A stretch of DNA of 46,591 nucleotides from Cyanobacteria bacterium SIG27 (GTDB taxonomy: Bacteria > Cyanobacteriota > Vampirovibrionia > Gastranaerophilales > Gastranaerophilaceae), in assembly GCA_015152565.1 (NCBI GenBank), contig SUTT01000013.1, positions 1 through 46,591 of the forward strand. Direction: 5' to 3'. The notes beneath the pieces are model-generated. The model ran no database searches. It was given only the letters and a program-made list of their open reading frames with translations, and had not been told where the DNA came from. The position numbers and the translations under genes are program-made. This document shows positions 1 through 46,591 of this stretch, piece by piece (positions within the stretch are counted from its first letter, which is position 1; every line of letters starts with the position of its first letter).

Positions 1-1437
1 AATTGCAGCTACAACATTCATCCAAATTTGCGCTCCATCTTGATTTTGAGCGATGCGCTCTGGCACTTGTTGAATTTGCTGTGGTTGAGCTTGTGCTTGA
101 GGCATTTGCGCTGGTTGTTCTATTGGGGCAGGCACAGGTTTTTGGGTTGGTGCTTGTTGCGCACTTTGAATTGGCGCTTGCGAAGTTTGGCTTATCGGTG
201 CTTGCGCATTTAGGGCTGCAGCTTTTGCATTTTGCATTGCCGAAATTGGCGAAGCTGGTTTTTGAATTGGTTGGCTTTGTTGAACTTGTTGCATTGGCGC
301 AGCGTTTTGAATTTGAACCTGTTGTGTTTGTGTTTTTAAATCCAATTTAGCGCAAGCTAGAGCTGCCAATTCCATCCAAAGATAAGGATTTGTCGAAACT
401 TTGATTTCCTTATAATATTCAATTAAAGTGTTTAAAATTTTGATAATTTTATTTTTATCAAAATTTAGTGCATTAATTTTTTCAATATCGGCATTAACTA
501 ACGATGTAAATTTAGTAATACTTTCGGGACTTGTCGAATTTAAAACTAAAATTACGTTTCTTAAAAATTCAATAAAGTTTTCAGCTAAATTTCTTGGCTC
601 GTTTCCTTTTGTGTAAATTTCATCAACGTTAATCAATGTTTGTTCGATATTTTCATCATAAATATTTTTTAATAGATTTAATAAAACGTCAAAGTTGATT
701 TTTCCTAAAAGTTCTTCAATTAAATCTTTAGTGATTTCATCTTTAACGCCTAAAATGCTAACTTGGTCTAAAAGAGCTAAAGAATCTCTTAAACCGCCTG
801 AAACATTTTTGGCAATAGTAAATAGAGCATCGTCTGTTATTTTAATGTTTTCAATGTCGGATATTTCTCTTAAGCGTTTAATGATGTCGTCTGTTGTAAT
901 TCTTCTTAAATCAAATCTTTGACATCTTGAAACAATTGTTTCTAAGACTTTATGAGGTTCGGTTGTTGCTAAAATAAAAATAACGTTTTTAGGTGGCTCT
1001 TCAAATGTTTTTAATAGTGCATTAAATGCATCATTTGAAAGCATGTGGACTTCATCTATAATAAAAATTTTATATTTTCCGTTAATTGGAGCATATTGAA
1101 CTTGTGCAATTAAATCTTTGGCATCTTGAATACCTCTATTTGAAGCAGCGTCAATTTCAATTACATCAAGACCTGATGTGTTTGTAATATCAACACAACT
1201 TGCGCATTTTTGGCAAGGCTCTAGTGTTGGACCGTGTTCACAGTTAAGAGATTTTGCTAAAATCCTAGCGGTTGAAGTTTTTCCTGTTCCTCTTGGTCCG
1301 CAAAATAAATAAGCATTTGCAATTCTGTTTAATTCAATTGCGTTAGACAATGCTTTCACTAAACTCTCTTGTCCTACAACATCTTTAAAAGATTGAGGGC
1401 GATATTTTCTAAATAACGGCAAATAATTTTGTTCCAT
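1..1437 (-). CDS. dnaX: DNA polymerase III subunit gamma/tau (5' part, runs off left edge)
   Basis: Clamp-loader ATPase that loads the sliding clamp for chromosome replication. I translated this from the minus strand: 479 codons are open with no stop before base 1, so the C-terminus lies outside the window. The N-terminus shows FRKYRPQSFKDVVGQ, a Walker A GPRGTGKT at about residues 47-54, a zinc module with Cys66, Cys75, Cys78 and Cys81, the Walker B DEVHML and the sensor region ATTEPHKVLETIVSRCQRF. These are diagnostic for DnaX. After domain III begins, a Gln/Pro/Ala-rich linker runs toward the edge, followed by a WMNVVAAI stretch. It is divergent from the response regulator gene to its right across about 140 bp. 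Confidence 0.97.
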   Translation of the reverse strand, partial: MEQNYLPLFRKYRPQSFKDVVGQESLVKALSNAIELNRIANAYLFCGPRGTGKTSTARILAKSLNCEHGPTLEPCQKCASCVDITNTSGLDVIEIDAASNRGIQDAKDLIAQVQYAPINGKYKIFIIDEVHMLSNDAFNALLKTFEEPPKNVIFILATTEPHKVLETIVSRCQRFDLRRITTDDIIKRLREISDIENIKITDDALFTIAKNVSGGLRDSLALLDQVSILGVKDEITKDLIEELLGKINFDVLLNLLKNIYDENIEQTLINVDEIYTKGNEPRNLAENFIEFLRNVILVLNSTSPESITKFTSLVNADIEKINALNFDKNKIIKILNTLIEYYKEIKVSTNPYLWMELAALACAKLDLKTQTQQVQIQNAAPMQQVQQSQPIQKPASPISAMQNAKAAALNAQAPISQTSQAPIQSAQQAPTQKPVPAPIEQPAQMPQAQAQPQQIQQVPERIAQNQDGAQIWMNVVAAI

Positions 1438-1479
1438 AAAATTATTATAATACAAAAAATTAAGCATGATTATATAACC

Positions 1480-1493
1480 TATCCAATTGGATA
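1480..1493. promoter_or_regulatory. 14-bp perfect palindrome in divergent promoter region
   Basis: TATCCAATTGGATA is a perfect palindrome in the spacer between dnaX (minus) and the LuxR-type regulator (plus), about 43 bp from the dnaX start and 87 bp from the regulator start. Its place fits an operator bound by a dimeric regulator, possibly autoregulation by the adjacent gene. This rests on symmetry and position only. Confidence 0.35.
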
Positions 1494-1579
1494 ACATCTA
1501 AACTAGACAATAGACTAATTGGCTCAATGACTAATGCGCTATAGTATTAACCTAACAATCAAAAGAAAGGTTATATATA

Positions 1580-2281
1580 ATGAGTTCTCAAATGGTAGAA
1601 AAAAATTTAAAAAGCAAAGATGTAAGAGTAATAATCGTTGAAGATTATAAATTAACTCGTGTTGGTTTAAGATATGCTCTAAATGAAATTGAAAATATCA
1701 ATGTCATAGCAGAAGCTCAAAATGCGGAATTAGGGCTTGAATTGATTAAAAAAGAGCAGCCTGATGTTGTTTTAATGGATTTGGGCTTACCAGGGATAAA
1801 TGGGCTTGAAGCAACAGCAAAAGTTAAAACAATTTCTCCAAATACTAAAGTAATTATTTTAACTTCTCATGATAGAGAAGAAGAAGTTGTTGCCTCTTTG
1901 GGTTCTGGCGCTAGCGGGTATTGTTTAAAAGATATCGACCCAATTACGTTATCAGGAGTAATTAAAAACGTTGCAAAAGGAGCTTGTTGGATAGATTCAA
2001 ACGTTGCGCATTTAGCTCTTAAATTCTTCCCGAAACCTGAAAACACTGAAATTATGCCATCAGCTCATACTATGGAAGCAAAAACAAGGCTTACTGAGAG
2101 AGAAAACGAGGTTTTAAAACTTTTGGTTCAAGGGAAATCAAACACTCAAATTGCCCAAGAATTAATCGTTTCTGTGCATACTGCAAAAGCACATGTTTGT
2201 TCGATTTTGCAAAAATTATGCGTGGATGATAGAGTGCAGGCTGCTGTTAAAGCGATTAAAGAGGGGATTGTGAGCGTTTAG
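1580..2281 (+). CDS. NarL/FixJ-family response regulator (REC + LuxR HTH)
   Basis: Two-component DNA-binding regulator, 233 aa. The receiver domain occupies about residues 14-135, with an acidic pocket (VEDYK near residue 20), the phospho-acceptor Asp67 in VVLMDLGLPG, and a conserved Lys in YCLKDID. The C-terminal LuxR-type helix-turn-helix covers about residues 168-232, starting LTERENEVLKLLVQGKSN and including VHTAKAHVCSILQKL. It stands alone with no histidine kinase beside it and ends in a strong bidirectional terminator. An AAAGAAAGG ribosome-binding stretch lies upstream of the ATG. The target genes cannot be read from the sequence. Confidence 0.9.
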   Translation: MSSQMVEKNLKSKDVRVIIVEDYKLTRVGLRYALNEIENINVIAEAQNAELGLELIKKEQPDVVLMDLGLPGINGLEATAKVKTISPNTKVIILTSHDREEEVVASLGSGASGYCLKDIDPITLSGVIKNVAKGACWIDSNVAHLALKFFPKPENTEIMPSAHTMEAKTRLTERENEVLKLLVQGKSNTQIAQELIVSVHTAKAHVCSILQKLCVDDRVQAAVKAIKEGIVSV

Positions 2282-2330
2282 GTTTGCAAATTGTCGTTTT
2301 AGGGCAAAGTTTGAAATCTAGTTTATATAT

Positions 2331-2358
2331 AAAAACCTCCTAGTAATAGGAGGTTTTT
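2331..2358. terminator. Rho-independent terminator, bidirectional
   Basis: A 12-bp perfect stem AAAAACCTCCTA / TAGGAGGTTTTT with a GTAA loop sits between the LuxR-type regulator and the convergent small membrane protein gene. The A and T runs make it able to end transcription from both sides. Confidence 0.9.
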
Positions 2359-2392
2359 ATTATATTAAATAAAGTTTAAAATTATGATTTTA

Positions 2393-2851
2393 TTATGCTT
2401 TTTGAGCTTTGTTTTCGTTTACTTTTTTAACACCATAAACTGCAGCAGCAACTACAGGAACTGCAACAACAACAGCAGTAATAACAGGGTGTTTTTTGAT
2501 TGAGTTTAATGCGCCTTTAACAATGCCTTTAGTGTTTTCTGCTGCTTCTTGAACAACTGCATCGTTTTTAGTCGCAACTTTTACATTATCAATAGATTCT
2601 GGATTAGCTATAACAGTGTTTCTGTTTGCTACTTGTCTGAATTGAACAACATCGCTTTTTAAATTTTTAGCTTCAATTGCTGCTTTTGCTTCATCAGAAA
2701 CTAAATCAGCAGCTCTGTCTACACCTGCTTTAGGGTCAAAATTTTCAATTGGATTTAATGTATTTTTTGGTATATTGTCATACCCAGGGAAGCTTTGTTT
2801 ATGAAACATTGCAATAGTATCGTGTACTGAGTTTGGTTGTACTGCTGTCAT
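2393..2851 (-). CDS. Hypothetical protein with C-terminal transmembrane helix
   Basis: I do not recognise this 152-aa protein. The first ~115 residues are soluble, rich in Asn, Ala and charged residues (for example AADLVSDEAKAAIEAKNLKS) and look helical. A single hydrophobic segment, HPVITAVVVAVPVVAAAVYG, lies near the C-terminus, followed by a Lys-rich tail, which suggests a tail-anchored or single-pass inner-membrane protein. There is no Sec signal peptide. Upstream is an AAGAAAGG-type ribosome-binding site and a roughly 120-nt leader that is alignable with the leader of the neighbouring gene at 3058-3549, so the two genes are probably co-regulated although their proteins are not evidently related. 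Confidence 0.75.
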   Translation of the reverse strand: MTAVQPNSVHDTIAMFHKQSFPGYDNIPKNTLNPIENFDPKAGVDRAADLVSDEAKAAIEAKNLKSDVVQFRQVANRNTVIANPESIDNVKVATKNDAVVQEAAENTKGIVKGALNSIKKHPVITAVVVAVPVVAAAVYGVKKVNENKAQKA

Positions 2852-2918
2852 AATTTAAACCTTTCTTCTTATTATTATTATTTACACCTGACACTACAAA
2901 ACATGTAAATTTTATTTG

Positions 2919-2990
2919 TTGCGTGAATTGGCATTAAATGTTAAGTTATGTTAATTTCAATTTACATGTGTAGATAAATTATAACATAAA
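2919..2990 (-). promoter_or_regulatory. Promoter and leader, copy A of a duplicated element
   Basis: Read on the minus strand, a TATAAT -10 box (plus 2978-2983) is followed 13 nt later by a CATG word and 57 nt later by the GCGTGAA word (plus 2921-2927). The same words occur at exactly the same spacing in copy B at 3607-3680. In an ungapped 63-nt alignment I count 45 identities. The transcript would carry a leader of about 120 nt before the hypothetical protein ending at 2393. Confidence 0.55.
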
Positions 2991-2996
2991 AACAAT

Positions 2997-3026
2997 AAAA
3001 TTGCTCTCAATTTTGAGAGCAATTTT
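2997..3026 (-). terminator. Rho-independent terminator
   Basis: A 14-bp perfect stem AAAATTGCTCTCAA / TTGAGAGCAATTTT with a 2-nt spacer at the tip lies just downstream of the gene ending at 3058 and just upstream of the promoter of the next minus-strand gene. It separates two independently transcribed units. Confidence 0.9.
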
Positions 3027-3057
3027 ATTTATATTATATATTTCAAAACTATGCTAT

Positions 3058-3549
3058 TTATTTTCCGGCTTTTTCAACTAAATCTTTCATAATTTCAGCA
3101 GCTTCTGCTTGAGCTTTTTGAATATCTAAATCTGCTCTTTTGGTAACTACATTATTAACAAAATCTGAACTATTGAAAACGCTGTCTAATTCTAATTGTT
3201 TTAAATCATGATTGGCAACGTTTCTTTCAACTCTTGCAATTTCATCATTTAAGTCAGCTGTTCTGATAGTATTAAGAGCATGTTTTACACTTGTGTTGAA
3301 TGTTTCTAATTCTTGACCAGGGTTTGTTTTTGGTTGCCAACTGCCTGGAACAAACACAGGTTCTGTTTTGCCTGCTTTAATTCTTTTAATTAAAGCAATT
3401 GTGCCTAGAGTTGCAGCTGTTATGCCAAGTGCTGCAATAGCAATCTTTTTAACTGTTTCTTTTTTGTTGTTTGTAGATGGATTTTTAGTTGATTTAATTT
3501 TTCCTTGGAAGCTAACTGTTTGATTAGCATTAATTTTTGAAATACTCAT
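3058..3549 (-). CDS. Hypothetical membrane-anchored protein with N-terminal SFQGK motif
   Basis: Unrecognised 163-aa protein. The N-terminus MSISKINANQTVSFQGKI carries a V-S-F-Q-G motif that resembles INFGAQ and VSFKDR at the starts of two other proteins in this window (36095-36532 and 36561-38126). A basic stretch and one hydrophobic helix (IAIAALGITAATLGTIALI, about residues 37-55) follow, and then a soluble, charged, probably helical C-terminal domain of ~100 residues. It has its own promoter/leader and terminator. The leader is alignable with that of the 2393-2851 gene. No enzymatic motif is visible. Confidence 0.75.
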   Translation of the reverse strand: MSISKINANQTVSFQGKIKSTKNPSTNNKKETVKKIAIAALGITAATLGTIALIKRIKAGKTEPVFVPGSWQPKTNPGQELETFNTSVKHALNTIRTADLNDEIARVERNVANHDLKQLELDSVFNSSDFVNNVVTKRADLDIQKAQAEAAEIMKDLVEKAGK

Positions 3550-3606
3550 TTTAATTTCCTTTATAAAATGTTTTACCTAACAATACAATTCGTGTGAATT
3601 TAAAAG

Positions 3607-3680
3607 TTTGCGTGAAATTGATGAAAATATTAAGAAATATAAACTTAATTTTTCATGCGTAGATTAATTTTATCACAAAA
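3607..3680 (-). promoter_or_regulatory. Promoter and leader, copy B of a duplicated element
   Basis: On the minus strand a TAAAAT -10 box (plus 3667-3672) precedes CATG (plus 3654-3657) and GCGTGAA (plus 3610-3616) at the same spacing as in copy A. It drives the gene ending at 3058 with a leader of about 110 nt. The spacer between this element and mlaE (3781) must also hold the mlaE promoter. Confidence 0.55.
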
Positions 3681-3780
3681 AAAATAAAGCAACATATCTT
3701 TAATAAAAACTTGTCATCTATTTAGCCCAAATGCGCCATATAAACCTTTTTAAAATTATTTTTTAATATAAAATAAGAAT

Positions 3781-4578
3781 ATGTTCGAACTTAATAAAAC
3801 ACTCACTTTTCAAGGCTTTTTGCTGCTTTGGAAAGAAATAAGAGAGTTTTTAATCACCCTTGGAAATATTGGGTGTGATTTTTCACGTGTGGTTGTTCAT
3901 CTTCTTAAAATGAAAATTAATTTAAAAGAAGTAATTGAACAATCAAAACGCTTCGCTTACGACAGCCTCCCCATTAGTTTAACAATTGTTGGAATGACAG
4001 CGGCAATCATTGCGATGCAACTAGCGCCGGAGCTTGCAAAGCAAGGCGGTGCGGACTATACAGGAATGTTATCTGCTCTTGTTATGGTTCGTGAACTTGC
4101 GGTTGTAATGAGTGGTTTTGCGATTATTTCAATGGTGGGCTCATCTTTTGCTTCCGAAATTGCTTCAATGTCTGTAACAGAGCAAATTAGCGCAATGAAA
4201 GTTTTAAGAGTTGACCCTGTTGAATATTTAATCGTTCCAAGGTTTTTAGCAGGCTTTTTATTTATGCCTGTTGTTTTTATTATTAGTGCATTTTTTGGTT
4301 TAATTTGTGCTGGCGCTGTTTCTCATTATTGCGCTGATTTAAGCATATTAAACTACATTACTTCAATGTGGCATGGGTTATATGTTAGAGATATTTTTAT
4401 CGCTATTTTAAAAAGTGCCGTTTTTGGAGGAACTATTGCGTTAATTAGCTGTTCATGCGGATATGCGACACGAGGGGGTGCTAAAGAGGTCGGTTTAGCA
4501 ACAACAAAAGCGGTAGTTTGGTCGTTTTTAGCTATAGCAGTTTGGGATTTTATTTTTGCTGCTATGTTTTATCTATAG
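3781..4578 (+). CDS. mlaE: MlaE-family lipid ABC transporter permease
   Basis: Inner-membrane permease of an Mla/Mce-type phospholipid transporter, 265 aa, near the family's usual length. It shows the MlaE pattern: an amphipathic N-terminus, then SLPISLTIVGMTAAIIAMQ, a conserved ALVMVRELAVVMSGF stretch (about residues 96-110), MSVTEQISAMKVLRVDP, and several hydrophobic helices. Family knowledge: MlaE forms the membrane channel with the MlaF ATPase and the MlaD/MCE protein, moving lipids between inner and outer membranes. It is the first gene of mlaE-mlaF-mlaD-lpxK. The ribosome-binding site is weak (AAGAAT just before the ATG), so the start is slightly uncertain. Confidence 0.93.
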   Translation: MFELNKTLTFQGFLLLWKEIREFLITLGNIGCDFSRVVVHLLKMKINLKEVIEQSKRFAYDSLPISLTIVGMTAAIIAMQLAPELAKQGGADYTGMLSALVMVRELAVVMSGFAIISMVGSSFASEIASMSVTEQISAMKVLRVDPVEYLIVPRFLAGFLFMPVVFIISAFFGLICAGAVSHYCADLSILNYITSMWHGLYVRDIFIAILKSAVFGGTIALISCSCGYATRGGAKEVGLATTKAVVWSFLAIAVWDFIFAAMFYL

Positions 4579-4587
4579 GAAATTAAA

Positions 4588-5313
4588 ATGTCATTAGAAG
4601 TTAAAAATTTAAATAAAACATTTGATAATAGAAAAATTTTAAATAATATTTCTTTCAAAGTTGAAAATGGGCAAACTCTTGGGGTGATTGGTTTTTCAGG
4701 AAGCGGTAAATCAACATTATTAAAAATTATCTCTGGAATTTTATACGAAGATAGTGGCGAAATAATTTATCCACAAAATTCTGAAATTGCTATGGCTTTT
4801 CAATACAGTGCGCTTTTTGATTTTTTAAATGTTCACGATAATATCGCTTTTCCTTTGATGGAAAGAAAAGAATTTAGAGGAAAATATACAAGCGAAGAAA
4901 TTTCAAAACTTGTAGCACAAAAATTAAAGCTTGTTGGCTTAGAGGGGATTGAAGAAAAATATCCATCAGAGCTATCTGGCGGTATGCAAAAAAGAGTCGG
5001 GTTTGCTCGTGCGATTGTGACCAATCCTAATATAATCTTATATGACGAACCAACAGCAGGGCTAGACCCTGTAACATCAACCATGATTGAAGATTATATT
5101 GTTCAATTGAAAAAAGAATTAAACGCAGCTTGCATTGTTGTAACGCATCAGCTTTCAACAATAAAAAGAGCAGTAGATTCTGTTATTATGCTATATCAGG
5201 GAAATATTGTTTTTGCTGGTTCTGTTCAAGAGCTTTTATATGGAAATAATGAATATGCTAAACAGTTTGTTTCAGCGTCAATTCAAGGACCAATGAATAT
5301 AGCAACAAAATAG
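4588..5313 (+). CDS. mlaF: MlaF-family ABC transporter ATP-binding protein
   Basis: Cytoplasmic ATPase that powers the Mla-type lipid transporter, 241 aa. Walker A GFSGSGKS is at residues 35-42, the Q-loop is near FQYSALFD, the ABC signature LSGGMQKR is at 129-136, and Walker B IILYDEPTAGLDP has the catalytic Glu at 154. The H-loop is VVTHQ. The LSGGMQKR form of the signature is typical of MlaF/Mkl/TGD3-type ATPases. A TAGGAA ribosome-binding site overlaps the stop of mlaE, and the gap is 9 bp, so the genes are translationally linked. Confidence 0.95.
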   Translation: MSLEVKNLNKTFDNRKILNNISFKVENGQTLGVIGFSGSGKSTLLKIISGILYEDSGEIIYPQNSEIAMAFQYSALFDFLNVHDNIAFPLMERKEFRGKYTSEEISKLVAQKLKLVGLEGIEEKYPSELSGGMQKRVGFARAIVTNPNIILYDEPTAGLDPVTSTMIEDYIVQLKKELNAACIVVTHQLSTIKRAVDSVIMLYQGNIVFAGSVQELLYGNNEYAKQFVSASIQGPMNIATK

Positions 5314-5334
5314 AAATTAATTAAGGGAAGAAAA

Positions 5335-6699
5335 ATGAATAAAAAGAAAAAATACGCATCATCTTTAAAAGTCGGTTTAATGACCTTGGGTGCTATATCT
5401 ATATTAATTTTTACAGTTCTTTGGGTTAAAGGAAGAAGTTTATCCGCAGGTGAGCGTATAGATTTAGCGTTTAAAGATGTTAACGGTATGCGTGCGGGTT
5501 CTGCTGTTCAGATGATGGGGCTTAGAATTGGGCAAGTAGAAGATATCACCCCTGTTATTCAAGGAAAAGATAGCTATGTTAAACTTAGATTTGTAATAAC
5601 AGAAAAAGGGATTAAAATCCCACACGCTTCAACGATTTCTATACAACAATCAGGAATTATTGGCGAACAGTTTTTAGAAGTTACTCCACCAAAAAACGAA
5701 TTTATGTATGCTGAAACTTCTAAAAAAACAACAATTGTTGAAAAAGACCAACCAATTTTTATGGAATTATCGCAAGGCATGGTTCAAATTGGTAAAGCGG
5801 TTGAAGCTGATGTTGTTAAAAAATCTCAAATTCCATTTGAGCTAAGACAAAAAATGTCTACAAATAATGTATTAAAACTTGTTTATAATATTGAACTTCC
5901 GGGGCTGATTTTAGATAAAAATTCGCTTTCAATGAAGATTAAAGATGGAAAAATAATTTTCTATATGCTTGATGGTGAAATCATTGAAACACCAAACAAA
6001 GATTTAAAATATACAGTAATTGAACCTATGAGATTATCAGACTTTATGGATTTAGGTTTCCGTGCAACGCATGCTATGCTTGAAACTAATGATAAAATTA
6101 CTGAAATTTTGTCTGATGAATTTATTGGTGGAATTAAAACTTCTGTTCAGAATATTAGCTTGTTAACTCAAAGCGCTAATACAACATTAGATAAAGCAGC
6201 ATTGTTAATTGATTCATCAAAAGCTGAACTTGAAGAGTTAACAAACCAATCGCAAGATTTAATTAAAAATTTAAATATCTTATCTTGTAACTTAAACGAA
6301 TTAATTTCAGATGAAACATTGAAAAATGACGTTGTTTCAAGCATTAAATCAATCGGAAAAATGTCTGAAAACATTAATAAAGTGTTAGAAGACGAGCAAA
6401 CTGCTGAAATTATGGCAAATGTTAATGAAACATCAAGAAATTTAGCTGATATTTCAAGCTATATTAATGAATATACAAAAGATGAAAAATTAAAAGAAGA
6501 TGTTACAACAACAGTTGCAAATTTATCTTCAATTACATCTAATATTGCAAAAATTATGGATGATTATAACAAACTTGAAGATGATGAAAAATTAAAATTA
6601 AAATCAACAGTTAAAGATGTTTTAACTATAACTAAAAACGTTAAAAAATTCTCTGAAAAATTAAACAAACGTTTCTTATTGTTTAGATTGATGTTCTAA
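5335..6699 (+). CDS. mlaD: MlaD/MCE-domain lipid transport protein with long helical tail
   Basis: Substrate-binding periplasmic component of the Mla-type transporter, 454 aa. It has a basic N-terminus and a single membrane anchor (about residues 12-30), followed by one MCE domain (about 37-115, with FKDVNGMRAGSAVQMMGLRI and GIIGEQFLEVTP). From about residue 240 the protein is a long, helical, Asn/Ser/Lys-rich region with related segments spaced ~50 residues (SDETLKNDVVSSI, KDEKLKEDVTTTV, DDEKLKLKSTVKDV). It is much longer than E. coli MlaD (~180 aa) and more like the single-MCE proteins of cyanobacteria and plastids with extended C-termini. An AAGGGAAG ribosome-binding site precedes the ATG. 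Confidence 0.9.
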   Translation: MNKKKKYASSLKVGLMTLGAISILIFTVLWVKGRSLSAGERIDLAFKDVNGMRAGSAVQMMGLRIGQVEDITPVIQGKDSYVKLRFVITEKGIKIPHASTISIQQSGIIGEQFLEVTPPKNEFMYAETSKKTTIVEKDQPIFMELSQGMVQIGKAVEADVVKKSQIPFELRQKMSTNNVLKLVYNIELPGLILDKNSLSMKIKDGKIIFYMLDGEIIETPNKDLKYTVIEPMRLSDFMDLGFRATHAMLETNDKITEILSDEFIGGIKTSVQNISLLTQSANTTLDKAALLIDSSKAELEELTNQSQDLIKNLNILSCNLNELISDETLKNDVVSSIKSIGKMSENINKVLEDEQTAEIMANVNETSRNLADISSYINEYTKDEKLKEDVTTTVANLSSITSNIAKIMDDYNKLEDDEKLKLKSTVKDVLTITKNVKKFSEKLNKRFLLFRLMF

Positions 6700-6706
6700 G
6701 GAAAAA

Positions 6707-7750
6707 ATGGGTAATTTTAAAACAGATTTTCAGTTAATTCATTATAATAAAAAGAAGCCAAATTTCTTTTTGGCGCTTGGATTATCTGTTGGTGAATTTT
6801 TTTATAAATCAATAATTAAAACAAAAAATTTCTTATATGAAAAAAATGTTTTAAAAGAAGAAGAAATTGGAGCAAATGTCATTTGCGTCGGTAATTTAAC
6901 AACTGGAGGAGTAGGAAAAACCCCAACTGTTATTGAATTAGCAAATGAATTATCAAAAAGCAAAAAAGTTGCAATAATTTCAAGAGGTTATGGTGCAAAA
7001 ATTTCCAATAAAATCCCAAATGTAATTAAAGATTATAAAGAAATTAAGTTTGAAAACGGGCGTTTATGTGGAGATGAACCATATCAAATTGCAAAAAAGG
7101 TGAATAAAAATGTTATAGTTATCACTTGTTCAAATAGAAAATTATCTTCTGAACTTGCAATTGTCAAATATGGCGCAGAAGTTATCATCATGGATGATGG
7201 GTTTTCTAATCGTAAATTAAAAAAAGATAAAACAATTGTTGCAATTGATTCTAAAATGCGCTTTGGAAATAACCATTTATTGCCTTATGGACCATTAAGA
7301 GAGCCTATCAGCGAGATTAAGCGTGCAGATGAAATTGTTTTGGTTAATAAAGGCGATGAAAATTTAGAAGATGCAATTAATTGGGTAAAACAATTTAATA
7401 AACCAATTCAATTATGCCAAATGAAACCAAAAAGAATATATAATATTCAATCTGGAGCAGATGTTAAATTAAATAATATTAAAGCAATCGCATTCTGTGC
7501 CATTGGTCAACCGGAGCAGTTTTTTGATTTTGCAAAAGAATTTTATGAAATTACTCCTGTTGTTTTTGAAGATCATCATAAATATGCAAAAAAAGATATT
7601 GAAAGTTTGATAAAATTAGCTAAAGAAAACAATATCGCTACTTTTATAACCACCCAAAAAGATGAAACCAAAGTTGCTTCCTTGATTGAAAACGTAAATG
7701 GCTATTCTTTTAATGTTTTAGAGCTTGAAACAAGTATTGATGAAGTATAA
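6707..7750 (+). CDS. lpxK: Tetraacyldisaccharide 4'-kinase (lipid A biosynthesis)
   Basis: Phosphorylates the 4' position of the tetraacyldisaccharide-1-phosphate precursor of lipid A at the inner membrane, 347 aa. An N-terminal membrane-associated helix (FFLALGLSVGEFFYKSI) is followed by the P-loop region VGNLTTGGVGKTP (GGVGKT at 67-72), ISRGYG, the GDEP motif, and IIMDDGFSNRKLKKD, all characteristic of LpxK. The gene begins 7 bp after mlaD, making it the last gene of the lipid-trafficking operon and supporting an LPS-bearing outer membrane. A terminator follows. Confidence 0.95.
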   Translation: MGNFKTDFQLIHYNKKKPNFFLALGLSVGEFFYKSIIKTKNFLYEKNVLKEEEIGANVICVGNLTTGGVGKTPTVIELANELSKSKKVAIISRGYGAKISNKIPNVIKDYKEIKFENGRLCGDEPYQIAKKVNKNVIVITCSNRKLSSELAIVKYGAEVIIMDDGFSNRKLKKDKTIVAIDSKMRFGNNHLLPYGPLREPISEIKRADEIVLVNKGDENLEDAINWVKQFNKPIQLCQMKPKRIYNIQSGADVKLNNIKAIAFCAIGQPEQFFDFAKEFYEITPVVFEDHHKYAKKDIESLIKLAKENNIATFITTQKDETKVASLIENVNGYSFNVLELETSIDEV

Positions 7751-7765
7751 GAATTATTGAATTAA

Positions 7766-7797
7766 AAATGCTACAAGGTATAACTCTTGTAGCATTT
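7766..7797 (+). terminator. Terminator of the mla-lpxK operon
   Basis: A perfect 12-bp stem AAATGCTACAAG / CTTGTAGCATTT with an 8-nt loop lies 16 bp after the lpxK stop and is followed by an AT-rich stretch. Confidence 0.85.
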
Positions 7798-7822
7798 ATT
7801 AAACTTGAAATTATTTGTTTTA

Positions 7823-7889
7823 GTCATATTGAGCGTTAGCGAAATATCTTTTATTTAAAAGATATTTCGGGCTTTGCCCTCAGAATGAC
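7823..7889. repeat. Palindromic repeat element, 67-nt hairpin
   Basis: The outer arms GTCATATTGAG and CTCAGAATGAC pair imperfectly. Inside is a perfect 12-bp stem GAAATATCTTTT / AAAAGATATTTC with an ATTT loop. The right arm reads GGGCTTTGCCCTCAGAATGAC; a related word (GTCGTTCTGAGCGTAAGCGAAGAATCT shortened: TTCTGAGCGTAAGCG) occurs near 46230. It has the look of a REP/MITE-like intergenic palindrome, directly joined to the 106-bp repeat on its right. Confidence 0.7.
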
Positions 7890-7898
7890 TGAGTGGCT

Positions 7899-8043
7899 GG
7901 CGTTCGCTCGACTATCGTCGGCTCCTTGCCTTTCGGGTACGGTATCCGCTCTTGCCGCCTGCTCATCGCAGCCGTCTGCGAGCTTCACACACCTTTGCCC
8001 TCAAGGCGTTCGCTCGACTATCGTCGGCTCCTTGCCTTTCGGG
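7899..8043 (-). repeat. GC-rich 106-bp-period repeat, 1.4 copies
   Basis: The word GGCGTTCGCTCGACTATCGT occurs at 7899 and again at 8005, a period of 106 bp. The same unit, in the opposite orientation, is tandemly arrayed at 10941-11210. Here the repeat starts at the base directly after the rpsO stop codon when read on the minus strand (CCCGAAAGGCAAGG...). It is far more GC-rich than the genes around it. I see no convincing coding frame in it. Confidence 0.9.
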
Positions 8044-8313
8044 TTAGCCTCTAATACCTAGTTCTTTAATTAAAGCACGGTATTTTTCTAAGTCAGCATT
8101 TTTTAAGTATGTTAACATACCTTTTCTTCTACCAACCATAACTAAAAGACCACGTTTTGCTTGGAAATCTTTTTTGTTAGATTTTAAGTGTTCTGTTAAT
8201 TCAGAGATTTTTTGAGATAACATAGCGATTTGAACTTCGATGTTACCTGAATCTTTTTCAGATTTACCAAATTTTTTGATAATTTCTTGTTTGTTTTTCA
8301 AGTTAATTGACAT
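8044..8313 (-). CDS. rpsO: 30S ribosomal protein S15
   Basis: Primary 16S rRNA-binding protein of the small-subunit platform, 89 aa, exactly the family's length. Diagnostic segments are SGNIEVQIAMLSQKISELTEHL, trimmed here to VQIAMLSQKISELTEHL, HLKSNKKDFQAKRGLL, VGRRKGMLTYL and YRALIKELGIRG at the end. The ribosome-binding site is AAAGGAAA, about 6 nt upstream of the ATG. It is transcribed alone and divergently from the flagellar operon. Its stop codon abuts a GC-rich repeat instead of a standard terminator, which is unusual for a highly expressed gene. Confidence 0.97.
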   Translation of the reverse strand: MSINLKNKQEIIKKFGKSEKDSGNIEVQIAMLSQKISELTEHLKSNKKDFQAKRGLLVMVGRRKGMLTYLKNADLEKYRALIKELGIRG

Positions 8314-8502
8314 TTTTGTATTTCCTTTTGTTATACTTTACCGAATTGTATTGTATTATAAACATGAAAAAAATTACATTTTTTTATTAAAAATTTGTTA
8401 CAAATATCTTAATTGTCAAAATCAATCTAAAGATTAATTTTTTGAATTAAAATACATCTTTTGATTGATGAGCTTTAAATATAAATTAGTCTATATTATT
8501 GA

Positions 8503-8524
8503 TGTGGAGGATTGTATATCCACA
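8503..8524. promoter_or_regulatory. Inverted repeat upstream of the flagellar operon
   Basis: TGTGGA and TCCACA are separated by 10 nt, about 34 bp before the first flagellar ORF. The word AACTAGACAAT begins at the last base of the right arm (8524-8534) and also occurs at 1501-1511 upstream of the LuxR-type regulator. It is a possible operator or part of a leader hairpin; I could not identify a confident -35/-10 pair here. Confidence 0.3.
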
Positions 8525-8557
8525 ACTAGACAATGGTAAGAGGTAGAATTAGTAAGG

Positions 8558-9238
8558 ATGACACAAGGCATTTCATCAGGCCTTAACTTGGCGCTTGCTC
8601 GCATAAGTTATATTGAAAATAACTTTTCTGCACTTGAAAGAGTTGCAGGAGCGGCTAATCGTGTCCAAACCATTGAACAAGACTTTAAAAAGATATTAGA
8701 TACAAAAGCGGAACCTGTTAAAGAAGCGCCTAAAAAAGAAGAGCCGATTTTTGAAGCTTTTTTAGATGAAATTATAACTGATAAGGCCGAAAACAAAGAA
8801 GCAGTCGAGCTAAAATCAAAAATCGATTTAAAAGCACAGAGCGCTAATGTTGAAGAATTAATTGAAACATTTAGTGAAAAATACAATATTGATAGCGATT
8901 TTATAAAAGCAATAATTAAACAAGAATCTGGTTTTAATACAAAAGCAACAAGCAAAAAGGGTGCTATGGGTTTAATGCAATTAATGCCAAAGACTGCTGA
9001 AGCTTTGGGGGTGGTTGACGCTTATAACCCAAGTCAAAACATTGAAGGCGGAGTTAAATATCTTCGTCAAATGCTAGATAAATATGACAACAACCTTGAA
9101 ATGGCGCTTGCAGCCTATAACGCCGGACCAAGCGCAGTTCAAAAGTATGGCGGAATACCTCCATATAAAGAAACACAAAACTACGTTAAAACCATAATGA
9201 ATACTTACAATAAAGTAAAAGAATCGGGGCTGTTATGA
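8558..9238 (+). CDS. Flagellar lytic transglycosylase (SLT domain, no Sec signal)
   Basis: Peptidoglycan-cleaving enzyme, 226 aa, probably opening the wall for the flagellar rod. The C-terminal SLT domain (about residues 98-222) has the catalytic Glu123 in IIKQESGFNTKA, then GAMGLMQLMPKTAEALGV, NPSQNIEGGVKYL and ALAAYNAGPSAVQKYGG. The first ~95 residues are polar, with a Lys/Glu-rich linker and no signal peptide, so export may be through the flagellar type III apparatus. The FlgJ protein of this operon (13801-14136) lacks a muramidase domain, and this separate enzyme would supply that activity. Its stop overlaps the flgF start by 4 bp (ATGA). Confidence 0.9.
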   Translation: MTQGISSGLNLALARISYIENNFSALERVAGAANRVQTIEQDFKKILDTKAEPVKEAPKKEEPIFEAFLDEIITDKAENKEAVELKSKIDLKAQSANVEELIETFSEKYNIDSDFIKAIIKQESGFNTKATSKKGAMGLMQLMPKTAEALGVVDAYNPSQNIEGGVKYLRQMLDKYDNNLEMALAAYNAGPSAVQKYGGIPPYKETQNYVKTIMNTYNKVKESGLL

Positions 9239-10092
9239 TAACAAGAGGTATTGGAACAGTTGCAAAAGGTATGCAAGCGTTAATTGACTTTGAAGATGTA
9301 ACAGCGCATAATTTGGCTAACGTTACGACAAACGGTTTTAAAAGAAGTCAAATTACTTTTCAAGATATTTTGCAATCAAAAGTTCAAACAAAAAATGTTC
9401 AAAATAATAGCGTTGATGTTGGCTCATTAAGTATTGGAGCAAGAACAGATAGAACATACATCGATTTTTCTCAAGGCGGATTAACAGAATCAGCTAATAA
9501 AATGGATGTGGCTTTTCATGGTGACGGCTTCTTTAAGGTTAGATATCAAGATGTGGATGAAAACAAGCCTTATGATGAAAGAGATTATTATTACCAAAGA
9601 ACAGGCAATTTTGCTCTTGATGATGAAAACTATTTAATTAACAAAGATGGCGATTATATCATGGATATGGAGAATCGTAGAATAAGAATAACTCGTGACC
9701 CTGACGCAATCGAGCTTGATGATATGAATAGAATGGATCTATTAAAAGACTTGGTTATTGGTGAAAATGGTCAAATTCAATTATCAAATCCAAACTATAA
9801 TGTTCTATTGCAGAAAATTCAAGTTTGCGATTTTGAAGATAAAACTAAAATCTCCGGAATTGGTCTTGCAAAGTATCTTCCAATTTATGGGCAAGATGCA
9901 AAAGTTTATACAAAAGCAGACGGAACTTTTTCTCTTCAACAGGGAATGGTTGAAATGTCTAATGCAAATACGATAACCGAAATGCTTAATTCAATTAATG
10001 TTTCAAGAGGTTATGAATCTATGAGTAAAATATTAAAAAATCAAAGCGATACAGTTAGTCAAGCCATCTCGTTAGGCAATATTTCTAGATAG
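9235..10092 (+). CDS. flgF: Flagellar basal-body rod protein FlgF-like
   Basis: Proximal rod protein of the flagellar axial family, 285 aa. The N-terminal motif is FEDVTAHNLANVTTNGFKRSQITFQDIL, quoted here in part as HNLANVTTNGFKRSQ, and the C-terminal helix is EMLNSINVSRGYESMSKIL; both belong to the flg_bb_rod and FlgF/FlgG families. The central D1 part contains FHGDGFFKVRY and YYQRTGNFALDDENYL. It is followed 9 bp later by a clear FlgG, so it is assigned as FlgF by elimination and position. It could also be a second FlgG-type distal rod paralogue. Confidence 0.88.
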   Translation: MITRGIGTVAKGMQALIDFEDVTAHNLANVTTNGFKRSQITFQDILQSKVQTKNVQNNSVDVGSLSIGARTDRTYIDFSQGGLTESANKMDVAFHGDGFFKVRYQDVDENKPYDERDYYYQRTGNFALDDENYLINKDGDYIMDMENRRIRITRDPDAIELDDMNRMDLLKDLVIGENGQIQLSNPNYNVLLQKIQVCDFEDKTKISGIGLAKYLPIYGQDAKVYTKADGTFSLQQGMVEMSNANTITEMLNSINVSRGYESMSKILKNQSDTVSQAISLGNISR

Positions 10093-10101
10093 GAGCAATA
10101 A

Positions 10102-10887
10102 ATGTTAAGAGCACTTACTACAGCAGCAACAGGTATGATAGCACAACAAAATAACTTAGATGTTATTTCAAACAACGTTGCCAACTTATCAACCTATGGA
10201 TATAAAAAAGTTAGAGCAGAGTTTCAAGACTTATTAAGCCAAATTCATAGAACTCCTGGGGCGCAAATGGGTCAAGGAACATATCAACCTGTTGGTATTG
10301 AAGTTGGTCTTGGTGTTAAAACAGCAGCTACAACTAGAATTTTTTCAACAGGTCATCTTCAATCAACAGATAGACAACTTGACGTTGCTATTGCAGGTGA
10401 CGGCTTTTTCCAAGTAACGCTTGACGATGGCTCAATTGCATATACAAGAGATGGTGCTTGGAAGATGGATTCAAATGGTTCAATTGTAACTACTGATGGT
10501 TATCAATTACAACCACCAATTACAATTCCAATTAACGCTAAAGAAATTACAATTTCTCAAGCCGGGATTGTTTCTTGTACAACTGGAACAAATTCCGAAC
10601 AAACTCAATTAGGTCAAATCCAATTAACAAAATTCCAAAACCCATCAGGCTTAATGGCAATTGGTCATAATTTATATCGTGAAACTCAAGCTTCTGGAAC
10701 TCCACTCCAAGGTACAGCAGGCGAAGAGGGTTACGGAACAATTGAACAATGCTTCATTGAAGGAAGTAACGTTCAAATTGTTGAAGAATTAATTGGATTA
10801 ATTAAAACAGAAAGAGCGTATGAATCTAATTCAAAAGTAATTACAGCAGGTAATGATATACTTCAGCAAACTAATCAGATAGTATAA
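10102..10887 (+). CDS. flgG: Flagellar distal rod protein FlgG
   Basis: Distal rod protein, 261 aa, the usual FlgG length. It has LTTAATGMIAQQNNLDVISN at the N-terminus with NVANLSTYGYKKVRAEFQDL, the FlgG-type IAGDGFFQVTLDDG and YTRDGAWKMDSNG in the middle, and VEELIGLIKTERAYESNSKV near the C-terminus. An AGGAGC ribosome-binding site lies 7 nt before the ATG. The stop codon TAA is immediately followed by a 0.4-kb GC-rich repeat array that separates it from flgA. Confidence 0.95.
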   Translation: MLRALTTAATGMIAQQNNLDVISNNVANLSTYGYKKVRAEFQDLLSQIHRTPGAQMGQGTYQPVGIEVGLGVKTAATTRIFSTGHLQSTDRQLDVAIAGDGFFQVTLDDGSIAYTRDGAWKMDSNGSIVTTDGYQLQPPITIPINAKEITISQAGIVSCTTGTNSEQTQLGQIQLTKFQNPSGLMAIGHNLYRETQASGTPLQGTAGEEGYGTIEQCFIEGSNVQIVEELIGLIKTERAYESNSKVITAGNDILQQTNQIV

Positions 10888-11319
10888 CCGAGCAAAGCGA
10901 AGCGTAGTGCGATGCACTAGCTGAGCAAGGCGAGGTGCTAGGTGTGTGAAGCTCGCAGACGGCTGCGATGAGCAGGCGGCAAGAGCGGATACCGTACCCG
11001 AAAGGCAAGGAGCCGACGATAGTCGAGCGAACGCCTTGAGGGCAAAGGTGTGTGAAGCTCGCAGACGGCTGCGACGAGCAGGCGGCAAGAGCGGATACCG
11101 TACCCGAAAGGCAAGGAGCCGACGATAGTCGAGCGAACGCCTTGAGGGCAAAGGTGTGTGAAGCTCGCAGACGGCTGCGACGAGCAGGCGGCAAGAGCGG
11201 ATACCGTACCAAGGCGACGTAGGAGCGCAAGGGCAAAGCCCGAGCACCACAGGAGCAACAAAGAGCAAAGCGAAGCGTAGTGCGATACCCACAGGCGGAA
11301 AAGATAAGAAAGTAAAACC
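10888..11319 (+). repeat. GC-rich repeat array inside the flagellar operon (106-bp unit)
   Basis: This fills the 439-bp gap between flgG and flgA. The unit starting GGTGTGTGAAGCTCGCAGAC begins at 10941, 11047 and 11153, a strict 106-bp period, with two full copies and a third truncated near 11210; copies differ by a single C/T that I noticed. GAGCAAAGCGAAGCGTAGTG occurs at both ends (10890 and 11263), and AACCGAGCAAA occurs directly at 10886-10896 and 11316-11326. Each unit can form a GCTCGCAG...CTGC...GAGC hairpin. The period is not a multiple of three, and the overlapping frames here are artefacts of the repeat. Confidence 0.92.
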
Positions 11320-11326
11320 GAGCAAA

Positions 11327-12046
11327 ATGAAAAAACAAATCAAAAATTTAATACTATTTTTAATTTTAGCGTTTGGCTCAAACGCTTCATTTGCTTATGT
11401 TTTAACGCCTGATGAATTAAAAAACGACTTAAATAAAAAAATTAATTCTCAAATTAAAGAACAATTAAAAAATTATTCATCTGATTATAAAATCAAAATT
11501 TCTGGTATTCCAAATGAAAATATAATAACTCAGGAAAATAATAAACCTAAAATTGAAATAATTTCTCAAAACAATAATTTCAACCAAAATCAATATAGAA
11601 GAATTTTAATTAAATCTCAAAATGGTGCAACAATAAAAGCTTTTCCAATTACTGTTCAAACATTGGTTTATAAAGATGTTTTAGTTGCAAATGAAACAAT
11701 TGCTTATAACCAAGAAATTAATCAAGCTAACACAAAGCTGGAAAAGAGAGAAATTTCAAGACTTTTAGATAAAACAATTTCAAAAAATAATATAAATTTA
11801 ATTGCAACAAGAAATTATCCTAAAGGAAGTATAATTAATTCTCAATATGTTAAATCTAAATCAATCGTTGCAAAAAATTCTATAATTGATATTGTTTTTC
11901 AAACAAAAGGGATGAATATTAAACTCAAAGGAACAGCACTAAAAGAAGGCTCAATCGGAGATACAATTTTAGTTCGTTCTGAAAAATATAATAAAACATA
12001 TAATGGTGTAGTATTGTCACAAAATGAAGTTATGGTAAGGATTTAG
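11327..12046 (+). CDS. flgA: Flagellar P-ring assembly chaperone FlgA
   Basis: Periplasmic chaperone for P-ring (FlgI) assembly, 239 aa. A Sec signal peptide (MKKQIKNLILFLILAFGSNA) is followed by a variable region, then the SAF-type C-terminal half: TLVYKDVLVANETIAYNQEI, RNYPKGSIINSQYV, VDIVFQTKG-like IIDIVFQTKGMNIKLKGTAL, and GDTILVRSEKYNKTYNGVV. The order flgA-flgH-flgI-flgJ supports the call. The bases before the ATG (AAACCGAGCAAA) hold no good Shine-Dalgarno and come from the edge of the repeat array, so translation initiation may have been altered. Confidence 0.85.
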   Translation: MKKQIKNLILFLILAFGSNASFAYVLTPDELKNDLNKKINSQIKEQLKNYSSDYKIKISGIPNENIITQENNKPKIEIISQNNNFNQNQYRRILIKSQNGATIKAFPITVQTLVYKDVLVANETIAYNQEINQANTKLEKREISRLLDKTISKNNINLIATRNYPKGSIINSQYVKSKSIVAKNSIIDIVFQTKGMNIKLKGTALKEGSIGDTILVRSEKYNKTYNGVVLSQNEVMVRI

Positions 12047-12049
12047 AGG

Positions 12050-12655
12050 ATGAAAAAGTTAATTATTTTATCTTTAATATTATCGACAACAATGGTAAAT
12101 GCGGAAAGTTTATTTTCTCTAAACGCTTCTCAAAGCACAACAATTGAACCAAAAGCACTCTTTGCTTCAGTTCGTGCTCGTGGTGTTGGCGATTTAGTTT
12201 CAATTGTTATTGATGAAGCTCCAACAATGCAAGATGTTGGAACGTATTCAACTCAAAAATCAAGTTCTTTAGCTGAAAATTTAACTAAAGCATTTAATTC
12301 GATTTTTAATACAAGCATAAAAGATGCGCTAAATGGAACAGAGGGGGAATTATCCGTAACTGGTCAAACACAGCTTGGAAGAACATTGACTTTAACCGAT
12401 ACAGTGGTAGCACAAGTTGTGCAAGTTTTACCTAATGGAAATCTATTAGTTCAAGGCAAAAAAAGCTTAGTTAATCAAAATGAAAGAATTGATTTAATCA
12501 TTTCAGGAATAGTTGATCCTAAATGGATAAATCAAACAGGAGAAATTTTATCAAGCCAAGTTGCTAACTTGCAATTTGCAATGAATGGCGCTGGCACTGT
12601 TTCTCGAGGTCAAAACGAGGGTATATTGGATAGAGCAGTAAGAACTTTATTTTAG
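12050..12655 (+). CDS. flgH: Flagellar L-ring protein FlgH (no lipobox)
   Basis: Outer-membrane L-ring protein, 201 aa. Family features are LFASVRARGVGDLVSIVIDE, SGKGSTGRSG-equivalent VTGQTQLGRTLTLTDTVVA, VQVLPNGNLLVQGKKSL, the IDLIISGIVDP stretch and the C-terminal GILDRAVRTLF. The N-terminus MKKLIILSLILSTTMVNA looks like a signal peptide cut by signal peptidase I after VNA. There is no cysteine, so the lipidation site usual for FlgH is absent. The gene begins 3 bp after flgA. Presence of FlgH argues for a true outer membrane. Confidence 0.93.
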   Translation: MKKLIILSLILSTTMVNAESLFSLNASQSTTIEPKALFASVRARGVGDLVSIVIDEAPTMQDVGTYSTQKSSSLAENLTKAFNSIFNTSIKDALNGTEGELSVTGQTQLGRTLTLTDTVVAQVVQVLPNGNLLVQGKKSLVNQNERIDLIISGIVDPKWINQTGEILSSQVANLQFAMNGAGTVSRGQNEGILDRAVRTLF

Positions 12656-12686
12656 ATAGCTTGCAATGGTAAGTAGGATGATAACA

Positions 12687-13799
12687 ATGAGCAAAAAGTT
12701 AATAGCATTTATTTTAACTAGTTTTATGGGTTTATCTTTATTTTCTGAAGCTTTGGCAATTTCAGAGCAAACTCTTAGAATAAAAGATATAACTCATGTT
12801 AAAGGAATACGTGAAAACCAAGTGGTTGGCTATGGGCTTGTTGTTGGTCTTCAAAACACTGGTGATAACTCTCGTCATACTCAAATGACAAGTCAACAAA
12901 TGTTGCAATCATTAGGAACCGTAATTGACCAATCAAACTATATTCAAAAAGGCACATCGGCAGCAGTTATTGTAACAGCAACAATTCCTCCTTTTGCCAA
13001 AGAAGGAGATAAAATTGATGTTACAGTTTCTGCTATGGCAGATGCTAAAAGCTTAACCGGCGGTGTTTTGGTTCAAACTCAGCTAAGAGCGCCAAACGGA
13101 GAAATCGTTGCCGTTGCGCAAGGTCCTGTTTCAACAGGAGGTGTTAGAGCGGCAGCAGGCGGAGCAAGCGCATCAAAAGGCGTTACTACAACAGGCAGAG
13201 TTCCAAACGGCGCTATAGTTGAGCGTGATATTTTATCAACTATTGGTGATGAAACAACGCTAACTTTGCTTTTAGATAAAGCGGATTACACTATGGCAAG
13301 CAGGATTTCAAAAACAATTTCAACAAGAATTGCGCCAGCTCGTGCTCTTGATGGGGGTGCAGTTGAAATCACAATTCCATCAAAATATAGAGATGATAGA
13401 GTAACATTTTTATCATTAATTGAAAATCAGATAGTTGGTGCTGTCAGTGAAAAAGCAAAAGTAATTGTTAATGAAAGAACAGGGACTATTGTTATTGGCG
13501 GAAATACAAAATTAATGCCAGCAGCTATAGCACATGGCGGAATAACAATTAATATTCAAGTTCAAAATGAAGTAATTCAACCAAACCCAATGGCACAAGG
13601 TGATACTGCGCTTCAACAAAATGCACAAATTCAAATAACAGAAAAGCAAGCTTCTTTAATTGAACTTGAAGCAAATTCAAATTTATCTGATTTAGTTTCA
13701 GCTCTTAATGTTATTGGGGTTTCACCAACTGATTTAATAGCAATATTGCAAGCACTAGCAACAGCAGGTAGCTTGCAAGCAGAATTGGAGATTATTTAA
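12687..13799 (+). CDS. flgI: Flagellar P-ring protein FlgI
   Basis: Periplasmic P-ring protein that surrounds the rod in peptidoglycan. I chose the third in-frame ATG (12687): the only good ribosome-binding site, AAGTAGG at 12671-12677, lies 9 nt before it, and it yields a clean signal peptide MSKKLIAFILTSFMGLSLFSEALA, of which ILTSFMGLSLFSEALA is the core. The ATGs at 12666 and 12678 are alternatives. Mature sequence has RIKDITHVKGIRENQVVGYG, the GDNSRHTQMTSQQMLQSLG stretch, VSAMADAKSLTGGVLVQTQL and the C-terminal NVIGVSPTDLIAILQALATA, all typical of FlgI. Confidence 0.95.
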   Translation: MSKKLIAFILTSFMGLSLFSEALAISEQTLRIKDITHVKGIRENQVVGYGLVVGLQNTGDNSRHTQMTSQQMLQSLGTVIDQSNYIQKGTSAAVIVTATIPPFAKEGDKIDVTVSAMADAKSLTGGVLVQTQLRAPNGEIVAVAQGPVSTGGVRAAAGGASASKGVTTTGRVPNGAIVERDILSTIGDETTLTLLLDKADYTMASRISKTISTRIAPARALDGGAVEITIPSKYRDDRVTFLSLIENQIVGAVSEKAKVIVNERTGTIVIGGNTKLMPAAIAHGGITINIQVQNEVIQPNPMAQGDTALQQNAQIQITEKQASLIELEANSNLSDLVSALNVIGVSPTDLIAILQALATAGSLQAELEII

Positions 13800-13800
13800 G

Positions 13801-14136
13801 ATGAATAATTATATTAGCTCAATTGGAAACGCTTATATGTCTAATAGTTCTGATTTAACTGCTATTGAAAATATCAAAAGCGGCGCAAAATCAGAAAAAG
13901 AACAACTCAAAAAAGTTGCAACAGAATTTGAATCTATTTTTGTTGCCAAAATGCTAACAGAAATGGATAAAACTGTTGATAAAGAGGGCTCTTTGTTTCA
14001 AGAAAGCAAATACTTAGATAATTTAAAATCGTTTATGTATAACGATATTGCTCGTGAGATTTCGTCTAATCCACATACAAGCATTGGAGTTGCAAAACAA
14101 TTATACACACAACTAGAAAAAACAGTTAAAGGTTAA
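13801..14136 (+). CDS. flgJ: Flagellar rod-capping protein FlgJ, N-terminal domain only
   Basis: Rod cap needed for rod polymerisation, 111 aa. It shows the FlgJ N-terminal pattern LKKVATEFESIFVAKMLTEM, SLFQESKYLDNLKSFMYNDI and the terminal SIGVAKQLYTQLEK. The muramidase domain found in enterobacterial FlgJ is absent; a separate lytic transglycosylase at the head of the operon would replace it. It starts 1 bp after the flgI stop. Confidence 0.88.
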   Translation: MNNYISSIGNAYMSNSSDLTAIENIKSGAKSEKEQLKKVATEFESIFVAKMLTEMDKTVDKEGSLFQESKYLDNLKSFMYNDIAREISSNPHTSIGVAKQLYTQLEKTVKG

Positions 14137-14138
14137 AA

Positions 14139-14462
14139 ATGGATATATCAAATAATACTAATATTTCAGCGCAAATCGCAACTTCAATTTCAAAATTAAA
14201 CTTAAATACGGCTCGTCGTGCTTTTGAAGTTCAAAAAGATGATGAAAATACATCAAACATTGAATTGCAAGATTTTAAAAAAAGTGATATTCAATTAATA
14301 GAAGACAAAAAAACAACTCAAACCGTAAAATCATCAAATGGCGGAATTAACGTTGAAGAAATTCAACAATACGCAAATTTAATGGGGGAAAATTTATCAA
14401 TCGATGATATAAACTATGGTTTGATGTACGGTAGAAGTGTAATTGCGGATTTCAGCGCATAA
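14139..14462 (+). CDS. Unknown protein in the flgM position of the flagellar operon
   Basis: I do not recognise this 107-aa protein. It lies between flgJ and flgN, 2 bp after flgJ and 10 bp before flgN, where many bacteria carry flgM (anti-sigma-28). The N-terminal two thirds are polar and probably disordered. The C-terminus GINVEEIQQYANLMGENLS followed by IDDINYGLMYGRSVIADFSA looks structured and helical. A size near 100 aa, disorder and a helical C-terminus are all FlgM-like, but I see no clear FlgM sequence match. Alternatives are an export chaperone or another substrate of the flagellar apparatus. Confidence 0.7.
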   Translation: MDISNNTNISAQIATSISKLNLNTARRAFEVQKDDENTSNIELQDFKKSDIQLIEDKKTTQTVKSSNGGINVEEIQQYANLMGENLSIDDINYGLMYGRSVIADFSA

Positions 14463-14472
14463 GGGTAAGTAA

Positions 14473-14862
14473 ATGAGCTATAGTGAAGTGTATAATTCTT
14501 TTTTAGAATTAAAAGAAATTTTAAATCAAAAAAAAGAAGCAATAATTAAAAAAGATTTAGAAACGCTAAATTTAACTGATGAAGCGATAATCGTTCTTGT
14601 TGAAAAAATTAATAAGTTTGATATTTTAAACAATGATTTTTCTTCTGAAGAAAAAGAAAATTTAAAAAAGCTCGGCGAAGAAATAAAAATTATCCAAGAA
14701 AATAACGAAATATTAATAAAACACTCGCTAGGTGTTATAAATAACATATTATCTGGTATTTTAAATATAGCTCAAAATGATAAATATTCTTATAACGCCA
14801 AAGGCGTAGGATGTCAAAATAGTGAGAGTTTAGATATTTCATCTATCACGGAAGAAGCCTAA
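14473..14862 (+). CDS. flgN: FlgN-like flagellar export chaperone
   Basis: Predicted cytosolic chaperone for the hook-filament junction proteins FlgK and FlgL, 129 aa. It is almost entirely alpha-helical, with YNSFLELKEILNQKKEAIIK at the N-terminus, LTDEAIIVLVEKINKF, and a second long helix IKIIQENNEILIKHSLGVIN. This is the FlgN pattern (LxxLLxxExEAL followed by heptads), and it lies directly before flgK and flgL. Sequence conservation in this family is low, so the name rests on fold-like pattern and context. The C-terminal ~30 residues are polar. Confidence 0.75.
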   Translation: MSYSEVYNSFLELKEILNQKKEAIIKKDLETLNLTDEAIIVLVEKINKFDILNNDFSSEEKENLKKLGEEIKIIQENNEILIKHSLGVINNILSGILNIAQNDKYSYNAKGVGCQNSESLDISSITEEA

Positions 14863-14891
14863 TTCATAGGGATTTAAAAGGATTTAATACT

Positions 14892-16430
14892 ATGTCACTC
14901 AATCAAAGCATGAATATTTCAATAGGTTCAATGAAAAACAACCAGTACGCATTAACTGTTGTTTCTCAAAACATTGCTAATATGCATGTGGATGGATACC
15001 ATAGGCAAAGAGTTAACTTTGTTACTAATGAATATACGACAAATTGCGAAAACGTTATTTCTACCATAAAAGGGATGAATGGCGCTTCAATTTCTTCTTT
15101 GTCAGATTTTATTGATGATGCTGCCTTTAAAAATTTATTAGACTCTAATTCTGATGCGCAATATTATAACACTTTAGCTGATAACATCGGAGATTTAGAA
15201 GAAATAGCAGACGATTTAGGTGATAATGGACTAAACGCTCTATTAAATGACTTTTTTAAGGCAAGTGCTGATCTTGAAAAGTTTCCAACTGATTTATCAA
15301 TAAGACAACAATATGTTCAAGCAGCGCAAAATATTTGTGATAAATTTAATGAAATTTCAACAAAATGCAATTCAATTCAAGAAGATAAATTTAACACTAT
15401 CGGAATTAATGTAAATTCTATTAATTCTTTATTGGAAAATTTGGCGCAAGCTAATAAAGCTCATGTATTAAACAATCAAGGTACTTCAACACAAACTGAA
15501 ATCAATTCAATTTTGCAAGAATTATCAAACTATGCAAACATTAGAACTGATTTAAATGATAACGGAACAGTTAATGTTTATATTGGAAATACTGCCGTTG
15601 TTCAAGGAGGAGAACAAAAATATTCTCTTCAAGTTGATTTTGATTCAACAAACCCAGATAAAGCAGTTCAATTTTCACTTCAATCATTAGAAAACCCTGA
15701 TTACGTCATTACAAAAGGCGTAAATGAAAGCTTTTCTTCCGGTTCAATGAAAGCTTATGTTGAATTTTTAAACGGTCAAGGCGGTTCTGTAACTAATATC
15801 AATGATATGATGAGCGCAATTGACAGTGCAGCTAGTGCTTTTGCTGTTGAATTAAATAAAATTCAAACATACAAAAGCGATGATGGAAATGTTTTTGCAG
15901 CTGCAATTGGCGCTAACGATGATGGTTCAATGAAGTTAATTGAAGCAACAAAAGCGATGTTTACAACAAAAGATGGTTCGGCTAATTTTAATGCTTCAAA
16001 TATTCAAGTAAATTCTGAAATTATGGATGATCCATTTTTAGTTAGTGCTGCAAGAATTGATAAAAATAAACTTGAAGCAAATGACGATTGGACAAAAGCT
16101 GTTGGAAACGCCGATAATGCAATTGAAATTACAAAATTGCAAAATGCAAATATTTGCACATACAACAACGGCAAAAACAAATGTTCACTATCTGACTTTT
16201 TAACAAATAACGCAGCAAAAACAGGTATGGATATTGCTGCTGTCGATAAAAAGGCGGATACAGCTCAAAATATTTTAGATGCAGATACGCAAAATTACGC
16301 TAATTTAGTTGGTGTAAATTTAGATGAAGAACTTGCTGATATGATTAAATATCAAAGAGCTTTCGAGGCTTCTGCTAAAGTATTTTCAACCGTAAATGAC
16401 CTTATGGGCACAATAATTGGTATGGTATAA
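14892..16430 (+). CDS. flgK: Flagellar hook-associated protein 1 FlgK
   Basis: Hook-filament junction protein, 512 aa. It has the axial-family N-terminus NQYALTVVSQNIANMHVDGYHRQRVNF, quoted in part as VVSQNIANMHVDGYHRQRV, and the FlgK-specific long coiled D0/D1 region with ADDLGDNGLNALLNDFFKAS and LPTDLSIRQQYV-like FPTDLSIRQQYVQAAQNICD. The C-terminus VNLDEELADMIKYQRAFEAS and AKVFSTVNDLMGTIIGM is typical. A short AAGGATTTAATACT leader between flgN and flgK carries a modest ribosome-binding site. Confidence 0.94.
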   Translation: MSLNQSMNISIGSMKNNQYALTVVSQNIANMHVDGYHRQRVNFVTNEYTTNCENVISTIKGMNGASISSLSDFIDDAAFKNLLDSNSDAQYYNTLADNIGDLEEIADDLGDNGLNALLNDFFKASADLEKFPTDLSIRQQYVQAAQNICDKFNEISTKCNSIQEDKFNTIGINVNSINSLLENLAQANKAHVLNNQGTSTQTEINSILQELSNYANIRTDLNDNGTVNVYIGNTAVVQGGEQKYSLQVDFDSTNPDKAVQFSLQSLENPDYVITKGVNESFSSGSMKAYVEFLNGQGGSVTNINDMMSAIDSAASAFAVELNKIQTYKSDDGNVFAAAIGANDDGSMKLIEATKAMFTTKDGSANFNASNIQVNSEIMDDPFLVSAARIDKNKLEANDDWTKAVGNADNAIEITKLQNANICTYNNGKNKCSLSDFLTNNAAKTGMDIAAVDKKADTAQNILDADTQNYANLVGVNLDEELADMIKYQRAFEASAKVFSTVNDLMGTIIGMV

Positions 16431-16451
16431 AAATAAAAAAGGATTTTTATT

Positions 16452-17387
16452 ATGCGTGTATCAACTTCAACAATAACAAATATGGCAACAAGTTCAATGG
16501 GCAATTCATACAATGCCTATTTAGATATTATGAACAAAATTGCTTCTAATAAAAATTTCACAAAAGTGTCTGAAAATGTTGTTGACGCTACAAAAGTTTT
16601 AAAATTAAACGACCAATTGGCTCAAATGGAACAATACCAAAGTAATATTCAAGCAGCAACAGATGAAATGAATCTTGCTTACGATACACTTGGCGCCATA
16701 ACAGACGAGATTTCTGCAATTAATGCTTTAATTGTTGAAGCGTCAAATGCTACAACTAACCAAGAGGGTGCTAAAGCAATTGCAACCGAAATTAAACAAA
16801 GAGTTGCAACTATTGTTGATAAAATGAATACAAAATATTTAGATAATTATATTTTCTCAGGAACTTATACAAATGAAATCCCATACACTTCTGATGGTGC
16901 TGGAAACTATAATTACAATGGAAGTAGCGAAAAGGCAGGCGATAGAAACTTAACAATTGCAGAAAACACTACTTTTACATATAACTTTACAGGTGAAGAA
17001 ATTTTTGGAAAAAAAGACCCAAATGCACTTGATGCTGACGGTAAGGAATTGGATTTCTTTTCTCAAATGCAACACCTTGATGAGCTTTTAACATCTGATG
17101 TATTAGATTATGAAGCTATTAGAGCAAAACTTGGCGTTTTAGATGACGCTACAAGTAAAATCACTCAAAGTCAAGGCATGGTTTCTGCTAAGGTTTCAAA
17201 ATTAGACTCAACTAAAACAATTAACGAAGATACTATTTTAAAATTAACAGAAAATAAAACAGATCTTGAAGAAATCGACATTGTAAAAGCGGCAACAGAC
17301 TTAGCTAATGCTCAAACGGCACTTCAAGCAAGCTATGCTATTGGAACAAGAATACTAGGAAGCGTTTCTTTGTTAGATTACATTTAA
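16452..17387 (+). CDS. flgL: Flagellar hook-associated protein 3 FlgL
   Basis: Second hook-filament junction protein, 311 aa, flagellin superfamily. The N-terminus MRVSTSTITNMATSSMGNSY, the helical VVDATKVLKLNDQLAQMEQY and MNLAYDTLGAITDEISAINA, the NYIFSGTYTNEIPYT motif of the FlgL middle domain, and the C-terminal DIVKAATDLANAQTALQASY with AIGTRILGSVSLLDYI support the call. An AAGGATTTTTATT leader precedes it. It is the last flagellar gene of the operon, followed by two stem-loop terminators. Confidence 0.94.
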   Translation: MRVSTSTITNMATSSMGNSYNAYLDIMNKIASNKNFTKVSENVVDATKVLKLNDQLAQMEQYQSNIQAATDEMNLAYDTLGAITDEISAINALIVEASNATTNQEGAKAIATEIKQRVATIVDKMNTKYLDNYIFSGTYTNEIPYTSDGAGNYNYNGSSEKAGDRNLTIAENTTFTYNFTGEEIFGKKDPNALDADGKELDFFSQMQHLDELLTSDVLDYEAIRAKLGVLDDATSKITQSQGMVSAKVSKLDSTKTINEDTILKLTENKTDLEEIDIVKAATDLANAQTALQASYAIGTRILGSVSLLDYI

Positions 17388-17418
17388 ACGCTATAAAAAT
17401 AAATTTACTTACCATTGC

Positions 17419-17444
17419 CCTCTTAATTTATAAGAGGCTTTTTT
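17419..17444 (+). terminator. Terminator after flgL (first of two)
   Basis: Stem CCTCTTA / TAAGAGG with an ATTTA loop is followed by CTTTTTTTAT, about 30 bp after the flgL stop. It is a standard Rho-independent terminator closing the flagellar operon. Confidence 0.88.
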
Positions 17445-17462
17445 TATATTATAAATCCAAAG

Positions 17463-17491
17463 GATGATTTTTTCTACAAAATCATCTTTTT
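17463..17491 (+). terminator. Second stem-loop after flgL, terminator-like
   Basis: Perfect 9-bp stem GATGATTTT / AAAATCATC with loop TTCTAC is followed by TTTTTAT. The word TTTCTACA of the loop recurs at about 17510, closer to the next gene. It may be a tandem terminator or the start of the leader region of the OmpR-type regulator. Confidence 0.6.
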
Positions 17492-17556
17492 ATAGTAGTT
17501 TTTTTCTACATAATACTTTACTTGTGTCGCATAAAATTTAGATATAAAATTTTTAT

Positions 17557-18267
17557 ATGAGTAAAATATTAATCATAGATGACGATATAGCTATATGCGA
17601 ACTTGTAAAAATCAACCTAGAATTGCAAGGATACGAATGTTTATATTCAACTGACCCTGTTAGGGGTTTTGCATTAATCAAACAAGAGGAACCAAACCTT
17701 GTGATTTTGGATGTCATGATGGGGGCGGTAAATGGCTTTAGCGTTGCTCAAAAAATAAGACAAACAAAAGAAATTGAAAAAACGCCAATCATAATGCTGA
17801 CAGCATTAGGCGAATTAAACAATAAACTGGAAGGGTTTAACTCTGGCGTTGATGACTACATTACAAAACCTTTTGAAATAGAAGAGCTAAAAGCAAGAGT
17901 GCTTGCGCTTTTAAATCGTTCAGGAGTGGAAATGGATTCTTTAAGAGTTAAAGAAATTTTATCAAAAGGAGATATAACTCTAATCCCTGAAAGTTATCAG
18001 GTTCAAATTTTAGACAAAAAAGCTCAACTAACTCCAATAGAATTTGATATTTTAAATGTATTAATGCAAAAAGAAGGAACAATGGTTTCTTCAAAGGTTC
18101 TTTTAAAAGAAGTCTGGGGTTACGATGAGGATAATATTGATACCATAAGAGTTCACATTACTCATTTAAGAAGTAAAATCAATAAAATTTCAAGTTCTAA
18201 AAACAAATATATTCAAACAATCTATGGTGGGGGCTATAGACTTTTGGCTGATGGTATAGAAGAATAA
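17557..18267 (+). CDS. OmpR/PhoB-family response regulator
   Basis: Two-component DNA-binding regulator, 236 aa. The receiver domain has the acidic triplet IIDDDIA (D8-D10), phospho-acceptor Asp52 in NLVILDVMMG, conserved Thr in IIMLTALGE and Lys in DYITKPFEIEEL. A winged-helix domain fills about residues 140-232 with LTPIEFDILNVLMQKEGTMV, VWGYDEDNIDTIRVHITHL and IQTIYGGGYRLL. It resembles cyanobacterial RpaA/RpaB-type regulators in outline, but I cannot assign one. No histidine kinase is adjacent; the next gene is a broken S41 protease. There is no strong Shine-Dalgarno, and a TATAAA box lies close to the start, so a short or leaderless transcript is possible. Confidence 0.92.
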   Translation: MSKILIIDDDIAICELVKINLELQGYECLYSTDPVRGFALIKQEEPNLVILDVMMGAVNGFSVAQKIRQTKEIEKTPIIMLTALGELNNKLEGFNSGVDDYITKPFEIEELKARVLALLNRSGVEMDSLRVKEILSKGDITLIPESYQVQILDKKAQLTPIEFDILNVLMQKEGTMVSSKVLLKEVWGYDEDNIDTIRVHITHLRSKINKISSSKNKYIQTIYGGGYRLLADGIEE

Positions 18268-18271
18268 AAAA

Positions 18272-18445
18272 ATGTTTGAAAAAATAAATAACAACTCTAA
18301 AATAAAACGTTTTTTGGTGCTGTTTTTGAGCATTTTTATTTTATTATTGATTTCTTATAGAGATATTAAAATCAAATAATCCAAAAGAATTAATGATATT
18401 TCAGGAATAAACATTGTTAACGAAAAAACAACTTCTGCTAAAGCT
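18272..18445 (+). pseudogene. Severed N-terminal segment of the S41 protease (in-frame ochre stop)
   Basis: An ATG at 18272, in frame with the protease below, opens 35 codons that encode a basic start and a membrane anchor (KRFLVLFLSIFILLLISYRD), then a TAA stop at 18377-18379. The frame is open again directly after the stop and reads SKRINDISGINIVNEKTTSA into the recognisable protease. This is what a single nonsense change in a formerly continuous gene looks like (for example from AAA or CAA). A sequencing or assembly error is the main alternative. Confidence 0.7.
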
Positions 18446-19540
18446 TTGTTTTTAGAAAGTTGGCAAGTAATTAAATCAAACTATTATCAATCAAACTTAA
18501 ATAAGCAAAATTGGGCAAAATGGAAAAAAAGATATTTGCATAAAATCAAAACCCAAGAAGATGCTTATGTTGCGATAAATTCTATGATTGCATCTTTGGA
18601 TGACTCTTATTCAAAATTTATGTCAAAAGAGGAGTTTAGCGCTCAAACAAGTGCAATTAATTCAAAGCTATATGGTATTGGAATAAACATCGCTTCAATT
18701 TCAGGGAAAATTTATATCGCAAATGTGATTGAAAATGCTCCTGCATATAACCAAGGGGTTCGTTCGGGAGATATAATTTTAAAAGTTAATGGGATTGATG
18801 TTAGCGGTCAATCAATTTATCATGTTGCACAGTTAATCAGAGGAGATATAAACGCTAATTTAACTCTTGAGCTTTTAAGAGGAACTGAGCGTTTTGAAAA
18901 AACCGTAAGACGTGAAGAAATTAAAGTTAAAACAATTGATTATAAAAAAATTACAGATGATATTGGCTATATTAGAATTTCCAGTTTTATTGGAATAGAT
19001 ACATCTAAAGAATTTGTTATTGCGCTAAATCGTCTAAAAAATTCTAAAGGTTTAATCTTGGATTTAAGAGGAAATTCGGGTGGACTATTTCAAAATGCGA
19101 TTGTAATATCAAATTTATTTTTAAAAAAAGGTGATATTGTAAACGTTATTGCTCGTCAAGGAAAGAAAAATACCTATAGTGCATCTGATGACGGGTGCAT
19201 TTATGATAGTCCTTTAGTTGTTTTAATTGATGGAACATCTGCTTCTGCATCTGAAATTCTATCTTCAGCATTACAAGACAATAATAGAGCAATTTTAATC
19301 GGCACAAAAACATACGGAAAAGGATTGGTTCAAAAAGTTTTTTCTCTACCCAATAAATCTGGCATGAATTTAACCATTGCAAGATATTTAACTCCAAATG
19401 GAATTGATATAAATAAAACAGGAATTACTCCTGATTACGTTGTTACCTTTAGTCGTAATGATTTTATGAATAATATCGATTCACAGTTGGTTTTTGCAAG
19501 GCAATATTTAGAAAATGAAATCAAAAAAGGCGAAAAATGA
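18446..19540 (+). CDS. S41-family C-terminal processing peptidase (CtpA-like), signal anchor cut off
   Basis: Serine protease of the tail-specific/CtpA type. The domain order is an N-terminal helical region, a PDZ domain (YGIGINIASISGKIYIANVI through the GVRSGDIILKVNG loop), then the S41 catalytic core with GYIRISSFIG, LILDLRGNSGG, the catalytic Ser in DGTSASASEILSSAL and the Lys in GTKTYGKGLVQ. Catalytic residues are intact. The only start left after the upstream ochre stop is a TTG at 18446 with no ribosome-binding site, so the listed product would be poorly made and would lack its membrane anchor. The original start was probably 18272. The stop overlaps the next gene by 4 bp. Confidence 0.8.
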   Translation: MFLESWQVIKSNYYQSNLNKQNWAKWKKRYLHKIKTQEDAYVAINSMIASLDDSYSKFMSKEEFSAQTSAINSKLYGIGINIASISGKIYIANVIENAPAYNQGVRSGDIILKVNGIDVSGQSIYHVAQLIRGDINANLTLELLRGTERFEKTVRREEIKVKTIDYKKITDDIGYIRISSFIGIDTSKEFVIALNRLKNSKGLILDLRGNSGGLFQNAIVISNLFLKKGDIVNVIARQGKKNTYSASDDGCIYDSPLVVLIDGTSASASEILSSALQDNNRAILIGTKTYGKGLVQKVFSLPNKSGMNLTIARYLTPNGIDINKTGITPDYVVTFSRNDFMNNIDSQLVFARQYLENEIKKGEK

Positions 19541-21324
19541 TGAACAAAAAAGCGGTAATATTTTTAATATTATTTCTTTTGAGTTTTCTTGTGTGTGTAT
19601 TTTTGTTTTTTGATAGAATAAAAGTTCCTTATTTTAATGGAATTTATAAAGATATCAAAGTTGATTTAATCTTTAAAAACCAATCGCCAAAGCTATATTT
19701 TAATGATATTGAAGAAAATAACTTTTTAAAAATAGATAATAATCATTATTTGTTTTCAAATAAAAAAAATAAATTAATTAAAAAAATAACTTTTGATAGT
19801 GTCGAAAATATTGAAAGTTTAGCCGTTTATAATGGAAACAATGTTCAATTTTTTAACGAAATTCCAAATGAAATTTCAATTGATAACACTAAAAATTTAT
19901 TAGATAAATTAACTATTATTATTCTTTCGTTTTTTTATAATTTTGAATTTTATTTTGTTTCTTATATATTTTTGTTTTTGTTTTTATATAACTATAAAAC
20001 CGACCTAAAACCAAGAAGTATTGCGGTTTTATTGTTGTTATTAGGTTTTATTTTAAGATTAGCTCAACTTAATCATATTCCTTTTTGGGACGATGAAATT
20101 TATATTCTAACTCACACAAATAAATGGTTTGAAGCTTTTCAAGACCCAGGAAACCCGCCTTTATATTTTATTTTATTTAAAATTTATCGCACAATATTTA
20201 AAAACCCTGAAATGTATAGATTTAGTTCTGTTATTTTAGGAATATTATTCAACGTTGGTTTTTATTTTTATTTAAAAAGTTTCTTGGGTTCAAAGCGTTC
20301 TTTGCTTGGGCTTTTTATTGCTAGTATTAATATAGTTTTAATCTATTTTTCACAAGAAATAAGATGTTACATGTTGCTAATGTTATTGGCAACAGTTACT
20401 AGTTTTTTATTATTCAGATTTAATAAAAAAATAAAAATATTTTATTTTATTTCAACATTGGCAATGCTATACACACATTTTTATGCTGCTTTTTATGTTT
20501 TTTATAATTTTATCGTTGGTTTAATTTTATTTAGAAAAAAGAAAAAGCTAAAAAGTTTTTTATGGGTTAATTTGATTGCTTTTATAGGCTTTATTCCTCT
20601 TTTAATTTATAAAAAACAAAGTATAATTTCTGATTTTAATACTTGGATTAAAGCTCCAAACTGGCATGATTTACTTTCTGTTAATGATATTTTTGTTGGG
20701 CATTTTATAGTTGGAATAATTTTTGTTGGATTTTTAATATTCACTTATAAAAAGGTGGATAAAAAAATAGAAAAGTTATTTTTAAATTATAATTTATTTT
20801 TGATTGCTTCTATTGTTATTTTATCAGTTTTATTTTCATATTTAATTAAACCGATATTTTATTATAAATATTTTTATATAACTTATCCAAGCTATTTAGC
20901 TTTGGTTGTTGTTATCGCATTAAACCTTTTAAAATTAAAAATTAAATTAAAAAATGTTTTAGTTTGTTTAATCTTATTACTTTTTACTATTAATTCAAAA
21001 CTCAGCTATCAAAATCTATTTTGCAATCATAATCTATATATTGATTATATTAAGCATGATATCGATAAAACAAAAAATAATTACATCTTTTTATCTGACA
21101 CTGTTGAGGGTTGTGAAACTTTTAAAGTAAATGACGCTAAAATGATATATCTTCCGGTTAATAAGGGAATAAGCGCTCTTGAATTAAAGGATTTAGATTT
21201 ATCAAAAGATAATTCCGTGTTTTATGTTTTAAATTTATATTTATCTGAAGATATTTATAAAATAGCTAAAAAAATAGTTCTTTTTAAAACGCCGAGCGGT
21301 GTTTTTTGCAAAATTGAATTATAG
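19537..21324 (+). CDS. GT39-like membrane glycosyltransferase (ArnT/PMT superfamily)
   Basis: Polytopic membrane protein, 595 aa, with roughly ten or more hydrophobic helices. After a first transmembrane segment and a soluble domain of ~100 residues comes the superfamily signature RLAQLNHIPFWDDEIYILTH, in which the Asp-Glu pair follows the first conserved loop, then FQDPGNPPLYFILFKIYRTI and SSVILGILFNVGFYFYLKSF. Known members transfer sugars from polyprenyl-phosphate donors to lipid A, proteins or glycans on the outer face of the inner membrane. The acceptor cannot be predicted. ATG overlaps the protease stop, and a second ATG follows immediately. Confidence 0.8.
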   Translation: MMNKKAVIFLILFLLSFLVCVFLFFDRIKVPYFNGIYKDIKVDLIFKNQSPKLYFNDIEENNFLKIDNNHYLFSNKKNKLIKKITFDSVENIESLAVYNGNNVQFFNEIPNEISIDNTKNLLDKLTIIILSFFYNFEFYFVSYIFLFLFLYNYKTDLKPRSIAVLLLLLGFILRLAQLNHIPFWDDEIYILTHTNKWFEAFQDPGNPPLYFILFKIYRTIFKNPEMYRFSSVILGILFNVGFYFYLKSFLGSKRSLLGLFIASINIVLIYFSQEIRCYMLLMLLATVTSFLLFRFNKKIKIFYFISTLAMLYTHFYAAFYVFYNFIVGLILFRKKKKLKSFLWVNLIAFIGFIPLLIYKKQSIISDFNTWIKAPNWHDLLSVNDIFVGHFIVGIIFVGFLIFTYKKVDKKIEKLFLNYNLFLIASIVILSVLFSYLIKPIFYYKYFYITYPSYLALVVVIALNLLKLKIKLKNVLVCLILLLFTINSKLSYQNLFCNHNLYIDYIKHDIDKTKNNYIFLSDTVEGCETFKVNDAKMIYLPVNKGISALELKDLDLSKDNSVFYVLNLYLSEDIYKIAKKIVLFKTPSGVFCKIEL

Positions 21325-21403
21325 TTTATTTACAAAACTACATATAAAAAAGCCTGAAATAACTGCCATATAGTGGGTTTAGCGTATTGAAACATAAATT
21401 AAT

Positions 21404-21432
21404 TTGCAAAATTATCTTTTGCCTTATATAAT
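21404..21432 (+). promoter_or_regulatory. Sigma-70-type promoter of acpP
   Basis: TTGCAA (21404-21409) and TATAAT (21427-21432) are separated by 17 bp. The boxes lie 40 bp before the acpP start codon. Confidence 0.7.
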
Positions 21433-21471
21433 TGAGCATGTAAAGTTTAGTATTATTAAATTGAGGTAAAA

Positions 21472-21708
21472 ATGAGTACAGAAATTTTAGAAAAAGTAAA
21501 AAAAGTAGTTATAGACCAATTAAGCGTTGATGAAAGCTTAGTTACTCCAACTGCATCATTCACTGCTGATCTTGGCGCTGATTCATTAGATACAGTTGAA
21601 TTAGTTATGGCTTTCGAAGAAGCATTTGGTTGCGAAATTCCTGATGAAGATGCTGAAAAAATCGCTACAGTTCAAGATGCAGTTAACTACATCGAAGCTC
21701 ACCAATAA
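21472..21708 (+). CDS. acpP: Acyl carrier protein
   Basis: Carries growing acyl chains on a phosphopantetheine arm in type II fatty acid synthesis, 78 aa, the standard length. The attachment site is Ser38 in [20 protein letters not shown]; the protein is strongly acidic and ends [19 protein letters not shown] ribosome-binding site lies upstream. It is followed by a hairpin and then fabF, the common acpP-fabF order; a partial terminator could allow higher acpP expression than fabF. Confidence 0.98.
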
Positions 21709-21734
21709 GAAATCGTAAGCGAAAACAAAATTTT

Positions 21735-21773
21735 ATAAAGACTGCAGGAATTACTTAGGCTTGCAGTCTTTAT
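21735..21773 (+). terminator. Hairpin between acpP and fabF (possible attenuating terminator)
   Basis: Perfect 12-bp stem ATAAAGACTGCA / TGCAGTCTTTAT with a 15-nt loop. The T-tract is short (ATGTTTAAA), so it may terminate only part of transcription, fitting the need for more ACP than FabF. Confidence 0.65.
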
Positions 21774-21800
21774 GTTTAAAATCAAAAAGTAGAGGAAAAT

Positions 21801-23060
21801 ATGACAAAAAAACGTGTAGTGGTAACAGGTATCGGCATTGTTAGTCCGTATGGTTGCGGTGTTGAAAAATTTTGGAATTCAATAATTAGCGGAAAATCAG
21901 GTATTAAAAAATTAACAAGAATTTCTCTTGATGGTCATTTGGTGACTTTTGGCGGAGAAGTAACAACTTTTGAAGATGAAGTTGTTGAAAATAATTTAAT
22001 TGATCCCAAAGAAATGAAGCGCATGGACAGATTTACTCAATTTGCCGTTGTTGCTTCTGATGAAGCCGTTAAAGATTCTGGACTTGATATATCAAAAGAA
22101 GACCCATATAGAGTTGGAGTCGTTGTTGGTTCTGGTGCTGGAGGGTTTGACACTTTTGAAAAACAACATTTAAACATGGTTCAAAAAGGACCAACAAAAT
22201 GCTCTCCTTTTACTATTCCAATGCTGATTGCCAATATGGCAGCAGGTAAAGTTTCAATTCGCCATGGGGCAAAAGGCGTTAATAAATGTATAGTAACAGC
22301 TTGTGCGTCTTCAGCTCATAGCGTAGGTGATGCATTTCGTGCAATTCAATATGGAGATGCTGATGTTATCATAGCAGGTGGCACAGAAGCTGTTATGACA
22401 AATTTAGGACTTGGTGCATTTACTTGTGCTAGAACATTATCAAGAAGAAATGATGACCCGCAAACCGCTTCAAGACCTTATGATATTAATCGTGATGGTT
22501 TTGTTATGGGTGAAGGAAGTGCAATTTTAATTTTAGAAGAATTAGAACATGCTCTTGCTCGCAATGCTAAAATTTATGCTGAAATTGTGGGTTACGCTCA
22601 AACTGGAGATGCTTATGACATGGTAGCACCAGACCCAAGTGGAGCAGGGGCTGCAAAATCTATGGAATTAGCCGTAAAAGATGCTAAAATTGAGCCAAGT
22701 CAGGTTGATTATATTAATGCTCACGGTACTTCAACTCATCTTGGTGACATTGCTGAATCAAAAGCAATTGCAAAAGTTTTTGGTGATTTAGAAACTAATA
22801 AAAACTTGAAAGTTTCATCAACAAAATCAATGCATGGTCATATGATTGGAGCAACAGGAGCAACAGAAGCGATTGTTTGTATTAAGGCTATTAAAGAGAG
22901 CATTATTCCTCCGACAATTAATTTGTTTGAGCAAGACCCTGAAGTTGCTAATTTAAATTATGTTCCAAATGAAGCAATAAAAGCTAATGTTGATTACGCT
23001 TTAACTAATTCATTTGGGTTTGGCGGTCAAAATGCTTCTTTGGTGTTTAAAAAGTATTAG
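21801..23060 (+). CDS. fabF: 3-oxoacyl-ACP synthase II (KAS II)
   Basis: Condenses malonyl-ACP with acyl-ACP in fatty acid elongation, 419 aa. The catalytic Cys168 is in IVTACASSAHSVGDA, and the two catalytic His residues are in INAHGTSTHLGD and STKSMHGHMIGATG. The N-terminus RVVVTGIGIVSPYGCGV and the C-terminal TNSFGFGGQNASLVFK are typical of FabF. An AGAGGAAAA ribosome-binding site precedes the ATG. A terminator follows. Confidence 0.97.
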   Translation: MTKKRVVVTGIGIVSPYGCGVEKFWNSIISGKSGIKKLTRISLDGHLVTFGGEVTTFEDEVVENNLIDPKEMKRMDRFTQFAVVASDEAVKDSGLDISKEDPYRVGVVVGSGAGGFDTFEKQHLNMVQKGPTKCSPFTIPMLIANMAAGKVSIRHGAKGVNKCIVTACASSAHSVGDAFRAIQYGDADVIIAGGTEAVMTNLGLGAFTCARTLSRRNDDPQTASRPYDINRDGFVMGEGSAILILEELEHALARNAKIYAEIVGYAQTGDAYDMVAPDPSGAGAAKSMELAVKDAKIEPSQVDYINAHGTSTHLGDIAESKAIAKVFGDLETNKNLKVSSTKSMHGHMIGATGATEAIVCIKAIKESIIPPTINLFEQDPEVANLNYVPNEAIKANVDYALTNSFGFGGQNASLVFKKY

Positions 23061-23079
23061 AATTTAAATATGTTTATTA

Positions 23080-23106
23080 AAAAGCCGCTATTAAATAGCG
23101 GCTTTT
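23080..23106. terminator. Bidirectional terminator between fabF and grcA
   Basis: Stem AAAAGCCGCTA / TAGCGGCTTTT with a 5-nt loop, T-rich on both strands. It serves fabF on the plus strand and the pyruvate formate-lyase unit on the minus strand. Confidence 0.88.
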
Positions 23107-23144
23107 GTTTTTGTTTTTGCCGTTTTTTTAACGGCTTCACCCTG

Positions 23145-23381
23145 TTATATGTTTGAGTGAAATGTTCTTGATATTACATCATCTTGCTGCTCTTTAGTTA
23201 ATTTATTAAAATTAACTGCATAGCCTGAAACTCTAATTGTTAATTGAGGGTATTTTTCAGGATGTGCTTGAGCATCTAGTAATGTTTCTCTATTAAAAAC
23301 GTTCACGTTCAAATGATGACCACCTTTTTCAACATAGCCATCAAGCAGATTTATTAGGTTTTCTTCTTGTTGTGTAGCCAT
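23145..23381 (-). CDS. grcA: Stand-alone glycyl-radical domain of pyruvate formate-lyase
   Basis: A 78-aa protein equal to the C-terminal glycyl-radical domain of PflB and to E. coli GrcA/YfiD. It has [40 protein letters not shown] with the radical-bearing Gly53, and [10 protein letters not shown] at the end. It begins 15 bp after a truncated pflB and has its own AAGGAAA ribosome-binding site and ATG. Because the large protein next to it has no radical domain at all, this small protein is probably an obligate subunit here and not a repair factor as in E. coli. The gene name is given by homology. Confidence 0.9.
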
Positions 23382-23396
23382 TTTATTTCCTTTTTC

Positions 23397-25520
23397 TTAT
23401 TTTTCTAAGTATACTTTTTGGGCTTCATTTTCGCTTTGTGCGAATTTGCCTTTATTTTCAATTGGGTTTGTGTGAGGTTGTACGCATTGAGTTGCGCAAC
23501 CACAATCAAGTTGAATATCAAGGTCGCCCACAAATACTTCATCTTTTCCTAGAGCGTTTGGAATGATTGAGAATGTATTTGATATGCCATCTTGTGCATC
23601 ATGGAAAGGTAATTTTGCAACAGAAGCTAATGAAGCAACAGCGCCATTAGTGTCACGTCCATGCATTGGATTAGCACCAGGAGCTAATGGAATGCCCATT
23701 TTTCTTCCGTCTGGAGTGTTACCTGTCTTTTTACCGTATACAACATTAGATGTGATTGTTAAAATAGACATTGTAGGAATTGAATTTCTGTATGTATGAT
23801 GTTTTCTAATCATATTCATAAATTTAGAAACTAACTCAACTGCAATGCTATCAACTCTATCATCATTATTGCCGTATTTAGGGAAATCGCCTTGTGTTTC
23901 GTAATCTATAACGATATTGTTTTCATCTCTGATTGTTTTAACTTTTGCATATTTAATTGCAGATAATGAATCAGCTACAACTGATAAACCAGCGATACCT
24001 GTTGCAAAATAACGTTTTACATCTCTATCATGAAGAGCCATTTGAGAGCGTTCATAGCAATATTTATCATGCATATAGTGAATTACGTTTAATGTATTAA
24101 CATATAAGCCTGCAAGCCATTCCATCATGGCTTCAAATCTTGCCATAACTTCGTCATAGTTTAAATATTCAGAAGTAATTGGGGCATATTTTGGGCCAAC
24201 CTGAGTTTTAAGTCTTTCATCTACACCGCCATTGATAGCGTATAATAAACATTTTGCTAAGTTAGCACGAGCACCAAAGAATTGCATTTCTTTTCCGACA
24301 ACCATTGAAGAAACACAACAAGCAATAGCATAATCATCGCCGTGTGTAACTCTCATCATATCATCGTTTTCATATTGAATTGATGAAGTTTTGATTGAAA
24401 TGTGTGCGCAATATTCTTTAAAGCCTCTTGGTAATCTTGTTGACCAAAGAACAGTTAAGTTTGGTTCAGGTGCTGCGCCAAGGTTTTCTAGAGTATGAAG
24501 ATATCTAAATGAGTTTTTAGTAACCATTGAACGACCATCGATACCCATACCACCAATTGATTCAGTAACCCAAGTAGGATCGCCAGTAAATAATGAATTA
24601 TATTCAGGAGTTCTAGCAAATCTAACAAGTCTTAACTTCATGATGAAATGGTCAATCATTTCTTGAATTTCGCTTTCAGTAAATGTGCCATTTTCTAAAT
24701 CTTGTTGTGCGTAAATATCAAGGAAAGTTGAAGTTCTTCCAATTGACATAGCAGCACCGTTTTGTTCTTTAACAGCTGATAAATAGCCAAAATATAACCA
24801 TTGAATAGCTTCTTTGGTGTTTTTAGCAGGTTGAGTGATATCAAAACCATAAATTCTACCAAGTTCAGCCATTTCTTGAAGAGCTTTAATTTGTTCAGAG
24901 ATTTCTTCTCTTAATTGAATGCGCTCAGCTGTCATTTCGCCTTCAAGAGAAGTAAGTTGAGCTTTTTTGTCTTCAATTAATCTATCAATACCATAAAGAG
25001 CAACTCTTCTATAGTCGCCAATGATACGACCACGACCATAAGCGTCAGGAAGCCCTGTAATGATTGCAGAGTGTCTTGCTGCTTTCATTTCAGGAGTGTA
25101 TGCATCAAAAACACCTTGGTTGTGAGTTTTTCTATATTTGGTAAAGATTTCAGAAATAGAGGCATCAACTTCATATCCATAAGATTTACAAGCAGTTTCA
25201 GCCATTCTAATTCCGCCAAAAGGTTGCATTGAGCGTTTAAGTGGCATATCGGTTTGAATACCAACAATTGTTTCTATATCTTTATCGATATAACCAGCAC
25301 CGTGTGATGTGATAGTAGATACAACTTTTGTATCCATATCTAATACGCCGCCATTTTCTCTTTCTTTCTGAAATAAATTACAGCATTTTTCCCATAATTT
25401 TGTTGTTGCTTGTGTTGCTCCAGCTAGAAAACTTGCATCTCCATCATAAGGAGTGTAGTTAGCTTGGATAAAATCACGGACGTTAATTTCCGTTTGCCAT
25501 TTACCAGGCTTAAAAGTCAT
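23397..25520 (-). CDS. pflB: Pyruvate formate-lyase, large part lacking the glycyl-radical domain
   Basis: Converts pyruvate and CoA to formate and acetyl-CoA under anoxia, 707 aa versus about 760 in E. coli. The N-terminus [20 protein letters not shown] and the active-site cysteine pair Cys401-Cys402 in [20 protein letters not shown], with [19 protein letters not shown] after it, identify a true PFL. Homology stops after [15 protein letters not shown]; the last ~50 residues are a different tail with Cys-rich DCGCATQC. The RVSGYAV glycyl-radical segment is missing and is encoded by the next gene. On the minus strand a GGGAGG ribosome-binding site and a TATAAT box (plus 25555-25560) precede the start. 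No PFL-activating enzyme is in the window. Confidence 0.95.
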
Positions 25521-25613
25521 TATATTCCTCCCTTATTTTTTGTCTGATGGTATAATTATAACACAAAAATAAAATACAACTTTTTAACAAAAAATAATAT
25601 TTAAGAAATAATT

Positions 25614-26459
25614 TTAACCCTTAACGGCTCCATCGTTTTCGCCAGAGATGAAGTATTTTTGTAAAGCCAAAAAGAAGATAATTATTGGAATAATTGAAAC
25701 AATAGATCCTGCTGCAACAAGCCTATAATCTGCACTAAAAGCACTTGATAAGTTATTTATTCCAACAGGCAAAGTGAAGAGTTGTTCGTTTGTTAGAACA
25801 ATGCTTGGCCATAAAAATTCACCCCAAGAGCCAATGAAAGTAAAAATAGCTAAAAGTGCAATTGTTGGTTTTACCATTGGAAGTAATAATTTAAAAAATA
25901 TTTGAAATGAATTACATCCATCAACCACAGCGCTTTCTTCGATTTCTTTTGGAATAGTTAAAAACGCTTGGCGCATTAGAAAAATTCCAAATGCATTAAC
26001 TGCAAAAGGCAAGATTAATCCTAAATAACCCATAGTTGTTGAATAGCTGTCAATTAAATGAAGCTTTAGAGTGATTATATAAACAGGAAGCATAATTGTT
26101 TGAAAAGGAACCATGATTGTTGCTAATATTGCAAAAAAGGCGATTTTTCTACCTTTAAATTCCATTCTTGCTAAAGGATAAGCGGCTAATGCTGATAAAA
26201 TAACATTTAAAACAACAGTTATAGAGGCAACTATAAAGCTATTTAAAACATATTTTATTATTGGAACAAGTTTTAAAACTTCTATAAAATTGCTAAATGT
26301 AAAATCACGAGGGAAAAATACAGGCGGATAAGCAAAGATATTTTCGCTTCTTCCTTTTAGGGCAGTTGATAATAGCCATAAAAAAGGTATTAAAGATAAA
26401 ATACATACTATAATTAAAATAATATGAGTTAAGATGTTTTTTGTTTTTAAATTTTTCAT
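25614..26459 (-). CDS. Carbohydrate ABC transporter permease (MalG/UgpE type)
   Basis: Inner-membrane permease of a CUT1-type sugar importer, 281 aa. It has six predicted helices, the segment PPVFFPRDFTFSNFIEVLKL typical of MalG-like proteins, and the ATPase-contact loop PKEIEESAVVDGCNSFQIFF with the conserved E-x3-D-G core, then LLLPMVKPTIALLAIFTFIG. Its start overlaps the stop of the upstream permease by 4 bp (ATGA), so the pair is one unit. No solute-binding protein or ATPase gene is adjacent, so the substrate is unknown and a shared MsmK-like ATPase may be used. Confidence 0.92.
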   Translation of the reverse strand: MKNLKTKNILTHIILIIVCILSLIPFLWLLSTALKGRSENIFAYPPVFFPRDFTFSNFIEVLKLVPIIKYVLNSFIVASITVVLNVILSALAAYPLARMEFKGRKIAFFAILATIMVPFQTIMLPVYIITLKLHLIDSYSTTMGYLGLILPFAVNAFGIFLMRQAFLTIPKEIEESAVVDGCNSFQIFFKLLLPMVKPTIALLAIFTFIGSWGEFLWPSIVLTNEQLFTLPVGINNLSSAFSADYRLVAAGSIVSIIPIIIFFLALQKYFISGENDGAVKG

Positions 26460-27325
26460 ACTTTGTATTTATCCTTTTCAAAAACAAAAATATTTAACAT
26501 TGAAAAACCCATCACAATGAATAATAATATCACAGCTCCTGCTGAAGCTAAGCCCAAATCAAGGTTTTCAAAAGCTTTTTCATAGATATAATAAACAATT
26601 GTTTTAGTTGAATCTAATGGACCGCCATGGGTCATAACATAAATTTCAACAAAAACTTTTAGAGCTGAAATTGAGCTAATAGTAGAAACTAGAGCTATCA
26701 TTGGCATTAAATGTGGAATTGTAATTGCCATGTGTCTTTTAAAACCAACAACCCCATCAACGTCTGCTGCTTCATAAAGTTCTTTTGGCACACTCATTAA
26801 AGCGCTTAGATATATCATCATATAATATCCAACTCCTTTAAATATCGTCACAAGTGCAACTGAAATCATTGAAATTTTAGGGTCAGAAAGCCAACCAAGT
26901 GGTTCTAGTCCTATTTTTTCAACAAAAAAGTTTAATAAGCCGTTTGGTGCATAAAGCCACTTAAAAGCAATTGCAACAACTACGATTGAAACAACAACAG
27001 GAAGATAAATTAAAATTTTATATGTATTCTTAAATTTGATATTTTGATTTATTAAAACCGCTAAAAACAAAGGAAAAATCACCAAAAAAGGAACGCATAA
27101 AATTAGAAAATAAAATGTGTTTAATATTGTTTTTATAAATAATGGTGATTTCATAAGCTCAAAATAGTTATGTAAAAGCACAAATTCGGGCTTATAGATA
27201 TCTTTTGAAAAATCAAAAAAGCTTAAATAAATCGTTTGAAAAAACGGAATAAAAAAGAATACAAAAAGAATTATGCCCGCAGGCAAAAGAAATAAATAAG
27301 CTCCTAAATTCTTTTTCATATCCAT
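26456..27325 (-). CDS. Carbohydrate ABC transporter permease (MalF/UgpA type)
   Basis: Partner permease of the above, 289 aa, with six predicted transmembrane helices beginning LGAYLFLLPAGIILFVFFFI. The binding-protein-dependent transport loop is PKELYEAADVDGVVGFKRHM, followed by ITIPHLMPMIALVSTISSIS; ATPase-coupling residues E, A, D and G are present. YVMTHGGPLDSTKTIVYYIY is the usual last periplasmic loop of MalF/UgpA proteins. It is divergent from the amidase gene across 92 bp. Two start codons (27325 and 27319) are close together and neither has a strong Shine-Dalgarno. Confidence 0.92.
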   Translation of the reverse strand: MDMKKNLGAYLFLLPAGIILFVFFFIPFFQTIYLSFFDFSKDIYKPEFVLLHNYFELMKSPLFIKTILNTFYFLILCVPFLVIFPLFLAVLINQNIKFKNTYKILIYLPVVVSIVVVAIAFKWLYAPNGLLNFFVEKIGLEPLGWLSDPKISMISVALVTIFKGVGYYMMIYLSALMSVPKELYEAADVDGVVGFKRHMAITIPHLMPMIALVSTISSISALKVFVEIYVMTHGGPLDSTKTIVYYIYEKAFENLDLGLASAGAVILLFIVMGFSMLNIFVFEKDKYKV

Positions 27326-27417
27326 AAGTTAATACTATATTAATAATCGCTAAAATTCAATAATCCGTATTAGTTATTATTTAAAAGATGGTGATAGAAT
27401 TAAATTAGAGGAAACTG

Positions 27418-29454
27418 TTGAATTTAGTGAGAATATTAATAATAACATTATTTATGCTGATAATGGCGGGGCAAAGTGCGCTTTGCGCCGAAGCTTTGCG
27501 CATAAAAGATTTAATAATAGATTCATCAGATAGAATGGTTTTAATTAAGGGAAGGGGAAACTATAAAACCAATCTTCAAACCATTGAAGTTCCAAATGCA
27601 AGCTCTAGCTCTATTCGTTTAATGAATGATATTTCAAGTTTTACAATAACTGCTCCAACAAGATATGTGATTGATATTCCAAATGCGATTTTAGAGGGTG
27701 GAAACAGAAACTATAAACTTAAAAATTCAACAGTTTTACAAAATATTCAATTAGCCCAGTTTTCCACTAATCCTCATATTGTAAGGGTTGTTTTTACTTT
27801 ATCAAAACCATCTGAACTAAATAAATTTAAAACATATACAGATGGTTCAAATATTATCGTAAAATATGTTCCGCATGTAATAGATAATGCTCTGCAATAT
27901 AAATTTTACACTCCAACGGGAGATTATGGAGTAGGCTCTGGTTTGCACAATACTGGAGCAACTATAACATATAGTGCAACAAATGACACAAAAGAAATTA
28001 ACCCACGCTTTCAAACAAAATATTATTTAAGCCAAGTAAGCCAAAATTCCGATGGTCTAATTTTAAGAGGAATAGGCTCAATTTCATATCAAAGAGCAAG
28101 TTATACTCCCGATAACACTCAAGCAAATGTTATGCTTGATAATACTTCAATGTTATCTAAATTAGAAAATAAGACATATAAAATTCCATCAAGTAATAAA
28201 GAATTTGAAGCTACTTTAACTATCAATAAAGTCAACTCTAAAAAAGTTAAATTAACCTTAAACGGTAATAATATAAGAGATTATAGGCTTGTTGTTTCGC
28301 CAGATGGACAGAGTCTTTTTATTTCTCATAGAAATTTTATAATTAATACGATTTTTTCAAATAACCCTGCAATAGTAAAAAGCTATAAAGCTCAAAAAAC
28401 ATCGACCGATTATAAACTAATTGAGATGACTTTTGATAAAAGCGTAACTTATGACGTTTTTGAAATGAATGATAATTTTTATCTTGATGTTAATAATCTT
28501 GGCGATTATAACATTCCTCTTTTTGAACAAATGCTCACAACAACAGATATCAAGGTTCAAGCTCTTAAAATTTCCTCTGATAAAACAAGGTTTATTATTC
28601 CTGCAAAAGATTTAAATTTTGCTTATGCAAATGTTGAATCTAATTCAAAATCAATTAAACTTGTTTTTAAAGATAAGCCCCCAGTTGTTGAAACTCAAAA
28701 ACAAGAAGAAATAATTATTGCAACCAATCAAGATGATAAAAAAGAAGAAATAAAAACTGTTGAAATTAAACCTGAAGCAAAACCGGAAACAAAGCAAGAA
28801 GAAAAGAAAAACGACAATATCAATGTAATTTATGTTCCAAAAGAAGAAAATCCAAAGATTGAAAAACCGAAAAAAATTAAAGAAAAACCAGCTCTTTCTT
28901 CAATGAAAAAAGTTGTAATTGACCCAGGGCATGGTGGAGCTGATAGCGGAGCTATTGGTGGTGGGGTTTATGAAAAAGATTTAAATCTTGATGTTGCAAA
29001 AATGGTTCAACAAAAATTAGCCAAAAAAGATATCTATGTTTATATGACAAGAACAAAAGATGAAACTTTGAGTTTAGAAGATAGGGTTAATTATTCTAAT
29101 GAAATAAATCCCAATATTTTCGTTAGTATTCATACAAATTCAACAGTAAAAGAAGATTCCTATGGAATTGAAACCCATTATTTTAAAGATGATAGTTATA
29201 AGCTAGCTCAAAAGGTGCATGAAAATTTTGCTTCAAGTAAAAATTTAAAAAAATGGGAAACAATAGATAGAGGCGTGATTAAATCTCGTTTTTATGTTAT
29301 AAATCATACAGAAGCTCCAAGTATTTTGATTGAAATGGGTTTCATATCAAATCTTGAAGAACGTTCTAAACTATTGAAAAAAGGAAGAAGAGAGGATATT
29401 GCAGATTCAATAGTTGAAGGAATTTTGGAGTATTTAAAGCATGAGCGAAGATAA
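27418..29454 (+). CDS. N-acetylmuramoyl-L-alanine amidase with AMIN domain(s)
   Basis: Periplasmic cell-wall amidase, AmiC-like, 678 aa. The start is a TTG, chosen because GAGGAAA lies 4-10 nt before it. A signal peptide (ILIITLFMLIMAGQSALCA) is followed by an AMIN domain (about residues 26-125) and a second beta-rich region (about 190-410). A Lys/Glu/Pro-rich linker (about 420-490) precedes the Amidase_3 domain with zinc ligands in VVIDPGHGGADSGAIGGGVYEKD, shortened here to DPGHGGADSGA, and SIHTNS, and the catalytic Glu in SILIEMGFISN. It likely splits septal peptidoglycan. Its end overlaps murI by 14 bp. Confidence 0.93.
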   Translation: MNLVRILIITLFMLIMAGQSALCAEALRIKDLIIDSSDRMVLIKGRGNYKTNLQTIEVPNASSSSIRLMNDISSFTITAPTRYVIDIPNAILEGGNRNYKLKNSTVLQNIQLAQFSTNPHIVRVVFTLSKPSELNKFKTYTDGSNIIVKYVPHVIDNALQYKFYTPTGDYGVGSGLHNTGATITYSATNDTKEINPRFQTKYYLSQVSQNSDGLILRGIGSISYQRASYTPDNTQANVMLDNTSMLSKLENKTYKIPSSNKEFEATLTINKVNSKKVKLTLNGNNIRDYRLVVSPDGQSLFISHRNFIINTIFSNNPAIVKSYKAQKTSTDYKLIEMTFDKSVTYDVFEMNDNFYLDVNNLGDYNIPLFEQMLTTTDIKVQALKISSDKTRFIIPAKDLNFAYANVESNSKSIKLVFKDKPPVVETQKQEEIIIATNQDDKKEEIKTVEIKPEAKPETKQEEKKNDNINVIYVPKEENPKIEKPKKIKEKPALSSMKKVVIDPGHGGADSGAIGGGVYEKDLNLDVAKMVQQKLAKKDIYVYMTRTKDETLSLEDRVNYSNEINPNIFVSIHTNSTVKEDSYGIETHYFKDDSYKLAQKVHENFASSKNLKKWETIDRGVIKSRFYVINHTEAPSILIEMGFISNLEERSKLLKKGRREDIADSIVEGILEYLKHERR

Positions 29455-30220
29455 TAAAATTGGATTATTAGACAGCGGAGTTGGCGGCTTATCTGTTTTA
29501 TCAGAATTATATAAAATTATGCCAAATGGGAATTATGTTTTTTTTGGAGATACAAAAAATGTTCCTTATGGCACAAAAACTCCCGAAGAAATTTTTAACT
29601 GCACTAAAAAAATATTAGAATTTTTTATTTCAAAAAATATCAAAACTGCCGTTTTTGCTTGTAATACAACATCGGCTGTTGCGTATGATAGATTAAAGGA
29701 ACATTTTAAGAATGAAATTAAAATTTATCCCTTAATTCAATCTGTTGCAAAATACTCTATTGACGGTTTAAAAGATAACGATACTATTGCGGTTTTAGCT
29801 ACTAAAGCAACAATTAATTCTAAAAAATATGAAAAAGAAATAAAAAAATATAATCCAAACATTAACGTTGTTGGAATTGATTGCACTGGTTTTGTTGAAA
29901 TCGTTGAAAATAGGCTGTATAACGACCAAGAAGCGCTAAGTCTAATTAAATCTAAATTGGATTTTGCAAAAGAAAATAATGCAAAAAGAATTGTTTTAGG
30001 ATGCACTCATTATCCATATTTAACAAATATATTTAAAAATATTTTAGATGTAGAATATTTTAATCCTGCTCAAAACATTGCTCAAATTGTGAAAAACGAT
30101 ATAAAATCAAATTCAACAAATGGTTCATTAGATTTTTATGTTTCAAAAAATCCACAAGAGTTTATTTTAAGTGCTAAAACATTTTTTGACGTTAAAGAAT
30201 GCAAGTTGCACGAAATATAA
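29441..30220 (+). CDS. murI: Glutamate racemase
   Basis: Makes D-glutamate for peptidoglycan, 259 aa. The N-terminus IGLLDSGVGGLSVLSELYKI, catalytic Cys74 in VFACNTTSAVAYD and Cys188 in IVLGCTHYPYL, and VFFGDTKNVPYG are diagnostic. It overlaps the amidase gene by 14 bp, forming a cell-wall operon. It is convergent with flhB, with only 2 bp between stop codons and no room for a terminator in between. Confidence 0.97.
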   Translation: MSEDNKIGLLDSGVGGLSVLSELYKIMPNGNYVFFGDTKNVPYGTKTPEEIFNCTKKILEFFISKNIKTAVFACNTTSAVAYDRLKEHFKNEIKIYPLIQSVAKYSIDGLKDNDTIAVLATKATINSKKYEKEIKKYNPNINVVGIDCTGFVEIVENRLYNDQEALSLIKSKLDFAKENNAKRIVLGCTHYPYLTNIFKNILDVEYFNPAQNIAQIVKNDIKSNSTNGSLDFYVSKNPQEFILSAKTFFDVKECKLHEI

Positions 30221-30222
30221 TA

Positions 30223-31398
30223 TTATTCTTCAAATTCTTTAAATTTTTTTAGGGATTCATCTTTTTTCTTTTGAAATTCTTTTTGAGCTTGAATATCACC
30301 TTTATCAAGCGCTGCTTTTTGGATTTTGCTTTGTTCGCTTGCTGTTGTCTTTTTGAGTTTATAAACAAAGATAAGAATTTCAGCTACTGCTTTATATAAA
30401 TCAGGTGGAATTTGCCTGTTGATTTCAACCATTCTAAATAAAACCCTTGCAACAGGAGGGTTTTCGATGACTGGGATGTTGTGTTCTCTTGCAATTTGTT
30501 TGATTTTTTGAGCAAATAGTTCAGTCCCTTTTGCAACTAAAACAGGTGATTCCATTGTTTGAGCGTCGTATTTAATGGCACATGCCACATGCGTTGGGTT
30601 TGTTACAACAAAATCGCAAGTGGTAACAGCATCCATCATTTTTTGTTGCAAAAGCTGTTGTCTTCTTTGACGAAGAGCAGCTTTAACGTTAGGGTCACCT
30701 TCTGAGTTTTTATATTCATCTTTTACTTCTTTAAAAGACATTTTCTGATCTTGCAAAAATTTCCATTTTGTAACGCCATAATCGGCAGCAGCAATAATTA
30801 AAAAGGCGATACCTGCTTTAATTACAAAGTCTAAAATTAATGAACCAAATTGAATTAATATTGCAAAGTCATTATCAATTGCAGCAAGCATTAGAATGTC
30901 TTCAAAATGCGAAGAGTAAACAATATAGCCAATAATACCCAATATGACAACTTTCATTATATTTTTAAATAAATCAAATAATGTTTTTGGATTGGCAAGG
31001 TTTTTGAAATATTTTGTTGGGTTGAATTTTTCTGCGTTAAATTCCATTGGTTTTGTTGTAAACAGAGGTCCAATTTGAACCATATCTCCAAAAACGCCAA
31101 CAAAAGAGGCTAAAATTAATATTGGCAAAACGATTAACGCAGCAGGAATTACTGTTCTTGTAAATAAGTAAGCGTAGCCAATTTCTTCAAGATGTTTGTT
31201 TGGAATTTGCTCGTAAATCATCGTAAAAAGAGCAGTCAACTGCCCCCAGATTATAGGCCCTAAAAGATATATTGCGCTAAACATAATGATAATGGCAATT
31301 GCTGTGGATAAATCCTTAGATTTTACAACTTGCCCTTGTTCTCGAGCTTTTCTTAGCTTTTGTTGGCTCGCTTCATACTGTTTATTTTCGTCGCCCAT
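30223..31398 (-). CDS. flhB: Flagellar type III export switch protein FlhB
   Basis: Inner-membrane component of the flagellar export gate that switches substrate class from rod/hook to filament, 391 aa. The N-terminus EASQQKLRKAREQGQVVKSK, four transmembrane helices, and the cytoplasmic autocleavage loop with N267-P268-T269-H270 in VVTNPTHVACAIKYD identify the family. The C-terminal tail (SEQSKIQKAALDKGDIQAQK) is a charged extension. It begins 3 bp after the stop of the HerA-like gene and has no Shine-Dalgarno of its own, so translation is probably coupled. A non-flagellar SctU is unlikely because the only type III genes here are flagellar. Confidence 0.93.
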   Translation of the reverse strand: MGDENKQYEASQQKLRKAREQGQVVKSKDLSTAIAIIIMFSAIYLLGPIIWGQLTALFTMIYEQIPNKHLEEIGYAYLFTRTVIPAALIVLPILILASFVGVFGDMVQIGPLFTTKPMEFNAEKFNPTKYFKNLANPKTLFDLFKNIMKVVILGIIGYIVYSSHFEDILMLAAIDNDFAILIQFGSLILDFVIKAGIAFLIIAAADYGVTKWKFLQDQKMSFKEVKDEYKNSEGDPNVKAALRQRRQQLLQQKMMDAVTTCDFVVTNPTHVACAIKYDAQTMESPVLVAKGTELFAQKIKQIAREHNIPVIENPPVARVLFRMVEINRQIPPDLYKAVAEILIFVYKLKKTTASEQSKIQKAALDKGDIQAQKEFQKKKDESLKKFKEFEE

Positions 31399-31401
31399 TT
31401 A

Positions 31402-33906
31402 TTATTGTTCTAATGTTAAACCAGCAATCACTGGGTCTAGAAGTTTTCTTGTATTATCATCAAACACAACATTTACAAGCTGTCTGCCTTCATATAAGGT
31501 TACTTTTGTAATTGTTCCACGTCCAAAAGTTTTATGAACTACAATATCATCAGCTTTAAACATTGGTGCTTCTTGTTTTTCTTTTTCTTCATCTTTGAAA
31601 ATTGGTAAATTTTCTTTTTGTGATTTTGTTTCCAAAATATCGGCGCTTAATTTTGTTTTTTCGTCAACTTCAATCATTTCAGCGTTTTGCTGATTTTTGG
31701 TGTTGATTATTTCTTCAAAATTATTATCAATTGAATTGTCTGCAATTTCGTTTAAATCGATGTCATCTTCTTGGGAGTTGTTTTTGTTATCTTCTTCATC
31801 ATCATTATCTTCTTCGTCTTCATCGTCGCTATCTTGTGCCATTTGGAAGAAGTCTAGTTCATCGTCTGTTAACTCGTCATCTTCAGAATCAATTTCTTCA
31901 TTTGATGAATTATCAACAACAACATCTTCTGATGGGTCGATTAAGTCTGCATCTAGAACAGAAATTTTTTCTTGTTCTTCTTGTTTTTCTTGAATGTCAT
32001 CTTGGATATCGATTGTAGTTTCGCTATCATCGCTAAGAATTAAATCTTCGTCATCAACAAGGATATCATCTTGCTCTTCTTTATTTGAAACAATTTCTTG
32101 TGCTGAAATTTCTTTTGTTGGAAGTTCTTCATTGTCGCCAAGTTCTTCAAGTTCAACTTCGTTAGGGTTGATTTTTTGTGTTGGTTGTTCTTGAATGATT
32201 TCTTCTTCGATTTCATCAACAGTTTCTTCTTGAATTTCTTCAACAATTAATTCCGTTTCTTGTTCTTCATCAGAAGTTTCAAGGCTGATTTCATTTTCTT
32301 GTTGTGGCTGTTTTATAACTTCTTCAAGTCCTAAATCTTGAAATTCATCTTCAGATTCGGTTTTTATTTCAGCATGTGTAACATTATTTTCTTCAACAAT
32401 TAAATCTTCTTCTTTTAATTCAACTTCTTTTTGAATTTGAGGCTCTTCAATTTGCTCAAAAGTTTCTTGTTCTTCTTGTTTTTCTTGAGCTTTTAGAACT
32501 TCTTGCTGACTTGCTTCAAAGGCTGAAAGCTCTTTAATTAATATTTGAGAATCGGATAATTTTTCTTGTGCTTTTTGTTCTTGTTGAGCTTTATTTTCAA
32601 AGTAATCGCCTTTTTGACCAAGGTTTTCTTGTGCAATTTCTTCTTGGCTTGCAAGAGTTAGCGCAATTTTTCTATAGTTTTTTCTTTTTTCTTGAACTTC
32701 TAATTCATAATCTTTAATGATATATAAGAAATTATCAGTGTTTTCGCCAAATACAACACAACCATCTGAAATCAGATTAGACAGCGCAAAATTAGCATCC
32801 AAGAAGTCTTGTCTTTGATATAAACTTGGCATTAAGACATAGTTTTTGCAATGCTGCATTAATGTTGGCAATTTTTTATAGTTGTATGAAACATTTGGTA
32901 TAAATTTAATATTTTTCTTATTGTTGTAAATTTTATTGATTAATTCTGTACCAAAATGCTCGTCGTTAACTCTTGTGATTAAATATATTTCTTGTTCTAA
33001 GCTTGTTATAATGTAGTTAATGTAAGCTCTTTGCCAATAAGTATCAATTTCAGATAAGTCAATGATTGTTATTGGATTTTTTTCAATAGCTTTGAATAAA
33101 TTTTCTTTTTCATTTTTGGTTTTAGCGAAAATTTCATCCATTTGATATTTTTTTAATCTTGATAAAAGAAGTTTTAACTCAGGATATGGTGTTGCTTTGT
33201 GTTGCTGAATTAAAACACGAGTTAAAAGATTAAATGGAATAAATTCGCCTTCTTGTTTGCGTGCAAATTTTTTGATTTCGTTGATGATTTCAACGCCAAT
33301 AGCTTGAAATTCAAGGCTAGCGTCTTTAAGACATCTGTTAAACGCCCAGTCAATTGTTGTGTAATTTAAAGGCAGTTTAAAGTTTTTAGCTGCTTTAATT
33401 TTTTTAACGCCTTCAAGTTCTAAAATGCCTGTAGAATCAAGGATTACAACATTTCTTTTGTTTGATAATTTTTTAGCTAAGTTGAATGATATGCAGTTCG
33501 CATTTTCGATTTTGTCGGCTAAAATTATGGCGTTGTTGTTGAAAAAGTCATATTGGATATTGAATGAGCTTGAATTTTTAGTATTTGTGCCAAGAATAAA
33601 TGTGTCTTTATCTTGATTGATGAAATCTTCAATCTCGTCTTGATTTATTTTTACAATTTCACATTCTTTGTTTGGAGTGAAATTGTCATAAGGCATTACT
33701 TCGTTATTTTGAGTAATTCGATAGAATAGCTTTATTTTTGCAACATTTTGTGATGCATCAAATTTATCATCGTAAATTTCGATAATTTGAGCAATATATC
33801 TGCTATCATCTGATTTTACAACTAAAAAATCAAATAATCTGAAAGGCTCTATTCTGGGGTTAAATAGTATTCTTATGCTGTTGTTTAGAGTATTAGCTAC
33901 TTGCAT
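31402..33906 (-). CDS. HerA-like protein with degenerate P-loop, acidic linker and UvrD-type C-terminal domain
   Basis: An unusual 834-aa protein. Residues ~1-110 resemble a HAS-barrel (IEPFRLFDFLVVKSDDSRYI). Residues ~130-420 look like a HerA/DUF87-type ATPase core with strands such as NVVILDSTGILEL and NPITIIDLSEIDTYWQRAYI, but where Walker A should be it reads NNAIILADKIENANCIS, with no GxxGxGKS/T. Residues ~440-760 are an extremely acidic low-complexity linker rich in Glu, Asp, Gln and Asn. Residues ~778-834 (DIVVHKTFGRGTITKV, VNVVFDDNTRKLLDPV) match the tudor-like C-terminal domain of UvrD/PcrA helicases, which binds RNA polymerase or DNA. It forms an operon with flhB. Function unknown; the HerA relation is an inference. 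Confidence 0.75.
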   Translation of the reverse strand: MQVANTLNNSIRILFNPRIEPFRLFDFLVVKSDDSRYIAQIIEIYDDKFDASQNVAKIKLFYRITQNNEVMPYDNFTPNKECEIVKINQDEIEDFINQDKDTFILGTNTKNSSSFNIQYDFFNNNAIILADKIENANCISFNLAKKLSNKRNVVILDSTGILELEGVKKIKAAKNFKLPLNYTTIDWAFNRCLKDASLEFQAIGVEIINEIKKFARKQEGEFIPFNLLTRVLIQQHKATPYPELKLLLSRLKKYQMDEIFAKTKNEKENLFKAIEKNPITIIDLSEIDTYWQRAYINYIITSLEQEIYLITRVNDEHFGTELINKIYNNKKNIKFIPNVSYNYKKLPTLMQHCKNYVLMPSLYQRQDFLDANFALSNLISDGCVVFGENTDNFLYIIKDYELEVQEKRKNYRKIALTLASQEEIAQENLGQKGDYFENKAQQEQKAQEKLSDSQILIKELSAFEASQQEVLKAQEKQEEQETFEQIEEPQIQKEVELKEEDLIVEENNVTHAEIKTESEDEFQDLGLEEVIKQPQQENEISLETSDEEQETELIVEEIQEETVDEIEEEIIQEQPTQKINPNEVELEELGDNEELPTKEISAQEIVSNKEEQDDILVDDEDLILSDDSETTIDIQDDIQEKQEEQEKISVLDADLIDPSEDVVVDNSSNEEIDSEDDELTDDELDFFQMAQDSDDEDEEDNDDEEDNKNNSQEDDIDLNEIADNSIDNNFEEIINTKNQQNAEMIEVDEKTKLSADILETKSQKENLPIFKDEEKEKQEAPMFKADDIVVHKTFGRGTITKVTLYEGRQLVNVVFDDNTRKLLDPVIAGLTLEQ

Positions 33907-34066
33907 TACAAACTTTCTATCAATTCCTAATTCATTGTATCAATAAATTAATCATAATCCAACATGTATAATGATATTATAATGCTTTTATATTACAACA
34001 AAAAATTTATTTTTTGCAATTATTATGTGTAGTTATGCAACATTTTTAGTTTATGAAAAATAATGC

Positions 34067-34095
34067 TTGACAGTTTTTTATGTCCTTAATAATAT
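34067..34095 (+). promoter_or_regulatory. Strong sigma-70 promoter of the tRNA-tuf operon
   Basis: TTGACA (34067-34072) and TAATAT (34090-34095) with a 17-bp spacer, ending 15 bp before the first tRNA. This is the best consensus promoter I saw in the window. Confidence 0.85.
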
Positions 34096-34110
34096 GTAAA
34101 TATAGAAATT

Positions 34111-34182
34111 GCCGATGTAGCTCAATGGTAGAGCAACGGTTTTGTAAACCGTAGGTTGCGGGTTCGAGTCCCATCATCGGCT
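34111..34182 (+). tRNA. tRNA-Thr (anticodon UGU)
   Basis: A 72-nt cloverleaf: acceptor GCCGATG/CATCGGC, D-arm GCTC/GAGC, anticodon stem ACGGT/ACCGT with loop TTTGTAA (anticodon TGT), T-loop TTCGAGT. The T-stem GCGGG/CCCAT has one C-A mismatch and one G-T wobble. CCA is not encoded. Confidence 0.95.
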
Positions 34183-34204
34183 TTTTTTAGTAAGTAATGT
34201 GCAT

Positions 34205-34276
34205 GCCCTTGTGGCGCAGGGGTAGCGCACACCCTTGGTAAGGGTGAGGCCGTGAGTTCAAATCTCATCAAGGGCA
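34205..34276 (+). tRNA. tRNA-Thr (anticodon GGU)
   Basis: A 72-nt cloverleaf: acceptor GCCCTTG/CAAGGGC, D-stem GCGC/GCGC, anticodon stem CACCC/GGGTG with loop TTGGTAA (anticodon GGT), T-arm GTGAG-TTCAAAT-CTCAT. CCA is not encoded. It lies 22 bp after the first tRNA. Confidence 0.95.
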
Positions 34277-34333
34277 AATTACTTAATAATCGTAAATTGA
34301 CAATTTAATAATTAAGTCTACAACAATTATAAG

Positions 34334-34440
34334 GATGTTCCGAAAACGGTGAAAGCGACGAGCTTTCGACGTTTGAGAAACTGGACTATGGCGATGTGGA
34401 AATCTTAGATTTCCTCAGGAGCTATAAAAAAAGTTTATAG
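34334..34440 (+). ncRNA. Candidate structured RNA between tRNA-Thr and tRNA-Tyr
   Basis: A run of five hairpins: CCG-AAAA-CGG (34340-34349), GAAAGC-GACGA-GCTTTC (34351-34367), GTTT-GAG-AAAC (34371-34381), GGAAATC-TTA-GATTTCC (34398-34414) and CTATAAA-AAAAG-TTTATAG (34422-34440). It is clearly richer in G and C than ordinary spacers here. No ORF fits it. It lies inside the tRNA-tuf operon and ends 4 nt before tRNA-Tyr, so tRNA processing would release it. I do not recognise it as 4.5S, 6S, tmRNA or RNase P RNA. It might also be an untranslated repeat. Confidence 0.45.
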
Positions 34441-34444
34441 ATAT

Positions 34445-34527
34445 GGGTAGATGGCCGAGTGGCTAAAGGCGACAGACTGTAAATCTGTTCCCGCGAGGGT
34501 ACGGTGGTTCGAATCCACCTCTGCCCA
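34445..34527 (+). tRNA. tRNA-Tyr (anticodon GUA)
   Basis: An 83-nt class II tRNA: acceptor GGGTAGA/TCTGCCC, anticodon stem CAGA/TCTG with loop CTGTAAA (anticodon GTA), a long variable arm TCCCGCGAGGGTAC, and T-arm GGTGG-TTCGAAT-CCACC. CCA is not encoded. Thr and Tyr tRNAs before tuf match the tufB operon layout known in many bacteria. Confidence 0.96.
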
Positions 34528-34530
34528 TAT

Positions 34531-34569
34531 CTTTTAAAATTTTGCCCTAGTTCTTTGAACTTGGCCAAA
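34531..34569 (+). terminator. Long hairpin after tRNA-Tyr
   Basis: Perfect 14-bp stem CTTTTAAAATTTTG / CAAAATTTTAAAAG with an 11-nt top that itself pairs (GTTC/GAAC). It has no T-run after it, so it may be a processing or attenuation hairpin between the tRNAs and tuf and not a full terminator. Confidence 0.55.
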
Positions 34570-34715
34570 ATTTTAAAAGCACTTAGTGTGCGAAGTGCGT
34601 ATGCGGTTGCGATGAGCAAGCGCAAAGCACGAGACCTTACATGACCGCCGTTGCGACTAAAGCGGTAGCGCAAGGAGCGTAGCAATCTTTGATTGCACAG
34701 GCGGAAATAGGTGAT
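34570..34715 (+). repeat. GC-rich mosaic repeat in the tuf leader
   Basis: This part of the 244-bp tRNA-Tyr/tuf spacer is rich in short inverted repeats (CACTT/AAGTG near 34570, GCAATC-TTT-GATTGC near 34682) and words such as AAGGAGCGTAGC and CACAGGCGGAAA. CACAGGCGGAAA also occurs at the right end of the array near 11290, and AGCGTAG-type words are shared too. It looks like a diverged member of the same intergenic repeat class. It lies in the transcribed leader of tuf. Confidence 0.5.
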
Positions 34716-34771
34716 CTTACCCTCAAAAAACAAAAAACCAATAAAAATAAAAACGAAGGAGATTTAATCTT

Positions 34772-35980
34772 ATGGCTAGAGAAAAATTCGAAAGAACCAA
34801 GCCACACGTTAACGTTGGTACTATTGGTCACGTTGACCACGGTAAAACAACATTAACTGCTGCTATTACAGCTTGTATGGCTGCTGCTGGTCAAGCTGAA
34901 GCAAGAAAATTCGATGAAATCGATGCTGCTCCAGAAGAAAAAGCACGTGGTATCACCATTTCAACTGCTCACGTTGAATATGAAACAGCTACACGTCACT
35001 ATGCTCACGTTGACTGCCCAGGCCACGCTGACTATGTTAAAAACATGATTACAGGTGCTGCTCAAATGGACGGCGCAATTCTTGTAGTTGCTGCTACTGA
35101 TGGTGCAATGCCTCAAACTAAAGAACACATTCTACTTGCTCGCCAAGTTGGTGTTCCAAATATCGTTGTATTCTTAAACAAATGCGATATGGTTGACGAC
35201 GAAGAATTATTAGACTTAGTTGAAATGGAAGTTCGTGAACTTCTTTCTTCTTATGAATTTGACGGCGACAACATTCCATTCGTTAGAGGTGCTGCGCTAA
35301 AAGCTTTAGAAGCTGTTCAAGCTAATAGCACAATTGCTCGTGGCGAAGACAAATGGGTTGACAAAATTTGGGAACTTATGGATGCTATCGATTCTTACTT
35401 CCCAGAACCTGTTCGTGACTTAGACAAACCATTCTTAATGCCAGTTGAAGACGTATTCTCTATCACAGGTCGTGGTACAGTTGCTACTGGTAGAATTGAA
35501 CGTGGTATGGTTAAAGTTGGTGACGAAGTTGAATTAGTTGGTTTAGGCGAAACTAAGAAAACTACAGTTACTGGTGTTGAAATGTTCAGAAAACAACTTG
35601 ATCAAGGTCAAGCTGGTGACAACGTAGGTGCTTTACTTCGTGGTATTGATAAAACTGAAATCCAACGTGGTCAAGTTTTAGCAAAACCTGGTTCAATCAC
35701 TCCACACCAAAAATTCACAGCTAACGTTTACGTATTGAAAAAAGAAGAAGGTGGACGTCACACTCCATTCTTCCCAGGATACCGTCCTCAATTCTATATC
35801 AGAACAACTGACGTAACTGGTTCAATCAAATTCGACGGCGAAATGGTAATGCCTGGTGATAACGTTGTAATGGAAGTTGAATTAATCAACCCTGTTGCTA
35901 TTGAACAAGGTATGAAATTCGCTATCCGTGAAGGCGGAAGAACAGTTGGCGCTGGTGTTGTAGATAAAATTATTGAATAA
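34772..35980 (+). CDS. tuf: Elongation factor Tu
   Basis: GTPase that delivers aminoacyl-tRNA to the ribosome, 402 aa. G1 is GHVDHGKT, the switch I region [17 protein letters not shown]3 DCPGH, G4 NKCD, and the C-terminal domain ends [14 protein letters not shown]. An excellent ribosome-binding site, GAAGGAGA, precedes the ATG. Codon use is distinct from neighbours (more C-ending codons such as AAC, GAC and CAC), as expected for a very highly expressed gene. A strong terminator follows, so secE/nusG do not continue the operon here. Confidence 0.99.
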
Positions 35981-36003
35981 TTTAATCGCAACTAAATAAC
36001 CTT

Positions 36004-36032
36004 AAAAGCTCCCATTAATTTGGGAGCTTTTT
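36004..36032 (+). terminator. Rho-independent terminator of tuf
   Basis: Stem AAAAGCTCCCA / TGGGAGCTTTT with a 6-nt loop, followed by further T, 23 bp after the tuf stop. Confidence 0.93.
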
Positions 36033-36094
36033 GATTTTAAATAGCAAAAAATAATATTTACTAACGTTATTTATGTATTAAAGCTGGAGAAAAC

Positions 36095-36532
36095 ATGAAT
36101 TTTAAAATTAACAACATAAATTTTGGTGCACAATTTAGAGTGTATGGAAAACAATCTGTTGATAAAACCAATAAAGTTTTTGATAATGAAATAATGAAAC
36201 GTGAAAAGCAAAGAAGAATTGCTACGCAAGCACAGGAATATTTTGAAACTCCTCAAATTCAAAATTACATTGAGCATCTGCCTGAAGATACTTTTGTTAG
36301 ATTACACACTGGTGTAGTTGATGGTGAAAATAAACGTAAAGATGAAATTTTAGAATTTATGCCTTTTGTGTCTTTTGAAACAAAATCGATTAACGAACAA
36401 ATTAATATTTCTCGTGAGTTAGATGGCGCTGATACGCTTGAACTTTCTTTAAACGATTTTGGAGTTTTAAATAAAAAGCCAATTAATGAATTTTTTGAAA
36501 ATTTAATTGAATTTTATTGTCATCAAAAATAA
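36095..36532 (+). CDS. Hypothetical protein with N-terminal NFGA motif
   Basis: Unrecognised 145-aa protein, soluble and charged, with no signal peptide or membrane helix. The N-terminus MNFKINNINFGAQFRVYG carries an aromatic-Gly motif comparable with VSFQGK (3058-3549) and VSFKDR (36561-38126). The middle is Glu/Lys-rich (EYFETPQIQNYIEHLPEDTF), and the C-terminal half contains beta-like and helical stretches ending FFENLIEFYCHQK. A CTGGAG ribosome-binding site precedes the ATG. It is transcribed alone after the tuf terminator. Confidence 0.75.
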   Translation: MNFKINNINFGAQFRVYGKQSVDKTNKVFDNEIMKREKQRRIATQAQEYFETPQIQNYIEHLPEDTFVRLHTGVVDGENKRKDEILEFMPFVSFETKSINEQINISRELDGADTLELSLNDFGVLNKKPINEFFENLIEFYCHQK

Positions 36533-36560
36533 AGAATAAAATACAAATTAAACATTTCAT

Positions 36561-38126
36561 TTAATTTTCTTTGTTTCCTAATACAAAATAAGTAAATTCT
36601 ATTGCTCTATCTAGTTCTTCATTGAATTTTTTATATTGTCCAAAGTCGGCTTTCATATCGTCAGTTTGAATAAGTGCTCTTAGCTCAACTAAACCTTTTT
36701 GCAATGCTTTGAAATCTTGGTTGGTTTGTGCTTCAAAATCATAAGTTCCATCTTTTTTGATGGTAAATGTAGATTTGTAACTTGTTGTGCTTGTTGATAA
36801 GTTAACACGGAACAAGCCAATTGAATCATCTTTTTCTTTTAATTCTGCATAAACTGTCATTGTGGCATCCGGTGTTTTTTTGGTAAGTAAGAATGCTGGC
36901 GTATTTATTGTGTCAAATCTAAAGTTTCTTGCGATATTATAATAGGTTTTGCCGTCATCTTCCCATTTTTTAACAAGTGCTCTTTCGTTTGTATTATGAC
37001 CATATACGTCTTCTTGGACTGTGCGATCATCCTTTTTTCTAGTTTCTATAAATTTATATCCATTAAAATACTTAACTTCTCTTGAAGTGTGATTTTTGAA
37101 ATCTTTTTGAAAAACTCTATAGCTTTCTAGCCTTTTGCCGTGAACAAAAGGTTGCCCATCTTTCAAAACTAAATCAATAGGGTCAATAATGTTATCATTT
37201 TCATCATAGTATAATTCTAAAATGCCATTTTTAAGACTGCGATTTTCAATTGAAATTCTGCGATTTTCGGCTGCAATTCTAAGGTTTTCATCAATAACTT
37301 CTTGCAATTCATCTGGAATCATTGATTTCCAATCGTATGGGCGAGTTACATGCTCAGGTTGCCAATGAATATCCTTAGAATAATCTTTTACGACATATTT
37401 ATATTCATCTCCATGTGGTGGGAGTTGTTCATAATGCACTTGTAAGTTAATTAATTTTCCGCTATTTTTATCGTAACCTTTAACTAATGTAATTGAACCA
37501 GCATAATTATCTTTTGGATCAACCATTTTATTAACATAAATTTCTTGGGCAACATTTCCATTTTTATAAAAATGGATAGTATCAGGTTTAAGTTCTTGAT
37601 TTTCTAATAAATAATCGAATGATGACAAATCATCAACTGCTGGAATTGTTTCATAATTAGGGCCAAATTCTATGGTGTTAAGTTCGCCTGTAGGATAAAA
37701 TGTTGCAGATTTAATTCCTGCCCAATTATTAAATTTCCATTTTTGAACTAAACCGTTATCATCCTTTATTAATTCTTGGTCAATTGCTCCATACCAGCCA
37801 GAATGAGTCGTTAAAGAGCCGTTTTTATATCCAATTGCTCTTGTAATTTCTATATTTCTAATTAAATCTTTTACTTCTTTGATTGTAAAAGCTACATCGC
37901 TTTCAGGGTTATTTGATTCTGTGCAATATTGAAAAGGAGCTTCATACTCGTCTGGAGTAATTTGCGCCAATAAAAGCGCTTTGTTCATTTGGGCTTGTTT
38001 ATTCGCAAAAAGCCAATATTTATTTTCATCAAGTTGCGAGGTTTTTGGGCTAGTTACTATTATTTCGCCAAATTCTTCTATTTGTCTATCTTTAAAACTA
38101 ACATTATTAATCGCAGATATTCTCAT
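36561..38126 (-). CDS. Hypothetical protein, 521 aa, with N-terminal SFKD motif
   Basis: Unrecognised protein. I place the start at 38126 because GGGAGGCA lies just upstream of that ATG; a longer frame to 38186 adds 20 residues with no ribosome-binding site. The N-terminus MRISAINNVSFKDRQIEEFG bears the short aromatic motif seen in two other proteins here. The rest is soluble and beta-rich, with repeated phrases such as KWKFNNWAGIKSATFYPTGE, HFYKNGNVAQEIYVNK and VKYFNGYKFIETRKKDD that resemble antitoxin/MORN-like Y-x-N-G strand repeats. A Glu/Arg helical segment (AAENRRISIENRSLKNG) lies near residue 300. No catalytic motif is seen. Confidence 0.78.
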   Translation of the reverse strand: MRISAINNVSFKDRQIEEFGEIIVTSPKTSQLDENKYWLFANKQAQMNKALLLAQITPDEYEAPFQYCTESNNPESDVAFTIKEVKDLIRNIEITRAIGYKNGSLTTHSGWYGAIDQELIKDDNGLVQKWKFNNWAGIKSATFYPTGELNTIEFGPNYETIPAVDDLSSFDYLLENQELKPDTIHFYKNGNVAQEIYVNKMVDPKDNYAGSITLVKGYDKNSGKLINLQVHYEQLPPHGDEYKYVVKDYSKDIHWQPEHVTRPYDWKSMIPDELQEVIDENLRIAAENRRISIENRSLKNGILELYYDENDNIIDPIDLVLKDGQPFVHGKRLESYRVFQKDFKNHTSREVKYFNGYKFIETRKKDDRTVQEDVYGHNTNERALVKKWEDDGKTYYNIARNFRFDTINTPAFLLTKKTPDATMTVYAELKEKDDSIGLFRVNLSTSTTSYKSTFTIKKDGTYDFEAQTNQDFKALQKGLVELRALIQTDDMKADFGQYKKFNEELDRAIEFTYFVLGNKEN

Positions 38127-38156
38127 ATTGCCTCCCTGATGATATAGCTTATTGCC

Positions 38157-38186
38157 ATTATAATATGAAAAATAGCCCTCAAACAA
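38157..38186 (-). promoter_or_regulatory. Promoter of the 36561-38126 gene
   Basis: On the minus strand TTGTTT (plus 38181-38186) and TATAAT (plus 38157-38162) are spaced 18 bp apart, about 30 bp before the start codon at 38126. The -35 box lies inside the loop of the terminator of the upstream gene. Confidence 0.6.
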
Positions 38187-38200
38187 TTTGTGGGCTATTT
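38170..38200 (-). terminator. Terminator downstream of the DUF378 gene
   Basis: Stem AAATAGCCC / GGGCTATTT with an inner CAAA/TTTG pairing, about 22 bp after the stop of the 38222-38443 gene. It is T-rich on the minus strand as well. Confidence 0.8.
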
Positions 38201-38221
38201 AATTTAACTATAATTAACAAT

Positions 38222-38443
38222 TTAGTAGTTATATGTGCATTCGGTATTGTCTTTAATAGATAAAACAAAGTATGTAATAGCACATAAACCAACTATAGTG
38301 TAGATTACTCTTGTTAGTACGCTCATTTCACCAAATAAGAAGCTAACAAGGTCAAAATTAAACGCTCCAATTAGCCCCCAATTTAATGCACCAATTAAGA
38401 CGACGCTGTAAGTAATCCATTTTACAATACTCATAAAAGTCAT
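38222..38443 (-). CDS. DUF378 small membrane protein
   Basis: A 73-aa protein with two transmembrane helices. It has the family pattern VLIGALNWGLIGAFNFDLVS, then LFGEMSVLTRVIYTIVGLCAITYF, and a short polar tail. Function of the DUF378 (YuzA-like) family is not known. A GGAGAAG ribosome-binding site lies 6 nt before the chosen ATG; a second in-frame ATG is 9 nt further. It is a single-gene unit with its own terminator. Confidence 0.88.
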   Translation of the reverse strand: MTFMSIVKWITYSVVLIGALNWGLIGAFNFDLVSFLFGEMSVLTRVIYTIVGLCAITYFVLSIKDNTECTYNY

Positions 38444-38522
38444 AATATCTTCTCCATTTATTTCCTACATTAAATATTATGACTATTACTATTTCAAAAT
38501 TTAATACCCGAAAGTATAATAA

Positions 38523-38547
38523 AAAAGTTCCCATTTTGGGAACTTTT
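38523..38547 (-). terminator. Terminator downstream of the 38553-38819 gene
   Basis: Stem AAAAGTTCCCA / TGGGAACTTTT with a TTT loop. A and T runs flank it, so it can act on the minus strand gene that ends at 38553. Confidence 0.88.
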
Positions 38548-38552
38548 CTTGA

Positions 38553-38819
38553 TTATTTTCTATTTTGAATATAATTTGATTTTAGGAGTGTTTCTTCTTT
38601 TTCAATGTTTTTCAGTGCTTGTTCGTAGTTCATTTTTGCTGCTGCGGCTGCTTGAAATTGTCTTTGGGTTTGCTTTTGAACTTCTGCAGCTTGGCGTCTA
38701 CCTCTAATTGTGTCGTTATGAATTATTCTTCTGCCTGTTGAATCGTATTCAACTCTAGCTTCGCAATATGTCATAAATCCGAACATTAATAATAATGAAA
38801 CGATAAATATTTTCTTCAT
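38553..38819 (-). CDS. Small secreted protein, unknown
   Basis: An 88-aa predicted periplasmic or surface protein. I use the ATG at 38819, which has GGAGG 5-6 nt upstream; a longer frame to 38831 would add MEEN without a ribosome-binding site. The signal peptide MKKIFIVSLLLMFGFMTYCEA is probably cut after CEA; the Cys does not sit in a good lipobox. The mature part is basic, Gln/Ala-rich and helical (RGRRQAAEVQKQTQRQFQAA), similar in character to short coiled-coil envelope proteins. No family recognised. Confidence 0.72.
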   Translation of the reverse strand: MKKIFIVSLLLMFGFMTYCEARVEYDSTGRRIIHNDTIRGRRQAAEVQKQTQRQFQAAAAAKMNYEQALKNIEKEETLLKSNYIQNRK

Positions 38820-38901
38820 ATTTTCCTCCACTTATGTAGTATTTTACAATTATTAAAACGAAAATTCAAAAAAATTGTTCATTTATTAAGCTTTTGTAAC
38901 A

Positions 38902-39576
38902 TCAACAAAAGGGAGAATTTTTCAACTGTTTTCTTAAAAATTTATAATTAGGGCAATATTTTTCAACTTCTGCCCAAAAGGCTTGGCTATGATTTTTTAT
39001 TTTTGTATGCACTAATTCGTGGATAATAACATAATCAATGCAATCAAAATCGTAGTTCATTAAATTAATATTTAAACTAATATTATTTTGATAAGAACAG
39101 CTTCCAAAGCGAGTTTTTTGGTTTCTTAAAGCGACGTTATTATAAGAAAAGCCAAATTTTTTTGCTAAAAATTCTAACCTAGTTGGCAAGTAATTTTTAG
39201 CTTCAATTTTAATTGCTTTAAAATATGCTTCTTTAAGGCTTTTTTGAATTTTATCGCCATAAAAATCAATTTCATTTGGATAGTAAAAATAGACAATATT
39301 ATTTTTAGTAATTATTTCAAGTTTGTTTGATTCGATTAACCTTAAAGTATCAAATTTTGTTTGAATATTTTTATTCAATTTTTTATTTTCAATTTTAAAA
39401 CTTTTTATTTTTTCAAAATTTTTTAAAAGAAAGTCTTTTGCAGTTTTAAACGGGCATAAATATGGCATTGTAACCAAAATTTCTCTTTCTTTTTTAAGAG
39501 TAATTTTGATTGATTTTGAAAACGGATGTTTTTTATAATTTACCTTATAATCTTCTATTGTTTCAGTTTTATTCAT
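38902..39576 (-). CDS. YgjP-like zinc metallopeptidase (M48/SprT-like)
   Basis: A 224-aa protein of the YgjP/DUF45 family. The zinc site is HELVH in YVIIHELVHTKIKNHSQAFW, with the downstream His in KNHSQAFW and the conserved FWAEVEKYCPNYKFLRKQL. Upstream the RFGSCSYQNNISLNINLM strand pair is typical (R-x-G-S/C-C pattern). Family members are predicted metal-dependent hydrolases of unclear physiological role. Its start overlaps the end of the R3H ATPase gene by 8 bp, so the two are co-transcribed. Confidence 0.88.
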   Translation of the reverse strand: MNKTETIEDYKVNYKKHPFSKSIKITLKKEREILVTMPYLCPFKTAKDFLLKNFEKIKSFKIENKKLNKNIQTKFDTLRLIESNKLEIITKNNIVYFYYPNEIDFYGDKIQKSLKEAYFKAIKIEAKNYLPTRLEFLAKKFGFSYNNVALRNQKTRFGSCSYQNNISLNINLMNYDFDCIDYVIIHELVHTKIKNHSQAFWAEVEKYCPNYKFLRKQLKNSPFC

Positions 39577-41164
39577 CTTTAAAAACTTGTAGGCGTCTAT
39601 TATTCCCCTCGCCTATGCTTTTAGATTTAAATCCGTGGGCTTCAACAAGTTCGTGTTGAAGTTTTCTAACATGTTGGTCTTGCGGTTGTAATTCAACTAA
39701 TTCAGCGCCTTCTGATAGCTTTGCAATTGCAGCATTTGTTTCATCGAGTGCTAATTCTGTTGAATCTTTATAGTTTGTTAATCTTTGAATTTCTTGGTTT
39801 TCTTGGGTTAAATTAAGTGCTTCTTTTAAAACTCTTTGAATTTGGCTCATTGAATTTGTTCTAACAAAAAACACGGGCAAACGATATTCATTTGCAACGG
39901 AAAGAATTTTTGTTCCGCCTTTTGCGAAGTTTTTATGTGCTATAACAAAATCTGCTTCTTCAACGTTTCTTACTATTGTTGCGTCGATATCCAATCTTTC
40001 AATTAATTTATCGACGATTGAGCGAGAAACTGCATAAATATAGATTTTTTTATGTTTTTTGTTTTCTTTAATGTAAGCTTGTCGATTAAAGCCGAAGCTA
40101 AGAGGTGATTTTGAAGCTTCTTGAACTTTTTGCTCCAGCTTTTCAACCTCTTTTAATATATTTGTTTCAGGCTTTTTTTCTTTATAATTTCCGTCAACTT
40201 TTCTGATTTCTGGCTGAATTGGCCAACTTCTTAAAATGTAATCAACTGCAGTTGCACTATCTTTGTATATCGCAAGCGTATTTCTATCAATAATTTCAAT
40301 TACAATATCAAAAGTTGGTTGTTTTTGACGCTCCAATACTGTTTTTTGGCAGCCTCTGTGTTTTGCTTCGTCATCTCCTAGAGTAACCGTATCAATTCCA
40401 CCAATAAGGTCTGATAGTGTTGGGTTTTTAATTAAGTTATCAAGCGTATTGCCGTGTGCTGTCGCAATTAACATAACGCCACGCTCTGCAATGGTTCTAG
40501 CAGCAGCCGCTTCTAATTCTGTTCCGATTTCATCAACTACAATAACTTCTGGAGTATGGTTTTCAACCGCTTCAATCATGATGTCTTTTTGAAACTCTGG
40601 TTGAGCAACTTGCATTCTTCTTGCTTTTCCGATTGCATGGTGTGCTACATCGCCGTCACCTGCAATTTCGTTTGAAGTATCAACTACAACAACACGTTTT
40701 CCAAGTTCATCTGCCATTAAGCGAGTGATTTCTCTTAGTTTTGTAGTTTTACCAACCCCGGGGCGACCTAAGAATAAAATTGATTTATTTTGTACAACAA
40801 AATCGCGAATACATTCGATTGTTCCTGTTACAACACGCCCAATTCTGCAAGTTAAACCAACGATATTACCTTGTCTATTTCTTATCGCACTAATTCTATG
40901 TAAAGTGCCTGCTATACCTGAGCGGTTATCGTGGGTAAATTCGGGTAATTGTTTTGTAATAAAGTCTAAATCTTCTCTTGTGATGTTATCATTTCCAATA
41001 GATAAAATTTTTCCGTTTCCAAGACGAATTTCAGGAATTCTTCCAATATCTAAAACAATTTCAATCGCATCGTTTAATAAGCCTTCTTCGAGGTTTCTTT
41101 TTATCCTTAAAGGCAGGATTTCTATTAACTTTTCAATGTCAGATTGGAATTGTAGCTCGTTCAT
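39569..41164 (-). CDS. Ycf45-like AAA ATPase with C-terminal R3H domain
   Basis: A 531-aa ATPase related to the plastid/cyanobacterial Ycf45 and to SpoIIIAA-type secretion-family ATPases. Walker A is LGRPGVGKTTKL (about 132-143) and Walker B is VIVVDEIGTELEAAAARTIA (about 208-227), followed by GVMLIATAHGNTLDNLI. The C-terminal ~65 residues (HVRKLQHELVEAHGFKSKSI, then RRLQVF) match an R3H single-stranded nucleic acid-binding domain. The region between (about 330-450) includes a linker and a Rossmann-like segment. Likely cytoplasmic; role unknown. This family being prominent in Cyanobacteria supports the lineage inference. Confidence 0.88.
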   Translation of the reverse strand: MNELQFQSDIEKLIEILPLRIKRNLEEGLLNDAIEIVLDIGRIPEIRLGNGKILSIGNDNITREDLDFITKQLPEFTHDNRSGIAGTLHRISAIRNRQGNIVGLTCRIGRVVTGTIECIRDFVVQNKSILFLGRPGVGKTTKLREITRLMADELGKRVVVVDTSNEIAGDGDVAHHAIGKARRMQVAQPEFQKDIMIEAVENHTPEVIVVDEIGTELEAAAARTIAERGVMLIATAHGNTLDNLIKNPTLSDLIGGIDTVTLGDDEAKHRGCQKTVLERQKQPTFDIVIEIIDRNTLAIYKDSATAVDYILRSWPIQPEIRKVDGNYKEKKPETNILKEVEKLEQKVQEASKSPLSFGFNRQAYIKENKKHKKIYIYAVSRSIVDKLIERLDIDATIVRNVEEADFVIAHKNFAKGGTKILSVANEYRLPVFFVRTNSMSQIQRVLKEALNLTQENQEIQRLTNYKDSTELALDETNAAIAKLSEGAELVELQPQDQHVRKLQHELVEAHGFKSKSIGEGNNRRLQVFKDE

Positions 41165-41301
41165 TTTTTTCCTGATTACCTTTTACCCTATCTTCTAATA
41201 ATATAATGCCCGAAGAAGTTTTTCAATCAACATTTTTTAGTATTATTGAAACAGTTTGAAATAATGTATTTATAACACTTTTGAATATATTTTTTTTGTA
41301 A

Positions 41302-41307
41302 TATAAT
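41302..41307 (+). promoter_or_regulatory. -10 box of pheT
   Basis: TATAAT lies 33 bp before the pheT ATG, with TTGAAT 15 bp upstream (41281-41286), a rather short spacer. Confidence 0.45.
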
Positions 41308-41340
41308 TTTTCTATAAATACATTAAAAAAGGAATTAAAA

Positions 41341-43800
41341 ATGCAAGTTTCACACGAATGGTTAAATGAATTTGTTGAATTAGCAGGAATTACTCCTGAA
41401 GAAATTTCTCATAATCTTACTATGTCTGGTTTGGAAGTTGAAGAAATAGAATACAAAAAACCATCATTTACAAACATTGTGACTGCAAAAATAACAAAAA
41501 TTGATAATCATCCAAACGCAGATAAGCTTCATCTTGTTACTTTGGATTTAGGTGGAATTGAAAAGCGTGTTGTTTGCGGTGCTCAAAATATTGAAATCGG
41601 ACAAATAATTCCTTATGCTTCTGTGGGTTCTAAAGTTTTGAACCGAAAAACAGGTGAACAATTTGAGCTTACTCCTGCTGTTATTCGTGGAGTTGAATCT
41701 CAAGGCATGTTATGTTCGCAAGATGAGCTTGGCTTATCAAACATGCAAGAAGAAGATGGAATTTTAATTTTAAATAGACTTTTTGATGATGTCGAACTAA
41801 ACCAACCATTAGAAAAAGTTTTAAATTTAAAAGATGAAATTATTTATCACGTTGCACCGACTGCAAATCGTGGCGATCAAATGAGTGTAATTGGAATTGC
41901 TAGAGAATTAAGTGCATTATTTAATCGCAAAATGAAATTTGAAAAGAAAGAACTTCCAAGTGTAAAATCTGATTTTGAAGTAGAAATCAAAGATGAAGAA
42001 GCTTGCAAATACTATAGTGTAGCAGTTTTAAAAGATTTAGTTATTAAACAATCTCCTGAATTTATTCAAAGAAGAATAATTGCAGGCGGAATGCGTCCAA
42101 TTAATAATATTGTTGATATTACAAATTACGTTATGCTTGAATATGGCACACCTCAACATGCTTTTGATTTTGATAAATTAAATAATTATCTTTGTGTTAG
42201 ATATGCTTCAAATGATGAAACATTAGTTACTATTGATGAGGTTGAGCGAAAATTATCAAATCAAACAGTAGTAATCGCAACAAAAGAAAAACCAGTGTGT
42301 GCTGGTGGTGTTTTTGGCGGTTTAAATTCTGAAATTGATGATAAAACAACAAATATTGCATTAGAAGCTGCATATTTTACACCACATACAAATAGAAAAT
42401 CAGCTCGCTCAATTGGATATCGTTCAGACGCTTCAGCACGTTATGAAAGAGGAATTGATATTGAAATGGTAGCTCCAGCGATGGCTCGTTCAATTGAATT
42501 ATTAGAAAAATATGCTGATGCTAAATTTATGGGTGTTTCAAAAACCGGTAATGATAAACTTGAAACAGTTGAAATTACTTTAAGAAATTCTGAAATCAAA
42601 AGAATTTTAGGCGTTGAAATTCCACAAGAGCGCTCAATTGAAATCTTGCAAAATCTAGGTTTTGAATTATTGGGTAAAAATGAAATGGCAGCAAAGTTTG
42701 CTGTTCCAAGTTATAGAATGCAAGATGTTACACGTGAAATTGATTTAATTGAAGAAATTTCAAGAATTGATGGCTTTGATAAAATCACTCCGCAATTACC
42801 AAGCATATCCCAAGGGGCAGATATTTCATTTGATACAAGAACAATTAAAACAATTAACGAAACAATGCTTTCTTATGGTTTTGATGAAATTATCACAAGC
42901 TCTTTAATTGGTCATAACTTAGCTAACACATATCTTCAACCAATCGACACTAATTTAATGGTTAAAGTTATGAATCAACATAGTGATGATTTTTCTATTT
43001 TAAGGCAAATGCTAAATCCAAGTATGTTAGAAGTTGCTAAAAATAACTTTGATAATGGAAACAAAGCTTTTAGGCTATATGAAATTGGAAAAACTTATCA
43101 TAAGATATCTGAAATTACTGAAGATTCAACAGGTGTAGTTGAAACAAGAAAACTTGCTGGATGTATTTTTGGTTCAGTTAATAATAGCTTATTAAACCAA
43201 AAACAAGATGATTTCTTTACCTTAAAAGGTGTTTTAGAAAGTTTATTTGAAAAACTTGGTTTATCAAAAAGAGTAGTATATAGTGCATTCAATGAAAATG
43301 ATAGAAAATATTATGAATTTATTCACCCAGCACAAGGGGCTACTATTTCAATCTTAGGAAAGAATAGAGAACCAATCGGTTTTGTTGGAAGACTGCACCC
43401 TGTTTTAGCTGATAAATTAAAGTTAAATCAACCACTATATCTTTTTGAAATTAATCTTGAAGATATTATATCCGCAATCACTCCAAATACTGTAAAATTT
43501 AAAAAATTGCCTGTTTTTGGTGCTGTTAATCGTGATATTGCTTTTATTGCTCCAAAAGAAGTAACAATTGAACAAATTAACAAGGTGATTAAAAAAGTGG
43601 CAGATAAAAACATCTTTAAAGGTTCAAAAGTGTTTGATATTTATGAAGGTGCTAATATCGAAGAGGGTAAAAAATCTTTTGCTTTTAGAATCACTCTCCA
43701 AGATGAAAATAAAACAATGACAGATGAAATTATTCAAAGCGAAGTTAATAAAATTAAATCAGGCCTTGAAAAAGGAATTGTTGGACTTGCTTTAAGATAA
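41341..43800 (+). CDS. pheT: Phenylalanyl-tRNA synthetase beta subunit
   Basis: Beta chain of the alpha2-beta2 enzyme that charges tRNA-Phe, 819 aa. The order is an N-terminal tRNA-binding EMAP-like domain (VTAKITKIDNHPNADKLHLV), B3/B4 editing region (PTANRGDQMSVIGIARELSA, then RPINNIVDITNYVMLEYGTP), B5 domain, a catalytic-like core and the C-terminal FDX-ACB anticodon domain (FPVFGAVNRDIAFI-type LPVFGAVNRDIAFIAPKEV). An AAAGGAATT ribosome-binding site precedes the ATG. pheS is not beside it, whereas pheS-pheT are often adjacent. The stop codon directly abuts the stop of the convergent acetyltransferase gene with no spacer. Confidence 0.97.
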   Translation: MQVSHEWLNEFVELAGITPEEISHNLTMSGLEVEEIEYKKPSFTNIVTAKITKIDNHPNADKLHLVTLDLGGIEKRVVCGAQNIEIGQIIPYASVGSKVLNRKTGEQFELTPAVIRGVESQGMLCSQDELGLSNMQEEDGILILNRLFDDVELNQPLEKVLNLKDEIIYHVAPTANRGDQMSVIGIARELSALFNRKMKFEKKELPSVKSDFEVEIKDEEACKYYSVAVLKDLVIKQSPEFIQRRIIAGGMRPINNIVDITNYVMLEYGTPQHAFDFDKLNNYLCVRYASNDETLVTIDEVERKLSNQTVVIATKEKPVCAGGVFGGLNSEIDDKTTNIALEAAYFTPHTNRKSARSIGYRSDASARYERGIDIEMVAPAMARSIELLEKYADAKFMGVSKTGNDKLETVEITLRNSEIKRILGVEIPQERSIEILQNLGFELLGKNEMAAKFAVPSYRMQDVTREIDLIEEISRIDGFDKITPQLPSISQGADISFDTRTIKTINETMLSYGFDEIITSSLIGHNLANTYLQPIDTNLMVKVMNQHSDDFSILRQMLNPSMLEVAKNNFDNGNKAFRLYEIGKTYHKISEITEDSTGVVETRKLAGCIFGSVNNSLLNQKQDDFFTLKGVLESLFEKLGLSKRVVYSAFNENDRKYYEFIHPAQGATISILGKNREPIGFVGRLHPVLADKLKLNQPLYLFEINLEDIISAITPNTVKFKKLPVFGAVNRDIAFIAPKEVTIEQINKVIKKVADKNIFKGSKVFDIYEGANIEEGKKSFAFRITLQDENKTMTDEIIQSEVNKIKSGLEKGIVGLALR

Positions 43801-44352
43801 TTAAATCTTTTTTATAACTTTACAAGGATTTCCCAGCGCAACACTGTTCGCTGGGATATCTTTTACAACAACAGAACCTGCGCCAATTGTACAATTATCT
43901 CCAATTGTTACACCTGAAAGAATGGTTACTGAACCGCCTATCCAAACGTTTGAACCAATTGTGATTGGTTTTGCGTATTCTAAAAGTTTATTTCGCTCTA
44001 TTGGGTCTATTGGGTGCTGCGCTGTATAAAAACTACAGTTTGGACCAATAAATACATTATCGCCAAAAGTTACTTTAGCGCAATCTAAAATAACTAAATT
44101 GTGATTAGAATAAAAATTTTCACTAATTTCAATATTATATCCATAATCACAAAAGAAATTAGGTTCAATTATATAATTTTTGCCCACTTTTCCTAAAAGG
44201 TTTTTTAAAAGCTCTTTCTTTTTATCAAATTCATCAGGTCTTAAAAGATTATATTCATAACATAAATTTTTTGCTTTTAATCTTTCGTTTGATAATTCAT
44301 CAACAGTTGAATCATATAAAACGCCTGCAAGCATTTTTTCTTTTTCAGACAT
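43801..44352 (-). CDS. Maltose/galactoside O-acetyltransferase-like (LbH fold)
   Basis: Hexapeptide-repeat acetyltransferase of the Maa/NodL/LacA group, 183 aa. The N-terminal helical segment MSEKEKMLAGVLYDSTVDEL and YNLLRPDEFDKKKELLKNLL is the Maa-type cap. The left-handed beta helix follows, with FFCDYGYNIEISENFYSNHN, the catalytic His in FYTAQHPIDP, VWIGGSVTILSGVTIGDN and the end VVVKDIPANSVALGNPCKVI. The acceptor is probably a sugar; which one is not known. The ATG overlaps the stop of the SIMPL gene by one base (TAATG). Confidence 0.93.
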   Translation of the reverse strand: MSEKEKMLAGVLYDSTVDELSNERLKAKNLCYEYNLLRPDEFDKKKELLKNLLGKVGKNYIIEPNFFCDYGYNIEISENFYSNHNLVILDCAKVTFGDNVFIGPNCSFYTAQHPIDPIERNKLLEYAKPITIGSNVWIGGSVTILSGVTIGDNCTIGAGSVVVKDIPANSVALGNPCKVIKKI

Positions 44353-45077
44353 TATTTCACCTTAAATACAACATTTGCCACTGCTGTAACTTTTTTGTCA
44401 ATGCTTGATGTGTCATTAATTCCCATATCAGATACCATAGTCGAATCTACTGGAGTAATTTGAAAAACTCCCATACGCATTGATTTAACTTTTCCAACAT
44501 TCGCTCCTGTTGCTTCTAGCATTGAATTTGCTCTTTGTTTAGCGTCAAGCGAAGCTTCTTTTAATAAATCAATTTTAATTGAAGCTAAATCAGAGTAAAA
44601 ATATTGAGGAGAATAAACTTCAATATTTATTTCTTTATCGATTAAATTTTGAATATCTGTTGTTATATCTTTAATTTTTAAAACATCATTTGATTTAATT
44701 TCAATTAATTGGCTGGCATCGTATGCTATAACTTCATTTGTGCTGTAGCCTTTTTCGTTTTGGCGATAAACGCTATATCCATTCATTGCTTTAATATCAA
44801 TATCTTCTTTTTTAAATCCTTTATTTTCAAGGTATTCAACAACTTTTGGCGTTAGTTGTTTTAGATTATTAAATGCTTCTTTTTGATTGATTTTTCTTGT
44901 GCGAATTGAAAATTCAAGCTTTGCACTATCAGATTTAACTATTTTATAAGCTGAACCAGTTACGGTTATATTTTCATCTTTTGAAATTTTAGATGCAAAA
45001 ATTAACGTTGCAATTAAAAAGCCAAGAGTAATAATTAAACAAGAAACTAAAATTTGAAATTTTTCCAATTTTTCCAT
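44352..45077 (-). CDS. SIMPL-domain (DUF541) envelope protein
   Basis: A 241-aa protein with an N-terminal signal anchor (ILVSCLIITLGFLIATLIFA) and a SIMPL/DUF541 domain. The latter shows ITVTGSAYKIVKSDSAKLEF, the LEKKGFKKEDIDIKAMNGYS-like segment (LENKGFKKEDIDIKAMNGYS), and AKQRANSMLEATGANVGKVK, all typical. Likely periplasmic, facing out from the inner membrane. Function of the family is poorly defined. An AAGGAGAT ribosome-binding site lies upstream. It forms an operon with the acetyltransferase and probably queA. Confidence 0.9.
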   Translation of the reverse strand: MEKLEKFQILVSCLIITLGFLIATLIFASKISKDENITVTGSAYKIVKSDSAKLEFSIRTRKINQKEAFNNLKQLTPKVVEYLENKGFKKEDIDIKAMNGYSVYRQNEKGYSTNEVIAYDASQLIEIKSNDVLKIKDITTDIQNLIDKEINIEVYSPQYFYSDLASIKIDLLKEASLDAKQRANSMLEATGANVGKVKSMRMGVFQITPVDSTMVSDMGINDTSSIDKKVTAVANVVFKVK

Positions 45078-45103
45078 TTTTATCTCCTTTTTGTTGATTA
45101 TAA

Positions 45104-46147
45104 TTATTTTTCAATAAACATGCAATCGCCATAGCTAAAAAAGCGATATTTTTCACTTACTGCGTGTTTATAAGCTTCAAAAGTAAAATCTTTTCCTGCA
45201 AATGCGCTAACAAGCATAATTAAAGTTGATTTTGGCAAGTGAAAATTGGTTATTAATTTATCAATTGATTTAATTTCATAAGGCGGATAGATAAAGATGT
45301 TTGTTTTGTCTTTTGTTTCAACAATTTTTCCGTGTTTTTGGTGCGTTGCTTCAAGACATCTTAATACAGTTGTTCCTACAGCTATAACAGAGCCTTTTTT
45401 ATTATTAATTAAATCGGCAGTTTTAGCTGAAATTGAAAAACTTTCATAATGCATTGTGTGTTCGCTAAGGTTTTCAACTTTAACGGGCATAAACGTCCCA
45501 AGCCCAACATTTAGAGTAACGTAGGCAATTTTAACCCCTTTTTGTTTGATTTTTTCTAATAGTTCAACTGAAAAATGAAGTCCTGCGGTTGGTGCTGCGG
45601 CAGAACCAATATTTCGAGCAAAAACAGTTTGATAATCATCCTTGTCGTTTTCTTCAACTTCCCTTGAAATATAAGGAGGAAGAGGGATTGAGCCATATTT
45701 ATTCAATGTTTCATAAATATCATCGCCATTAAAAATAACTTCAACAATATATTTTGGAATTTCATTTTCATTTTCAGCTTGGCGTTTTTCAATTAATTTA
45801 ATCTTAAAATCAGCTGCAACGTTTAGTGTTTCACCCTCTTTTACTCTTTTTGCATTTTTTGTTAAAACTTCCCAATGATTAGAATTATTAATAGGGTTTA
45901 AAAAGAACACTTCAACATTAGCGCCACTTTCTCGATGAGCTATAACACGTGCAGGATAAACCTTTGTATCGTTTAAAACTAAAATATCGTCTTTATTTAA
46001 TAAATCAATTACATCAAAAAAATGTTTATCAAAAAAACTGCACTCATCTTTTTTTAAGTGCAACATACGGCAATTTTCACGCTTAGAAAGCGGACTTTGC
46101 GCAATTAATTCTTGTGGTAGTTGATAATCAAAATCGGTCGTTTTCAT
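45104..46147 (-). CDS. queA: S-adenosylmethionine:tRNA ribosyltransferase-isomerase
   Basis: Transfers the ribosyl part of SAM to preQ1 in tRNA to make epoxyqueuosine, 347 aa, the usual length. The N-terminus KTTDFDYQLPQELIAQSPLS, VLNDTKVYPARVIAHRESGA, GSIPLPPYISREVEENDKDD, FARNIGSAAAPTAGLHFSVE and the C-terminal NFHLPKSTLIMLVSAFAGKD are diagnostic. No strong ribosome-binding site is seen before the ATG. The gene lies 26 bp upstream of the SIMPL gene on the minus strand. Confidence 0.97.
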   Translation of the reverse strand: MKTTDFDYQLPQELIAQSPLSKRENCRMLHLKKDECSFFDKHFFDVIDLLNKDDILVLNDTKVYPARVIAHRESGANVEVFFLNPINNSNHWEVLTKNAKRVKEGETLNVAADFKIKLIEKRQAENENEIPKYIVEVIFNGDDIYETLNKYGSIPLPPYISREVEENDKDDYQTVFARNIGSAAAPTAGLHFSVELLEKIKQKGVKIAYVTLNVGLGTFMPVKVENLSEHTMHYESFSISAKTADLINNKKGSVIAVGTTVLRCLEATHQKHGKIVETKDKTNIFIYPPYEIKSIDKLITNFHLPKSTLIMLVSAFAGKDFTFEAYKHAVSEKYRFFSYGDCMFIEK

Positions 46148-46407
46148 ATAATTATTTTACTAGAAAATAAAAAAATTATTAAAATAACGTGGAATTAAAT
46201 TTTCGCTTGTTGAAAAAGTTTTCGATATGTCGTTCTGAGCGTAAGCGAAGAATCTGCTATAATGTTTAATCAACCTACGCTAAATCACACAATCATTATG
46301 CTAAACTCGCTTTAGTATCTTGCAAGGCAGAAAAACCAAAAACAAGCCACAACATCATTAAGACCATGAAACTAGCACGCATGTAATTTTAACGCTTCCG
46401 CTTGGGA
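46148..46407. other. Intergenic region without a recognised gene
   Basis: A queA promoter should lie in the AT-rich part next to 46148. Around 46230 is the word TTCTGAGCGTAAGCGAAG, which resembles one arm of the palindromic element at 7823-7889. I see no RNA gene or credible ORF in this stretch. Confidence 0.6.
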
Positions 46408-46591
46408 GCTCAATATCCTTATGCCCTCGTCTTCGTTCGCTAAACCAAGTCTGGCTAAGCTCACTTGACTCAGGTAGTCCAATTTCGCACAAGCCCGCCA
46501 CTTCATCAGTGCCGTGCAGGTGCTCAATATTCTTATGCCCTCGTCTTCGTTCGCTAAGCCAAGTCTGGCTAAGCTCACTTGACTCGGGTAG
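46408..46591. repeat. 70-bp direct repeat, two copies with 114-bp period, at right edge
   Basis: Copies are 46408-46477 and 46522-46591, with three mismatches that I counted; both contain CCCTCGTCTTCGTTCGCTAA and AGTCTGGCTAAGCTCACTTG. The second copy ends exactly at the window edge, so the array may continue. On the minus strand both copies lie in one open frame that enters from beyond the edge and ends near 46372, repeating SLARLGLANEDEGIRILS. Two of the three differences are synonymous in that frame. It may be an intergenic repeat family or the 3' end of a gene with peptide repeats. Confidence 0.75.

Follow-up and report, generated by a model that had tools for sequence, protein, structure and literature searches.

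What might a protein do that joins a HerA-like core without a P-loop to a UvrD-type Tudor domain, and does its position next to flhB say anything about its role? The question is raised by one gene in the window, by which we mean the whole 46,591-nucleotide stretch of DNA analysed here. The gene lies on the minus strand, at 31402-33906 as in the earlier note, and flhB follows on the same strand, 3 bp past its stop codon. Upstream are tRNA genes and tuf. The layout of the predicted protein, here called pseudo-HerA, runs from N to C terminus as a pseudo-HerA core, an acidic linker and a UvrD-type Tudor:

31402..33906, minus strand: whole pseudo-HerA gene, 834 amino acids, with its ATG at 33906 and its stop at 31402
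33637..33906, minus strand: HAS-barrel-like beta domain, residues 1-90 (model strands and HerA alignment from residue 1)
32701..33636, minus strand: RecA/HerA-like core without P-loop, residues 91-402 (profile, fold and motif evidence)
31585..32700, minus strand: acidic low-complexity linker, residues 403-774 (net charge about -101)
31405..31584, minus strand: PcrA/UvrD-type Tudor domain, residues 775-834 (profile and structure matches)
30223..31398, minus strand: flhB, of which this genome has a second copy elsewhere

Several independent tests establish this architecture; its function we infer. As a single query, the window protein matched only PF21196, at 0.029, and nothing in the PDB. Single-sequence searches were therefore uninformative, and family profiles were needed.

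The HerA-like core and its missing P-loop

Searched against the PDB, the family profile found Sulfolobus solfataricus HerA as its best match (4d2i, E=2.5e-6). Pfam DUF87, the central domain of HerA, matched 18 of 34 family members, the best at 2.1e-9; the window core alone reached only 0.11. We also modelled residues 1-417 with AlphaFold, as a monomer only, from an alignment of 17 sequences from close relatives of the window. Confidence in this model is modest (mean pLDDT 61.9, pTM 0.52, with residues 93-139 and 335-417 below 50). Nevertheless, all 50 of the Foldseek matches listed were HerA or HerA-type complexes, again led by 4d2i (E=7.5e-11), with which VIA-align gave a Z of 13.3 over 328 residues. 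The model strands of the HAS-barrel-like domain are E2-7, E10-15, E27-32, E35-46 and E54-64, and residues 1-88/93 align also with the barrels of V/F-type ATPases. Compared profile to profile with three HerA proteins of relatives, the family scored weakly (probability 11%, E=0.003), probably because this HerA set is tiny. Pseudo-HerA has, then, the HAS-barrel and RecA-like fold of HerA. The earlier note had proposed such an N terminus and core, and the fold search on which its proposal hinged found the P-loop NTPase fold, with the P-loop itself absent.

The comparison with known HerA proteins drew on S. solfataricus HerA (4d2i), Deinococcus radiodurans HerA (7wrw) and the SIR2-HerA and DUF4297-HerA defence complexes. 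Like them, pseudo-HerA has its HAS-barrel at the N terminus, ahead of a RecA-like core, with a DxxG motif after the second strand and a fold match of about 330 residues; unlike them, it lacks Walker A and has gained an acidic linker and a Tudor at its C terminus. By eye, we recognised no NurA, SIR2 or DUF4297 genes among the neighbours in 30 loci. A role in anti-phage defence was considered and rejected, there being no PADLOC match.

The Walker A pattern [AG]x4GK[ST] occurs in the first 450 residues of none of 52 distinct family members, so that the absence of this motif, first seen in the window protein, extends to the family. The profile alignment to 4d2i sets the HerA P-loop LAATGSGKSN opposite laDkqeqknN, and in the window protein the P-loop would fall at about residues 126-137 (IILADKIENANC). 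The stretches expected to hold Walker B and the arginine finger, examined by eye, contain no DEA and SQRP motifs, and the profile-profile alignment is too weak to fix them; as far as the sequences allow a judgement, these two elements are likely to have been lost too. Because the P-loop is missing in every member examined, normal ATP hydrolysis is not expected, and the earlier suggestion of a scaffold lacking motor activity would be the natural reading. Since the 52 members include divergent families of the order, the loss of the P-loop probably predates the radiation of the Gastranaerophilales.

Could the core still bind nucleotide at an unusual site and serve as a switch, or hydrolyse ATP weakly? 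D157, the aspartate of the HerA DxxG motif, is invariant in the core alignment, several members retain the full DxxGE, and some keep a lysine at the position of the P-loop lysine. That lysine position is not conserved, however, and no member has a P-loop, and we consider a nucleotide switch highly improbable. A hetero-oligomer with an active HerA was also considered and is unlikely: among the DUF87 matches listed, the window's genome has one marginal short match, and the two strongest DUF87 genes of the order adjoin SIR2-like ORFs, as judged by eye.

Selection on the three parts of the gene was compared by dN/dS (Nei-Gojobori, five pairs), in ratios that are approximate because dS is near or above 1. 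The core gave values of 0.02-0.10, the linker 0.23-0.36 and the Tudor 0.08-0.51; in each of the five pairs the core was more constrained than the Tudor. Such strong purifying selection implies a conserved pseudo-ATPase rather than a decaying gene. Where a pseudoenzyme is strongly constrained, its role is usually structural or regulatory. The net charge of the core is slightly negative (-1 to -15), which speaks against a ring that clamps DNA.

The Tudor domain and its candidate partners

The extreme Glu/Asp content of the linker, remarked on in the earlier note, is confirmed: residues 431-760 hold 120 D+E and 20 K+R, a net charge of -100. The acidic bias is kept across the family, with a median of 33% D+E in linkers of 106-583 amino acids, and the linker is probably disordered.

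Beyond it, the last 50 or so residues had been likened to the tudor-like domain of UvrD/PcrA, and profile searches uphold the likeness. PF21196 matches 26 of 26 members (best 6.9e-11), and the Tudor profile searched against the PDB finds the C-terminal domain of Escherichia coli UvrD (7egs, 4.5e-8), followed by other UvrD/PcrA chains. A model of the last 75 residues has a pLDDT of about 82-92 over residues 21-75, and its best seven Foldseek matches are all UvrD/PcrA Tudors. By fold and by sequence, the domain is of the PcrA/UvrD type.

Set beside its comparators (PF21196; 5dma, 7egs, 7egt and 9dqs), pseudo-HerA shares a Tudor of about 50 residues at the extreme C terminus, a long linker and a basic residue at the partner-binding position. 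This residue, aligned without gaps to the lysine of the E. coli UvrD GIK motif, is K or R in all 26 members. We provisionally take the GIK lysine to be the equivalent of PcrA K727, a position that we counted back from the C terminus of Bacillus subtilis PcrA. K727 of B. subtilis PcrA is reported to be critical for binding RNA polymerase (RNAP) (PMC8318588). The differences are that the pseudo-HerA Tudor sits on a dead HerA-like core, not on an SF1 helicase, and that a conserved LLDP segment follows its basic pair. No Pfam helicase-core family was found in the window protein, and the NCBIfam pcrA/uvrD matches in a related locus (L049) cover the last 100 residues only. An LPIFK motif just upstream of the Tudor (region 31405-31629) is invariant in 17 sequences from close relatives.

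Another family with a related Tudor-like fold, the CarD/Mfd RNAP-interaction domain (PF02559), matches 24 of 26 members at a weak profile score, but PcrA/UvrD Tudors outscore it in profile and structure alike. Within the window's species, the Tudor omega is 0.44-0.51 against the L008 and L001 loci; three other pairs gave 0.08-0.14. The domain evolves faster here than in congeners, and partner preference may have shifted in that species.

Which proteins might such a Tudor bind? A helicase-interaction motif, [VIL]DxxTGE[VIL][VILT], has been defined in RpoB and UvrB, and in B. subtilis UvrB and RNAP compete for the Tudor of PcrA (PMC8318588). Scanning the window's genome with a degenerate DNA form of this motif gave six matches, against none for the reversed pattern used as a control; the six include proteins that would not necessarily bind a Tudor. 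UvrB, its identity confirmed by NCBIfam, carries the motif as IDAITGEII. RpoB of the same genome has no TGE in the 821 of about 1104 residues that were read, and the canonical motif has no match on the contig bearing rpoB. All 30 rpoB loci inspected share one short form of the stretch after RpoB lobe 2. In some outer families, VNRDTGEIK occurs near the RpoB N terminus, two positions off the motif.

The presence of the motif in UvrB and not in RpoB makes a partner in nucleotide excision repair more likely than RNAP. The earlier note had offered RNAP as a possible contact, and this suggestion is weakened. A scaffold bound to RNAP, with the Tudor on the beta subunit and the core touching DNA, would be in keeping with the structure of the E. 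coli UvrD Tudor, which was solved with an RNAP lobe (7egs), and with the weak CarD/Mfd matches; given the RpoB sequences, we think it quite unlikely.

A second protein with a PcrA/UvrD Tudor, of about 810-890 amino acids and presumably PcrA, is encoded in many of the same genomes, so any partners would be shared. This raises the idea of a competitor, in which the pseudo-HerA Tudor would occupy the binding sites of PcrA and limit recruitment of the helicase, while the core would set oligomer number and location. Two Tudors sharing partners, and the competition between UvrB and RNAP in B. subtilis (PMC8318588), are consistent with it. It leaves unexplained, however, why a dead core of 400 residues is more constrained than the Tudor in every pair compared, and we regard it as an outside chance rather than the likely answer.

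Flagellar neighbours and distribution

The proximity of flhB had led the earlier note to link pseudo-HerA with flagellar expression or assembly. Among relatives, flhB adjoins the gene in 27 of 27 genomes of the window's genus and in 0 of 29 outside it. On fragmented assemblies some of these 29 loci are near contig ends, but most of the 29 have several kb of sequence without flhB. In other sampled genera of the family, the gene mostly comes after nadD-like (cytidylyltransferase-fold) and HD-domain yqeK-like genes. Several other families of the order have it after an ORF of 153 amino acids, with a yifB-like gene divergent from it. A few further flagellar neighbours do occur: fliS follows the gene in one genome (G032), and a protein with the FlhA cytoplasmic domain is encoded nearby in two (G043 and G050). 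Flagellar genes being numerous, this is about what chance would give, by an estimate made without formal calculation. Neither linkage to flagellar genes nor co-occurrence with them holds across relatives, and conserved operon structure names no partner.

These observations bear on the possibility that pseudo-HerA is an accessory of the flagellum or of a second flagellar-type export set. In its favour are the unbroken adjacency of flhB within the genus and the scattered neighbours just described. Against this, the adjacency ends at the genus border and concerns one of two flhB copies, the gene is present where the FlhA of about 880 bits is missing (G010, G027, G033 and G034), and other families of the class in which FlhA is encoded twice lack it. 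The flagellar role proposed from the window thus finds little backing in relatives, and we judge it very unlikely.

The export genes and the 153-residue ORF are described here in their own right:

L067 6062-11639 (window genome, contig C7) and L068 9708-16093 (contig C32): two flagellar-type export sets
G000:C52:7164-8207 (locus L069): third FHIPEP-family protein, also encoded just downstream of the pseudo-HerA gene in L045
L054 3577-4038, with equivalents in L042, L048 and L057-L063: ORF of 153 amino acids with a conserved WKG and a C-terminal DF.M motif

In the window's genus, most genomes encode two FlhB and three FHIPEP proteins. One export set combines an FlhA of about 860-890 bits with FlhB-FliR-FliQ-FliP; the other has an FlhA of about 716 bits, whose gene in the window's genome is grouped with fliF and fliH; no Pfam family matches the product of the gene separating those two. 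In G010 and G027, where the high-scoring FlhA is missing, what remains is the lower-scoring FlhA and, of the two flhB copies, the window-type one alone; that copy is the one kept together with the second FlhA type. This second FlhA is kept in nearly all members of the order, even where the first was not found. Several Gastranaerophilales are known to retain only a subset of flagellar genes (PMC4040986). The third FHIPEP-family protein, of about 490 amino acids, matches the FlhA profile only over its cytoplasmic-domain part (positions about 321-655) and occurs in most members of the order. A further window ORF, 36561-38186 on the minus strand (541 amino acids), matches no Pfam family at E 0.001 to 1.

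The 153-residue ORF, without a credible Pfam match, immediately precedes the pseudo-HerA gene in 10 of 58 related genomes, all in outer families, and is absent from the window's genus. We rejected it as a general partner; with this distribution it could be at most a lineage-specific one.

The distribution of pseudo-HerA itself is sharply bounded. Of the 58 related genomes examined at the outset, the window's own included, 57 are Gastranaerophilales, and 56 of these have the gene. The two without a match are G017, of the window's genus and 87% complete, and G057, the only one outside the order. A protein search returned 16 loci, of which 15 are entered under Candidatus Gastranaerophilales and the remaining one under uncultured bacterium. 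In the class, 37 of 117 genomes match the core profile, and in the phylum 130 of 292. All of these are Gastranaerophilales, with no match in the other lineages of the phylum sampled among those 292. Among the genomes listed, G147 (99% complete) is the only one of the same order without a core-profile match. Split matches aside, the searches show one copy in each genome that has the gene. We conclude that pseudo-HerA is a lineage-specific core gene of the Gastranaerophilales and is not flagellar. No named family in NCBIfam or PADLOC covers the whole layout, and a limited search of open-licence literature found no described protein of this kind, in agreement with the earlier note, which knew of none.

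A possible ATP-independent platform

Overall, these data lead us to favour, tentatively, a model in which pseudo-HerA is a scaffold that works without ATP and bears a Tudor hook of the helicase type, UvrB being its first candidate partner. By sequence profile and model, the HAS-barrel and RecA-like core folds like a HerA subunit; with its P-loop gone, it would be incapable of normal ATP hydrolysis. To judge by how strongly purifying selection acts on it, the core probably still forms a ring or other oligomer, or docks a partner. From this core, a long, negatively charged and probably disordered linker leads to the PcrA/UvrD-type Tudor, which may capture proteins bearing the helicase-interaction motif, here UvrB and not RpoB. 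The overall effect would be to tether or sequester partners of PcrA/UvrD on a platform that works independently of ATP.

A bolder version, which we put forward as unlikely although conceivable, is that a HerA translocase was turned, throughout the order, into an ATP-independent ring with several Tudor hooks on acidic tethers, organising excision repair or helicase traffic. If the ring reading were true, it would be a repair or transcription hub without counterpart in other bacteria. The scaffold model makes a clear prediction, that the Tudor binds UvrB through the TGE hairpin of UvrB.

Our results also suggest that the PcrA/UvrD Tudor can be used as a portable hook outside helicases. The Gastranaerophilales, most of them uncultured, are a gut lineage that adjoins the photosynthetic Cyanobacteria. 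Being found only in this order and nearly universal within it, pseudo-HerA is a candidate core gene of the lineage's DNA or transcription biology.

What the first reader, a model, noticed from the sequence alone, without database searches (positions are those of the whole stretch)
34334..34440. Five-hairpin RNA candidate embedded between tRNA genes
A 107-nt stretch in the tRNA-tuf operon folds into five successive short hairpins with small loops, is richer in G and C than normal spacers here, and has no ORF. It lies between two processed tRNAs and would be freed by tRNA maturation enzymes. It does not match the common RNAs I know.
Basis: partly seen in the sequence, partly recalled or inferred. 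Interest (0 to 1): 0.52.

Follow-up and report, generated by a model that had tools for sequence, protein, structure and literature searches.

The report
Dispersed folded repeats at gene ends
The folded stretch between two tRNA genes is not a lone RNA gene but one copy of an apparently uncatalogued family of small folded repeats, scattered through the genomes of one group of gut bacteria, that tend to settle right after genes and for which no moving machinery was found.

Summary
The stretch is real and folds far better than shuffles (z = -4.5), but as two stacked hairpin domains, not five hairpins. It is one copy of a dispersed repeat family of Candidatus Gastranaerophilales: 7 model matches in this window, at least 60 in this genome, present in all 28 genomes tested of its genus and patchily in other genera. 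The closest relative and 16 other congeners lack the copy at this spacer. The fold is under selection: 105 cells with compensatory changes against 24 in shuffles. Copies lie mostly in the sense direction just after stop codons, tRNA or tmRNA genes or terminators, repeat head to tail, have a fixed 3' end (CAGGAGC) and a variable 5' end, and many are flanked by duplications of host sequence (flgG, groEL and tRNA ends, about 11 to 67 bp). No IS200/IS605 or TnpB gene explains them, reverse transcriptases are not universal, and Rfam does not know them. Best reading: a non-autonomous, REP-like mobile repeat with an unusually elaborate RNA-type fold; the mover is unknown. The idea of a tRNA-operon RNA gene is not supported. 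An RNA-mediated, SINE-like mode of insertion is the boldest reading left open.

The parts
34331..34422 (+). Element copy E1 (the finding): H2 domain 34331-34389 and H3 domain about 34391-34422, ending in CAGGAGC
   Evidence: covariance model R1 match 34315-34422, 64.1 bits, E 1.1e-12 (part of this copy was among the 44 training rows); independent blastn matches in G026 at E 7.5e-19 and in 19 further congeners at E <= 1.2e-6
34530..34704 (+). Second copy E2 after tRNA-Tyr: H1 hairpin about 34530-34581, H2, and a variant H3 ending in CACAGGCGG
   Evidence: R1 match 34567-34704, 38.2 bits; absent from the same spacer in most congeners, different copies there in G012 and G007
10888..11257 (+). Tandem array of three copies directly after the flgG-like stop codon, before the flgA-like gene
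   Evidence: R1 matches 10924-11013, 11030-11119, 11136-11256; spacer without element in 20 of 24 congeners; genes named by Pfam
7899..8044 (-). Further copy, 99% identical over 146 bp to part of the array at 10996-11141
   Evidence: R1 match 7921-8010, blastn self match
46473..46550 (-). Further copy near the contig end
   Evidence: R1 match, 40.3 bits
34204..34277 (+). tRNA-Thr(GGT) upstream of E1
   Evidence: ARAGORN
34444..34528 (+). tRNA-Tyr(GTA) between E1 and E2
   Evidence: ARAGORN

Best explanation
E1 is one copy of a non-autonomous, probably mobile, structured intergenic repeat of Gastranaerophilales. A unit has up to three domains: an H1 hairpin (present or absent), an H2 domain with a closing helix, an inner helix and a stem with a GNNGA-type loop, and an H3 hairpin whose feet are conserved (GCGACGT ... 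CAGGAGC) while its stem sequence varies freely. Shown: dispersal, absence at the same spacer in relatives, covarying fold, sense placement at gene 3' ends, head-to-tail tandem copies, fixed 3' end with variable 5' end, and duplication of adjoining host sequence at many copies. Inferred: that these features reflect insertion by an enzyme acting in trans that recognises the fold (as RNA, or as single-stranded DNA), and that copies are tolerated, and perhaps retained, because they land in 3' untranslated or spacer RNA, where they may act like REP sequences on mRNA stability or translation ends. The enzyme is not identified.
For: Dispersal: pattern CGACGTN{12,42}CAGGAG has 30 matches in the own genome against 1 for the reversed control; R1 finds 60 in the own genome and matches in 28 of 28 genus genomes. 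Absence in relatives: Thr-Tyr spacer is 166 nt here and 32-84 nt in 17 of 17 congeners; after flgG, 20 of 24 congeners have no element and 4 have different ones. Fold: 93.7% of cells paired, 105 cells changed on both sides against 24.0 +/- 4.3 shuffled, 0 of 500 shuffles as high, and slid structures far lower. Placement: 34 sense against 7 antisense in tandem spacers, 23 convergent against 5 divergent. Tandems: 49 of 51 neighbouring copies head to tail. Target duplication: AAATAGTATAA of flgG (L185), ATGGGAATGATGTAR of groEL followed by the sequence that follows groEL in the own genome (L114 and L006), 67 bp with a tRNA-Leu 5' end (L156) and 24-58 bp exact repeats in L145, L146, L149, L158, L160; 20 of 39 isolated copies exceed the 95th percentile of 274 control positions.
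Against: For E1 itself no clear target duplication was found (best direct repeat at chance level; only TATAA/ATAA by eye). 19 of 39 isolated copies show none either, and none exceeds the 99th percentile of controls, because some control positions themselves held long repeats. Some duplications contain part of the element's own H1, so tandem duplication by recombination could account for part of them. No mobilising gene was found, and no insertion has been seen happening. Repeated presence at the same gene ends (flgG, groEL, tmRNA) in several species could also be read as conserved function.
Confidence: 0.7

Rival explanations
1. The copies are host-maintained cis-acting 3'-end RNA elements: they fold in the transcript just after the stop codon and protect mRNA, stop read-through or couple translation; mobility is past or incidental.
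For: Sense bias and position right after stop codons, tRNAs and tmRNA; covarying fold; G.U pairs 101 against A.C 17 in the sense strand; in L203 and L206 the terminal AGGAG sits a few bases before the next start codon (read by eye).
Against: 20 of 24 congeners do without one after flgG and 17 of 17 without E1; many genera have a single copy or none; 72 of the 101 G.U cells come from two pairs, and shuffled sequences also fold better on the sense strand in 393 of 440 cases.
Confidence: 0.15
2. A SINE-like RNA element: the transcript is reverse transcribed at a nick and inserted, giving a precise 3' end, variable 5' ends and target duplications of variable length.
For: Fixed CAGGAGC end and variable 5' end; duplications of about 11 to 67 bp; sense placement in transcribed regions; RNA-type covariation.
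Against: RVT_1 is found in only 14 of 39 relatives, and copy-rich congeners such as G003, G007, G018 and G021 lack it; the RTs read here stand next to Avd-like genes (label recalled) or are fused to SLFN_AlbA_2, not an obvious partner.
Confidence: 0.12
3. A discrete non-coding RNA of the tRNA-tuf operon, cut out by RNase P and RNase Z.
For: Position between two tRNAs and stable fold.
Against: Same spacer without it in 17 of 17 congeners; dozens of copies elsewhere, most not between tRNAs.
Confidence: 0.03

Closest known systems
REP sequences, REPINs and BIMEs (GTAG- and CGTC-tagged palindromes; PMC3733652, PMC3116915, PMC12306157)
   Same: High-copy, intergenic, hairpin-forming, mostly between co-directional or convergent genes and close to the upstream gene's 3' end (PMC3733652 section 15 read); CGTC REPs likewise have no dedicated transposase (abstract read).
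   Different: REPs are 20-40 bp single palindromes, often in inverted dimers; here the unit is about 90-180 nt, asymmetric, multi-domain, head to tail, sense-oriented, with freely covarying stems and host-sequence duplications. Y1 transposase (RAYT class) is missing in 21 of 22 genus genomes.
HEARO / IscB omega RNA and TnpB omega RNA
   Same: Stand-alone structured RNA repeats of a mobile element (recalled; the paper search returned nothing).
   Different: No Rfam match of this kind up to E 1 in 11 copy-bearing loci; TnpB over cut-off in 0 of 39 genomes.
IS110/IS1111 seekRNA (PMC11187229, passages read)
   Same: Structured RNA of 70-100 nt in a mobile element that targets specific sites, including REPs.
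   Different: That RNA lies inside an IS with its transposase gene; here copies carry no gene. The IS110 transposase was not searched for.

Membership tests
REP / REPIN | 20-40 bp palindrome with GTAG or CGTC tag | tested here: not met
   Unit of about 90-180 nt with several covarying helices. H3 has GACG in its 5' foot, the complement of CGTC, but not as an unpaired tag of a short palindrome.
REP / REPIN | RAYT (Y1 transposase) in the genome | tested here: not met
   PF01797 in 1 of 22 genus genomes (G005) and not in the own genome
REP / REPIN | Location between co-directional or convergent genes, near the upstream 3' end | tested here: met
   34 sense tandem, 23 convergent, 7 antisense tandem, 5 divergent of 100 places, 30 undetermined, 1 inside an ORF
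REP / REPIN | Dimers in inverted orientation | tested here: not met
   49 of 51 neighbouring pairs in the same orientation
HEARO / IscB omega RNA | Match to the RNA family model | tested here: not met
   No such match among hits with E up to 1 in 11 copy-bearing loci
HEARO / IscB omega RNA | IscB (RRXRR domain) in the genome | tested here: inconclusive
   0 of 39 genomes, but the control genomes did not ring either
TnpB omega RNA of IS200/IS605 | TnpB gene in genomes with many copies | tested here: not met
   PF07282 over cut-off in 0 of 39
Reverse-transcriptase-borne retroelement | RT present where copies are many | tested here: inconclusive
   RVT_1 in 14 of 39 relatives, including the own genome, missing in several copy-rich ones; draft genomes
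Discrete tRNA-operon ncRNA | Conserved at the locus in relatives | tested here: not met
   Absent in 17 of 17 congeners with all features readable
Discrete tRNA-operon ncRNA | Separate RNA of about 110 nt in the cell | not testable with these tools
   No transcript data

The most novel reading that the evidence does not exclude
A bacterial SINE analogue: a gene-less structured RNA that spreads through transcripts, is copied into DNA by a borrowed enzyme at gene 3' ends and tRNA 5' ends in the sense direction, and leaves target duplications of variable length, a mode that I do not know for small bacterial repeats.
Probability: 0.12. Interest if true: 0.88.

Novelty: new variant of a known kind. 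Interest (0 to 1): 0.58.

Why it matters
It gives an uncultured gut lineage a repeat family of tens of copies per genome, with an RNA-type fold kept by compensatory changes and a marked preference for gene ends. Small dispersed bacterial repeats are often tied to a Y1 transposase; this one is not, and its long, variable host-sequence duplications make the question of how such repeats move directly testable.

Tried and rejected
Rejected: known RNA family; phage, plasmid or viral origin of the core (no match, although some single copies lie between prophage-type genes); IS200/IS605 and TnpB. Three of 21 genome contigs pattern hits, in Oxalobacteraceae, Solirubrobacterales and Chloroflexi records, were dropped as chance because R1 does not match them. 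An idea that the H1 3' arm is a guide complementary to the target (suggested by the groEL site) was dropped because it does not hold at the flgG site. RNAalifold on the raw alignment gave only 10 pairs, so a structure read by eye from the same alignment was counted instead; this favours the structure on the percentage paired, less so on double changes.

Literature: searches listed no paper on such repeats in Gastranaerophilales or Melainabacteria; only listings were seen for these. The library holds open-licence papers only.

The single-copy genera were first taken as a hint of a master gene at one conserved place; 20 fetched loci showed several different contexts instead.

Full report
What is there. 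Window 34334-34440 lies between tRNA-Thr(GGT) and tRNA-Tyr upstream of tuf. It folds at -33.4 kcal/mol, z -4.5, 0 of 200 shuffles as good, as two stacked hairpin domains and not five separate hairpins. G+C is 41% against 17-28% in six element-free spacers nearby. No Rfam family matches the window at gathering scores except the three tRNAs, and 11 copy-bearing loci give, up to E 1, only tRNAs and three weak hits far below their gathering scores.

It is a dispersed repeat. blastn of 34325-34443 finds five further places at E below 1e-5 in the own genome and a best hit of E 1.2e-6 or lower in 20 of 27 congeners; 7 of 27 gave only E 0.015 or weaker, and the best outside the genus was 1.6e-4. The pattern CGACGTN{12,42}CAGGAG matches 30 times in the own genome against 1 for the reversed control; one of the 30 (L048, apparently in a coding region) looks unrelated. 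A pattern scan of named genomes gave 21 stretches, 18 of them in Candidatus Gastranaerophilales or unnamed uncultured bacteria; the other three are not matched by the covariance model and are taken as chance.

The fold is conserved by compensation. From 44 copies (A1; the window copy is a 74-nt part) I counted a 19-pair structure: 93.7% of 825 cells paired, 12 pairs and 105 cells with changes on both sides against 7.3 and 24.0 in shuffles, 0 of 500 shuffles as high, and slid versions at 29-46% paired. RNAalifold on its own found 10 pairs, 7 of them with double changes. The stems vary almost freely while loops and feet stay: GCGACGT and CAGGAGC around H3, a GNNGA-type loop in H2. In about 9 to 11 copies the U-A and G.U pairs of the closing helix are replaced together by what would be a tandem G.A pair (read by eye).

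Distribution. Model R1 matches 33 of 58 relatives at E <= 0.01: 28 of 28 in the genus (1 to 60 matches, 60 in the own genome), 1 of 7 in other genera of the family, 4 of 22 in other families of the order, 0 of 1 outside. In a wider draw 84 of 241 genomes of the order match at E <= 1e-4, in 26 of 50 genera; of the 67 matching genomes outside the genus 41 have exactly one match (only 15 candidates per genome were scored, so high counts are lower bounds). In 292 genomes of the phylum 45 match, all in this order. No match in phages, plasmids (one copy used as query) or viral contigs (pattern).

Absence at the same spacer in relatives. In 18 genomes where tRNA-Thr, tRNA-Thr, tRNA-Tyr and tuf could all be placed, the Thr-Tyr spacer is 166 nt here and 32-84 nt in the 17 others; the closest, G012, reads straight through. 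Downstream of tRNA-Tyr, G000 and G012 carry different copies, G007 two tandem copies, and the others none or only a hairpin. After the flgG-like gene (window 10887) 20 of 24 congeners have no element, while G012, G006, G005 and G007, like the own genome, carry elements of differing type, all in sense, four of the five starting right at the stop codon.

Host-sequence duplication. In L185 the last bases of flgG with its stop codon, AAATAGTATAA, recur after CAGGAGC. In L114 the groEL end ATGGGAATGATGTAR recurs between copies and at the far side, where it continues into the sequence that follows groEL in the own genome (L006). tRNA 5' ends recur in L003, L013, L015, L019, L023 and L026, and in L156 67 bp including a tRNA-Leu 5' end. 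Among 68 copies 44 have a direct repeat clearly above shuffles (tandem copies included); among 39 isolated copies 20 exceed the 95th percentile of 274 shifted control positions, and none exceeds the 99th, which is inflated by other long repeats. E1 itself shows no clear duplication. In several cases the repeat contains part of the element's own H1, so recombination between tandem copies may contribute.

Placement. Of 100 places (81 clusters and 19 single-copy loci), 34 are sense and 7 antisense in tandem spacers (binomial p 2.5e-5), 23 convergent and 5 divergent (p 9e-4), 1 inside an ORF, 30 undetermined. Genes were called by a simple ORF rule, and places in related genomes are not fully independent. 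The model start lies within 65 nt of the upstream gene's 3' end in 39 of the 57 sense or convergent cases, many at 25-43 nt, consistent with H1 starting at the gene end. Neighbouring copies are head to tail in 49 of 51 pairs. Single copies in other genera sit after groEL, tmRNA, a PBP gene, P2 GpU-like and Mu Gp36-like prophage genes and between a DUF2924 gene and a serine recombinase, which points to carriage by other mobile elements.

Who moves it. Y1 transposase: 1 of 22 genus genomes. TnpB: 0 of 39 over cut-off. RVT_1: 14 of 39, including the own genome, but missing in copy-rich G003, G007, G018 and G021. RRXRR: 0 of 39 with a silent control, hence inconclusive. So no known mover is supported.

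RNA or DNA. G.U outnumber A.C cells 101 to 17 on the sense strand, but 72 of the 101 come from two pairs (29 to 17 without them). The sense strand folds better in 44 of 44, but shuffles do so in 393 of 440. Sense placement after genes supports RNA; single-stranded DNA is not excluded.

Comparison. REP sequences share the copy number, hairpin nature and location (PMC3733652, abstract and sections 6 and 15 read, passages of others; PMC12306157 and PMC3116915, passages read), but are 20-40 bp palindromes, often inverted dimers, and the GTAG kind is tied to RAYTs. This family works like REPs in where it sits; it fails their size, tag, dimer and RAYT criteria, so I call it a new variant of a known kind and not a REP.

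Verdict. Confidence 0.7 for a non-autonomous mobile repeat; how it moves is open.

Noticed in passing
L070 936-1217, L084, L086 (Thr1-Thr2 spacers of G005, G024, G007): A second small repeat family (ACTCTGCCGAG ... CGAGAGGGAAGCACTCCCGAG) that also sits behind partial copies of the tRNA-Thr 5' end.
   Followed up: no
L128 23-1621 (own genome contig C10): A 533-aa protein with RVT_1 fused to a Schlafen AlbA_2 domain.
   Followed up: partly
L135, L137: Reverse transcriptases next to an Avd-like small protein (label recalled), suggesting diversity-generating retroelements in congeners, each with an element copy within about 1 kb.
   Followed up: no
L203 4086-4517, L206 4048-4281, L222 2290-4032: The upstream reading frame runs on into the element, so the element supplies new C-terminal residues and the stop codon (DUF2924, P2 GpU-like and PBP genes).
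   Followed up: partly
window 34640-34704; L046; L172: An H3 variant ending in CACAGGCGG instead of CAGGAGC, probably a sister subfamily.
   Followed up: no
L064, L157, L158, L161, L212, L213, L218: Copies at or near the tmRNA 3' end (by ARAGORN in L064, L157, L158, L161 and L212; by likeness in L213 and L218) in several genera, some followed by a partial copy of that end.
   Followed up: partly
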